A stretch of DNA of 64,000 nt, taken from the NCBI RefSeq assembly GCF_018873765.1, contig NC_057921.1:68189557-68253556 (forward strand), in the 5' to 3' direction. Below, one piece after another: positions 1-64,000 of this stretch. The notes beneath the pieces were generated by a model. That model had not been told where the DNA came from, ran no database searches, and saw only the letters and a program-made list of their open reading frames with translations. Position 1 is the stretch's first letter. Each line of letters begins with the position of its first letter. This stretch comes from Telopea speciosissima. Its lineage: Eukaryota; Streptophyta; Magnoliopsida; Proteales; Proteaceae. Made by a program: the position numbers and the translations under genes.

Positions 1-495
1 AGATCAAACGAAAGGAAAGTCTCAAGGAAAAAAAAAGAGCCGTAAAACGAAGGCGAAATCAAACGAAGAAAACTACAATGAAAACGCCAAAATTCCATCA
101 AATTCGTAGTACAGAGAACATGTTACTTCAGAAAATTTTAGCCTAGAAATCCGTGCTACCAAGTGACCTTTTTTTGGGGAAGGAGGGTGAAGCTTATCAG
201 AAGAACCAATTCTAAACCCTATCGCCGGTAACTCGCCGTTATTCGCCATCAGTTTGGGAGCCGGTGATTGGCTGGTCTGGCACCGCAAGAAGAAATAGTT
301 AAAGAAGAAAGAAGGAGAAGGGGGTAAATTGGTCATTTAATTTCATAAGTTTAAATTAAATAACTTATAAGGATAAAATAGATATTTCCAATTTAATACT
401 AACAGTAGACTAACACCATCAGGTTTTAAAGGGTGTCAAGTAATTGTTTAAAATGTTGGTGATAATAAACAAAATGGGCATAATCAAGGGGGTGT
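1..495. other. upstream intergenic DNA, no supported gene
   Basis: AT-rich sequence upstream of the TTG1 gene. A minus-strand reading frame at 73-336 contains a plausible start (MANNGELPAIG...) but matches no family I recognise and has no further exon that I can support. It could be the first exon of a gene reading leftwards out of the window, or chance. Confidence 0.3.
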
Positions 496-593
496 CCAAA
501 CAATTTTCTCTGTTTAAAGGAGTTGGTCTTTTGCCAACTGAGTTCCAAACAATTTCCTCTGTTTGAAGGAGTTGGTCTTTTGCCAACTGAGTT
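496..593. repeat. 49-bp tandem duplication upstream of TTG1
   Basis: Two adjacent near-identical 49-bp units, 496-544 and 545-593, differ at only a few bases. Each unit holds a short palindrome (AGTTGG ... CCAACT around a TCTTTTG spacer). The block lies about 100-190 bp upstream of the likely TATA box of the downstream gene, so it is inside its probable promoter. Confidence 0.85.
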
Positions 594-688
594 GAGCCCT
601 TGGGGTTGCTTTAGTGGATCTTTTCCAGTCCTCAGTCCTCACTCTCTAATCTAATCCAATCCTACAGAAGATTCGAATCTAACCGTTT

Positions 689-696
689 ATATATAT
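689..696 (+). promoter_or_regulatory. probable TATA box of TTG1
   Basis: The sequence TATATATA lies about 310 bp upstream of the TTG1 start codon. It is followed by a purine-rich leader ending in a long A run just before the ATG. Position and composition fit a plant core promoter, but no transcript data were available. Confidence 0.45.
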
Positions 697-1007
697 TCCT
701 GGGATGGGATCAACGGACTGTGGCTTACAGAAATACAAATTCTCTGGTCTCCTCTTGCGACATTGTATGGACTACTGCGCATAGCATACTTTTTATAATA
801 TTTTCCAGTTTCAGTTTTCATACCTTCATTGCAAGCAGGACTGACTACAGTCTCTACAGGAGAAGCATTTTTCGGATTTCTCTTCAATTTTCGAGAGACG
901 GTGAAGAGAGAAGGAAGGAAGGAAGAAGTTATTTTCTTGTTTTTGAGAGGAGGATCAAGAGGGAAAGAAAAAACAAATCAAGTAAGAAAAAAAAAAAAAA
1001 AAAGGAA

Positions 1008-2036
1008 ATGGAGAATTCGACCACCCAAGAATCCCTTCTCGGATCAGAAAACTTCTTCACTTACGACTCGCCGTACCCAATCTATGCCATGGCCTTCTCT
1101 CCATCTCCCTCCTCCGACAAAACTCACCGCATCGCCGTCGGTAGCTTCTTGGAAGAGTACAACAACAAAGTAGACATCATCTCCTTCGACGATGAAACCC
1201 TAACTTTCAGAACCGATCCCAATCTCTCCTTCGACCACCCTTATCCCCCTACCAAGCTCATGTTCAACCCAACCGGTGCCAAATCCCTCCGAAAATCTTC
1301 CGAGCTCCTCGCCTCCTCTGGGGATTATCTTCGCCTCTGGGAAGTTCGTGAGAATTCAATTGAGCCCAGATCGGTTTTTAACAACAGCAAGACCAGCGAG
1401 TTCTGCGCCCCTCTGACTTCGTTCGATTGGAACGAATCGGAGCCCCGGAGGATTGGCACTTCGAGCATAGATACCACATGCACGATTTGGGATGTTGAAA
1501 GAGGCGTCGTTGAAACGCAGCTTATCGCGCATGATAAGGAGGTCTATGACATCGCCTGGGGTGAAGCTGGAGTGTTTGCTTCAGTCTCCGCTGATGGGTC
1601 AGTTCGGATTTTTGATTTGAGAGATAAGGAGCACTCTACGATTATCTACGAAAGTCCTCAGCCCGATACCCCGTTGCTTAGATTGGCGTGGAACAAGCAG
1701 GACTTGAGGTACATGGCCACCATCTTAATGGATAGCAACAAGGTGGTGATTTTGGATATTCGTTCGCCCACCATGCCGGTAGCTGAGTTGGAGAGGCACC
1801 TGGGGAGCGTGAATGCGATTGCGTGGGCACCTCAGAGTTGCCGCCACATCTGCTCTGCGGGGGATGATACGCAGGCTCTCATTTGGGAGCTGCCCACAGT
1901 TGCCGGTCCAAGTGGTATTGATCCCATTCTGTCATATTCGGCAGGTTCAGAAATTAACCAACTGCAGTGGTCGGCTGCACAGCCTGACTGGATCGCAATT
2001 TCGTTCGCCTCTAAAATGCAGCTGCTGAAGGTTTGA
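1008..2036 (+). CDS. TTG1: TTG1-like WD40-repeat protein
   Basis: A 342-residue WD40 protein, intronless. It reads [11 protein letters not shown]... and ends ...SKMQLLKV. It follows Arabidopsis TTG1 (341 aa) nearly residue for residue, including [49 protein letters not shown] and [16 protein letters not shown]. Repeat-end motifs are visible at LRLWEV, CTIWDV, VRIFDL, VVILDI and ALIWEL. TTG1 is the scaffold of MYB-bHLH-WD40 complexes that control anthocyanin and proanthocyanidin synthesis, trichomes, root hairs and seed-coat mucilage. The reading frame is open upstream to 720, but homology begins at the ATG at 1008, which follows an A-rich leader. The related clock proteins LWD1/2 are less similar, lacking the MxNS N-terminus and the [10 protein letters not shown] segment. 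Nothing looks broken. Confidence 0.96.
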
Positions 2037-2387
2037 GGTGCGGGTGAGTTCCTCTCCTTTTTGTCCATTTAAGATTTGTACTGACTAGAGTTTTGACAAT
2101 GTTAGAATCCTAAAGTTGAATGTATTCTTGAAAGAGTTCAATGCTTGCTTCGAAGTTTTGATTACTTCATATAGTTCTAGAGCAAGTTTTTCATCAGCTA
2201 AATCCCTATGGTTAGGTTAATACCAGTAGTACACTGGTGCTTCTAACACCACTTATGCTAGACATTCAGCCTTAGTACAGGCGTTCAATCTTAATAGTTG
2301 AGGTGGGCTCTAACTTGGGTTTCATTTATCTTTTGATAAATTATTTATATTTTGTGTTTGTACTTTAGAACAACATAGCTTTATTCA
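2037..2387. other. TTG1 3' flank
   Basis: AT-rich downstream sequence of the TTG1 gene, presumably holding its 3' UTR. I see no gene or clear repeat. Confidence 0.5.
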
Positions 2388-3345
2388 ACTAACTGGGGTC
2401 GGTCACATGGATCCTTGCTCTCCAATCAACTCTATTTGAAGTCATAAATGAAACAAGTCCTAAGCTAAGCATGTCTTTCCTCCCCACTTCTCTTATGGTT
2501 AATTTAGTCCTGATCTGGCTCTTTTAGTTCCCTTAATCTGAATCAAATCACTCCTCCATACTGGGGCATCCCAAGGCCTTCGTTGGACATGGCCATGCCA
2601 CCTCAAATGACTCTCTCTAAGCTTATCATGAATCCGAGTTACTCCCAACTTAGTTCTAATATGGTCATTCCTTACTTTATCCTTCATAGTTGTCTCACGC
2701 ATCCATCTCTACATCCTCATCTCCAGTACACATAGTTTTTTTATATGACTTTTTTTTTGTAAGTTTATATGACACTTCTTTACTGTCCAACATTCCGCAC
2801 CATACATCATAGCAAGTCGAATGACCGTTCTATAAAATTTTCCTTTAAGCTTTAAAGGAAGACGTTGATCACCTTACATTAATCCTTTGGGCAACATCAT
2901 CCTCTATGTCACTTTCTTTATTTACGATTGAGCCTAGATATCTAAAATAATCACTTTGTGGAATCTCTCTCTCATCAATATTCACCACTTCATTATCTGT
3001 CTTAGTGTGGTTAAAGTTACACATCATATATTTGGTCTTAGTTCTACTTATCTTCAGACCTTTTGGTTCCAAAGTTAATCTCCAAAATAATATCATCCGC
3101 AAAAAGCATACACGAAGGAACCTCATCTTGTATACCTCTGGTTAAGTCTTCCATGATAACCACAAACAAATAAGGGCTTAAGGCTGATCCTTGATGTAAC
3201 CCAATTGTTATTGGGAATTTGCTGCCTTGACCCCCCTACAGTCTTGACGCTAGTCACCACACCATCATACATATCTTTAATTATGTCCACATATTTACAT
3301 GTGACCCTTCTCTTCGCTAGTATATTCCAGATTAACTGATGTGGA
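2388..3345 (-). mobile_element. RTE-clade LINE, 3' part
   Basis: Minus-strand remnant of a non-LTR retrotransposon. Reading on the minus strand it gives reverse-transcriptase pieces (YVDIIKDMYDGVVTSVKTVGG; later LEPKGLKISRTKTKYM..., YFRYLGSIVNKESDIEDDV) and the C-terminal LRESHLRWHGHVQRRPWDAPV block typical of plant RTE elements. The 3' end at 2388-2420 carries the familiar tail (CTGGGGTCGGTCACATGG). Frameshifts and stops mark it as dead. It continues at 4339 after a later insertion. Confidence 0.85.
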
Positions 3346-4338
3346 CATGACTTGGGATGGAGCTCCAATCAGTTATGGTTTTTTAGCCCATATTCTGGGT
3401 TTAATTAAATCCATCGAACCAGCCTAGTTTGGTTCAACTTCTGACCTAGTCAATTAGTCCTTTTTTTTTGAGAAATTCTAACAATCAGCCAGCTTGCTAC
3501 ATGGAGGATCTTTTCCAGAATTGGTGGACATCGAACAGCTGTATCCCCCCCCATCAATCCAGCAAATATTATGGGAGATTTTTCATATTTATTAGTTATT
3601 AATTTGTTGACTTATAGGGGAATTAACAGATTTCATGGGAGCCTAGGAGGACAGCTATCAATCAGCATTGGAGGAGATAATGATCAAGATTGTGTGGGCC
3701 CCATGGCCAATACGAAGAGAATAATCTATGGAAAAATTCCCCAAATCTTGTGGGATCCATGTCAGTTTGCATTAAAGATGGATGCTGCCAAGCAGCCATA
3801 GTTAGTGAGAGATTTTCTGGTGGGGCCCAGCTGCTTTGCGATGTGTTAGTTTCCTATAATATAGGATTCTATCTAGTCCTTGTGAGGGGGGTTTTGTTAA
3901 ATTGGTTTCTTTTTTTTTTTATTAGATTTATTTATGTAATGGGTAGTTTCTATTTTTAGGACTCTTTAATTTCTTACTTAGATTAAGATTGGGCTGCTTT
4001 ATTATAAATACATATAAGTGGCTGAGCAGAAGAGGATAGAGAGATTGAAGAGAAAAAGAGTTATGGTTGAAGCTGTGAGATGCGGCAATGGTGAGACAGT
4101 GAATGAGAGGCCCTGGGTGAGAGGATGATGGGCTGGTGAGAGCCTGGCTGAGAGAGCTGATCCTATGCTCCTTCTATATCCCTTTATTCTTTATCCTTTT
4201 ATGTTCTCCGTTCATATGTAATAGAAAAACTGCAATAAAAAAAGAGTTTTAGTTATTTATTTATTCCTTATTGTGTTAATCCTGGTTGCAATCGATCTCT
4301 CATTGGAGGTCGATTTTGCATTATTAACTCTCTAAGGA
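3346..4338. mobile_element. LTR-retrotransposon remnant (probable solo LTR) inside the RTE LINE
   Basis: About 1 kb that interrupts the LINE exactly between its AYDRV codons (right side, near 4340-4350) and the following PHQLIW codons (left side, near 3330). The short motif GGAC at both junctions may be the target duplication. The interior lacks coding potential but has an LTR-like layout: a TATA box (TTATAAATA at 4002-4010), a GA-rich leader, and a pyrimidine/polyadenylation-like stretch near 4190-4250. The LTR assignment is inference from structure; no TG...CA ends were pinned down. Confidence 0.5.
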
Positions 4339-5085
4339 CTCTGTCATAGGCCTTTTTTAGGTCAATAAAGACCATATGGAGATCCCTCTTGCCTTCTCTA
4401 TATTTTGCACGAGTCTCCTAAGTAAGAAGATAGCTTCCATTGTGGATTTTCCAGGCATAAAACCAAATTGGTTCTCCATTATAGTAGCTTCCTTTCTCAG
4501 ATGGGTTTCAATAATCCTCTTGCATAACTTCATCGTATGACTCATTAATTTTATGCCTGTATAATTGTTACTGCTCTAAATACCCCCCTTTATTTTTATA
4601 AATCGGGACCACAATGCTTCTCTTCTATTCATCTGGCATTTTCTTTGTATCCATAATCATTTTAAACAACTTGGTTAGCCAAGATAAACCATAGATTCCT
4701 AAGCTCTTCCAATACATCTATTGGAACTTTGTCTGGGCCAGTTGTCTTGCCTACTTTCATCTTTTTTAAAGCTTCTTTTACTTTAAATACCCTAATTTTG
4801 CATATATATATATACAACATGTGGTGTCTAGATGAGTATTGCAGCCTTCTAGGTCACTATTACTTGAAGGGTCTTCATTTAGTAGTCTCTCGAAATACTC
4901 TTTCCATCTCTCGTAAATGTCCTCATCCCTTATTAGTACTCTATCATCTTCATTTTTAATACATCTAACATGGTTGAAATCTTTGCTCTTCCTTTCTCTT
5001 ACTTTAGCTATCTTATAAATAGCCTTTTCCCCTTTCTTTGTATTCAGGTTGTTATAGAGATGATCATATTTCCCACCACCAATTG
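4339..5085 (-). mobile_element. RTE-clade LINE, 5' part
   Basis: Continuation of the same LINE on the minus strand. It reads YDHLYNNLNTKKGEKAIYKI..., then ERWKEYFERLLNED..., then SHTMKLCKRIIETHLRKEA..., NQFGFMPGKSTMEAIFLLRR and VFIDLKKAYDRV, the order expected for the linker and reverse-transcriptase core of RTE elements. It has several frameshifts and stops, so it is a fossil. The true 5' end with the endonuclease is missing. Confidence 0.85.
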
Positions 5086-6088
5086 TTTTTTTTTGTAATT
5101 TATATGATTACAACTATCGGAAGTAATGTCAAATTAAATGGTGGATGGATGTGTTTACTTTCCAGGTTTTTTGGTTTTACTGTGCAGATCTATCAAACAA
5201 GAACACTCTCGTTCTGGTTCTTTTTTTTCTTTTTTTTGGTTTAATATTTTCTTTTAAAATTGTTTTGTTCAGACATTGTGTTGTATTTGCAAGGTAGACT
5301 CATGTTGTCATAAGGAAGAAGGATGTATGAACGTGATAAATCTTAATAAAATAGTCAGCACATACTTACCGAAAAAAATTCAAAATATAGACATGGTAAA
5401 CTCTAACAAACTACGATAACAAATTGATCAATGACAGCCCGTTGATGAGCAATACGAGATACGAAATACTTGTGTAGATAAGGGGTAGGATAATGTTTGA
5501 TATCATTGTACTTGAGATTGATTTTGTCCTCTTTAGACATGATGTCTTGGTGAATAGGATTAGATGCCTGATTCAGATCAAATCGATGATAGATGATCTG
5601 CTGGTGGTGGCGTAGATCCATGGAAGAACAGGAGTGGGTGAGAGAGAGGGGAGAGAAGAAAGAAAACCCCTATCGCAGAGAGAAAAAGAGAGTAAGGGGG
5701 CAACAGCCTCAATTTCAAAACCAAATTAAGTCTTTTCCATTCATTCAATTGTGTGGAAGGCTATGCTTCTTATAATTTATTTTTAACTGAGTGACAGATT
5801 TTATAGAGGAAATTAAAAACAAAACATAAACTAATAAGGGCATTCCATGCGTTGGCTTTTGGAGGAGCCATAATGCAATCCCAGGTTCCGAAACCCTTAA
5901 ATTTGGATTGCTATAGGCCCACAAGTGACAAATAACTCAATTTGAGTGAGTAGTGGCAGTTTCCTATTTTCTACCTATCGTTAGAACAAAACCAGCGGTA
6001 AATCCAACTGGTTATAGGTGAGAGATCTCTCCCAAATTAAGCTCAATCAACATGAAATTTTAGGAAGGAATTCTTAACCCGTCAAGCC
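5086..6088. other. non-genic repeat-like DNA
   Basis: No gene is supported. A segment of about 57 bp at 5902-5958 (TTTGGATTGCTATAGGC...) recurs in the same orientation at 7800-7858, so this stretch and the next belong to a dispersed repeat of unknown family. Confidence 0.4.
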
Positions 6089-6903
6089 CATAGTTCAAGA
6101 TCTCGGTTTAATCTCAGTTTCGTAGCATCTTGAGACGAGATTGCATGTGATACAATAATTTTACCATATCTCGACCGAGATCTAGGTATCTCGTCGAGAT
6201 CTCGATCTTATATCTAGTTTCAGACCTTATTAAAGCTCATAAAACACCATAACTCGATGAGATCTCAACTCTCTCCCGCCTGTCTCGCCTCTGTGAAGGG
6301 GAAACTCCATCTTTGGGTGATTTTTTTCATTTCTTTTGGCAAATCACACCTCCAACACCTCATCAAAGCTTGATTCGACAACAACAACAACTACGTGGTC
6401 ATTATGATGATCCAGCCCGATACTCGTTTCAGTACTAGCTTGTATTTAGTTAATCTATGTGACTATGTCTCTTTCCAAGTTTCTAACAATTATGAACAAA
6501 CAGTCGAACAATCAGTCCATCACTATGTAGTATGTAATGGTTAAATGGTTTATGGTTTGATGTATTTTAGTTCCTGATGCTTATTTAAGTTGTTTTGCAC
6601 TTCTAGTCTTTTACTTTAGTTATATGAGTTCTAAATATTGTGTGGAATAGCCTAAGGTAGACCTTACGCACGCCGTAGACTACCAACTTAGGGTCCGTAG
6701 TCAAAGAACCATTTTGGGTTTGAATTTGTAAAAACTAATGGTTCCACTGTGTTTAGAAGGCCTAAATTAGGGGGAATGTCAAGTTTCAGCCCCTATCTTG
6801 GCCATATATCCACTGAAACCTACCATCGAGTTCAGAAAAAAAATACATGATCTCGCCGAGATCTCGGTTTCGTGGCCTGGAGAAACCGAGACCTTAAACC
6901 TTG
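6089..6903. mobile_element. non-autonomous hAT-type transposon, 815 bp
   Basis: The ends are inverted: CATAGTTCAAGATCTCGG on the left, and the complement of the right end is CAAGGTTTAAGGTCTCGG. Flanking 8-mers are GTCAAGCC (6081-6088) and CGCAAGCC (6904-6911), 6 of 8 identical, fitting the 8-bp duplication of hAT elements. Subterminal regions are rich in CTCGGTTT/AAACCGAG motifs, as hAT transposase-binding regions often are. A short frame at about 6380-6438 ending RGHYDDPARYSFQY-stop may be the tail of a former transposase. It cannot move by itself. Confidence 0.72.
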
Positions 6904-9518
6904 CGCAAGCCTCTTGAAATCAATCGATAACAGTCCCATGCAAAGTATGAGAAATAAGTTAAAGCTTTGCTGAAACCAGAATGCGTAGAACTGTCAGAAT
7001 CAGTCACAAAGAAGATTCAGTTTTCCTTATGGGTCCAATTTGTAAATGTTGAATTGCCCTAGGTGGTAATTTATATCCCAGATTTTGATACAAAGAAGAA
7101 GTACCGACAGAGATCGAACTCTCTCTTGCAGGTTCAAACTGGTGCTACAACAGAGTATGGCTCCCCAGTGAAAAGGAAAGCAATAATAGAAATAAAAGGA
7201 AGAAGAACAAGGAATAAGTAGGAAGAGCAAAGGGAGGGAGTTTAGAAGAGATCTGACTTGAGAATCTGGGTCGAACAAAGGAAAGAAGAAGAACACAGCC
7301 ACATGTGTGCAGCGCAAGAACTCAAATGAATTCATTGAAAACCCATCTGAGAATTGATAGCTTTCATCCCATATATGGACTTAAACAAATGTAATCCTAT
7401 TTATATCCTGAAACCAAAATCTTGAAACTAACAAGGACTATTACAAAAATACCCCAAATAGCTAAATAGGTCCGTATTGAGGTCGCTACAACATTGCAAC
7501 TGATTGCGACTTCAACAATGGACTATTTTCCTCTGATTCCGTACTGTTGGATCTGAACTTGATTGTTGGTTTCATTGGGTCAAGGAGAATGATTCCTTAT
7601 CATGCGTCGAAGATCCTCCCGTACTACAAAACTCGAGTGTGAGTTCTTTTCAAATAAGGAGAGAATAATATGCAGGGTCTAGGTCAGATGTGTTAGATCT
7701 TTTGATCAACACCTTGGATTTGCATTTATTAATTGGGGGCATTATAATACCATGGCCCATGGGCCCAAATGATATGATACATTCTAAATTAGAAGAAGGT
7801 TTGGATTGCTATAGGCTCACAAGAATAATAAATATTTCAACTTAAGAGTACTGTGGCAATTTGGAAATATGCTGAAAAGTTCAGGACCTATGAATGAAAG
7901 GGAAACAGTAACAATGACTAATTGATAATTAAAGTTGAAAGGGAGGGGTTTTCTGGAGTTTCAGAAGAAAGAATAAGAGGAGAATGAAATTCAAGTTACG
8001 AAAGGAGGGCTTACTTGTAATAATAAAAGTAGGTATTTCAAGTGTTATTTCAAAGAAGAAGACTCCTTCAACCTTTCAATCTCTACACCCATAGCGGAGG
8101 AGAACCTGCTAACGAATGAGAGATTTCTCTCATATGAACTCTAATCGAACTGAGTTTTCAGAGGTTATTTCCTACTTAAAAATCCTCTCATTAGCAACCA
8201 AGAGTAGGCCAAATCATTCACTAAATAAAGAGTATTTAGTTTTTGAATTCAGACCTGGCAATAGAAGGAGAAGCAGGACCCTGATTCTATTTGATTCTCA
8301 CAACTGGGAAGGCCTTAAGGGATGAGACTCTAGGTCTTTGATTGCCAAGGGGAGGCCTTCCTTCAATCCAAATCTCAGGGTGAAAGAGATTGTATTGATG
8401 GAGCTGAAGCCAATCTATGGGGGCTGCAAGTACCACCCAGAAGAGGGGTGTGCCCGAGAGTATGGGAAAAGAACTCTGAAGTAGACTCAAACAAGGAAAC
8501 TGGATTTCCAACATATCTAACTCCTAATATAAAGTAATATAATAAAAAATGCAAATTACAAGATAACCCTACCAACCCTGTTCTGGTTCGTGTTGGTCTG
8601 ATTTCTACATTGGGTAATGCCGGTCTAGCCGCACACATGCAACTGCGTCGGTTTCAGAACAGAATTCAATAAGGCTCTGATTTAACAATAATAAACCTTA
8701 AATATATCAGAAATCAGATTTGAAAATTCAGAACCAGAAAATGGAAAATGATTAAAGTATAGATTTGTGGCAAGACTCTTCAAATTGAGTATGATTTTGA
8801 AGTGTTGAAAACAGAATCTTTGATCAGACCAGTGGACTGAACTAAGAGCAGTAAACAGGAATCAGAACCCAATGATCAAATCAGAAAATTGAGCTTTTGA
8901 AGAGTTGTACTAGAAATAGGAAACCAGAAATTGGCAGTTTGGGTTCTCAAAACTGGATTTGAAATTAGAATGAGATTAAGAAATCAGAACAGAAACTGAA
9001 ATATAATAACAAGTAGCCTATCTAGTAGAATTGATATTTCAGCAAGGCAAGCGGACTCAAAGAAATAAGTGGAATAGCATGTGCAAGTTAGGAAATAGTG
9101 TAGATCTGATCTGATAGTTTGATGGAGACTTAGAAGAGGAAAGGCGAAAAATATGATCAAGAATCCACCTGACCTGTGGGGCTGGAATCCACCAGTCCGC
9201 TGCTGAATCCACAGCACTCACACCTGAATCAACAGATGCATATCCTGAATCCACAGAAGAAAGTCTGAAATCCCCAAAAAGTTGAGCCAAAGCTTCATCT
9301 TCTCTCATTCAAATCGTGGGGGTAGGGTTTCAGCCTTTACATATTTAATTAAAGACTCAAAATAGGAAAGAAACATACAAAAACAAATTTATCAGGACTC
9401 TCCAGCCGCAAGCCATATTGGAGACTCCCTAACTGACTCAAACTCTTAGGAAAATAATAAACCCAAACTGTGAAACCTTCTCCCTTGTGCAGACTATGTT
9501 TGGGTGTCCTAAAGAGAC
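6904..9518. other. repeat-derived DNA without a supported gene
   Basis: Low-complexity, purine-rich non-coding sequence with decayed retroelement character. It holds the second copy (7800-7858) of the short repeat seen at 5902-5958. All open frames here are short and match nothing I recognise. Confidence 0.35.
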
Positions 9519-9614
9519 AAAAAAGAGTGTCCCAGTGCACGAGGCTCCTGCTACCGCAGGGTCTGGAAGGGGCAAATGTACGCAGCCTTACCCCCGCTTT
9601 GTGGAGAGGCTGGA
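9519..9614 (-). mobile_element. Au-type SINE, 5'-truncated
   Basis: On the minus strand the sequence reads CAGCCTCTCC...GGTAAGGCTGCGTACATTTG...GGTAGCAGGAGCC...GTGCACTGGG then an oligo-T tail, the conserved 3' body of the plant Au SINE family. The tRNA-derived A and B boxes are absent, so the copy is truncated at its 5' side. Confidence 0.8.
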
Positions 9615-10799
9615 CTTATAGAATCCCTAATACATCCATCTATTAACACTTAAATAACAAATAATATAAAGAAAAATACTCCAAAGTGGTCCCCATAACT
9701 TGGAGATTTCTAGGTGCACCAAATCTGGACCACAGGTCAGGTTTGGACCAGAAAACTGAACCAAACTGACCAAAACTGCAGGTTATTTTCTTGCTCTTCT
9801 TTATACCAGCAGCTAGATTTGTTCCTGCTTCTTAGAATCTTTCAACGCAGTTGATTATGCGCTATAGATAAAGGTGGAAATCTTCTGTAGATCTTTGTTC
9901 TAAAGGCTGACCAATTGGTAATAACTAGGATTTGGTGTTGAAGGGATAAAAGGTTTAGGTTTTTGGAATGGATAAATGGTGTTAGCCAAGTATTTGAAAG
10001 ATTTATGGCTTGTTCTCATACCATATTAATATATGACAATGCTTTTATACTCTCGATGAGATCTTAACCTGTATCTACCGCTCACATTGTTGTGCTGGAT
10101 TAAGTGGTTTCATTGTGTAATATATTAGATGCATCTTTCTATAGATTACATTCTCTATATTCTGGTGCGGATTTTGGGTCACAAAACCCTATTTGGGTTC
10201 ACCATGGACACATCCCGAATTAAAGGACTAGACAATTGAAAGGAATGGCAATCAATTGGAAGCTTTAACCACAAGAGAAGGAAACAAACAAGGGGAAAGT
10301 AGGGTATAAGGTGGGGAGGAGCAAACTTGGAATGGAAAACAAATTGATTTCAAAACGTAATAAAGAAGAGGGAATGGCAATATGGAAAGTGGGGTGTTAT
10401 GAATTAATAAATTGAAGGAGGTGGGTGGGGGTTCGTCTTCAACCACTAGCAGAAGCAAGAGGTGGAAGACCAGAACCTTTGAAGGAGAAGAACTCCTTCA
10501 AAAGACCTCCGCTGGGCCTGGAACTTATGGACAAAGTCGGTATTGAGGAGGGCTTTTAAATGCAAGTAGTAATGAGACGATATTGGCTCAATCAGCAGAA
10601 CGAGTAAACTCTGAAAATATTTCTGGTGGTAGACTCATATTCAGCCTTGTTGCAGTTACGTAACTCACAACTGAAAGAGTCTTTGAAAACAAAACTCTGG
10701 GATTTAGTTCGCTTATGGGTAGGCAACACGCCCAAAATCTTGGGTGGGAAGGGGTTGTATCGATGGAGATCAATGTGATTGTAAGGGGCTGCAACTACT
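9615..10799. other. non-genic repeat-like DNA
   Basis: AT-rich sequence with no recognisable coding region. The block at 10690-10810 resembles 8330-8450 in word content (GGGCTGCAA...), again suggesting dispersed repeat debris. Confidence 0.3.
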
Positions 10800-12325
10800 G
10801 CCCTAATGCAGATTCTTAACCAAAATGGGCTTGTGTTATTAGGAATAAGTCTAGGGTTGGATACTATAAATGTTGGGACTTCGGTCCATGGGGATTTCAA
10901 TGTAATAGGCCACTTTTATGGACCTAAAGAATGGGTAAGAAGGTTACACACGGGATTAGCTAGTTTGTTTCTTTATTTAGTTCTTTTTTAAGTTGTTTTG
11001 GGTTAGTGGGCGAGCCAATGATTAAAGTTGAACTATTGTAACCTATTGGTTGCGGGTTCAAAAACTTGGAAACAGCCTCTCCTCCGGAGCAGGGTTAAGG
11101 CTGCATACATTTGCCCCTCCCAAACCCTGTAGTAGCGGGAGCCTTGTACATTGGGATGCTTTTTTTTGGGGGTTAGTTCAATTGAACCGGTTGTATGTGG
11201 TTCATTTTAAGTTGCTGATTTAGTTCTTGTGTTGGCTATTAAAATAGTGGAGTCCATATCAAACTTAAGTCATAGGCATGTTAGGAATGTTTGTCTATTT
11301 TATTGAGTTAGTTTCTTTTATTATTTCAGTTTCCTAGTCAGTTTAGGTTATCTTATTAGTTAAGGATTGAGTTAGACCTTTCCTTGTCCGTGTTTGAGTC
11401 GATTTTTTAGTCTTTTATATAAGTTTGTAAGGGTGGCAAGCATTGTACAGCAATTTTTAATGAAAAAATCTGTTGTTGCTGCCCTTCTTCTCCATTAAAG
11501 AATCTCTTTTGTTTGATCAAGAAACCCCTTGTGTTTGATTAAGGAGATTAGTGTTTTTGTTCCAATTGAACCACCTTGCAGTGTGAAGCCCAGGTGTTAT
11601 TTTCTTCTTGATTTCTTCGTTATTTATTCTACATCCACAGTTTGTGTTCTATTGCTGCTACTATTTATTGGTTTATTTTTCTTATTTTTTAATCACAGCC
11701 ATTAACAGGTAACTCTAATCTGAAATTCTGCAACTAGAACCCTACTTTCTAGAAGTAGGGTTAGCAGGTAACTCTAATACACAGTAAATTTTTTTATTTT
11801 TTGAGATTAAGCAAGCCAGCCATTAGATCTGGCTGAAATTTTGATCAAATCTCAAGAACCCTAATTGGGAAACTCAATCCAAAATTCAAACAATTCTGAC
11901 CAGCTGATTGGCTGCTATTGTGAAACCTCTATTTTGCCCTTTTCTCCATTAGAACCCTATTTCATACCTGAATTAATTTCTGATTTGCGAACTGATTTAG
12001 CTGGCTGATTATATGTTTATTTTCATGTTTGGATCCATCGACCTTCTTCAACCTCTGAACCTAATTTCACTAGTTAATGTATGGTTTTACCCCTATTCCT
12101 ATTCTACTAGGACTTAGCCATATTTGCTGATCTGACCCATTTGATTAGGCTCAGATTTTCAGCAAATCTTTGCCCTACTATTTTTTAAACTCGATCTCAG
12201 TTTTAACCCTAACCTACAATCTGATTTCGTGATATTTAATATCTCCCTAATCTGAACTTTCCTTTGATTAAAGATATTGTCTATTGGCTATTTGAGTCTT
12301 TCAAATTACAGTATTACATTATGCC
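10800..12325 (+). repeat. LTR-like dispersed repeat, copy A
   Basis: Shared with copy B at 12890-13800 in the same orientation. Common landmarks include a segment ending TGTAATAGGCCACTTT, then TATTTCAGTTTCCTAGTC, TATAAGTTTGTA, AGCATTGTACA, CCCTTGTGTTTGATT and finally TACAGTATTACATTA. The TATA-like box followed by a leader suggests an LTR or promoter-bearing retroelement end. Both copies are old and diverged, and this one is split by a SINE. The family cannot be fixed by eye. Confidence 0.5.
11008..11169 (+). mobile_element. Au-type SINE inserted in the LTR-like repeat
   Basis: Full-length-looking tRNA-derived SINE. It starts GGGCGAGCCAATG, has a B-box-like GGTTGCGGGTTCAAAAA, then the Au body (GGTTAAGGCTGCATACATTT ... 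AGCGGGAGCCTTGTACA) and an oligo-T end. It is flanked by the direct repeat GGGTTAGT (11000-11007 and 11170-11177), which I take as the target-site duplication. Confidence 0.82.
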
Positions 12326-12889
12326 TAGAATAGAGGATGGGGAAACTGCCCTAGGCTACACAGGCTGCACTAATACAAAGTCATTGTCCCACGATGGGGA
12401 TTACAAGCATATATAAAGAGAAATAATAGACTCTTAAAAATAAAAACTTACTCTTAACTAGGAAACTGACTCAAATAAGGAAACTGGAAAATAAATTTAA
12501 TCTCCTACCATCCTACGTAATCTACCCAATTAAAAGATAACATGATTATCCCAATAAAAATTAATAAATTCCTTAAATCCTACTAGACTCCAAAACCAAT
12601 TGTACCCGGTTCATCTCCATCTAGGCTCCCCAAAGGGTTTGGGCCGGCCAAGGAAGTGCTCCTGCATCATATTCATTATGTTACAGTGTCAATTTTTTTG
12701 TACATTTCCCCCATTAATGTATTTATTCATTTGCCTTCATGTTATGAATAGGAGTATGGTTGGAGGTGTGATTTGTGCTCAGAAAAAGAAGGAATTGAAT
12801 GGCAAAGTAAGCCTATAATGTTCACCTGCTCTGTTGGGGGTAGGGGTTTACACACACATTTATGCCCTTTTGGAAGTTTATTTAACAAT
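12326..12889. other. spacer between two LTR-like repeats
   Basis: Non-coding stretch between copies A and B. No gene or recognised element. Confidence 0.3.
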
Positions 12890-13800
12890 AACTTGGTGAT
12901 GCAGTTAAATTGCTTAAATGGTCTTATTTTATTAGAAATGAGCCTTGGGTTGGGTTATATATTTGTTGGAACTTTAGGCCAATAGGTTTTCATTGTAATG
13001 GGCCACTTTGGTTATTAATTGTTATTAAGTGGTTTAGTTAGGCCGGATTATGATTCTATAAGTCCAGTCCTGTTTTGAGTCAGTTCTCTAATTCTCTTTA
13101 TTATTTCAGTTTCCTAGTCATTTTATATCACCTTATTAATTAAGGATTCGTTTAGGCCTTTCCTTTTTAGTCTTTGTCTGTTTTTGAGTTTTCTGTATAA
13201 GTTTGTATGGGGGTCCAGCATTGTACACAAATTTTGATTGATGGAAAGCTTTGTCTTTGCTACCTATCATGGTATGCTCTTCCCTTGTGTTTGATTGAGG
13301 TTGGTTGGTGTTTGACCCATCCAAATACCTTGCGGCGGGAAGCCGAGGTGCCCTCCTCTTCCCTTTCTTCCATCCTCCTTTTCAATTGATGAACAAGTAA
13401 AACCTTGTTTTCCGTAATTCATGATTTGATCTGGAATTCATATGCAAAAGTTTTTTGACATGAATTATAGTTGAGGAAATCTTGCCATCAGATCACCCTC
13501 AACTTTTGAGGAATTTTTCTTCATTCTCAAGGATGCCTTCGACCAGAAGTTCTTACTGATCAGACCTGCTGATCTCGAGATCTTTAAGAATTCCTATTCT
13601 GGATTCTTAACTTCAAATCCACCTGTCAGATTGACCTGAAATTTTCAGCAAGGGTTCTTTACCCTTAGAACAGAACTCAATTGGTGTTTTGGTCCAATCT
13701 GACCACCTGATTTTATCATATCATTATTCTCCCTATACTGGATTCTATTCTCTGAGAAAAGATTCTGTTTTGAGTCTTCAATTACAGTATTACATTACGT
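12890..13800 (+). repeat. LTR-like dispersed repeat, copy B
   Basis: Direct copy of the repeat described for 10800-12325 but without the SINE, so the SINE arrived after the two copies separated or hit only copy A. It includes the TATA-like TATAAGTTTGTATGG near 13196. Confidence 0.5.
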
Positions 13801-14071
13801 GGAACACTTCCCCTTTGATTGAAATTGATACGCAAGGGGAGGGCCCCTTTGTGCCTATTGCAAAAGCAGATTCTTGAGTCTTGATTGATAGTTTAAGGGC
13901 TATAGAAGTTGTTGACAGATTAAGGTCTATACATTGTGCTGAATAATAAAAAAGGATTATAATGGGATTCTCATGGATTTGATCACTTAAATGGGAATTG
14001 TTTATTATGCTCTCACAAATTTGACAAAAATTACCAACAGGCCTAAGTCCCTGGTTCTTATGTACCATACC
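13801..14071. other. non-coding DNA
   Basis: No gene or recognised repeat is visible. Confidence 0.3.
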
Positions 14072-14379
14072 AAATATTTGACCAATTGGTGGTTCTACAA
14101 TTTCTCTTGAGTTGTGTAAGCATAAAAAATGTACTTGTTGCTTATGCCATCAGTTCAAATGCTTTTACCAAAAATAAAAGTCCTTTGTTGACCAATCCAT
14201 TTACATCATTGGAGCAGCCATGAAAATATTTGACCAATTGGTGGGTCTACAATTTCTCTTGAGTTGTGTAAGCATAAAAAATGTACTTGTTGCTTATGCT
14301 ATCAGTTCAAATGCTTTTACCAAAATTAAAAAAGTCCTTGGTTGACCAATCCAATTACATCATTGGAGCAGCCATGAAA
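14072..14379. repeat. 152-bp tandem duplication
   Basis: Two adjacent copies of about 152 bp, starting at about 14072 and 14224 (both begin AAATATTTGACCAATTGGTG), nearly identical over their length. They differ by a handful of substitutions and a small indel. They do not encode a recognisable protein. Confidence 0.9.
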
Positions 14380-15758
14380 ATAACTATGGCTATGTTGGTA
14401 GTTGATTTTGTATTCCCTGAGATTCATGGAAGATGGAATAAATGGTAATGTAATCATTTGGATTAGTGACAATTTTCATGGGCTCAAACTTGTGCTTTAT
14501 CCGCAGCACAAGTTTACAGTTTTGCATATCATGATACACAAATATTTCAGCAGTTTAGTACTTCACCCATGCTCCTAGAATGTGATAGGGTCATTGTTAT
14601 AGAAGTTCTTCACACTGTTATATCTGGAATATGAAGTTACAAGTTGATCATAAATTTCAATATCTTGTATACAAATGGTTAATTTTGGATGCCTTTCAAT
14701 ACAGATTCGTTGATGGTCTGATATGGTGAGGATTATTCTACAACCCTCTTGGGTGTGTTCAGGGTCGAGTATGCTTTGGACAAGCACTATGAACAGTGAT
14801 CGTTAGTTCGAAGAAGCATTCATCAGTGACTACGGGTTTAATGTACCCTTGATTCGTCAGTAACTGCATGCTTCTCTCCTTATTCAATTGGATTTCAGGA
14901 TTCGCGCAGTCTTGCTGCAAGTGTTTCAGGTGTGCACCTGATATTGTGCTGGCAGATTGTATCAGAGGGGTTAAGACTTTTTTTTTTAATTTTTTTATAG
15001 GAGGGGTTAAGACTTTAAAATACACATCTGAGTATAGTATCCTTGTAGTGCAAAAATCCTGCTCCCTTGTTTTAATAACTTTTGTTGTTGCTGACGTGCT
15101 CCAGCCCTGGGTTCCCATTTACTCAATGGGATCCCTCTCTATACTATTGCTAGTAGCTGCTATGACACTTTTTCCCTGTCTTTGTCATTTTGGTTCTCTT
15201 ATGCTGTGTGGCACATCCGATCAGTACTTCAGAGACTAGTTTGAATCAATGACAAATTGTTGTCACGTTCTACTTTCTAAAGTAATTCCAGTGTTCAAGA
15301 ATTTAATCCTAAGGTAACACCTGATGTATTTAGGGTGGTGATGACGCAGATTCTCTGCTAAGTCAGCAGCCAAAATAACATCCCAAAACTTTTTCTTATG
15401 ATAAAAATAAAAAATAAAAAATAAAAAAATAACATCCCAAAACTGTGGGTTGTTTGGTTAAAACTGATCTGAACCGGATGGAACCTGAACCAGGACTAAT
15501 ATTTTCTTCCAGGAAAAAGGAGGAAAAAAAAAAAAAAAAAAGTCCAATATCCATGGACTGTATCTGGCTTTCTACTACAAAGGGTCTTGCAGCTTGAAGA
15601 GACCGAGTGTTAACTAAGGTGGGTACATTCTGAAAATGGAGAATCCTTATGTTAACAGCTCAATGAATCAAGATAACGAAGCATGAGAGAAAGATGGACG
15701 CGTCTAATAATCAGCAATAACACCAACATCCGAGCTTCATGGTCTAGATCTCCAAAAG
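14380..15758. other. intergenic region, 3' side of the PPR gene
   Basis: No supported gene. An open frame on the plus strand at 14868-15239 (123 residues, hydrophobic) lacks any family signature. The end nearest 15758 presumably includes the 3' UTR of the minus-strand PPR gene. Confidence 0.35.
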
Positions 15759-18026
15759 CTACCCTTTTTCTTCACAGTGCATCCTCTTATGTACAAACTC
15801 AGCTTCTTTTACTTTTCCTTCAGTCTCAAGGCAAATTTTTAAATCTCCAAGGCAGCTTAAGCATGCTTTGCCTTGTTTCTCAGTCAGTGCATGGTAAAGA
15901 CCAAATGCTTCCGATGCCTTGTAAATTCTACAAAGACCAGTTATCACTGCACTGTAGATCTCAATATCCACGCCTTGACGCCTCTCCAAGCTAAACAGCA
16001 GCAGTTCTCGAGCATCTAAGAATTTACTACTTCCACAAAGAAAACCCACCAATTCCTCCATCTTTACCGAGTAACCTTTGTCGTATAGAGATCCAACAAC
16101 CTCGAAAGCAGCATCACGGAGCCTGTTCTTGAAGAGAAAAATAGTGGTATCTGTAAAAAGATGGATGGTTGGTCGAATGTTTCTCTCTAACATCATCAGG
16201 ACAAAGGAAGCAACTTCTCCAACACAACTCTCTTTCACTAGTGCTGCAAGTACAGAATGGAAGGTGGAAGTTCTAGGGAGATGGGAGCTCTTTAACATCT
16301 TCTCCAAAGTCTTTTGAGCAAAACCTGCTTCCCCCTTATGCAAGAACCCCTCAATCAGAGAATCGTAGGTCTGGAAATCCGGGACAAAGTCTCTCCTCAA
16401 CATCAAGACCAAGAGATCATACCCTGCTTGTAATGTTCCTTCCTTGCAGTGCCCCATTATCAACGTCTTAAAAGATGAAGGATCTTGTGTACCTCTTTTC
16501 AGTAGCTGCCTGAACACCTTCTCGGCCTTGGCAGTCTTTCCGCTCCCACACAAATTCACAAACATGGGATTGTAAGCAGCAACCAGAGGCACACACCCAA
16601 CGTCCCGTACCAGGATCTCCTTCTCCAACAGGTCATCGAAGAGCTCTTCTGCCCTATCAAAATATGTTCTCTGACACAAACTTCGAATCAAAACGCTGTA
16701 GGTCGTTGAATCCGGTGGAATTTTTAGTTCCGACATTTTCTCGAACATTTTCATTGCCTCGTCCAACTTCCCTGCATTACAGTGCGCAGTCATCAGCGTA
16801 TTAAAAGTACATGTATCTGGGAGAAATTCACCACCCCCAATCATCCCTTCCAAAATTTCCTTGATCTTCTCGAGCTTTTGTGCGTCGCATAACCCTTGAA
16901 TGAGAGTATTATAGGTGATACTGTTGGGCTTCATTCCGCGACCGAGCATCTCTTCGTAGACAGCCAAAGCCTCGGTAAAGGCATGTTTTTCACAGTATCC
17001 TCTGATCAAGGTCGTGTAGGTAACAATGTTAGGATACAAATCGGGGCTTTTGGCAAGCAACCCTTTGAGAAGATTGTGGGCGATTCTAACCTTCCCAGCC
17101 CTACACAATCCGTCGATAAGCGTATTATACGTTACAATATCAGGGTCACACCGGAAACGCGACATCTCTTTGAAGAAACGGAAGCCCTCGTCTAACATGG
17201 AATTCAGGCAGAATCCCCTTATGAGAATGTTAAAGGTACACACATCGGGTGAAACGCCAGGGACCGATAGCATTTCGTGATACAGCTGCTGGGCCATGTT
17301 GGTCCTCCCTCGGCGGAGCAGAACGGATAGCAGGCTATTGAAGGTGACGACGGAGGGGGAGACACCAAGAGATTTCATGGTAGAGAAAACCTTGATAGAT
17401 TCTTGGATAAGTCCGGCCTGACCGTAGCTCCTGATCAAGCTATTGAAGAATCGGTCTTGAAGCTTGACGGACCCACCCGATCTCTTCTCGATGGAGAAGA
17501 GGAAGTTGCGGGCGGCATTGAGATTTCGGCTGTGGCCGAGAATCTCGAGCATCTTGAAGTAGGTTTGGTCATTGTGGGCGAAACCATGGTCTTGAGCCCA
17601 CTTGAAGAAACGGACGGCTTTGTGAGGGGTCCTGATGAGATGGAGAGTTTGGAGAACGGAAGTCTTGGAGAGACTGGGGCAGAGAAGCGACAGAGAGGAT
17701 TCGAGGTCGAGTGACCAGTGTTCGTTATTGATGCGTCGAGCGATAATTCGAGCGGTTTTGGTCTTCGAGGATCTGTGTTCCGCCGGAGAGGGTATTTGGG
17801 CGGCTTCTTGTTGTATGTTCAGTTCGTTACCTTTCTCTGGTTCCTCATCCTCCACGTCCCCTTCCACTGCTGCTAATGCTATTTCGCAAAGGTGGTCTTC
17901 GTTCGCTTGTTTCTTCTCTAGGGCGGGTGGTGCTAAAGTGCGAAAGGAAATGAACCTGATGAATTGGATAGAGGAGAAGAGGGTTCTACAGTTGGGTTTG
18001 AGCCCAAGATTCAGAGGAAGAAGCAT
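15759..18026 (-). CDS. P-class pentatricopeptide-repeat protein, organellar
   Basis: Intronless 755-residue protein. The N-terminus (MLLPLNLGLKPNCRTLFSSIQ...) is rich in Arg/Ser and poor in acidic residues, as for a mitochondrial or plastid targeting peptide. From about residue 190 to 650 it is a run of about 35-residue PPR motifs with the usual VTYNTLIDGLCRAGKV pattern; no E, DYW or SMR domain follows, so it is P-class. Segments ARIIARRINNEHW, NLNAARNFLFSIEKRSGG, RFFNSLIRSYGQAGL and RGTQDPSSFKTLIMGHCKEG match what I recall of Arabidopsis At1g02060, annotated as a chloroplast PPR protein. P-class PPR proteins bind single-stranded organelle RNA and usually affect its stability, splicing or translation; the RNA target is unknown. 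The start is the first ATG, just before the targeting peptide. Confidence 0.94.
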   Translation of the reverse strand: MLLPLNLGLKPNCRTLFSSIQFIRFISFRTLAPPALEKKQANEDHLCEIALAAVEGDVEDEEPEKGNELNIQQEAAQIPSPAEHRSSKTKTARIIARRINNEHWSLDLESSLSLLCPSLSKTSVLQTLHLIRTPHKAVRFFKWAQDHGFAHNDQTYFKMLEILGHSRNLNAARNFLFSIEKRSGGSVKLQDRFFNSLIRSYGQAGLIQESIKVFSTMKSLGVSPSVVTFNSLLSVLLRRGRTNMAQQLYHEMLSVPGVSPDVCTFNILIRGFCLNSMLDEGFRFFKEMSRFRCDPDIVTYNTLIDGLCRAGKVRIAHNLLKGLLAKSPDLYPNIVTYTTLIRGYCEKHAFTEALAVYEEMLGRGMKPNSITYNTLIQGLCDAQKLEKIKEILEGMIGGGEFLPDTCTFNTLMTAHCNAGKLDEAMKMFEKMSELKIPPDSTTYSVLIRSLCQRTYFDRAEELFDDLLEKEILVRDVGCVPLVAAYNPMFVNLCGSGKTAKAEKVFRQLLKRGTQDPSSFKTLIMGHCKEGTLQAGYDLLVLMLRRDFVPDFQTYDSLIEGFLHKGEAGFAQKTLEKMLKSSHLPRTSTFHSVLAALVKESCVGEVASFVLMMLERNIRPTIHLFTDTTIFLFKNRLRDAAFEVVGSLYDKGYSVKMEELVGFLCGSSKFLDARELLLFSLERRQGVDIEIYSAVITGLCRIYKASEAFGLYHALTEKQGKACLSCLGDLKICLETEGKVKEAEFVHKRMHCEEKG

Positions 18027-19631
18027 GTCAATTGTCTCTCACCCAAGAAAAAATGGCGACTCAGAGAACTTCTGTTCTGGCTAGCCTCTGCCCTCTCGGC
18101 CCTCGGAAGGAAGGAAGCAGGGTTTTAAAACGCGTGGCGGAAGCGGGCAGTGCCGATTAGGTTCGGATCGGAATTTGTTTGAATCGGTCTGAAATAATCC
18201 TAGAATTGACAAATTCGAAGAATATTTCAATGATTCTTGTGTATTGATTGACTCATACAAATCGGGATCACAGTCCCAGGTTCCAATCTGATTCGCTGAT
18301 TCTTGAAACCCCTGCTGGGAAGTCGAAGCAGAGACCATTGTGTTGGTTTTCTGAACCGGCCTGGGAAATTCCTTTCGACTGGAACTGGACTGGTTATTGT
18401 CTCCCGGCTCTTTAAGTTCATGTTTATGCCAATTCGCTTGAAGGAAATTATATTTGGGATACCAAACATTTAAGGGAAATTATGTTAATGTCTGTGAATG
18501 TAGGGTAGTTGCTCCTCGTTATTCCTAAATGCAGAGTTTCTTACCTTCATCATCGTCTTTGAAAGTCTTACTTCCCCTGGATATCTCAAAGCTTCAAATT
18601 CAAATTTTTGCCTGATGAAACCCAAATATGGCACAGATGAGAGGAGAGGGATTATATACCCTAAACATGGTATTTACCAGAATCTGCAGGATTTCTATTT
18701 GCCTCCTGATCTAGTGATTTTCAGTTTGCATATGAATAATGGAGTTGTAAATGTCAAGCCCAGAAGCCCTTGAAAAAAAGGAATTCTAACACCAAAAATA
18801 AAAAAAGAATTCACATATAAAGCCAAACATGAACATCAATTTACTTTTCGTTAGTAATGTTCAACGTGAATATGACCTTGATCCTAAATTCCTAACCTGA
18901 ACATGAACATCAATTTTTTTATGTCTAAACTTGAAGGTTTTTGAAAGCTGCGCAACACAAACATAGCCTTAAGGATGCATTTGGTATGTATTTCAAGAAC
19001 GCATTTTATTCTAGATTAATAATATATACTGAGATGTGAAAAACAGTGGTTGCACCAGTTGCCTCCCTGGTATCTACTTTTGTTCCTCAACAAATATTCC
19101 GAGAATGCATACTAAAACCAGCCTTAAAAGTTCATAAGGCAAAAGACTTTCTGAGTTTTTTCAATTTTCAGTCCATGCATACTGTGAAAGGATGAAATAT
19201 GTACTCTGAGATTATAGCTTTCTTGGTACAACTTAGCAAGAATTTGAAGGGTGTTCAGCCAAATTCTTGAGAGAGAAAATTGGGATCACAAGGAACCGAT
19301 GCCTTATTTAAGTAGAGAACATTCAAAAATTGGTGTCCATCCAAATACCACATAACAAATATATGGGAATTGAGAATCATCATCCATAGATCCTTTTCAA
19401 GGCGGACCACATGGAAACCTTTTCCCTAGTTAGAAAATAATAGCTATAGTAGTAAACCCTTTTTTTTTTTTTTTCACCATGGCTAAAGGAAAAATCATCC
19501 CTTTTTTTATTTTATTTTTTTATTTTTATTGAAAGGAGACTAATTGTGCGACCTTCAAGTAATGGGCTTTAAGCTTTTAATTTTCTCTGAAAACCACATA
19601 ATTGATTATATAATATCTGCAACCTTGCATG
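18027..19631. other. intergenic region upstream of the PPR gene
   Basis: Should contain the PPR promoter near 18030-18400. Otherwise AT-rich with no recognised gene or element. Confidence 0.35.
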
Positions 19632-19673
19632 CCAATGCCCAATGCCCAATGCCCAATGCCCAATGCCAATGCC
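19632..19673. repeat. 8-bp minisatellite (CAATGCCC)n
   Basis: About five tandem units of CAATGCCC, with the edge units shortened to CAATGC. A simple slippage repeat. Confidence 0.9.
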
Positions 19674-20073
19674 TGACACGGACATCACAGTCCAATCGCA
19701 TATATATTATATATAAAAGGTTTACATAATATGGGCCTGACTGAGCTAACTGTAGGTATGGTCTTGACTATTGAGTGAGTGTAGCAAAACCCTTATTCCT
19801 TTTTATTAATATTGCTGATATCTCTAAACGCAGAACAATATTTTCTCTTGCTTCGACGTTTTGTTTCTCTAGATTTTGAGCACGTACGGAAGATCAAAAT
19901 GAGTCTAAGAACATGATCGATCAGTCTAAAAGAATTTAATGGAGGGCCTGATCGAGGGGGGTGGGGGTTATATAGATAGTAGGAAAGTAAATAGAAAGAG
20001 AAGATCCCCAAGCAAGCCAAAAAATAATCGTATATATATATCATTGACATGTAAATTAAAAGTCGATCATGAC

Positions 20074-20181
20074 ATGGAGATGGAGATTTCAAGATTCCAG
20101 TATTCCACAGCCCACAAAAGCTTCAATATGGAGATGGAGATTTCAAGATTCCAGTATTCCACAGCCCACAAAAGCTTCAAT
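20074..20181. repeat. 54-bp perfect tandem duplication
   Basis: Two adjacent identical 54-bp units (20074-20127 and 20128-20181), each starting ATGGAGATGGAGATTTC. Because 54 is a multiple of three the plus-strand frame stays open through it, but nothing suggests a real protein. A short poly(C) run follows at about 20215. Confidence 0.93.
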
Positions 20182-20795
20182 GCGGATTGTGATTTGCCAC
20201 CTTTCATTTGTTCCCCTCCCCCCCCCCCCCCCCCCTTTTCTGTGGTCTGCCCCGGAATCTCATCATCATATTTCTATCATTCAATTCGATCTGGTCCCTC
20301 TCCTACTTACACGAAACAAAAGAAAATCCAAAGTGGAACGAACAAAGTTGAAACAACCCCCCACCACACCCACACTCTAAAACCTGCTAATAACAATTCA
20401 AACATATCTTTTCTTCCCATTCCAATCACCCATAAAATAAGAAAAATGATAAGAAAAGCGATAAAGGAGAAGAAGATAATATGGTTGCCCGCTCCAATCA
20501 ACAACATAGCAGCTGCTTTCTTTTAACTGAGTTTAATTATTACAGGGAGTGATGGATCAGTGATAGAGAAGCAACGAACTTTACCTAGATACAGTATTGG
20601 GCAAGGGCAATAATATTGAATCAGAATCACCCTCAATCAAGCTAGCTAGGAATTAATATAAAAGAGAAGCTAAATTAAACAGAGGAACATACAACAATCA
20701 ATTAAAAAAGGATATATGGATTTAAAAACTTACTTGAAGCTAAAAAAAGCTTCTTCTTACAGAAGGCGAAAACAGGGTTATCTGGAACAGTAAGT

Positions 20796-21449
20796 TCAAA
20801 CAGTAGTAGAACAGGTAGACCCTTGTTTGGAACTCAAAGGGGCTGCTGCTGCTGATGATGATACAACGTCGTCTGCCCCAAAAACCATAATCGTAACACA
20901 GTTGACATTAAACCTATAGGGGCCGGAAACCCAGGTCCAAACCTTCCATCGGAGCCGTCCGTTCACTTTCAGACTTAAAATCAGTCTACCCGTCGTCTGA
21001 TCCCGACCCACTTCATAACCAAAAGAAGGGGCCACAGGGAGCCCTGTTCCTACCAAGGAAGCTGTTAAGAGATTGCTATCTTCATGGCCTTGATAGAATG
21101 GAGGGAGAGATGTGTAGACGGTTATCTGTTGGCCCTTGTAGGAGGCGTAGATTTGGAGCTGGTCGTAGTAGACCCCAACTTTCTTATTTGGGTTCTTCGA
21201 CACCAGAGTGAGTTGTATGGAAGAGTTCAGAAGGTGAGGGGATGAGAGGTTGAGTTGGTAGATATCGGCCCCTTTCAGGTAGAATTCTGGCTTGGAAGGG
21301 CGTAGGATTAACCAGACGAAAATGACGAGTGAGAAAAGAGAGAATAGAAAGGTGGAGAAGCCGTAAAGTAGCTTCTTTGGTAATTTGTTTACGTTGAGTC
21401 CGTGCTTGGCGCAGTGCTTAGGAGAGTTCGTCAGGAATATCTGAGACAT
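20796..21449 (-). CDS. NDR1/HIN1-like (LEA_2) membrane protein
   Basis: A 217-residue, intronless protein. I chose the Met at 21449 (MSQIFLTNSPKHCAKHG) over an in-frame Met 18 codons upstream, because the Arabidopsis NHL12-type proteins begin MSQI...SPKHCAK. A single transmembrane segment (about residues 28-50, YGFSTFLFSLFSLVIFVWLIL) is followed by the LEA_2 domain with the family motif SKNPNKKVGVYYDQL and the later GRLRWKVWTWVSGPYRFNV. NDR1/HIN1-like proteins are single-pass, often plasma-membrane proteins linked to pathogen and stress responses. The C-terminal tail is Ser/Ala-rich and ends CSTTV. Closest by memory is Arabidopsis NHL12 (At2g35960). No break is seen. Confidence 0.93.
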   Translation of the reverse strand: MSQIFLTNSPKHCAKHGLNVNKLPKKLLYGFSTFLFSLFSLVIFVWLILRPSKPEFYLKGADIYQLNLSSPHLLNSSIQLTLVSKNPNKKVGVYYDQLQIYASYKGQQITVYTSLPPFYQGHEDSNLLTASLVGTGLPVAPSFGYEVGRDQTTGRLILSLKVNGRLRWKVWTWVSGPYRFNVNCVTIMVFGADDVVSSSAAAAPLSSKQGSTCSTTV

Positions 21450-21503
21450 TTGCAAGTGAGAAAGACCAGTTGAGTTAGTTAGAATGGTGCGACGTTCACA
21501 CAA

Positions 21504-21884
21504 GTGCTAACCCACCAAGGAAGAGGAGAGGGGACGATGAGCTTAATCCGTCTTAAATATAAGAGAAGAAAAAGGAAGATATCCTGCCTGGCTCGGCAGG
21601 CAAGGCAAGGCAAGGGCGCTTTCAAAAATCTGCAAGCAAGCTTGAATGCGCCAAGTAAAGCAGCAATTATTTCTCTCTACCGCTTTTGACCGGCAGCTCC
21701 TGGTGGGAAAGAAAGAACGTGTTTCCAGATTTTTATTGGCTCGATTTTATTTTATTTTTTGTTTTTTAATAGCACTTTATCAGATAATTATGTGAAAGCT
21801 AATGGCGGGAGATTACATAAATCCAATAGCTATGGATTTTATTTGTTTTTTTGGGTCAATAATCCAATAGCTATGGATTGAAAA
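21504..21884. other. promoter-side flank of the NHL12-like gene
   Basis: Upstream region of the minus-strand NDR1/HIN1-like gene. GGCAAGGCAAGGCAAGG direct repeats occur near 21598-21614. No gene seen. Confidence 0.3.
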
Positions 21885-22795
21885 CAAGCCACACCATTGT
21901 ACACGTCATCGATAGGCCTTTCTTTGCCAAGGAATCAGCTAAACTGTTAATCTCTCATGAAGTAAAATTTAAAAAACAAGTTTCAAAACAAGATAAAAGA
22001 TGGACAATATCTTCCAAGATGGTTCACAAATTGAGCATTGAAGTCAATAATCCACCTTGTAGATATGAGATCACATTTTTTTTATCTGAATCCAACAACA
22101 CATGATCAAAACCCTTTGAATTGCCTCCAACATTGATAAGTGAATGGCTAAAGCTTCTCCAATCATAGAATCAATGAAAGTCGCAAGGACGGACACAACA
22201 TGTAGAGGTCGTTAATGACAATCACGACAAATAATACCTAGTCCATGAGATGATGTATTTGAAGGTAAACTCGCATCACAATTGATCATCACCACACCTG
22301 GAGGTGTGGCAGCCCAAACTAGTAATGTGTTTGAAGGTATGGGTATACAAGTCGGTTGCACAATAGCATCAGATAGGGCTTTGAGAAATTCATTGAAAGC
22401 CAAAACAAAAACTTGTATCACTTTTTCTGGTGCCCAGTTTCTACGGCCAAATATAGCATCGTTTCTAGCTTTCCATAACGTCCAATAAATAAATGTGCAG
22501 AGAGCAACTAAAGCCGGACAAGTTACCTATCATGTGGGGCGAATGAGTCCCCAAGCTGGATCCACTAACACAACGAAGGATCCTCTCTTGGTGGTATTAC
22601 AATTCCCAAAGCACTACCAAACCATACCGCCCGTGCAAAAGAATAACCTAACAAGATATGTGAGATAGTTTTAGTGCAGTCACAATGAGAACACCAACCA
22701 TACAGTGGTATATTTCGATGTTGTAATACATTTGATGTTGCAACACCTGATACAAATGATCTCCATAAAAAACATTGAATTTCCCCTTCACTATT
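21885..22795 (-). mobile_element. L1-type LINE remnant (zf-RVT and RNase H region)
   Basis: On the minus strand, starting near 22795, the frames read a zf-RVT-like zinc-binding segment (CSHCDCTKTISHILLGYSFA, then FIYWTLWKARNDAIFG). This runs into an RNase H domain (GVVMINCDASLPSN, GLGIICRD, GEALAIHLSMLEAI, NSLADSLAKKGLS). This is the C-terminal part of a plant L1-type ORF2. It carries frameshifts and lacks the reverse-transcriptase core, so it is 5'-truncated and dead. Confidence 0.82.
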
Positions 22796-25700
22796 TTAAT
22801 TTTGTACTTTTACTTCAAGTCTACTCTACGCTACGACTCTGTCTCTCTCGATTCTCAACTCCCACAGGGACCCACGGTCCCACAATTAGCAGCAATCACA
22901 GTGCATCTAATATCAATAAGCCCAAGTTGAGAGAGGAAATAGTGTCCCTTATTCCCAGTTCCATCAGCTTCAAAGACACTATTGACACGTAAGGCAGATT
23001 ATTGTTTCAAGGGCATAAGATACTAATTCAAGATGGGCATTTGTATGACTTTCAACAGCAATGTTGTTGGGAATTTAAAAACCAAATATTAGAACAGTTA
23101 ATTTAGACCGTGTTGTATAACCGAATTGAAATCGGATTTAGACCCGAAGTGGAACTGTATTGGAGAACCAAACCGAGCAGGTTTGGATTCAGTATCCAAA
23201 TCCAGAACCGACTCATTTCTCGGTTCTATTTCGGGTCATACAATCAATTCATGGAACCGAATCGATTGACACCCTTACTTCCAGTAATTGTTGTACTCAC
23301 TTACCGAGTCATGTTCCGTCGGAACATACTTAGGTTGTGTTCAATCAATTAGAGAGAGAGAGAGAGAGAGAGCAAATGAATGTGAGAGGTAATAAACTCA
23401 CAGAATAAGGATCCAAAAGATGTCTCTCTAAGAGAGAAGAAAGAGAAACTACCCGTTGTTGGCGTGCAACAAAAGACCATCGACCCGATAAAATCTCATT
23501 CAACATCGAAAACAGTATATTGCATGTCGATAAGGTTACTGATAAACCTCAATCGGAGCAAAAATGGAACTAGAATCCACATGATTTGTAAGCCTAGAAT
23601 CTCACCAAAAACCTTGACCCTGCTTTCAAATAACCCTAACCTTACAATTTTCTCATTATATAATATGAAACACTTTTTTCTCTACTCCAAAATCAACGAG
23701 GGACCAAACACTTTTCACTAATTATATACTTTACTAAAAAAAACAATAGGGGAGGTCAATGGTTTTTTTTTTTTTTTTTGGTAAAATCAATGGTTTAAAT
23801 ATTATGAGAGACAAAAATAAGGAAAATCAAAAAATTATTTTAAATTTTTTTTTTTTTTTTCAATTCATTTAATACAAATGACATGACCATAAATATACAA
23901 TTCAACTCTTTGTTTTTTTTTTCTGGTAATCAACTCAATTCAACTCAACTGAACCGGGCCTTGTCCCAACTGAATCAAAACTTAGATTCAAAACCATATG
24001 TATTAGTACTCTTATCTTTGTCATTCCTAATGATAATTGTTGGCACAGGGCAGCACTGAAGCTATAAAATGATGGTTTCGTATCTTCGGAGAGGCGTTGT
24101 TTGCGCAATTGGCTATGCGTCTATTGATTGTCTGGACTTTTGTACAATGAATGGATCCGATGCTCCCTCTCTTGTCGTAGTAGGGTGCCCTTCCCTCTGT
24201 CTTCTTCCTCAAGACTCAACTTTCATGCGCTTGCTTTACCCAAAAAGAGGAAGAAAAAAAAAAAAAAATTCATGCTCTTGAAAGGTAAGTAGTTCGATCG
24301 TTTGAACTTCCAATCTTACCTTTTAAAAAATAAAAATTAAAAAGGAGAAAGAACGTTATCTGGGTACGTTGATTCTATGCCAAGACATAGGACAAGCAAA
24401 ATTACCGTCGCACCTCCATGAAAATGTGGAATTTCCTAAGAATATGGCAGTCATTTCGCTCATCCTTATATCTTGATAGAAAGATAACATACCACACATG
24501 CCCAGATAGCATTCTCTTTACCCCCAAAGGAAATATTATATTAGTAGGAGTGTAGGACATGTAAACTTACTTTGAATCATGAGAATGCATACATAAAAGT
24601 ATTGAAGGAAAGGGATTGCGGGGGATGTCTATCAGTATCAGGGGTCGAATCAAATGGGCCTGACTAGGATTCACTTTTACAATAATTGTAAAGAAAAGGA
24701 TAGCACTACTACTACTCCTCCTCCTACTCTTGATTAGAATGACTCGTCTTGGCTCATAGATTAGACCAAAGCAAGTGGCCTTTTTTTTTTCTTTCCTTCT
24801 TTATTTCTTTTCTTTCGGAATTGGGACATGGAGATATGTATATATATATATATATCTTTATTCATCCACACACCACACAGGCAGAGCAAAACAGGAGTTG
24901 AAGCGAAGTTTCCCCCATTTTGAATAAACAAAGAATTAATAATAATAATTAAGGAAGACTATACGTACACCTCCACGCACCACGCACTGCTCCAAAAAAA
25001 TTTTCCCTTTTCTTTTGAGGATGGGTTGTAGCTTTCTGGATCACTATTCATTATTATTGATTTGTTTTTGTTTATCTACGCAGGAAAAGATTTCAAACAT
25101 GGAGAATCTCCATCTCCAAACTCTTCACTTTTTGGAAGCTTATTGGAATCAACTTTGCTTGCCTTTTTCTCATAGCCGAAATATGGTAGGACAGGGGTTT
25201 TTATTTAGTTAAGTAACATCAGGAGCTCCCACAAACCCCAAAAAAATCAGTTCCTGCGTGAGTTCTCTGTTTCTGTACTTCAATTCCTTTTCTTTCCCTT
25301 CCCTTCCGTTTGAAGAGGATATCTAATTGTAACTTGCAAATGCCATCCGACACATCTTATCATTTTGATGGGGGTCTCTACTGTGACATGCCACCATGCC
25401 GGCCTAGATTAGCACTGGAAAGATGATCATTGATAACCACCCACCCACTTTCCACTTTCCACTTTCCACTTTCCAGATTTTTCCTATTGGCCTTTTGGTT
25501 TTAAAATATAATTAATAGCGTAGAGAAGTAGATCAGATGGTTAATTGATGCAGTAAATGAAGTTTTATAGTCAGGAACAAAGGATTTTAATCTCACATAA
25601 GAAGGACTACACTATAAAAGATCAAGCTAGCTTTTGGATTCTGGAGTCAGGGGTTCCCTGCAGCCCTGCTAGTGTGTTGACCGATCAGATCATAATAAGA

Positions 25701-26093
25701 AAGTCTAGTTGGTATAGAAAGTTAGGTGGTGTTCTGGTCGAGGGAGGGAAACAAAGGCCACGCGAGGGGAGAGGGAGAGAGGGAGACTACCATTTCTTCA
25801 GGAGCCTCAAAAGAAGTTGTATCTTAATTACTTGGTACTTACAGTAACATTGTAGGTCTGAAACCAAAGACTTGAAGAGGGGAAAAGGCTAACTTTATTA
25901 GATTTAACTTTCTTGGTTTTCCTTCATTTTATATATATTTGAGACTTTAGAGTTTATAGAACAGAGAGAGCCGCTGGATCGAAGTTGAATTCTCAGGGAG
26001 ATTTGAAAAGGGCCACCGTCCCTAGTTTCCCAAATTCTCATCTCCTCCTCCCCGGCCTTCCGTTGATTTGAGTCATTCCTACTTTCTCCATCT
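22796..26093. other. long intergenic stretch
   Basis: No supported gene. At 23102-23275 there is one end of a diverged hAT-like element, GAACCGA-rich and ending GATTGACACCC. A (GA)n microsatellite lies at about 23351-23372, poly-T/A tracts at 23765-23870, a (TA)n tract at about 24838-24856 and TTTCCAC heptamers at about 25448-25478. The remainder shows nothing I recognise. Confidence 0.4.
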
Positions 26094-26102
26094 TTTAAAG
26101 TT

Positions 26103-27396
26103 GGGGTTTTTTATAAATACCCCTTAAAAATGTCCATTTTTCTAAGTGCCCCCCTATAACTTTTCTAATTGCAAACACCTCTTGATTTTCAAAACAATGT
26201 AGCATTTTGATCTAACCTGTTAATCTGGGACGTTAGAGGTTAGTTTCAAGGAATCTAATGACCAAAATGCCTTTATGATAAAAACCAACCAAAATTAAAA
26301 AATAAAGTGACCAAATTGCTCTCATCTTCCCCAAATCGTTTAGGGTTTGAAATAGAAAATCGAAAAAACCCTAAACTCTATCCAAAAAATCAATAAAAAA
26401 AAACTCACCTGCAAAAGAAGTTGAATCCATCTTGCTCAGATGTGCTTGAATCGAACCCTCCAATTTAATGTTTGCCACACTCACCAATCTCAAAACCTTA
26501 GATCTATCAAAAAAAAACCAATAATATAAGTTTTACTTTCATGTAACTCACTATTGTAATCGTCAAAGCTGAAAAGATGCATCAAACCAACTCACGGTTG
26601 ATCTCACTACTATAGTCACCAAACAAATTATTAATTCTTCATGGATAAGCTTAGTGGGAACTCAAGAGCATGGGCTTAATGGGAACAATCGATGTCGACA
26701 CCCTTGCGGGTTTGGGGTTCTTAAGATGGATAAGCTTCACCAACAATAACTTCGATTGTTCCATACCTAGCATATGGAAGCTTGGTGCATTGAAATCGGT
26801 TCATCTGTCGAAAAATCATTTTCTTTGGTGAGATTCCAGATAATGCATATACAAAGATGGGATCTTTGAAGTTTCTGAATTTGGCAGAGAATGAATTTAC
26901 GGGTAAGATTCCGTCGTCGCTAGCTTGCTCAGTTACCTCGGCTTTTGGAGTTAAGGCTCGATGGGAATCAGTTTGAAGGAAATATTTTAGATTTCCAACA
27001 AAAGGATTTGAGATTGGTAAGTGTGGCAAACAATAAATTGGAGGGTCCGATTCCAACACAACTGATCAAAATGGATTCAGCTTCTTGTGCAGGTGAGTTT
27101 TCCTTATTGGTTTTTTGGATAGAGTTTAGGGTTTTTTTGATTTTCAGTTTCAAACCTAAACAAATGATTAGAGGAAGATGAGGGCAATTTGATCATTTTA
27201 TTTTTAAATTTTGATTGGATTTTATTATAAGGGCATTTTGATCATTAGATTTCCTACAACTAACCTCTAACGTCCCATATTAACATATTAGACCAAAGTG
27301 CTATACTGTTTAAAAAATAGAACGAGTTTACAATTAAAAAAGTTATAAGGGGCATTTAGACAAATGGACATTTTAGGTGGGCATTTGTAAAAATCC
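26103..27396. mobile_element. Mutator-type (Pack-MULE-like) element with long inverted arms and captured receptor-kinase fragment
   Basis: 1294 bp bounded by a perfect 9-bp direct repeat TTTAAAGTT (26094-26102 and 27397-27405), the duplication size of Mutator elements. The two ends are inverted copies of each other for about 397 bp (26103-26500 against 27000-27396). The outermost bases are GGGGTTTTTTATAAATACCC and, as complement, GGATTTTTACAAATGCCC. Inside, on the plus strand, lies a leucine-rich-repeat piece resembling pollen receptor-like kinases. There is no transposase, so the element is non-autonomous. Confidence 0.88.
26672..27094 (+). pseudogene. captured fragment of a PRK-type receptor-like kinase gene (LRR region)
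   Basis: Translating across frames gives MGTIDVDTLAGLGFL, then ISFTNNNFD, IPSIWKLGALKSVHLSKNHF, EIPDNAYTKMGSLKFLNLAE, EFTGKIPSSLAC, ELRLDGNQFEGNI, DFQQKDLRLVSVANNKLEGP and IPTQLIKMDSASCAG. This is the LRR order of plant pollen receptor-like kinases (PRK family), up to an exon end followed by GTGAG. The fragment has frameshifts and no kinase domain. Its last part (27000-27094) and the following intron-like sequence are repeated inverted in the left arm (26330-26500), so part of the captured gene lies in both arms of the host element. Confidence 0.8.
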
Positions 27397-27405
27397 TTTA
27401 AAGTT

Positions 27406-29195
27406 TAAACCCCGCCATCCTTTGGTGGTCATTGTCATTCACGTACGTTGCGGAAAAGATTTAAGACTTTATTTCAAGATCAGTTTCTCATATAGAGAGA
27501 GAGAGAGAGAGGGTGTTGTGGGTTTGTCGCAGATTCTGGATGGTGGAGAGTGGGGCCGTGTGCATATTAGAGAGACTAAAAACCCAACTCGTATGGCGCG
27601 CCAGGGCCACATGATAGAAAGTCATCCGATCCCTGGGTGGACTGGTGACCAAGTTGTCCAGTGGAGGAGTAGGGTCTCTCAGGGCATGGTCGGAAGTCGG
27701 GTTCCCTAATCCCTATACTCATATATATATCACTCACTATATGGGTCACCAGATCAAAGCATTTACATGGTGGAACCCACAGTCCCCTAGGTCACCACCG
27801 ATGTGAATTATGAATTGTGATAAGACCCAGGTACCGGTGGCTCCACAGTGCTTTGAGCCTTGAAGTTTGAAACAAATTGAACCCCACAGCCACAGGAACT
27901 TGCATGCATCACTGAGTTTTCCTTAATGGCTAAGACACTATGATTTTGAGAAAAGGAGGCGACAAGTGCATAGCCGTACTTGCAATCAATCATTCTTACC
28001 CTGTGCTTTGCTTTCTTAACAATGAACTCTCTTGAATCCATCTTCTAAAAATATATGGCCCACCGTCTTATGGGTCAATTCGGCTCTCCTCCAGCTGTGG
28101 CAGTAATTGGAGGATCAGCTTAGCCAAAAGAGTGGTGTTTGGATCATTTCACATGTGGGGTTTCCTGTTTTGACTGGGTTGGATCTTCCAGCTCCCTTCA
28201 CCTCTTGAGGAAAATCAGATCCATTATGGGCTATGGACTTTTCCCCCTTGAGTTAGGGTAAAAGTCGTTCGGAGGTAGGTTAAAAGTTAAAACCTAAGTT
28301 ACATTTCCCAGTGGCATCGATTTCCATTAGAACTATTGGTTTTTTAGTAGAAATTTCCTTTAAAACTGATTCATTATATAGAATATAGGGAGAAAGTTCT
28401 CTCTCCGGGAGTGTGGCCATAGAATACTACTTCCCATATTATCCGTGGGGTTCAACAACTCTTTGCTCAAAGCAGTTAATCCAAGGCTTGGTAGATCCAA
28501 CCTAAGGAAATGGGGTTCAAATCCCCTCCAAATTCATCTATACTATCTTCTCCATAAGTGTCCTCCGGCCCCCTTATCATGACATTAAAGTGTGTTAACT
28601 ACAGCAGTGTGTGTTTTTTTCCTTAACCAAACCTCCTTCCTTCTTCTAGAAAAACATTTTATTCATTGTCAACATGTAAAACCCATGGTTTATAGAAAGG
28701 AATTGGGCCAGATTGTAGTAGATGTCATTGACAAAACCCCTACTCCATAATGCTATTAAATTCCCTTGGAACAAACTGAAAAACACAAGAAACAAAAGAA
28801 AACAAAAGATAAAAGATAAGAACATGATATCCTCCAAAATGAATCTAATCTAGCTATAAAACTAACATTGCAACCATTGTAACCTGATTTTTTCACTTTT
28901 GGCTGGGTAGACCCCACAACAGAAACCGACGAAACTATTTAAGGATAACCATTTCCTCCGTGAGAGATATAAGACAGATCCTCCCTCAGTCCGTCGTGTA
29001 TTAATGTGCATTAGAAATTTATATCAGAAGAAGAAGATTCATCACTAATGTTTTAGCTAGCAGTAGGTATCCATGGGAAGAAAAAAGAAAGATCAGAAGA
29101 GGGATTAGAATTAAGGGAGATAGCAGAAGAAACTAAGGAAGCCCAAATGGGGATTTGGAGATCCGAAAAGAAAGAGAAAGCAATTTGTAAATTAC
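27406..29195. other. intergenic region
   Basis: No supported gene. A minus-strand frame at 27808-28041 (77 residues, MDSREFIVKKAKHRV...) is open but unrecognised. A piece at about 28386-28425 (GGGAGTGTGGCC) looks like one end of the MITE family found whole at 40805-40974. Confidence 0.35.
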
Positions 29196-29210
29196 ATGTT
29201 TGAAGAGGCC

Positions 29211-29456
29211 GATATGTATCAATGTAAGGAATATAAGCATGTGTGGAGGAAGGTGAATCAACCAGCAGATTACATTGTTTCTTTACCTACAGGTGATGTG
29301 GAGATTATTCTCCAACCAGTTAAATTTTCGGAGGATATGTATCAATGTAAGGAGTATAAGTATGTGTGGAAGAAGGTGAATCAACCAGCAGATTACATTG
29401 TCTCCTTACCTATCGGTGATGTGAAGATTATTCTCCAATCAGTTAAATTTTCGGAG
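29211..29456 (+). repeat. 123-bp in-frame tandem duplication in a LINE-like coding remnant
   Basis: Two adjacent 123-bp units (29211-29333, 29334-29456) at roughly 93-95% identity. The frame 29196-29468 stays open through both, giving two 41-residue units with CKEYKHVWRKVNQPADYIVS. The NQPADYI motif resembles the last helix of the RNase H domain of plant LINEs, so the source is probably a LINE tail. That identification is tentative. Confidence 0.75.
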
Positions 29457-29468
29457 GAACTTTATTAA

Positions 29469-29787
29469 TTGATTAAGGGGATGCTGATTTCTGTATCTAC
29501 TATTGATTGTAACTTCTTTATTTTTGACACTTTGATTGATATAGAACTGGTCCCATTTTAGTTCGGACCTCCCATTTTCCTTTTTAAACATATTTTAAAG
29601 AGGTTCTAGTTTGTATATTTATTTTTTTCTTTTTAATTTTTAATATAATTTACCAATCGAAAAACAAAAAAAAAATTACTTATCCCAAAAAAAACACCAG
29701 AAGATCCAGCTAAAAGAAAAGGAAGAGAAGATCAGAGCTTACATTAGATTGCATTACAAAAAAAATTAAGAAAATGATCAAAAGATG
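29469..29787. other. 3' flank of the second NHL gene
   Basis: AT-rich. Holds the probable 3' UTR of the minus-strand gene that ends at 29788. Confidence 0.35.
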
Positions 29788-30462
29788 TCAAATATCAACT
29801 CTGCAATCAGAAGATCGAAACAGGGGCACCTGACCAACAAACCCCTTCTTCAAACCAACAAGCATACCGCACTTGACATAAACTCTGTGGTGTCCACTCC
29901 AAAAGGGTCCAGCCTTCCACCTCAACCTTCCCAACACCACCAATCTCAAGCCCACCACCCCATACCCCTCATCCATCACCAGCCCATTCACTACCTCCAT
30001 CGACACCGGCACCGCCCTTCCCCCCAAAATCGGTGACAGAGCCACCGTGCTGTGCCGCTCTTGGAACAGCGGCGTCAACACGGTAGGCGGCGTGATCTCC
30101 TGGTTCCGGTAGGAGACGAAGGCCGAGAGACGGTCGTAGGAAATGGAAACCCGGCGGTTCAGGTTGCGAGTGACGATGGTGAACTGCATGGTGGTGGAGA
30201 TGATGGGAGGAGACGTGATGTTGAGGTCGTAGATGACCGCATTAACCACCGTAAATTGAGGCTTGTGGGGACGATACACTATCCACAGTATCAGAGCTGT
30301 CACTCCTACTAACATCACAAACATCGCAAGGAACGTCCACACCGCGTGTCGCAAGTGGGTAGCCGCGTAACGACCCTTGTTGGCCTTTTCTTTCGTCATT
30401 TTCCCGCCCTGCTTTTGGACCTCTGCTGAGCCTGAGTTTGGTTCTACTTCTTCGGACATCAA
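29788..30462 (-). CDS. NDR1/HIN1-like (LEA_2) protein, second copy
   Basis: Intronless, 224 residues. A basic cytosolic N-terminus (MMSEEVEPNSGSAEVQKQGG...) precedes a hydrophobic segment at about residues 40-62 (WTFLAMFVMLVGVTALILWI) and the LEA_2 domain. The domain has the family motif in altered form, VTRNLNRRVSISYDRL in place of the common NPNKKVGIYYD, and ends GRLRWKAGPFWSGHHRVYVKC. A second Met is at residue 2, so the start may be one codon later. Family members are plasma-membrane or ER proteins associated with defence and abiotic stress. It is only distantly similar to the other NHL protein of this window, so the two are not a recent tandem pair. Confidence 0.9.
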   Translation of the reverse strand: MMSEEVEPNSGSAEVQKQGGKMTKEKANKGRYAATHLRHAVWTFLAMFVMLVGVTALILWIVYRPHKPQFTVVNAVIYDLNITSPPIISTTMQFTIVTRNLNRRVSISYDRLSAFVSYRNQEITPPTVLTPLFQERHSTVALSPILGGRAVPVSMEVVNGLVMDEGYGVVGLRLVVLGRLRWKAGPFWSGHHRVYVKCGMLVGLKKGFVGQVPLFRSSDCRVDI

Positions 30463-31114
30463 ATCTGGATTCCAATCTAGGTTTGTTTATTTATTTAATT
30501 TATATATATATAGATAGACGAGGAGAATCTACGGGTCTTCTCTGTTGATATGAAAAGAAACATCCCAAAAAAGGATTAAGATTAAAGAAAAGCGCGCGCT
30601 TTCGTTGTTGAGAGGCACCGACTGAGACTTCTTCCTTCTTTCTGCTACAGTCTATACCGCTCTCTACTTTTCTTTCTCCTTCCAACGCTCTTTTTGTTAA
30701 TTCGTCTTTTTCTTCTGCTCCATGGCCTCTGTTACAGAAACTACAGGATCCAACATCTATTTAACAGGAAAAGAAAAGAAAAAGGGTTAGCAGGCTACTT
30801 CTTTTCTCTTGGATTAATTCATAACGGAAACTTATTAAGGAAATAGAATTGCAGATTGTTATTTTTAGTTTCTCTCTCTCTTATATAGATTAGACTTTAA
30901 CAGAAACTTATTAAGGATTAATTCATAACAGAAACTTATTAGGTGGTGGACGCCACCTCTCCCATTACATTTATTTGCAGCAGCAATACTGACTACAGAA
31001 AGCAGCGCTGGTGCAATTTGGCAAGGCCGCTTGTCCCACGCCAAGCCAAACCCATGCCACGCACCACCACAACACCCTACGTTGTACACGTGATAAACCC
31101 GGGTTCAGATCTCA
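30463..31114. other. upstream region of the second NHL gene
   Basis: Contains a TATA-like TATATATATA at about 30501-30510 that may serve the minus-strand gene. Near 30817-30950 there are repeated copies of GAAACTTATTA and GGATTAATTCATAAC. No coding sequence recognised. Confidence 0.35.
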
Positions 31115-31311
31115 GGTATTCAGATGCAGATCGTCTATGGCGCAGCTGGCCGTCCTGCCTGTGTTGCATAGATATAGGGTCGGGCGTAAAGACCGTTTTA
31201 CTCTCATTCGGGCAAGACGTTTGGGTAAGGGTATGGCGGTCTTTGCACGTGACCCTGTGTCTATGCAGCACAGGCAGGATGGACAGCTAAGCCGTAGACG
31301 ATCCAAATTCC
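31115..31311. mobile_element. foldback MITE, about 197 bp
   Basis: Two inverted arms of about 66 bp, 31128-31193 and 31229-31294, pair at roughly 85% (for example CTGCCTGTGTTGCATAGA against TCTATGCAGCACAGGCAG). The outer ends are GGTATT... and the complement GGAATT.... Flanks AGATCTCA and AGATACTCA could be a decayed 8- or 9-bp target duplication. The family is uncertain; Mutator-type is possible. Confidence 0.7.
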
Positions 31312-31320
31312 AGATACTCA

Positions 31321-31757
31321 TGGTTTATTTACAGGAAAAGGCTGGGCACGCCGCTAGGGTACCCAACAGGTGCCTCTCTTCTCCCTTTTTGAAAAGGATT
31401 CTCTTGCCCTTTTGTGTCCAGTTTTATGATTAGTGTATGTGAGTTTTATGATTAGTGTATGTGATTAGATTACTCAAAGCTGATGGTATGCAGCATACAC
31501 AATCCTTTCCATCTTTATTTATGGGCAAATGTTCTTTGCAATGGAGGTGCAGGATGCTCCTAGACACATGAGGTGCAAGATACACTTAAACATATGGGGG
31601 TGGATGAAATGATCGGCTCACCCCCCTCGTGCCCTATCCTAACCCATGTGTTTGGACACAGACTGCACTCCATACGCTCCCAGGTAAAGAATATCACACT
31701 GTTTATTAATATAAATATGAGAAAAAGGTTCCTTTACTACGGGCACAGGGTACACTA

Positions 31758-31797
<40 letters not shown>

Positions 31798-33158
31798 AAC
31801 ATGAAATGATATTTATGCTTATACAATATCATTTTGATGCACTTCCTTGGTGTGCTCTATGTTCTTGCTCAGAGTACCATCTCCTTAGACACATAACTTC
31901 ATATATTGCATTTCTTAGTCGGTGAGATCACGAATCTGAAGCCAAAACGAGAATGGCACGTGCATGGATGCCACTGCCATGTGTTCCAAGCTCAGACTTC
32001 AGAGAGACAACGAAGATATTAATATAACCCTTCATTCCCTTTGTTTTCTTAATTCTCATTACCGTCGAACTCTCTAAGTCTGTGAGTAACAGCAGCTTCA
32101 TTAAACATCTAATAACATTTGAAATAGTCTACTTATTACTTCAAACCAGTGTGAGTGACTTAGTAATATAGGCAAGAGTTACTGGTGGAGTACAAATGTT
32201 AGTTTAAAAAAGAGACATTAAAAAAGAAAAAGACATCAAAAACCTCAATAATCTAATTAAGAAAAAAGATGAACACCATAATTAGTATCCTTATTGTATA
32301 AGTGGCCTTGTAGTTTTCATTCCCGAATTCCGGGCCTCCTCTGGGATTCTAGATTTCTAGATTTGTGGAGTCTGGACTATGAAACCAATTCTGATCAGTT
32401 GTTAGTTCAGAGCTCAAAGTCTCAAATTCGAGTTCAACCGATCATCAACTATGCGGTCCCTGAGTCTGACAGTCTCCACTACAAAACGATTTACTCTTAC
32501 GAGGCGGAAGTCCGAGGCGGGCCATTTGCAGTTTTACTTTTCAGAGGATAAAAAGGGTTTTTACCAATTTCATCCCTCCCCGTATCCCCTTATCAAAAAA
32601 TTTCGTCTCGCCTACTTATGAGATTTCAATTTTCAAATACATTCCTCGAGGTATTAAGTTTGGCACACTAGAGTAAGATGTTCAAATTGATAAAATCAAG
32701 TACCTTACTCATTTTTCCCAAGATTTCTAAAATTCTCTGATCTAATTACAAATGAAAATAGATTAACTAACTAATTTAGGCGCAGATACATAATAAGATT
32801 GAGAAAAAGTTGATTCAATTGGTACAGAGGCTTTTGAATACTCCAGTAAGTAGAGGTAATCTGATTTAGATTAGAAAAAATTTTATAAAAAAAAAAAAAG
32901 ACATAAACCTCAAATGACTCTAGGAGAAGTTATGAGGAAAAACATACACAGCTTAGAACTAATACTAAATATGATTTTAAAAAAAATTGAATGCAGAAAA
33001 AATATCCATGTAACCAACCTCATTTAATTGGAATAAAGCTGAGTCCAATTGTATTTACAGCGAAAACAGATACACGTATTTATCTCATCATGACTCTGCA
33101 AACCCAACATCGATATAGGGGAAAAGGCTTTTGCCAATCAAGGAAGGTTTTCCACCAG
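31321..33158. other. intergenic region downstream of PRR5
   Basis: A (TC)n microsatellite lies at about 31761-31794. The rest is AT-rich with the PRR5 3' UTR expected near 33000-33158. A frame at 32294-32551 is open but unrecognised. Confidence 0.35.
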
Positions 33159-36100
33159 CTATGCAATAAATAAGTCATTGGTAATGATACTTTCAGCTGA
33201 GGGAAGATCCTGCGAGGCTTGACGAACAAACTGTCCTTTCACTCGGGGACGCTGCTCAGCAAGTCGTTTTCTGCTTTGGTAACGGACCTGTGCAGGAAAA
33301 ACCAAAATCAAGACAAGAGTCAGAAAGCTAGAATACAGATTATGTGCATACATAGACACACAAAACCTCTACTAACAATTTGGTCATTCAGCCATTATGA
33401 AGCAACTACATTTCCCAGCCCTCACAACTAAACACCATCAATTGGCAAAAACCTAAAGTTTGCAGAATCTTAAGACCACGTTTAACATTGTCTAAGAAGC
33501 ACTAATAGGAAGCTGATTAGTAAATGAACTGGAGGTGGGTTTACCCTGACATGCTGCTGAATATCAACACACAACCCCCCCCCCCTTTTTAAAAAAAATA
33601 AACATTTCAAGTCTGCAACCAGGTTTTTATGAAATAATGCAAATGACTTTCCCCTGGGTCATCCCATAATAAACCTTGATACACCCATCAAATGAAATTG
33701 GTGGCAGACTTTTGTCAACGAGAATTGTACCTTCTTCTCATAGCATCTGTCTTTCCGTTTCAACCTGAACTTGGTCAGAGCTGCTTCTCTATGGGTGGAG
33801 CAATGAGGATCCATCCCTCCAACTCTATCATGGACAAAGAGACTTTCACCACTCCTGCATTCTACAGTGGCCCTGGCAGCAATAACTGCAGTGACATTCC
33901 CATTATTTCCATTGCAAACACTCCCACAACCACTGCTGTTAAGGTAGCTTCTAGCACCGTTATATATACAGCTATTTGCACTCTGACCAGTGGGTGGAGA
34001 AACATCGCTTGGATCCTCCAAATCTTCAATGTTATGCACCTGCTCGCGCAATGTTTGGTTAGTGGAACTGTCAGCATTTTGATCCTGAAAGTGGCAACCC
34101 TGTTCATACTGAGTTTCAGGATTGGGTTGGTGAGACAAATTCAGGCAAACAGTTGAGGGTTCTAGACGGCTGCCTGTACTTTGACCCCGTAACGGCAGTT
34201 GAGCTGATTCATAAAACATGGGTGGCAATACAGTAGCATAGCTGGCATATAAACCATCAAAACTCATCCCTCCGATGGGAACAGGGGCAGGGATGACCTG
34301 CTGATGACATGGTATCACTGTTTCAGCCAGATCAGATTGACCAACTGAAGAAGTTAGACTATTCTGTTGAGGAGCATCGGCAGTATGACAAGGACCCTGA
34401 TTTTCCATATGTTTTTGAGATTTTCTTGAGCAATCTTCGGGCTCAGAGTAAACATTGTATGCTGGAAGAGGAGACTGAGCTTTCCTGTTATTGTACCTAC
34501 AGATAGTAACTTCGAATTCAGAACATATCCAATGAAAAAAAATCATTTGTTCCATTATTTGATGTAATACAAATAAGCAGAGAATACAGGCCTTGGTACA
34601 GGTAAAAGATGGAACAATTTATACTTTCTTTTCTGTATTTTATTAATATCCACTTTTTCCTCTAATTAAGAGAGACAGTGCAAAAATTATCTGTAAATAC
34701 AAGAAGCCTCTAATTAAGAGAAACACAGTGCAAAAATTATCGGTAAATACAAGAAGGATAGACCCATCACTAGCTTTCCTAAAACCAACTAAAATCATCA
34801 TAAAATGTCGCCAAAGGTCTCACCACAATGAAAATGCCAATGGAACCCTCAGGGTACAAGTGCTTGCAGTTAAAATGTTAATGTTGTGCTTTCCAAGTAT
34901 TGCATTAGTCTTCAAAAAAAATGCAAATGTAACATTTATTTCAAAGGAAGATGCCAAAACTGCTACACTTGCAATAGTATGATAACTAAACTGGTTCTTT
35001 AAGAAGCTATGCCAAGGTTTCCAAGGTAGTAGATGCCCAAAATGACTTCAAGCAAAATCATTCACGTAGCATCTTATATTCTAAAACAATTGTAACCAAT
35101 AAGTACGGAAAAGTTATCACTGGGCCTTAAAGGTCCTGATTCTAAATTTATCATTCCATTCCTTAAAAAGAGGTAACCTACGAAGTTGATGTCGTCGGTG
35201 CACACTAGGCTTGACAGCTATAATTGCAGCCAAGGAAGATAATGAGCAAACATTAGAGGTTGCAATATGATGCGTGTAATACTGTTATTATTGGAGGCAT
35301 GAAACCTTCTATTCCCAATGTATTTGTCCCTTGTATAATGCTCCAAGTGAGTGGATTTAAAAATTCAGTTTTGCACAAAAAACCTTTCCCACAGTATTTT
35401 CATTTGTTTTGATTGCTTCTGGATGCTTTAAACATTCTTCAAATGCCATCAGTATGGTAAAAAATCAATTTATTACTCGGTTATGAACCATAAATCTTCA
35501 CTACTGCAGTTTCATTTGTTTTCATGCTAGTGGATGCCTTAATAACTCTTCCATTGCTATCAGTATAGCAGGAAAAATTCCCCTGAGAGTCTGAAACAAA
35601 AAAATTTATGAAATACATTTTCATAATATAAGGATGCAAAAGAAAATCTCTACAAAATATTTATCAGTTTATGTTGATGTTAACAGTAATGTTTCACCCC
35701 AAATAGAATGAAGCACAGGAAACAGTATCTCACCATGAAAAAGCTGATGCATTTGAATGGTTCAATGTATGCCTTTCATCTGTCCGTTGGCCTTCCGAGC
35801 CACTCAGATGGGATCTTTTCAGGGAAAGTTCCAATAATGGAGTGCAACCGGACTTGTCATTGGACCCAGAAAGGGTTTTTATACCATCAAATAACACTTC
35901 TTTGGTAACAGTGTTATATGAATGACCAAAATTCCACCTCAGGCGATTATCAAATGCTCCAATCAAGTCAATGGCTTCACTAAGAGATTCTGTCCCTTCA
36001 TTACTGTTTCCGCGAGTCGCACCAGTTATATTAGCATCCTCTCTGTGATTCTCTGGTGCGACATCCTTAGGCTGAGCCTCTCTTTTTCCATAAGAATCTC

Positions 36101-38552
36101 CTAGAACAAATCTAGCCGAAGCACTAGCTTCATTTGACTGTGTCACCTCCGATCCCAATATTGTTGATTTCTCTGTCATAATTATCTTGTCAGATGCCCA
36201 TTGACCAAAAAATCTAAGGGGACACAGAACAGAAGACTAACAATGACTTACTGTAGATGGGAAAACAAAATTGAAAACAAGAGAATAGACCAAACCTTCT
36301 TTTTTGTTCTCATGTTCAAGTGAAGAACTCCGACATATTGGCTGTGAACAATCCTGCAGATTTTGCATGCATGCGCTTTCAGCTTCCATATCTGGCTTTG
36401 TACAAGAGCTCTGCCAAAATGAGGAACCAAACAAGAAAATGAGCAATCTAATGTAAAAACTCATGCAGATCATAAACTGAAAAATGGGATCTCCTCTAGC
36501 GTTGCACAGTGGTCTTGAACTACAAATATGATTATATATCCTGAAATTTTCATTATTATTTACAACTTATTGTATTTGGTATTAATTGATCAAACCGTAT
36601 TAAGAAATTCAGTTAAATGTGGTTGCAGAAGAAACACCTCATCAACTAACATTTGTCATGTTAATATAAGTGTCATGGTAGTGGCATCCCGAAAGTGCTT
36701 GTAAAGTATTACCACAAAGCCTCAGAAGCACAACAAGAAATAGGCATAGTTCATTCCAAAAATATATGATGTAAGCAGAAAATTAGTACTACTGGGTGGC
36801 TAGAGAACACTTACTTGAGCATCACTTCCTTTTCCACTGCTTGTCTTGTTCTTCTGTGTGCAAGCAACATAATCACTTGAGTGATTACTTGCCGCATTGT
36901 TTTCAGATATTGCTTCAACTTTTCGTTGTGCAAGGTTTCTGTCACCAGCTGACTAATAAGAAAATACAAATAAATCAAGATCAATTTGAATTTAAAGTCT
37001 TAAAAGACATAAGTTAAAGGAAAAATGTAGATATAGGGCATACAGATTGTCTTCTCCAAACATGCTGCCACAAATTCCGAAGTTCATTCTTCCTAAGAGG
37101 TTTAATGAGAAAGTCAGCAGCACCCCTCATCATGCATTTGAAAACCATGCTAATTGAATCATTTGAGGACATCACTGCATTATCACAACAGAAATTCAGA
37201 CTTATTCAGAATGAAAATCCACATTGCTAAATATTAAAGATGTTACGGAAATATCATCCAAATGATGTCTTTTCATCAGATCATACTTATAACAGGAATT
37301 TTCTTGCAGATTTCATGCTCCATTATCAAGGTAAGAAGAGTGAATCCAGATACCGATGGCAATTCCACTTCTGTCAAGATGAGATCTACATTATGAGGTC
37401 TCCCCTTTAGAGCCTCCCATGCCTTTAGGCCATCAGGAACTGCAGCAACTGCTCAAATGAAAACAAATAAATGGTTTTGAGTTCCAATAGTGTGATGCAT
37501 TGAAAACTATAAGGTCAATCTTAATATCAAAGAGAATGTTCTTAGTATAATCATAGACAGGAAAATTGAAGGCAAATCTTAGAACTACCAGAGGGAAAAG
37601 AAGAAAAACCTTTGACTTGAAATTTTCACATTTTCATTCAAGGAAAAGAATCAAAGTTGTTAATCCACTCCTTAATTAACCACACCTGCCCCACTCAAAA
37701 AAATAAAGAAGAAACAAATTCTTTGGACAAGGAGCGAAGTCTGGGTTTCAAAACCAAAACGAGTCCATACCAGTTTAAAGCCAAATTATCGCTACATTTA
37801 CAGTAAGTTTATCATATGAAGTAAGCAGCTTCTGGTTACAGCTCTAATTGGAACCTACCGAAACCGAGCTGATTCAACTTGGACACACCTGGGTCAGCGT
37901 ATAATATAAATCGAGCATATACTAAGAAAAACTTTCAACAGAACAGAGCATCTAATATCACTAATCAACCCATTTTCCTCAACCCAACTTAATGGACTTC
38001 AGAGAGGAATAAAAGAAATAGGAGATTCACACACGCCAACTAGGTTGGCTTTCCCTCAGTTTTCTGACAGAACCATGTGTCTATGCTGAACAAAACCGGA
38101 GACCATCATGAATCCAACAGATTCAGCCCAAAAATAATATTCATTCACTCAAGCCCCAGATTTCACATGAGCTACACTAAACTACGCTGCTCCAATCAGA
38201 ACCTAAAATTTACCAGGGCCCTGCGGATGTAGTAAACACAAGTACATGTCCAATTCCCCCGACCCCGCACCCCTCCATACCCACCTTCGATGCTGACAAC
38301 CAGGTTCTGATCCCGCGCTCAAGACAACCAAGTCAGAGGAAAACAACAGCGAAATTAACTAAACTGACCTCTGTAGCTGCACTTGCGCAGAAGTGCCGTG
38401 ATGATCTGCCGTGTCGAATCGTCAGATTCAACCAACAAAACCCTCAGAGACATCCGAGGAAAAAATTGCTCCCGTTTCATCATAAACGTAGAACTCTCCT
38501 TTTCTTTCTCTGTGTCCCTCCACTCTTCCTCCACCTGCGGTACCATCTCCAT
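33159..38552 (-). CDS. PRR5: pseudo-response regulator, PRR5-type clock protein
   Basis: Exons by GT-AG boundaries, in order of reading: 38552-38369, 37448-37287, 37174-37044, 36952-36815, 36410 to 36296 or 36252, 36213 or 36185 to 35734, 34496-33731, 33287-33159. The N-terminal pseudo-receiver reads [60 protein letters not shown] and [18 protein letters not shown]. Glu replaces the phospho-acceptor Asp (LILTEVELP), as in plant PRRs. Exon 5 opens [13 protein letters not shown], close to PRR5. LELSLKR before the exon 6 end fits the EAR repression motif. The CCT domain ([20 protein letters not shown] / [20 protein letters not shown]) spans the last intron. PRR5 represses CCA1/LHY in the circadian clock, in the nucleus. 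The PRR9 paralogue is the main alternative. The exon 5/6 junction is uncertain: the homology-favoured splice is off by one base. Confidence 0.93.
34659..34756. repeat. short tandem duplication in the PRR5 long intron
   Basis: Two adjacent copies of 48 and 50 bp (34659-34706, 34707-34756), both starting CCTCTAATTAAGAGA and ending AATACAAGAAG. They lie in the 1.2-kb intron between the exon ending at 35734 and the exon beginning at 34496. Confidence 0.88.
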
Positions 38553-39642
38553 GCCCTTCTTCGTTGCAAAGAACAGCTTCCCTTATTTCTTCTTTAAACC
38601 TCGAACTCAGACGAGCTCAAAAAGAAACCCTAATTCCTTACCATCCGCCAGTAATAGTCCCAAAACTGGTGTTTGAGCCAGGGAATTCACTCCCATCCTC
38701 AGTGACCTTTCTCCTCTGAAAGTATCTGAAGCGCCACTGAAGATTGAAGTTTAGGAAGAAGAAAGAAGATAGAGTTGCAGAAAGAAGAAGGCTTTAGGCT
38801 TGTACCGATTACAGCGTAACCGCCTCAAAGACCGATTACTTCTTGTTCACAACCGCGGAGCGCACAAATTATCTCCGGACTCTCGTCTCCCTTCTCTAAT
38901 ATAGTATCTGCCATGTCAACTTTCAAAAATAATATCAGATCAGAAGGTGGGCCGTCATTGGTCCAGGCTAATACTGTCTGACGTGGCGTACTGTAGGTCA
39001 CCGGTTTAGATATTTTCATTCTCAGCGCTATTTATTTATTATTTGATGTGGCTGCGGTTTAGATTCGTTTGGGCCCCGCAAGAAAGACACGTGCTGCTGA
39101 AGAGTGGCTACTTGGGAGGATATTTTCTGACTGCCGCCACGTAGGCTGAGTTGCTTAAACAAATATTAAATATCTGAGATCTCATGGCTAGGAATACGAC
39201 ACGTGGTGACAAAAATAAAGAATCTTCGTGTTTGTGGGATTTGAGTCGTATTTTTTTATTTTTCGAAAAGTTGGAGTTCGATGATGTTCTGTGGTCAGTG
39301 ATTCTTCTCCGACAAATTCAAAGCTGCTTTCTGCGGACTGTGATAAGTTTTCGTATTTACCATTGGATCCGCATTTCGCTCGTTTTCTCCGAGCATAGTA
39401 TTCATCTCGAAATTAGAATCCGGATGGCATATCAATGAGATCTCGACAGGGAACGCGAGACTCTGAGGCGGCACGCAATGCTTGCCTATTATATCATTTC
39501 CCTCCACAGTCCGACTCAGGCAACGGATGGATCAGAATCTTAGGACAGGCTTTTGAATTAAACAAAAATAAATTTTGGATACAATTCGAAACTCGGGCAT
39601 GCTTCAAGGAACGACTCTTTCTCTCTGTCTCTCAATTTAGAG
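38553..39642. other. PRR5 upstream region
   Basis: Should hold the promoter and 5' UTR of the minus-strand PRR5 gene. CACGTG-like motifs occur, for example ACACGTGCTG near 39089 and ACACGTGGTG near 39200, which would suit binding by clock or light bZIP/bHLH factors; that is inference. No gene is supported. Confidence 0.4.
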
Positions 39643-40676
39643 CAAGGTTCTAAAACTCAGTTATCAAGTAGGGTTTGATCGTTCAGAAAATGAGTTTATT
39701 TAAATCCGATCATATCTCGATTGAAACTTGGAATTTTCTCTAAGTGAACTTGACCCTTGGTTTCAAGGCTCAGAAGTTGTTTTTTTGCTCTGATTCTTGT
39801 TGTTCTGCTTATTTTTTATATTTTAAATCCAATCCATGCATTAGTTTCACATAGAGAACACTAAAAATACTACATGTGATTTTGATCCTAGTTTGATACT
39901 ATATATTGTTCTTAGACATGATATCAAATAAGGTTTGATCGAACATAACTCTTTCAATATAAATGAGATATAAGAAATTTTGGATTTGTTAGAAAACTTT
40001 GTTTTGATAGCTTTTCAATAAGTCTAAGATTGTTTATATCTGATTTATATTGAAGGAATTACATATCGATCAAACTTAATTTGGTGTGCACGAATACTGT
40101 CAAAATCGTTCTGAATGAAAATATTTTTTTGGACATCAAAACAAATGAATATTTTACTGTACTTTTGGTTTTTAGCAATGTTTTATCATATTAAGATTTA
40201 TGGAAGTTTTAGATTTGAGAAAAACCCCAGCATTAGAAGTTGAAAATTACACCTACAGTCGAAAATCCAGTTTTTGTTCTTAAACTGGATGATTGACTTT
40301 TTTTTCTTTTGGAATTTGATTTTTTTAACTATTTTTATTAGATTCAAATAGGGGATATTTGCTAATTTATGGATAATATCTTAAATAAATGAAATACATT
40401 TACTTAAATGATATTAGACATAACTAAGTATCTGTCCTGGGTTCTGGCAGTTTCTGGCATAAATACCTATCTGTCCTACTTTCGAACCAAGTTTTCCCTA
40501 GTTTCGATGGGCATATGTGTCGAAAACACCAAAATATGGTCGAAACCAATCGAAACCATCGAAACCCGGTCGAATCCAGGGATTTTATAAAATCCCCCTT
40601 CAACTCGTCTCAGAAACCTACGAAACCGAGTTAACTCAGTGGTTTCGACAGGTTTCGATCGAGTTTTTGTTCCATG
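39643..40676. mobile_element. non-autonomous hAT transposon, 1034 bp
   Basis: Flanked by a perfect 8-bp duplication ATTTAGAG (39635-39642, 40677-40684). The ends are inverted: CAAGGTTCTAAAACTCAG and, as complement, CATGGAACAAAAACTCG. The last 250 bp are packed with GAAACC/GGTTTCG motifs, the likely transposase-binding subterminal region. No transposase is present. The terminal pattern CAAGG...CTC(A)G is shared with the element at 6089-6903, so the two belong to related hAT families. Confidence 0.9.
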
Positions 40677-40804
40677 ATTTAGAGTTGCTCCTGTCGGTAT
40701 ATTTTGAACTCAAGACCTCCTAGTGCGCTCAGCACTTGTTCATTGATGTAGATTTAATATTAAAATTGGTTATTGTTATGTGTTTTTTTTTTTTAATAAT
40801 TATA

Positions 40805-40974
40805 AGAGAAGCAGTTTTCTGTACGAGAATGTGGCCTACTCCAGCACTCCCATGTGTCTATCTCTCTCCTTTTTAAAACAAAGGGGTAGAGGTGTCTTTT
40901 CACATGGGGAAGAGAGAGATAGACTCATAGGAGTGCTGGCGTAGGCCACACTCCCAGATAGAGATATTTTTCCC
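40805..40974. mobile_element. hAT-type MITE, 170 bp
   Basis: Nearly the whole element is an inverted repeat: GTGGCCTACTCCAGCACTCC pairs with GGAGTGCTGGCGTAGGCCAC, then ATAGACACATGG/... continues inward. Perfect 8-bp flanking repeat TAATTATA (40797-40804, 40975-40982). Single-ended relatives occur at about 28386 and 55321. Confidence 0.88.
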
Positions 40975-41327
40975 TAATTATAAAGTTATAGTTGTTTCTA
41001 TGTTTTTTTTAATTTTTATTTAAAAATTTTGGATGTCTCTTAATTTTTTAGTCAGATTTTTTTTTCACTAAAAAAATTATTCAATTTAAATGGTTCGCTT
41101 CGGTTTTAATAAGTTAACTAAACAATCTCAATTTTATAACTAAAATCAAATCATTTATTAAATGATTTCACAATTTCAATGTAAACAGTTCAGTTTGATT
41201 TTGACAAACGATTTCAATTTGGTTTTGATACCCTTAACGAGAATAATGATTTTGTTGGTAGAGACCCACATGGTCATAGAGCAAAGAGCGTCAAGGATGT
41301 GAAAGGCATAGGAAAAGGTCCCCACAT

Positions 41328-43017
<1,690 letters not shown>

Positions 43018-43377
43018 CCCCACACTATGGTGTGAGGGTCTTTCCCCTAGAAATAGTAGTAATTTTGGAAGATTCTCCCCACACCAACATATCTCTAGAT
43101 TCTTAGTTTCATGGCCAATTACATTTTAGATGTCTGGAAAGTGAGGTTTACCATTTGCCCCATACTATCTTCAAAAATGACCAAAATCCAGGTTTTATTG
43201 GTTCGGATTCTAGTCGATAGCGACCAATCCGATCTTAAATTCTGAACCTTGGTTGGAAGCTTTCTTTTCTAAGCTTGAAGAGTGCCTCGTCCCCAAATAA
43301 AGATGTGTCCATATCCCCATACTTCAAAGAAATTGAATACAGAAAAGCAAAAAAGTTATCCCAAGATGATCCCAAGT
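43018..43377. other. short intergenic spacer
   Basis: No gene recognised. It ends in the left copy of the 13-bp duplication that flanks the L1 insertion. Confidence 0.35.
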
Positions 43378-44714
43378 TATCTTCTTACAGAGCCTCATTC
43401 GATCTGGGCAAAGGTTATTGAGGCAAAATATTTTCCTCTTACTTCTCTGATTGACCCTATCACTGCTACTAAGCGGGGGTCTTGGGTGTGGAATCGTCTT
43501 GTCAAAATTCTTAAACCGCTTAAGTCTTTCTCCTTGCGGATTATTGGGAATGGGGCTGATACTTATTTTTGGACTGACTCCTGGATTCCTTCAATCCAAC
43601 ATTTCTCTCTTAAGCCTACGGAATCTCAATAACGGTGCCCCAAAAAGGTTCAACTTTTTATTTCTAACTCCACATGGAATCAGGGGCTGCTGTAAGACAC
43701 GGTCCCTACCTTTGTCATGAACATTTGTTGCATCCCCTGTTCTGGTGCTGCTAACCGTTGGTGGTGTACTTTGTCAAAGGACGGCCGATTTAGCACCAAA
43801 AAAGTGGCACATTTCCTTTGTTGTTCATCTGTATTTGATTTTTCTTGCTCCTCTTGGTGGAAATTTTTTTGGAAGCTTAATATTCATCCTAAATTTAAAG
43901 TAATTTTCTGGCGTGTATTACATGCAGGGATTCCAGTTAAGGATTTTGTGTCGAAAACACATCTGGGCAGCTGGGCCGCTTGGATTGAGGACGGAATATA
44001 TTTCTGCTCCCTCTATTGGTCATTTCTGCATTACGACTTTTCTTAGTCGCCGGCTGGATAAGAATTCCTGTGTTTGGTTCTTTTCTGTTTTCATTATAAC
44101 TTGTTATGTTGTCTGGTCTGTTCGTAACAATTTTATTTTTAACGGTGTTAGGCCTAATCCCTTGCAACGGTGACAGTGAGAAAATTGAACTTTGGTTGAA
44201 GGAGTTACATATAACTCCTCCTCAGTTGAATTTCAGTTCTGTAGTTTCTAGTACTATCTCTCCATCTATGTCTGCGTTTTATTTACCTACTTTAGATTTT
44301 CCTGTTTTGTTATGTGCAGGGTTTGGTCCCAGAGACATAGGAGGTCTAGAGTACTTTGACTGGGTTTTTTGTGTTTTGCAATATGGCAAACCTTTTTTGG
44401 CTGCGGGGAAGACTAAGTCTAGGCATCCCTTGGAACCAGAATTGCAGGGAATCCTCTATGGTTTGGACTTTGCCACAAAGAGGGGAGTGAAGCTAAAAGA
44501 AGTTTGGTGCTCAGATCCGCTGCTAACTGGACTTCTTCCAACTCCATCCCAATCTCACTGGCCTTTGGAAGTTCTGGACCTCTTTTTGTCTTTAATGGAT
44601 CGGCTCAAAGGAATATCTATAGTTCTATCTCCCCTTCCCTCTTTTCGTCACTGGCTAGATCTTTTTTAAGTAATATATATTTTCTTCATTTTCATCCAAA
44701 AAAAAAAAAAAAAT
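43378..44714 (+). mobile_element. 5'-truncated L1-type LINE with poly(A) tail and intact target duplication
   Basis: A 13-bp perfect repeat GATGATCCCAAGT (43365-43377, 44715-44727) brackets the insert, which ends in an A run (about 44699-44713). It encodes the C-terminal part of ORF2. First comes the pre-zinc segment (HSIWAKVIEAKYFPLTSLI, RGSWVWNRLVKILKPL, GADTYFWTDSWIP). Then comes zf-RVT (NRWWCTLSKDGRFSTKKVAH, FWKLNIHPKFKVIFWRVLHA) and a C-terminal region in the RNase H position. A few frameshifts are present. Perfect flanks and a clean tail mark a young insertion, dead on arrival because of truncation. Confidence 0.93.
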
Positions 44715-44727
44715 GATGATCCCAAGT

Positions 44728-45302
44728 ACAAAGAGAATGCAAGGACATAAATGAACAACCGAAAATACAAGGAAGCATGAGCATACATGAGTGGATATTT
44801 TATTGAATTCAAATGTGAAATTTGACACATGTTTTAATTTAGAAAAAAGTATACAATCAATTAATGGGTGGGTATTTCATTGAATTTCAATTTTAATTAA
44901 GTATATATTTAAAATTTTCATCATCAACCTCAATTTATCTACTATGTATTCTATTCCTTACATATGTTCATGTATATTTTGGATGAATATTTTCTTGCAC
45001 ATTTCTAGCCAGGGGTTGATGTCAAGTAGTCAATTGTGCTCGTATTGCCAGTGATCCTCCCAATCTTGTCGCCCTCCCTCCCTCCTCCCTCACTCCCTTC
45101 TCTAGAGTTTTGTATCTCTATAATCCCCAATGTGGCTCTGTATAAATGAAATCTGTAGAATGTACTTTCATCTCTAATGTTAAAAAAAATATAAAAAATG
45201 TCATGCCATGTACTTCTATGTATCCTTGTAAATTTTTAATAATCTACCATATTTTTTTAATAGAATAATCGGTACACATCCATGAACCAACATCCATAAA
45301 GG
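44728..45302. other. intergenic DNA
   Basis: AT-rich. No gene or recognised element. Confidence 0.35.
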
Positions 45303-45470
45303 TCGTGTTTGGCGCATTGGTCAAGTGTTCACTTGCTGGATGCTTGGTCATGAGTTCAAGTCCTGGAAACAGCCTCTATGGGAACAGGAGTAAGGTTGCG
45401 TACATTTGAACCTCCCACAACCCTACTAAACGCGGGAACCTTGTGCACTAGGTACGGCCTGATTAGGTCG
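45303..45470 (+). mobile_element. Au-type SINE with tRNA-like promoter boxes
   Basis: The tRNA-derived head is visible: an A-box-like TTGGCGCATTGGTCAAGTG and a B-box-like GGTCATGAGTTCAAGTCC. Then comes the Au body (GGAAACAGCCTC, AGTAAGGTTGCGTACATTTG, CGCGGGAACCTTGTGCACTA, GGTACGGCC). Target duplications are not clear, so it is older than the SINE at 11008-11169. Confidence 0.83.
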
Positions 45471-46112
45471 ATTTCACCGGGAATTGACGTGTGAATTCCT
45501 ATTAAACCTTTATTTGCTTTACTGTGTCTGACTGAGTTAGGTCGAATCCCCCATTAATTGAAGAACAAATCGAATCTGAAATCTTTCTCCTCGGTTTTTT
45601 AAACAGTGATTGGCATACCCATTTTTCCACCGGAGATTTGGGGAATCTCTGCAAAAAGGAGGATGTGGATTCATCAGGTAGCTATTAGTAAGATTTTTAT
45701 CCTATTGAAGTGCACCACACTTGAGAATCCAATCGTACAACCAATACTTGAGAAAATTAAAAGATGTCACTGCTCATATTTTTATGTATGGATTCTCAAG
45801 TGCAGTGCATTGGTGCACTCAATGCACTTGAGAGGATAAAAAAACCGATCCTAGTCTATGTTAGAAACCACGCATTCAAACATGGATTTAGGAATCGGTA
45901 TCGTTATTGGCATTAGATTTACAGTATTGATACTTAATTGATACGGATCGAGTGCAGAGTGCATTTTTTTAAGGGTAATGAAAGACGATATTTTAATGCC
46001 AATAATAATACAGTTCAATACGATGACGATCGATACCATAAACTACATTCGATGCACAGCCCTTGCAGAAAGGCCCAGTAGCCGGAACTGTTTTAAATTT
46101 TTAATAAATTGT
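45471..46112. other. intergenic DNA
   Basis: The word AAGTGCACCACACTTGAG... near 45708 and its partial complement near 45790-45830 form a weak inverted repeat. Nothing else recognised. Confidence 0.3.
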
Positions 46113-46120
46113 GTTCTAGG

Positions 46121-46921
46121 TAAGGGTGTCAAAACAAAACCGAAACCGTTTATCGAAACCGAACCGAACCGTTTAAGCCAGAACCGGTAGACCGTTTAAA
46201 TAAATGGTCTGGTTATGGTTTCAGAAATGCCACCATTTAGTTAAACGGTTCGATCCGATTTTAACCGATTAATCCAACGGTTTCAGGCCGTTTAATCCAA
46301 TTACAACCGATTATAACCGTTCAAATCAAACATCAAAAGATTCAAAACCTAGCAATAGCAACTACTAAGTACTAACCACTAACTCACTAACTCACTAAGT
46401 CATGTTTCTTCAATCATTAATTTTTTTTTTTCAAAAAAAAAAAGCTAATAACTTCATAATTAATAACTAATTACTAATAACTATTTAATATTATTACATA
46501 GAAGGTAAACCGTTTTCTACCCAAAAAAAAATAAAATTGGGCACACAGTGATTGAAGGTACAACATTTTCATGGGATCCATCGTCCATTGAAGGTTTTTA
46601 CTAATTAAAAGAGATGCACTACAGGCTGCAACCCATTTTCTATTAAACAATGCTGGAGGTTTGGTTTGAAAACTGTTAAACTATTTAGTAAATCAGGAAT
46701 GTTATTTATAATCGGCTAACCCAAACCATGTAGAACCATTTAACCGAAACCGTTTAAAAACTATATAATCGAAATCGTTTACTAAATGGTTACGATTTTG
46801 GAAATGCAACCGTCTAACTAAACGATCTGGTTATGGTTTCTACCCTCAAGCAATCAAAACTCAAAATCGAATCGAACCGAACCGTTTAACCGAAACCGAA
46901 CCGTTTAACACCCTTAGTTGA
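46121..46921. mobile_element. AACCG-rich non-autonomous hAT-like element, 801 bp
   Basis: Ends are TAAGGGTGTCAAAAC on the left and GTTTAACACCCTTAG near the right, in inverted orientation. The flanking 8-mers GTTCTAGG (46113-46120) and GTTCTAGA (46922-46929) match at 7 of 8. Both subterminal zones are dense arrays of GAAACCG, CCGAACCG and AACCGTTTAA. There is no coding potential. The right border may lie a few bases further in (after CCCTTAG). Confidence 0.72.
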
Positions 46922-46929
46922 GTTCTAGA

Positions 46930-47314
46930 GGATTCTCTCATTGTACAGATGTGACACTTGTCATGGATAACCATTAGTAGAAAGGTTATTCGTTTTATAT
47001 TTTGGGTAAATAAGACTTTGCGACTTGAGGTGAGGAGGAGGATAGGGTCGAGTAAAGTTGGACCACGGTTTCCAAACTAATATCCTCTTATCTGCTTTCT
47101 TTGTCCACTGTCCCTTCCCCGCCCCCCGCTCCCCGCCAAGGCCAGCGGCAGGCAGGCCTTGTCAGTTGCGGTGTTGCCTTCGCTTTCGTATTCCACTCCC
47201 CCTCTCGCAGAGTCGCAGTCGCAGCCCAACGAAAGATCAAACCCAAACCCCAAAGCCTTACTAGTTACTATAACTGTACCCTACTGTACTTGCTTACTGC
47301 TTACTCGTCCCGCA
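46930..47314. promoter_or_regulatory. PSRP1 upstream region
   Basis: C-rich, pyrimidine-dominated sequence at 47100-47260 just before the PSRP1 start, typical of a plant 5' UTR or core promoter. The upstream hAT-like element ends about 390 bp before the ATG. I see no unambiguous TATA box. Confidence 0.4.
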
Positions 47315-50300
47315 ATGGCAACGCTGTTCGTTTGCTCGACTCCGCAAGCAAATCTACATTCCTCTTCATCCTCCTCGCTATCTCTGCAGCAATCTCCGGC
47401 CGCAGCCACTTTTATGATGGCCACCTCCACCTCTACCTCCACAATATCTCACCCATGCGCTGCTGCATTGTCGTCCCATAATTCCTTCCTCTTCAACCAC
47501 TTCTCCGCTCTCTCCCTCTCTCCCCTAATCAAATCTAAGCAGGTTTACCTCCTGAAGAAGACCAAGAAGAATAAGAAGATGTCCCCTGTCGTTCGGATGT
47601 CGTGGGACGGTCCGCTTTCCTCCGTCAAAGTCATCTTCCAAGGCAAAAATCTCGAGGTTTCTCTCTCTAGTCCTTGTTCATTTGTGATTGTTTAATACTA
47701 TCTACATCTATCTGTTTGAAGTTTGAAGTCGAAGAAACTTGCTTGTGTAATTACAGCTGACCGATACAGTTAAGAGTTACCTAGAGGAGAAAGTCGGTAA
47801 GGCCGTTCAGAAGCATAGTCACCTTGTGAGAGAAGTCGATGTCCGGTTATCCGTTCGGGGTGGAGAGATTGGGAAGGGCCCCAAGCTGCGTAGATGCGAG
47901 GTGCTTCCCTCAAACCCTAATGTCTTGGCTTCGCTTCTAAACCCCCCTCCCCCCCCTTCTTTTCTAGTTTTCCTTTACTTCCCCCACCCCCGGGGAGAGT
48001 TTGGCATCTGATTGTCAACCATTTTCTTAAAGATTGTGGAATTCTGCTTTTAGGTAACTTTGTTCACGAAGAAACATGGTGTAATTCGAGCAGAGGAGGA
48101 TGCTGAGACGCTCTATAGCAGTATAGACTTGGTTTCCTCAATCATCCAGAGGAAACTAAGAAAAATTAAGGAGAAAGATTCCGATCACGGTCGGCATATG
48201 AAGGGTTTCAACAGACTAAAAGTTCGGGACCCGGAGGTCCAAGTCTTGGAAAAGAATCTGGAACCACTTCGCCAGCAAGATGAAGGGGACCAAATCGATG
48301 AGGTATTCCTCTTCTCATAATCTTTTTACTAATTTTCCCCTTTTCCTTTTTAACTGTTTTCAGTTTGTTGACGTATCTATTTGGATTTGGCCCAGAGTTG
48401 TTATGTTGATATCGTTGTCACTTTCTGTTCTGTTCCAATTTGCAACTGCATTGTTTGTCGATTTTTATTGTTCACTGCCGCATTTTGAAGTTCTGTTTCT
48501 TTTTCCTTTAATAAAGTTTCTGGAATTTTTGTTTGACAACTGAGAAACCATAAGGATTGCTGCAGGGAATTAGTAGCTTTGATGAGTCTCATGGATTGAT
48601 AGAAATAATATTGAGTTGTCTAAAGTTTAAGAGGTATTTATTTGCTTACCAGTAGATGGTTACCCTAAACAGGATCAGGGGTCTAAGAAAATATTGTTTG
48701 GATGAAGCTTCAGAATTCCTATTTGCCAGAGCAACAGAAATATCCAGAGCGGCAGCAATTATTGTGGAATCAAGCCTGTGATCCTTCCTAAACTCTGGCA
48801 GAATGTGACGTAGCAATGACTAGGGAAAGAAAATTTGAAAATAGAGCATCATGAAGTGAATTTGGATTAATAACTGCGGCTGTTTTCTGTATGCTAGCAA
48901 CTGATGGAAGAATAAGGAACTTCACAGGTGCTTAGTTGCTCACGGCATATCATAGGATACCTGAGAGAGATCATCCAGCAGGTTCAAGAAAAGGATAGGT
49001 TTTTATTAGATATGTTGATCTAGAAGCATGTATGGTGTTAACTAGTGTTTAACAATAGAACAAAGAGAAACTAAGGGGTGAGTATGTTTACCATTGCACT
49101 AGGCTTAAAATGAAGTTCTTCCAGTTGGGGTAGACCTTAATTTTATCTACAGGTCTTCCTCTCTTATCTAACCTCATTCTAATATATCTTCTTCTAAATC
49201 CTTCTGCCCTTTGATATCAACTCCAGTTGTTCATCTTCTTCATTACCTGTACTATATTCCACACAACCTGCAATTGTTTAATGAAATCCTAGCCATTTTC
49301 TCTCCTAACATTTGTAATCTGGATATTGAACCTTTTAACACACAAACATAATTTCTGAACTAATTCAGATTCAACCAGCTGAATTAAAACACCATTTTGA
49401 ATTCTGATTTCAGTCTCTTACTTGTCCACCTAGTCAAGTCCTACAATCTTAGAAACCTAGACTGTCCTGCATTAGTTAATATTCTTACAAGTGAAAGAAT
49501 CTGATGTTTTACAATGTGGACAGACCCAACCAAATTAGGATGTGCAGATTCAACCCATATTGAAAATATATAAGAATAACTTAAAACAACAATAGGGGTT
49601 GATTCATGAAACAGCTATAGTTGTATTTACCATCAACCACATATAAGTAGGATTGGAATATTTGTCTGTAAAATGGCTGTCTGAAAAGGTGAGTTAGGTT
49701 TTTTTTACTTTTATTTTCTTCCTTTTAAATAAGAGTTAGGCACCCACTTTGCCCTCCACATAATGTACAACAATAGCACCTCACTCCCTTTTTTTTCCCC
49801 ACTAGATCAGCAGAAAATGTATTAGAAAAAAGGAGAAAAATTAGGATTACAAGATTAATGTTTCGGCCTATACCTAGACAAGATACAAGTACAAGAATCC
49901 CACTATAATAGGCTTCCCACCTTCAGCATTGTCATCAGCAAGATAACCTATAATAGGCTTCTCACCTTCAGCATCGCCATCAACAAGATAACCTACCATA
50001 GGGGGGAAAATATTTAAAATGAAATCAGGATTTCCTGAAAGCATCCCACATGACCACATGTCCCACAAAATCAGGATGGTGGTCCATTAGAAAATAAGAA
50101 GATTTTGCCGCCTTCTTATCTAGGAGATCAGCAACTATATTCTCAAACCATTCGGAAAAAATAATCCAATATAAATGTGCTGTTTGGAAATGTTTGTGGG
50201 ATGCATTATCAGCATTCTTGATGTTCCTAGTAATGGGATCCTATGTCGCTCCAATTCTAGGAATACCAAGGAAGTCCTGAATGTATTTTGGGGATACCCC

Positions 50301-51146
50301 AGAATGCGCTTAGGATGGTTTTGATGGCTGAAAAGCAAAAAAGCATGTTTTTTGGACCATAGTGGTCTTATTATTTGCCATATGAAATCCAGAAATAGAT
50401 TTCCTAGAAATTGTATCAAATGTATATAATATAAGCTATACACACGCTTCATGGGAGAAATTTTAAGTTCGTATCACAGTTGAGTATAGAATTTGAAGAA
50501 AAAATTCCTTTTCCTGCATGTGGTCTCATGTGATTTGCTTAATTTTGTGTCATTCAAACAAGTCCCCTTCATTATTGTGTGTTAAACTGTCAATATTCCA
50601 TTTTCCTATCTGATCCTTGATGTTGTATCCCCTTTAGAAGCTGACTGTATGGAGAGCTCATTCCCTCAAAACTGTCGGTTTATCCAAATGAAGTTCAGTT
50701 TTTACCCAGAATAGAAAAATCTCTTGAAGTTCTCTTCATTGCAATGCCTATAATTTTCTGTTGTTTCATTGCCTTTTTCTATTGATTTTTGGTGTATTTT
50801 CCAGATTGTTCGTACAAAATACTTTGAGATGCCACCCCTGACCGTCACTGAAGCCTTAGAGCAGTTAGAAAATGTTGATCATGACTTCTATGCTTTCAGA
50901 AATGAAGAAACTGGTAAGTTACGTTTGTCTTCTTTTTTTTTTTTTTTTTTTCCCTGCTTGGATATTTTCATGTTTCACAGGCTAATGGTGAGGGTATACC
51001 TTGCCTTGGCTCCAGGTGAGATCAATATTCTTTACAAAAGAAGAGCTGGGGGATATGGGTTGATTATTCCTAAATGCAACGGAGAAACTGAGAAGCTAGA
51101 ACAAGTGATTGTAGAACCAATGAAGGAGCCCTCTATGGTAGAGTAG
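47315..51146 (+). CDS. PSRP1: plastid-specific ribosomal protein 1 (hibernation factor)
   Basis: Five exons: 47315-47656, 47757-47900, 48054-48302, 50805-50913, 51016-51146. All have GT-AG junctions and join in frame to 324 residues. Residues 1 to about 90 are Ser/Thr-rich and lack acids, as in a chloroplast transit peptide. The S30AE/YfiA-type domain follows ([72 protein letters not shown]). The C-terminal HPF domain reads [35 protein letters not shown] and [18 protein letters not shown]1 is the plastid counterpart of long-form bacterial HPF; it binds the 30S decoding region and protects idle ribosomes. Length is close to the spinach and Arabidopsis proteins (about 302-308). Intron 3 is unusually long (2.5 kb) and holds repeat debris. 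The ATG at 47315 is preferred over the upstream in-frame ATG at 47159, which would place the transit peptide internally. Confidence 0.96.
49904..49993. repeat. 45-bp tandem duplication in PSRP1 intron 3
   Basis: Two 45-bp units (49904-49948 and 49949-49993), both starting TATAATAGGCTTC and ending ATAACC. On the minus strand this and the adjacent 50000-50330 read protein-like stretches (for example [17 protein letters not shown] and [17 protein letters not shown]) of unknown family, probably a decayed mobile element inside the intron. Confidence 0.8.
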
Positions 51147-53541
51147 AAGGGTTGACGGTGCTGGAAGCTCGTTAAGTTCAAATTGGCAGTAGAATTTCTG
51201 AAGAGAGAGACTTTGTACATGTAAGAGATGCAGAGTTAACCCAAACTTAATATGGATCTGATCCTAGAAATAAAGTCATTGGGCTAAGTGCTTTTTTTTT
51301 CTCTTTGGGGGGAGGGGGTGGTGGTGTTGGGAGATTTGTAAGACAAGATGTTCCCCATCATCGACCTTTTTAATTGACCAGTAAAGGTAGCTTGTTCGTC
51401 TAGTTTCCAAATTACGTGTGTTTGTTTCAGTTCTCTTCCCCTCAATTCAATACCAATTATACCATCATGTGGGTCACTGTGTATGCAGTATGCACGTTGA
51501 TTTGGATCATTGAATTGGTATCTAATTATCCGTTGCCAGTAGAGTGCATCCCCTCGCCCCTCCTCGTTTAGTTGTGGTTAGAAACTCTCTTGTAGCTATA
51601 GTTAAAATCTCATTGAGCAGTTAGATAAGACAGGCCAAAAGAAAATGTGCGATTCTCGTCTCTGGCCACGTTCATTCAGCTTGTGGTACTAAGAGTGCTA
51701 AGGGCAAGTAAACATATGCACTGTTAACTATAAGGGGGATGAGACACGGTCAGATCCAATTTTGATCCTATTAGTACTTGGCTTGGAATCATCAGCTGGA
51801 ATCAATCTCAAACACCCTAGAATCGACCCGACGATCCAATTAAAAAAATAAAAAACCCAACAAATCGACCGGATCAAAATGTCCAAAATTGGAAAGGAAA
51901 TAGCTTATGCTAGAAAAAGTGAAGAAAATCTTGTTGGTATCATCAAGATAGCCAAATGCCCTGAAAGCTATTTACCTCACCAGGAGTTTGCAAATTCCAA
52001 AAATTACCAACATTTACTTGATGCTGGGGGTCATTATCCGAAGGCAAGACCTTCTAATGGATAATTTTGAATATCTTTAAAATTTTAGTGTTTCGGAAAG
52101 TAAGATGGGTGCGGAAAAGGCAACCTCACGGAATACTGGCTAGATTGCTTGCACAGTTTCCATGACAAAAGTTGATACTGTACAGTTCTTCTAATACCTT
52201 GCTGACCCTGTGAATTACAATGCATGGGATCTCATTTGATTAGGTACTTGTGGTTCCTCCTTTAGGGTCAAGATTGGTAGGTGTTTGGCAAAATCTCACT
52301 GACCCACCAAACACAAAATAGAAAGCTGTATTATCAGTATAGGTAACCTGCAGATTCATCTCATGCGCTTAATGGTCACAAAAAAGAGTTCTTTTCATTC
52401 ATTTCCAACTTTGCACAGCTGACAAACTTGACGAGAAAAAAATCAGGTCTCATGTACAGATCTACTCGTACATCTAGATGGCAGTGTTTGGGATCAGCAT
52501 ACCCATGTTAAGAGAAAGTAAACACCTTCCACAAGAAGATGGCACTCACATTTTTTAGGTGTGGAAGTAAGAAGGCCATTGTGCAAGAGAGAGTTAAACT
52601 ATTTTTGTTCTGACAAATATGTAATCAATACTATTTGATCAACACAATGTGTTTCTTCTTCTCTTATGCCTGTAACATTTCATATATGTGACCAATCACC
52701 CCATGCTAGTGTTTTACTGTAAAGCCTCCTGACCCACACATGTTTGAGGCTCTTTGCAGGGTGACACCATCAATGATACATGCATGGTCATAGCTTCGTC
52801 ACTTCATGTATGTAGGTATATGGTGATGGAGTGTGGCTGGTTTGGATGGCTGAGGTTTGCGCTCCCCCCTTACAACCCCCCCCCCCCTCCCCCCAAGGCA
52901 TATCGGCTGTATTGTGTAGTGTATGTAACAGAATTACATAACTTCGAATCATGTTTTGAACATAAATCTGCCTCCAAAGTTGGGGAATTGAGTTCCTTTG
53001 TAGAGCTCCAGTATGGCCAACCAAAAACAAAACAGTCACCAATGGTGGTAAGACAAACTTCTAAGAAAGTAGGGAACTGCCTCCTTCTATGTCTAACTAA
53101 TAAGTTAACCATACCAATGCCTGCATCCGTGGAAGCATTCATACATTTGCGTATCGATGCCAATAGAACACAGGAAAAATGACATTGATTCAACATACCA
53201 ATAGGATCCAGAAAAGCTTAGAATCAGAGCAGGTTAAGACAGTAATATTCTCATTCAGAAACTCTCAAGAAGGCGCCTAGGTTACAAAACCAAGCCCTAA
53301 ACAAACTAAGAAACAATGTATTGGAAGAACCCATCAGCCAACAGGGCCTAGGCATTCATGCATAAAGGCTAAAGCCATGACTGTTTAGAAGAATGTAAAA
53401 TCTGGAGAACTTAAGCATGAGATACCTGCTTGTTAGCTAATGCAGATCAATTCCATGAGAATGCACCAAGTTACTTCTCCATTTTCTGAATATTAGACAA
53501 AATTATCTCATAGGGAAACATACAACTCAAGACCATGAGGA
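51147..53541. other. intergenic region between PSRP1 and the RRM gene
   Basis: The 3' UTR of PSRP1 is expected near 51147-51300 and that of the convergent RRM gene near 53300-53541. Short poly(C) runs occur at about 52877-52895. No other gene is supported. Confidence 0.4.
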
Positions 53542-54704
53542 TCACGACTCACTCCTTCTGAGGCCTTCTCTGACCAGTAGTGTGCGACCATGAAACTCCT
53601 GCTTAAGTAAGAAGAGTTAAAAAAAGGTAGCAGAGCAAAGTTGTGAAATTTCCAAATAGTGGATCGAGTTTACCATTCCACTAGAAGAGATGGCAGCGTC
53701 ACGTTCTAAAGCTGAAGAGAAAGAAAGAAATCCATAAACCCGTCTCCTCCCTGCTTTGCGATCGTACAGCAATCTTGTACTAAGCACAGTTCCAAATTGG
53801 CTAAAATGCTCTCTCAAATCTTCGGGCTTCACTGACCAGGCAAGATTGCCAACATAAATCTTATAAGGGCTTTCAAAGATAATATTCCTCCTAGCCACAG
53901 AATTCAAAGCCACAAGGTTCTTCCCCCCAGAATTCGTATCTACTGAAAGCAGAACCCGCATTTCACGCCCACCAACATCCTAGGCAAAAGATAGAGCAGT
54001 TACGAAAAGAAAACAAAGATTTCGGCGGTAAAAGCCCTATAGTGCCCAATTTCTGGCTAATTTGCCACTTACAGATCCATCCAAAACAGAAATTGCAGCT
54101 TTAGCCTCATTGATACTACTCATTGTGACATGACCGCATCCTCGGCTTATCCCTGTCTCAACATTCCGCGAAACCTAAACATTTATTAGTCACAACAAAT
54201 CAATTTTTTACAATCTGAAATTGCAGAAGAAAAGAAAAGGTACTCGTAGAAGGAACGAGGGAGGGAGCCGAGCCGTACCTCTACCGATTGAACAGTTCCG
54301 TAAGGCTTAAACATATCCAGAAGGTCTGAAATGTCACAGCTCCTGGGAAGATTACAGACGTAAAGTTGACAAGGCCTGACTCTAACCTTCGAATCCGTGG
54401 ACGAACTATCCTCGTTGTTCTCCTCCATTAACGGCGTAAGTGCGGCCACGGCTTCTTCGTCAACAACGGCCTGGACTCCGGGAGACCTAGTTTTACCAGT
54501 TGGGTTCAGCACAGAAGCAAACGCTTCATGTGAGCCAGACATGGAAAAGGGAGAAGATACGGCGAGGAAGCATGAGAAAGTTGGATAAGGAAAGCGAAGA
54601 GAATAAGAGGATGAAGACAAGAAACGTTGATTGGTTCTGGTTTGAAAAGGTAAGGTCGATGTAATGGAGTAGGGGGAAGTCAATCGAGCAATGGCCATCG
54701 CCAA
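53542..54704 (-). CDS. plastid two-RRM RNA-binding protein (At1g01080-like)
   Basis: Four exons in order of reading: 54704-54279, 54174-54073, 53979-53674, 53598-53542. All boundaries are GT-AG, all junctions are phase 0, giving 296 residues. The N-terminus (MAMAIARLTSPYSITSTLPF..., Ser/Thr-rich) looks like a chloroplast transit peptide, followed by an acidic linker (PLMEENNEDSSS). RRM1 at about 112-190 has CQLYVCNLPRS and GCGHVTM; RRM2 at about 215-292 has YKIYVGNLAWS and RRVYGFLSF. The C-terminus LLVREGLRRSES matches the end of Arabidopsis At1g01080, a chloroplast cp33-like ribonucleoprotein, as do DVGGREMRV and TVQSVEVSRN. Such proteins bind and stabilise plastid transcripts and affect editing. 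RRM1 spans exons 1-3 and RRM2 exons 3-4. Confidence 0.93.
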
Positions 54705-55113
54705 CGAGACTTGAGAACCTGAGGAGCTCTCTGGTAGCCTCAGCTGGGTTTTTTTTACAACTTTCGGAAACTCAAACTCTGCTCCACCCTTGAGCTTCTA
54801 CGGGCTCGCCAGCTCAAGATTAACTCTGACGAAGAGAGAGAGAGGCCAAGGAAGCACCAAATCTAACCCACACTCCTGAACGGATAGCAAAGTATCATCG
54901 ATTGCCAATGCCAAGCCTTAAGCTAAACTTGAGCTAAACTAAGGAGAGCCTTTCGAAGGTAGCAACACTTGCATTCGGATCTGCCACGTGGCATCTATCA
55001 TATGTGGTATATAATATCATGATTGAAAATGATTTGATCATCTCTGTTTTCTTTTACCCAAAAAAAAGAAGAAAAGATCATCTCTATTTTCTTATGCTCA
55101 GGTGTACACTACG
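54705..55113. promoter_or_regulatory. upstream region of the RRM gene
   Basis: Expected to hold the promoter and 5' UTR of the minus-strand RRM gene. No repeat or other gene seen. Confidence 0.35.
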
Positions 55114-55122
55114 CTTTATCAC

Positions 55123-55295
55123 GGATGCGGCCCCTCTCCAGGGAGCCCAGCGCCCAGGGAGTGGCCAAGGGGGCATCCAAGGGCTGGGTTGTGCACATAC
55201 ATCCTGACACACTGTCAGTCAGCCATCGGTGTGCGGTACAGCCGAGCAACTAGATGCCCCCTAGGCACTGGGCTCCCTGGAGAGGAGCTTAATCC
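55123..55295. mobile_element. Mutator-type MITE 1, 173 bp
   Basis: Perfect 9-bp flanking repeat CTTTATCAC (55114-55122, 55296-55304). Ends are inverted: GGATGCGGCCCCTCTCCAGG against the complement GGATTAAGCTCCTCTCCAGG. Arms continue through GGGAGCCCA and GGGGGCATC. The element is too short to code. Confidence 0.92.
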
Positions 55296-55625
55296 CTTTA
55301 TCACACGTATCATAATAAATAATAGGGAGAGCGTTCTCTGTTGGGGAGAGCAAGGGCCACATGCGCACGACAATCAATAAGAAAGTGCGTTGGAATCTAG
55401 GGGCGATATTTCTATCTTTCATGGGAGCGGGGTGATCATTTTACCCCCACTATGTCTTGGCGTGGCCCCTATGCTCCCCCACAAAAAACTTTTCCATAAT
55501 AATAATAATAATAATAAGAGATCGTTGTATGGTCGTGTAACGCCTACATCAACGAGTGGACCAATGAGAGTGCATACAAGTGCATCAACATAGATGCAAT
55601 TTTTTATTTTAGGTGGGGTAGTTGG

Positions 55626-55793
55626 GGATCAAGCTCGTCTCCAGGGAGCCCAATGCCTAGGGTTTGCCCGGGGGCATCTAGCGGTTGAGCTGTGCCGTAC
55701 ACATCTCGGTGCATACCTAGGGATGTGTGCAACACAGCCCAACGGGTGGCAGCATCTTGGGCGTGCTGGGCTCCCCGGAGATGAGTTAAATTC
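55626..55793. mobile_element. Mutator-type MITE 2, 168 bp, same family
   Basis: Perfect 9-bp flanking repeat GGTAGTTGG (55617-55625, 55794-55802). Ends GGATCAAGCTCGTCTCCAGG and, as complement, GAATTTAACTCATCTCCGGG. It shares the CTCCAGGGAGCCCA arm and the GGGGGCATCTAG motif with MITE 1, 330 bp away. Confidence 0.92.
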
Positions 55794-55802
55794 GGTAGTT
55801 GG

Positions 55803-56404
55803 GGTCAATCGGGTCGGTTCAGGATGGTTTTGGTTGGGCCTAATCGGTCTCCTCCTACGAATAGGCCTTTTATAGACAAATAAACAAACACTAAAATCTC
55901 CTACAATATCTCAGCCGTTGATTTTCAAGGGTTAAGATTACACGCTTACGTCCCAAGAAAAATGAAAATTATAGAAAACAAAGAATTAAAAGTAGATTCC
56001 AAGACATAGGGGTTGTTCCAAATTGCCTTGATTCAAACTTCAAAGTTGAAATGGGTGTCCTAATAGAAAAGACCTTAGAAGATATCTGTTGTTTTGTAGT
56101 CCTTAAGGAAGACTCTCTTGTACTAATGGGACTTTATAGTATTCAAGGAAGATTCTTAGGAGAAGTAGTTTAAGGAGCTTAGACCAAGAGAACCTTTGAG
56201 ACAAGGGCTACCATATCATCTTCCACTATGGGAGTTGAAACAATCACCAAGGAGATCATGTTTTGAGTCTTGGACCTGATCCTTTGGTCCTAGTGCATGA
56301 CTTGGTTTGTCCTTGAACCACATTTTGGGGCTGGGCCTTATGGGCTTGATGGGCTTCAATGTGAGTTGAACTCCTTTGGAACTTGTGAGTACTAGATGGA
56401 TGCA
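55803..56404. other. repeat-like DNA
   Basis: A GA-rich stretch with a minus-strand retroelement-like region at about 56220-56400. No gene supported. Confidence 0.3.
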
Positions 56405-56870
56405 CTTGGGCTGTAACAAAAGAATCAAAATTGTACTGCAATATCTATGGATGGTAAGAATGTCATCGTAGTAGAGCCCATATGTTAGGAACACCATGAT
56501 CAGCTTCTGCATATTCTCATAGCTGGTTCTGGTCACTACCCCCAACCCCAGAGTCAGCTCTTTCGTTCTATATTTATACCCTATCTTCAGCAGAAACCCC
56601 AATTTCTTAGAGATAAGATATTCTCGTTGAAGGACAAGCCAAGAAACAGTGGTGCTTTGATGAGAAACCTGAATATATCAATTGAGTTCAACCCATATTG
56701 CTTGAGGAACTCAAACTGAGGTTGCGGCTTTCTATCCTTGCTGACACTGAAGACATTTGCGTATACAATGACGAGCTTGAAGACTTCAGGGTCTGTCAAG
56801 CTGACAAAGGATCTGAGGAACTCAGCATGGCTTTGTAGATGCTCTAGATCAAAGAACTGAAACTTTTAAT
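56405..56870 (-). pseudogene. mTERF-family gene fragment
   Basis: On the minus strand from about 56870 it reads DLEHLQSHAEFLRSF, LTDPEVFKLVIVYANVFSVS, QFEFLKQYGLNSIDIFRFLI, KAPLFLGLSFNEN. After a frameshift it continues LLKIGYKYRTKELTLGLGVV, TRTSYENMQKLI, FLTYGLYYDDIL and, in another frame, LQYNFDSF. This is the repeat pattern of plant mitochondrial transcription termination factor (mTERF) proteins, which act in organelle gene expression. At least two frame changes plus missing ends make it a dead fragment. A functional parent must lie elsewhere. Confidence 0.82.
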
Positions 56871-57983
56871 TCATAAAAATTGTTGGTTTTGGCCATAGGC
56901 CTGTACACATAAGCTATCCTCAATATAATAATGGAGCTAATCAGCTTCTTGAGCAGCTCTTACAGTTCGTTAATTGTAACTTCAAAAGGGAAACCAAAAA
57001 CAGGAAAAATAAATAAACAAAAGGTTTATTACGGTAACTAATCCGTAATTATCTAATTGACACTAAGGCTGACTCATCACCCATATTCATCTCTCCATTA
57101 TCCTCAATTACTTCTCCATCAACCGTAATAGCCTCTCTGTCAATATCTTGTACAGCCGTTGCCTTATATCCCTCTTACCTATCTTAGTTTCGTCAATATC
57201 TTGTGTAGCTTAATTGTAGTATGAGATCTCTGACGGTACTGTAGTTTCCTCTATTTATTCTCTGTAAATCGTTCTTTCATAGATAACAAAGATTCATTAT
57301 TCTCCATTTTCGTTTGTACTTACTGCATTTTATCAAGGTTAGAAATAGAATTCCAAATTCATATACCTGCTCATCCAACAGATGAAATAAGCACATTTTA
57401 TTAAAGAAATGAAAATGAGCGAACAGGAAAATAAATAAAGGAAGAAACCCACCTGGAATACACTTAGGCGAGTCGAGCAATGTTAGGAAATCCGAAGCGA
57501 TACTAACTGGGAGGGTACCGGAAGTGGAAGCAACCACACACCGATGAATATCAGAGCTTCGATTTAGGCGATAAATGGTACGACGGTGCTCGACCGCAAG
57601 GACTGATTCACTGCGTTGAAGAAGAAGAAGCAAGAGAGCAACAAGAACATAACGAGGGTCCGAAGAAGAAAAAAAAAAAAACCAAATGATTAAAATGGCA
57701 AAAGAGGGATAATTTTTTTGCAATTCAAACTCCCCCTCCCCCAACCTTTCTTTTTTCTTTTTTAGCTAGACCCTGGTCTTTGGCTTTCCCTCAATGAATC
57801 CCCAGCAGCATGACCCGTTGAAACAAAAGTTAATATTTCCTTTCATTATGCTTTTTTCTTTATACTAGTTAGTTCTGATAGAGATAACCCACCATAGGGT
57901 GGAGTGGTGGACCCTAGTTCTCCATGTGTATTCTCCCATGTGATCTGTTGAGTCAGTTATGCCAGGTGGCACACCTTGTACAG

Positions 57984-58015
<32 letters not shown>

Positions 58016-58579
58016 GTAACAGTAACATTTGATTCAATGAGAAAAGACTTTACTTCACATCAAGTTCTACATGACATTTGGATTCTAATTAGCCAATTTT
58101 CACATGAGGGAGTTGCACAATTTTCACCTATTTTGTAGAGATTCAAATTCTTATGATTGGAGGATATCTACCCCAACCATGATTATAGGGGAATAATATT
58201 AACTAACACCTGATTTGTATGATTTTTATTTTAATTTCATGGGGTGATTTCTATTTTAGAAATGGAAAAATTACGCGTACACCCGCTGTACTTTGCCTTA
58301 AGTGCAAATCGATCCGAGGTTTCAAAAAATGAACTTGCACACCCCTTGAATTTTTAAAACCATGCAAATTAAGCAGTAGTTGTTAAGTGATGATGTGGGA
58401 TATAACTTGGACTTGAAATGACTCTTATATCCTCGTCTTCCCCAAACCTATTCTATGTTCTACCCTAACCTTATTTCTAACCCAAATTTCTCCTTTGCTC
58501 TTCTTCAACAAACTACATTTGCATGCTAGCTTGGCTATGATGATTTGTTTTGGTGTTGTAACCATAACTGTTCTTCACG
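56871..58579. other. intergenic region
   Basis: A minus-strand frame at 57277-57744 (155 residues) includes VLAVEHRRTIYRLNRSSDIH and SDFLTLLDSPKCIPG followed by a GTGGGT donor-like site; it might be an isolated exon but no family is recognised. A (CT)n/(TA)n microsatellite lies at about 57982-58015. Confidence 0.35.
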
Positions 58580-58620
58580 CACTACAAGAAAAATGGTCAT
58601 TTACAATGGTATTTTTATTA
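58580..58620 (+). mobile_element. CACTA transposon terminus (orphan)
   Basis: CACTACAAGAAAAATGGTC is the diagnostic end of plant CACTA (En/Spm-like) elements. No matching inverted end was found in the window, so this is a broken copy or its partner lies beyond what I can see. Confidence 0.6.
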
Positions 58621-58683
58621 TGGAATACTTTAACCGTCGTAGGAAGTGTTGTTGTTGACTAGTGGAACTATTTAAACTTTGAT

Positions 58684-58783
58684 TCGTCTGGGTAGGCAAT
58701 GGTGCGAAAGGGTCATTCTCTACATCCCACGTCGAAGCTGTGGAATCGTCTGGGTAGGCAATGGTGTGAAAGGGTCATTTTCC
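58684..58783. repeat. 62-bp imperfect tandem repeat
   Basis: TCGTCTGGGTAGGCAATGGT starts at 58684 and again at 58746, followed in both by a close copy of GCGAAAGGGTCATT. It follows directly after the CACTA end and may be a subterminal repeat of that element. Confidence 0.75.
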
Positions 58784-59984
58784 AAGAGGCTAGCTCAAGC
58801 TGTAAGAGCAGCAGGATGCTCAGTACCATTAGTGAAGGCATAGACAGTATCACCATTGAAAGTGATCCCTTCTTTTTTAGGTGATTCCAGCTTGGAGGTA
58901 AACCTTGTGCTCTTCAACTTCAAACTATTGTAAATAACATAAGGGAAAAACAAACACTGCCTGGTCATATGGGTCCTGTTCCCAAACATAAGAGTGTACA
59001 AAATTATCATCCCACTCCTATGAAATAAAAATTTTCACTTCTGTTGATGCCCTTGAGTTCGTTTTCATTGGCCCCTAGGCTAGTGCATTGCACGTGACCA
59101 GACATCAATCTTTTTCCCGTAATATTCAAGGGGAAAATCTTTCTTCCTTTAACCGTGATGAAAGAAGAAATACCGATGAATCTAGAGTCATTAATACCCC
59201 CTCTTTGTTGGAAGTCACGTTGAAATATCATTCACTCTGTTTTACACCAATCCTACAGCAATGATGACCGTTGGAAAAAGATTCCTACTTCACCGTAGCT
59301 TGAGGAAAACTTAATCCAAGTCTTGCTAGTTTCTTTCTCTGGGTGCTACCTTCTAGTCTTTTTTTCATCAAGCAGCTCGATCACTCCCTTTCTAAAATGA
59401 TCCTTTTCTTAGCAATCCAAATTTGATTGTTTGAAAAACATCAAAATTTGAAACTTTGACTCAAATGCTGTACGTATAGGCATATGGTTGGCACTTGACA
59501 GAACACAAAAGTTGATTTGTCAACAAAACGACTCAACGACGTTCATGGTTATCTTTGTAGAAAAGGTCAATGGAATCTTCAAAAAACAAAAAAACAAGGG
59601 ATTTGGTTGGGAGCCAATCCAGTTAATTTGGGTCATGAGGTATTGAGGGAGAGAGAGAGAGAGAGTGTTTCAGTTAGTCCATCAGTTTCTCCGACGTCCA
59701 TTGCTTGTGCCTCTTTCACATCAATCACTCCATAACTCCTTCTCCCCATTAGCCATCTCATTAGCTTTAGCTTACTCTGTCACACGCCCTTTCTAACCAA
59801 ATTCATTGCCAAGACCCAGTCTACAAGGCAACGTACAGTGAGTTGTTGCAGAGGAGAGAGTTTCTGTAGCGAGTGCTCTAGCTAGCTAGGCCCCTCTCAC
59901 TTATAGTTTTCGGGTTTAGTTCTAGAAAGTTAAATGTCAACAACTTTGCGTCAAAAAAACACAAGACACATGCACGTAACGTAC
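58784..59984. other. intergenic DNA
   Basis: Minus-strand frames at 58795-59231 look faintly protein-like (for example GITFNGDTVYAFTNGTEH) but match no family I know. A (GA)n run lies at about 59649-59664. Confidence 0.3.
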
Positions 59985-61592
59985 TGATAATACTTCCATC
60001 CTACTTCCACGACTTCTAAGCGCACCACCTGTTTTTTTGATCATCCAATGGCCTGTATTGAATTCAAAATTTTTTGAAAATCTGATAAGACCTGTTTGAA
60101 TCACCTTAAACCCCAAAACAAACCTATCCGACAGGTTCAAACACATCTTTAACCCAATCTCTACCCTAATCTAACCCATTCTCTCTCCTCTATCACTCTT
60201 CCCCATCCCTCCCTACCTTGGTTTCTCTTTCTTTCTTCTTCTCTGTAGAACACGTCAAACCTGCAACTCCGAAAATGCTCTTCGTCTTCAACCTTGGGAA
60301 CCCTCTTGGTGGAAAACTCATAATTAATTTCAAGAGAAGAAATCATTTGATTTTATCTCCTACGGATTCAAAGCTTCAGGATAAGGCTTCTGACCCATAG
60401 CCCTATGGATTCCAGCAAGAAATCAATTGATTCAATAGTTTGAAGACTAATAGAACTTTTCTGAAACATGAACCAGCGGGAGTTGCAGGTTCAGATATGG
60501 ATCCAGATGGATATCTCACAACAGGGATGAAACTAAGGGAAGGAAACCTAAGGTTCAAATCACCCTAGGATGTGGATCTTATTCCCAAAATCGGAGGGAG
60601 AAAGAATAAGATGCGAGGGAGAACAGCCACCAAATTGAGAGTGCAAGTACCACCAGACCCACCATCATTTTTCAAGGTTCACATTCTATGAGATTATCTG
60701 TGATTTTGTCTAATGTCATCTCCTTCTCATAGTATTTGATATACAAGCTATGTATAGAAGTATAAAGGAGAGATATTCAACTACTCTAAAATCAATTAAA
60801 AAATTGGAAAAGGAAAACCAATATAAAGAATACAAATCTCCCTCTTCGTCTCCCTCTATCAAAACATAAATCCAGAACATGAGACAAATTCTTTCTAGTT
60901 TCTGCTCCTCTCAAATTTTTTCTTTTATCTTTTTAAACATTCTCATTTTTTGGTATTTTTTACAACTCTGAGCGGTTACTGACTCAACCATGGTTTCTGT
61001 GGCTTTTAACTTAGATTTAAAACAATTTTGGTAATTGGTCCTCGTTTGTTTGTTTTGTGTCTTTCAACTCTATCTTTGCCGTTGGAGTAGAACACCACCA
61101 TCACACCTGCAACTCCGGGTGGAATGCCAAATGGATTTTTCTTTATCTAAGCCATCAGCTGACATCTAACCAAACACCTTATGCCCATCCTAAAACCCGA
61201 CGGTGCTGTTTTGAGTTTCTGGAAGAAAAGAAGAAGAGAGTAGCGGAGCGAAGCAGATGGCGTTAGATCGCCATGGCCATGAACGATTGCAATGAGGCTC
61301 TGAGTTTTTCGGAGGAAGAGGAGATCTTCATTCGATGGAGTTCCTCTGAGTTTTTCGGAAGAAGAAGAGGATAAATTTTGATTTGAGGGAAGATGGGTTT
61401 GGGGTTTGGTTTGAGTGAGTTTGAACCGGTTGGATTGGGTTGTTTAGGGGTTTAAGGTTTGGTTCAAAGGTCTCATCAGGTTTTGAAAAGCATTTTGAAT
61501 TTTTTTGAATTGTTTCACTTCCAGACGTTGGATGGCTGTCAGGCCACGTGGCGCGATGTTAAGTCTTGGAAGTAAAATGGAAGTACTATCGA
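59985..61592. mobile_element. Mutator-like element with long inverted ends, non-autonomous
   Basis: The left arm (about 59985-60215) and the right arm (about 61380-61592) are inverted copies: ATACTTCCATCCTACTTCC against the complement GTACTTCCATTTTACTTCC. Both arms then share CATCCAA, AATTCAAAA, TGAAAA/TCAAAA, ATGAGACCT-like and CCTTAAACCCC words and ACAGGTTCAAAC/CCGGTTCAAAC in the same order. Long TIRs (about 200 bp) suggest Mutator. I could not settle the 9-bp flanking repeat, so the limits are approximate. The interior has no recognised coding sequence. Confidence 0.6.
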
Positions 61593-62870
61593 TGGAAGTA
61601 GAGGATGTGGATCCTAAGGTACTCGAATAAAGTCCACACAATGTAACTTATCGTCAACAAAACTTATCTGAATTTGTAATTACGTCTTCTCATTTGTATA
61701 ACCATTTGCACCCGCAATACACAAAGCCATTTTTAATTACATAATTTCCTCCTTTAGATACCACTAACCACATCCCAACACATTAATTAATTGCATAAGT
61801 TTTGGTAATATTTCCTTCTTCAACTATCAAGGGAAGCTTATCTTGTTGGGTGGGATTCAAATTGTGTATAGGAATACCTCAAGGTCCAATGCCCGCCACA
61901 TGTCAAGTTTCAATTCAATCTGAGTTGGCCAAATTGTAAAACAAACCATTGAATATTTTGAAACTATAAATAAGACGGATCGACATACATGGGAGGGTAT
62001 GACCATATATTGAAATTTGGTTTGAAGCCTTACACGTGAACAATAATCTAAATTTTGATTTGTCTATCCAACAATTGAAACAACCACATCATCTTGCCAC
62101 ATGGTAGAACTTCATGTAACATCAATGGAAGATCCTCTATTAAGACCAGATCAGGCCATATTAAGCATTTTTTTTTTCCTTGAAGGAATTTGTGTTATAT
62201 ATTATTAGTTTACTACCCCACCCCCACCCCCACCCCCTTAAAAACAAAAAAGAAAATTTGTGTAAATCATGATTGTAAACTTAGAAAAAATATATTTAGA
62301 TAGAATACATGGTATATCCAACTCCTAGTGATAATTACTCTCATAGAAAATATCTTTTATATTTTAAAAGGTGTGTAAGTGGAAGGATGATGCTGTATTT
62401 GACCATTAGATATCTATGGAGTAGTCAGGGAGTCTGGATTGACCATATGTGTCCAATTTCAGCCTTAATTCAATAATTTGCCCTCCAAATAATGGCTATA
62501 GAGGTTTCAAGATTTACCATTGTTATTTTCTATCATTAGAGAAATTTTATTTCTTTTTAATTGGATGAAATTCAAGAGACTAGAATTTATTTCTCTCATT
62601 TTTTTCTAAGAGGTGGTCCAACATGTAAGGTCATAACAGCTTTGTAAGGTATTGATTTTAGGTCTCCCAGCCTCACTTTGGTTCTATCTCATTAGTCATT
62701 CTCAACAACCGTGAGTGATATTCAATAGGATCTCTAATAAAAAGGGATCAATTAGCTAGACTACATTGAATAATTAATATTATTTTGATTATGTTAATTT
62801 TAGTGGCATTATATATCATGAATGAGATATAAATAGAATTGGGGGTACACCTTGTATCACCCTTGTGTGT
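61593..62870. other. intergenic DNA
   Basis: AT-rich, with a C-rich simple repeat (CACCCC)n at about 62217-62237. No gene or element recognised. Confidence 0.35.
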
Positions 62871-63430
62871 AGGGATGTAAACGAATCAGATTCGCCTCGG
62901 ATTTGTTACTATTTGAATTCGAATCCGTTTACCAAATGACGTATCTGTATCTGATCCGATATCCGATAGGATTTAAAAACTAATATCTTATTCGAATTTG
63001 GGAGTTTATTAGAGATCTGAATATTATTCGATCCGATAAAATATCCGATTAATAAACGAATCTGACCTATATCGATTACAGATTTTCGACTCCAATTACC
63101 GATGGACTCATGGTTAGGGTTTGGGTTAGGACTTAGGATTAGGCACATTACAAAAATATCCTTATAAAAGTGTTTATAATAAAGGTAATATAATTATATC
63201 ATATTTTTTACAAAAATATTAATCTAATCTTATTTTACAATCAAATAGTAAATTATTGAATGTTATTTGGTCCAAAATAAAAATATCCGAATCCAAATCT
63301 GATTATCTTTCGAAGGGATTCAAATATTTTTTAGAAACCAAAATTCCGAATTCAAAAACTCCTAAACAGATTCGAACACGGATCCGCTTACGGATTTTCG
63401 CCTATCCTGATCAAATACCAATAAAAAAAT
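62871..63430. mobile_element. degenerate hAT-like non-autonomous element, one end visible
   Basis: Begins TAGGGATGTAAACGAATC, a terminal type seen in plant hAT-like repeats, and is dense in GATCCGATATCCGA-type words. The matching right terminus was not found, so the right limit is a guess. Confidence 0.4.
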
Positions 63431-63825
63431 ATCCTTGAATACATTTCTCTACCACAATGATTTGATTTGGTGGGTTAATTAACTCTCACTTGCAGGTGAT
63501 GTAAACGATAAGCCTCTACAGGTTGTATCATACCATAACATTTAACCCAAAAAAAAAAAACACCATAACATTTGCCACCTGTAACTGCCTATCACATAAC
63601 ACAACGTGTATCTGTTATTTGTTAAGATACGTTTTCTGATGACTTTTATATATATAACAGTTCTCATATGAATACAGTAAAGATTTGACTTCACAATGTG
63701 ATCACACCCATTGGTATCTTCAAAGGTGCCTACCTGAGGAGGTGACAAAATCTATGGGAATCGTAGGATTTTTCTTGATAGAAATGAATCTTGCCTTCAC
63801 CATTCTTTTGTCAAGGTTGACATCG

Positions 63826-63987
63826 AATCGTTATCCTCTCCTGTTACAGTACGGTGCTATAACGTATCGTGGGGTAGCTGCAGAGGCTATGTGTATTATA
63901 TGGGGTCTGCTGTACCATATGACCTTTGCAGTCCCGCACGATGCGTTACAATACCGTGCTGTAACAAGAGAGGATAAAAATTCGTTG
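63826..63987. mobile_element. palindromic MITE, about 162 bp
   Basis: Nearly all of it is an inverted repeat: TTATCCTCTCCTGTTACAG at the left and, as complement, TTATCCTCTCTTGTTACAG at the right, continuing inward through ACGGT, TAACG and ATCGTG. The flanking duplication was not clear. No coding capacity. Confidence 0.78.
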
Positions 63988-64000
63988 TAGATCAGTTGTC

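Follow-up and report, generated by a model that had tools for sequence, protein, structure and literature searches.

A Pack-MULE of Telopea speciosissima carrying the end of a captured PRK-type exon in both inverted arms, probably doubled by a template switch

A short transposon-like element in the genome of Telopea speciosissima contains a piece of a receptor-kinase gene, and the end of this piece is found in both of its long inverted arms, in opposite orientation. This raises the question of how a captured exon became part of the arms, and whether the hairpin that the arms could form silences the gene of origin. The element occupies 1294 bp (26103-27396) of the window, i.e., the whole stretch of DNA analyzed (64,000 nucleotides, located on C6). 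It is abutted by the target site duplication (TSD) TTTAAAGTT, the left copy of which (26094-26102) is identical to the right one (27397-27405) at 9/9 positions; the probability of two random 9-mers of the window being identical by chance is 5.8e-5. The left arm (26103-26499, plus strand) and the right arm (27002-27396, minus strand) could be aligned over 395 bp (26105-26499 against 27396-27002) with 83.7% identity over 399 columns (E 5.6e-117). Their local alignment score was 475, compared with a maximum of 84 among 475 control stretches of the window (500 had been drawn, of which 25 were dropped for being too close to the element). The perfect 9-bp flanking repeats and the inverted arms of about 397 bp described in the initial annotation were, thus, confirmed. 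Its estimate of 85-90% similarity between the arms was slightly high for the arms overall but agrees with the exon part, for which realignment under different gap costs gave 80/91 identical positions (outer part, 26105-26299, 161/191; middle part, 96/107). The Kimura distance between the arms was 0.149, and the duplication is indeed not recent. That the inner portion of the arms had been copied more recently than the outer one was considered and dismissed, as the two did not differ (88.9% versus 84.3%, p 0.23).

No second copy of the element was found within the window, the best match outside the element having an E value of 0.069. Other repeats are present there. Inverted repeats of ∼85 bp that are 82% alike, separated by 1.4 kb, and accompanied by 7-bp direct repeats close to their ends (60061-61501) possibly belong to another DNA transposon. 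Three near-palindromic, MITE-like sequences of 127-175 bp (31129-31303, 39925-40083, and 40827-40953) lack a clear target duplication. A direct duplication of 136 bp (90%) at 29211-29469 falls mostly inside a 114-aa open frame (29124-29465) that has no convincing Pfam match. Three homopolymer runs of C (78, 226, and 55 bases) at 41984-42382, the last one preceded by an A16 run, are possibly a sequencing or assembly artefact.

Within the insert of the element, an LRR protein is readable, split over three frames. The captured fragment (26659-27098, plus strand) stems from a PRK-type gene, of which it comprises 429 bp of exon 1 and six bases of the intron; it carries two frameshifting insertions in this copy, ends with the splice donor GTGAGT, and directly adjoins the right terminal inverted repeat (TIR; 27099-27396). 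When the genome (822.9 Mb in 1287 contigs) was searched, query positions 557-996 matched C4:46683712-46684146 at 93%, the next match being a paralogue on C5 at 77%; the expected PRK gene closer to the fragment than background is, therefore, present in the same genome. Of the captured piece, 406/435 compared bases are identical to the C4 gene in the window element (hereafter copy A) and 401/434 in a second full-length copy (copy B; see below). The gene lies on the minus strand of C4, and a gene model was built from its open frames in this analysis. Exon 1 is open through the LRRs and ends with ...MDSASFAG followed by GTGAGT; downstream there is a stretch with GNKGLCGAPLEAC... and the N-terminal part of the kinase, and then another kinase stretch. 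The last kinase stretch stops after ...EEVRERDN, and the C5 paralogue is ∼30 residues longer (loci L027/L010).

The class of the parent was judged from its LRR domain against PDB sequences only, and within these, the domain was closest to PRKs. The parent ectodomain (202 residues) matched 49 PDB sequences at a cut-off of 1e-25, among which only PRK3 (query 4-200) and PRK6 (query 1-198) contained a single stretch passing 1e-25 alone, which is why the parent is called PRK-type. The whole captured piece, likewise, matched Pollen receptor-like kinase 3 as one stretch (query 1-129, 76.9 bits), whereas the best single stretches of the top-ranked PDB chains shown (GSO1 and two FLS2 entries) scored ∼38 bits each; such long receptors rank above PRK3 by total score because their many repeats add up. 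A PRK query of 34 residues yielded no match at E 0.1. The LRR piece of a PRK-type kinase proposed initially was, thus, verified, and its likely parent, judging from sequence similarity, is the C4 gene with the LRR exon 1, which would code for a PRK-type receptor kinase.

As criteria for a Pack-MULE, a TSD of 9-11 bp, long TIRs (100-500 bp), lack of a transposase, and presence of a host-gene fragment were used. Here, the TSD TTTAAAGTT (9/9) is accompanied by TIRs shared with a family (see below), by a host-gene fragment (406/435), and by no transposase match. Stop-to-stop ORFs of 38 aa or more number 12 in the element; eight of these were scanned (all but four of 44-49 aa), with LRRs recognized in three and nothing in five; the element is, accordingly, non-autonomous, and its initial classification as a Pack-MULE stands.

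The initial annotation also held that both arms contain the exon end followed by intron-like sequence. The first part was correct: 97 bp of the parent gene, i.e., 91 bp of the exon end plus the donor GTGAGT, are present at 27002-27098 in the right arm and, inverted, at 26403-26499 in the left arm (minus strand; 90/97 identical to the parent gene). The second part was not, because the intron contributes GTGAGT alone (27093-27098). If the arms held the captured exon plus its following intron, the true splice donor that follows the exon in both element and parent would be accounted for. However, the parent intron differs directly after these six bases (the parent reads GTGAGTAATTTACC, the right arm of copy A GTGAGTTTTCC, and copy B GTGAGCTTTCC), which rules out intron beyond this point. 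Furthermore, ordinary MULEs without the exon have TIRs matching most of the following sequence of the element, to within about ten bases of the junction, and their match to the extended arm ends by query position 292. The supposed intron beyond the six bases is, therefore, TIR, and what the arms have in addition to ordinary TIRs is PRK exon with six bases of intron; that the arms contain the exon together with the intron following it is practically negligible as a possibility.

The genome contains further family members both with and without the PRK piece. The search listed 107 matches, with 40 out of 1586 first-look candidates scored, and copy numbers are, therefore, lower bounds. Besides copy A, the exon-bearing arm was found in at least three places. 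Copy B is full-length (C3:27123164-27124425) and identical to copy A at 1126/1272 positions (88.5%). Copy C (C3:12157034-12157846; L012:535-1347) is a near-pure palindrome of 813 bp, in which the loop has been lost and the arms nearly abut, and copy D (C1:4414842-4415322) is truncated to the left arm and part of the spacer. The TSDs of copies B, C, and D are degraded or poor, T-rich, or absent. At least 46 places contain the TIR only, reaching query position 292 at the latest, and represent ordinary members of the family; a TIR of up to ∼290 bp is common to many elements. Of 13 ordinary elements, five (L015, L017, L019, L022, and L023) are abutted by perfect 9-bp TSDs; those of the others are of 8 or 10 bp, have one mismatch, are of low complexity, or are lacking. 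No MULE transposase belonging to this TIR family was detected in the analysis. L016 (5.4 kb) was considered as the autonomous partner and discarded, since among five of its ORFs that were scanned, four contained Copia-type domains and no transposase was recognized. L016:273-5702 is an ordinary MULE of the family with RVT_2, Pol_BBD, and SH3 inside, which was read as a nested retrotransposon.

The sequence at the inner border of the left arm is informative as to how the exon end was doubled. All seven extended arms found (two each in copies A, B, and C, and one in D) have the identical junction between TIR and exon, and in all four copies, a piece of the inner tail of a TIR lies just inside the left arm at the end of the exon copy. 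This residual left tail is of the GGATAGATCTAGGG type, clear in copy B, eroded in copy A (26492-26525, plus strand), and slightly changed in copies C and D. The 24 bases of it in copy B recur in the ordinary element L020 with one mismatch; a left-type tail within two mismatches was found in L020 alone among the 13 ordinary loci, and 20 shuffles of 20 kb never gave fewer than five mismatches. The tail in the outer left TIR (26103-26402, plus strand) is of the right-arm type, GGATAGAGTTTAGGG, which is, thus, present in both arms; within two mismatches, it is also found in two ordinary elements, L016 and L024, the former of which combines it with a left-type-like tail at the opposite end. Together with the TIR-only places stopping by query position 292, the presence of the right-type tail in both arms is taken to mean that the outer left TIR was copied from the right one. 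The loop spacer (26526-26658, plus strand) is common to copy B and partly to copy D; the idea that it continues the exon, either inverted or directly, was rejected, as the alignment scores were no different from shuffle scores.

Read outward, the junction between exon copy and residual tail is GATCTAGGGTTTT followed by GA in copies B, C, and D and GATCTAAGGTTTT followed by GA in copy A. Its two partners, likewise read outward, are GATCTAGGGTTTTTTTGATTTTC in the ordinary element L020 and AGAAGGATTT followed by GAGATTGG in the parent exon, which have AGG[G/A]TTT in common. In copy A, this microhomology of 6/7 bases lies at 26492-26498 (minus strand). A tree of the TIR parts of the seven extended arms and of a chosen subset of ordinary TIRs (14 ends, with 10 of the 13 ordinary elements represented) separated the two sets (UFBoot 93); nodes among the extended arms were unstable (UFBoot 33-83 for the TIR part and 15-53 for whole arms). 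The inner region of the TIR contains the 9-mers TTAGGGTTT/AAACCCTAA at 26340, 26366, and 27126, which we take to be telo-box-like; seven are present in the window, compared with 0.76 expected from base composition. The switch junction of the family is located in such a telo-box-like motif.

The fact that a residual left TIR tail is joined to the exon at AGG[G/A]TTT points to a template switch, which is the simplest reading of tail and junction. A non-autonomous Mutator-like element would have acquired the piece of PRK-type exon 1 beside its right TIR. Concurrently or shortly thereafter, synthesis proceeding outward through the left TIR would have switched template at AGG[G/A]TTT and landed on the exon adjoining the right TIR, whereupon the exon end and the right TIR would have been copied out to the terminus. 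The outer left TIR would thereby have been replaced, resulting in arms of 395 bp, each including 97 bp of the captured gene. Subsequently, the chimera would have reached at least four places, and at one of them the loop may have been lost, leaving the near-pure palindrome of 813 bp; the copies now apparently drift neutrally. We consider this course of exon capture, template switch, spread, and apparently neutral drift probable. The switch may have had a fold-back geometry, but the template may also have been another copy, and the order of capture, arm doubling, and spread is likewise what we infer. Such a switch would fit the stem-loop and gap-conversion models mentioned in PMC4858842, as well as the remark in section 15 of PMC3310237 that extended TIRs may incorporate acquired sequence.

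Recombination between two copies of a Pack-MULE in opposite orientation, each bearing the exon on one side only, could have produced the arms as well. The family is numerous and dispersed, and the resulting chimera would look alike. However, a microhomology of 6/7 bases is more in line with template switching or end joining than with homologous exchange, and no complete one-sided exon copy was present among the 107 matches listed, so that we regard recombination as unlikely and template switching as the preferred act. With respect to timing, 434 columns comprising parent and paralogue contained four derived changes common to copies A and B, seven derived in the parent, three unresolved, 15 in copy A only, and 18 in copy B only. 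In 92 arm columns, no substitution relative to the parent was common to all seven arms, one was common to six, and one, at the junction, to five. From these counts of shared and private substitutions, capture, arm doubling, and spread seem to have occurred close together and well before the present.

Whether the hairpin now acts as a silencing locus was judged from its predicted folding and from the pattern of substitutions. The predicted fold of copy A (−567 kcal/mol with 81 pairs in the exon arm, and −583 kcal/mol for the other strand) was far stronger than that of 12 dinucleotide shuffles each (about −283 kcal/mol), as was that of the palindromic copy C, which forms a cleaner hairpin (−453 and −469 kcal/mol; 20 shuffles each, −166 and −176). 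In each arm of copy A, 65/77 exon 21-mers differ from the parent at no more than two positions (exact matches, 3/77 in the left and 15/77 in the right arm), which makes a silencing hairpin possible, and captured sequences in transposable elements of maize, including Pack-MULEs, are referred to as siRNA reservoirs against donor genes in a passage of a review (PMC13317346). A read-through hairpin of the window element or of the palindrome on C3 might, thus, be diced into siRNAs that lower the expression of, or methylate, the parent PRK-type gene. However, the longest perfect run between the exon arms is 13 bp, and 0/71 windows of 21 nt are perfect. The exon arm resembles the parent as closely as the loop does (91/97 versus 315/338), differences in the exon arm affect all three codon positions (3, 5, and 3), similarity between the arms is not higher in the exon part than elsewhere (Fisher p 0.86), and Rfam gave no match in 25000-28500 up to E 0.1. 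The changes private to copy A or B in the captured piece are also spread over the codon positions (11, 9, and 14), and the two frameshifting insertions of copy A and the deletion and stop of copy B are each private. Constraint on fragment, arms, or target match was, thus, not visible by codon position, by exon arm versus loop, or by exon part versus the rest of the arms. A G-U strand bias of the arm changes, considered as a sign of hairpin function, was rejected (14 versus 21, p 0.31). Drift without constraint and the lack of a perfect run longer than 13 bp provide no positive evidence for a present silencing function; silencing by the element hairpin would be possible but is unsupported, and we consider an active silencing locus rather improbable. 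Copy C, as a natural foldback, would be the best candidate for a small-RNA locus. A more far-reaching proposal, in which the inner TAGGGTTT motif of the TIR is a recurrent switch point turning captured exons into inverted repeats and the palindrome on C3 is a small-RNA locus against the PRK-type parent, we regard as very improbable.

Like the Pack-MULEs of rice, maize, tomato, and Arabidopsis, the element has MULE-type TIRs, a 9-bp TSD, a piece of a host gene, and no transposase match; in contrast to them, its captured exon is part of both arms and a chimeric left TIR is readable. MULEs with acquired sequence inside extended TIRs are mentioned in one sentence in section 15 of Ferguson and Jiang 2012 (PMC3310237), with refs 13 and 31 of that article as sources, and they share captured sequence within the inverted repeats with the element. 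For the present element, parent gene, sibling copies, and switch junction were identified. With the MULEs with tandem or multiple TIRs described in the same article, it shares a second TIR piece inside one end, but this tail is ∼30 bp long and present on one side, whereas at least 100 bp are asked for in that article. Mu killer of maize, which contains a piece of transposase and reportedly silences MuDR (PMC3440606), is likewise an inverted duplication that could give hairpin RNA; the present element carries a PRK-type exon instead, and of the Mu-killer-like features, the foldable long inverted repeat is present while constraint on arms or target match is not visible. A description of element 26103-27396 was not found among the titles and abstract openings covered.

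The acquisition of genes by MULEs and the entry of acquired sequence into their TIRs are described as not understood or in terms of theoretical models in passages of PMC3310237 and PMC4858842. The kind of element is already known; here, the apparent copying slip is readable at base level. Parent, ordinary members, siblings, and both junctions are available together, and the residual left tail records the template side. The element would exemplify one route by which a transposon forms and spreads a gene-derived inverted repeat, and such a repeat may be raw material for siRNA or miRNA loci.
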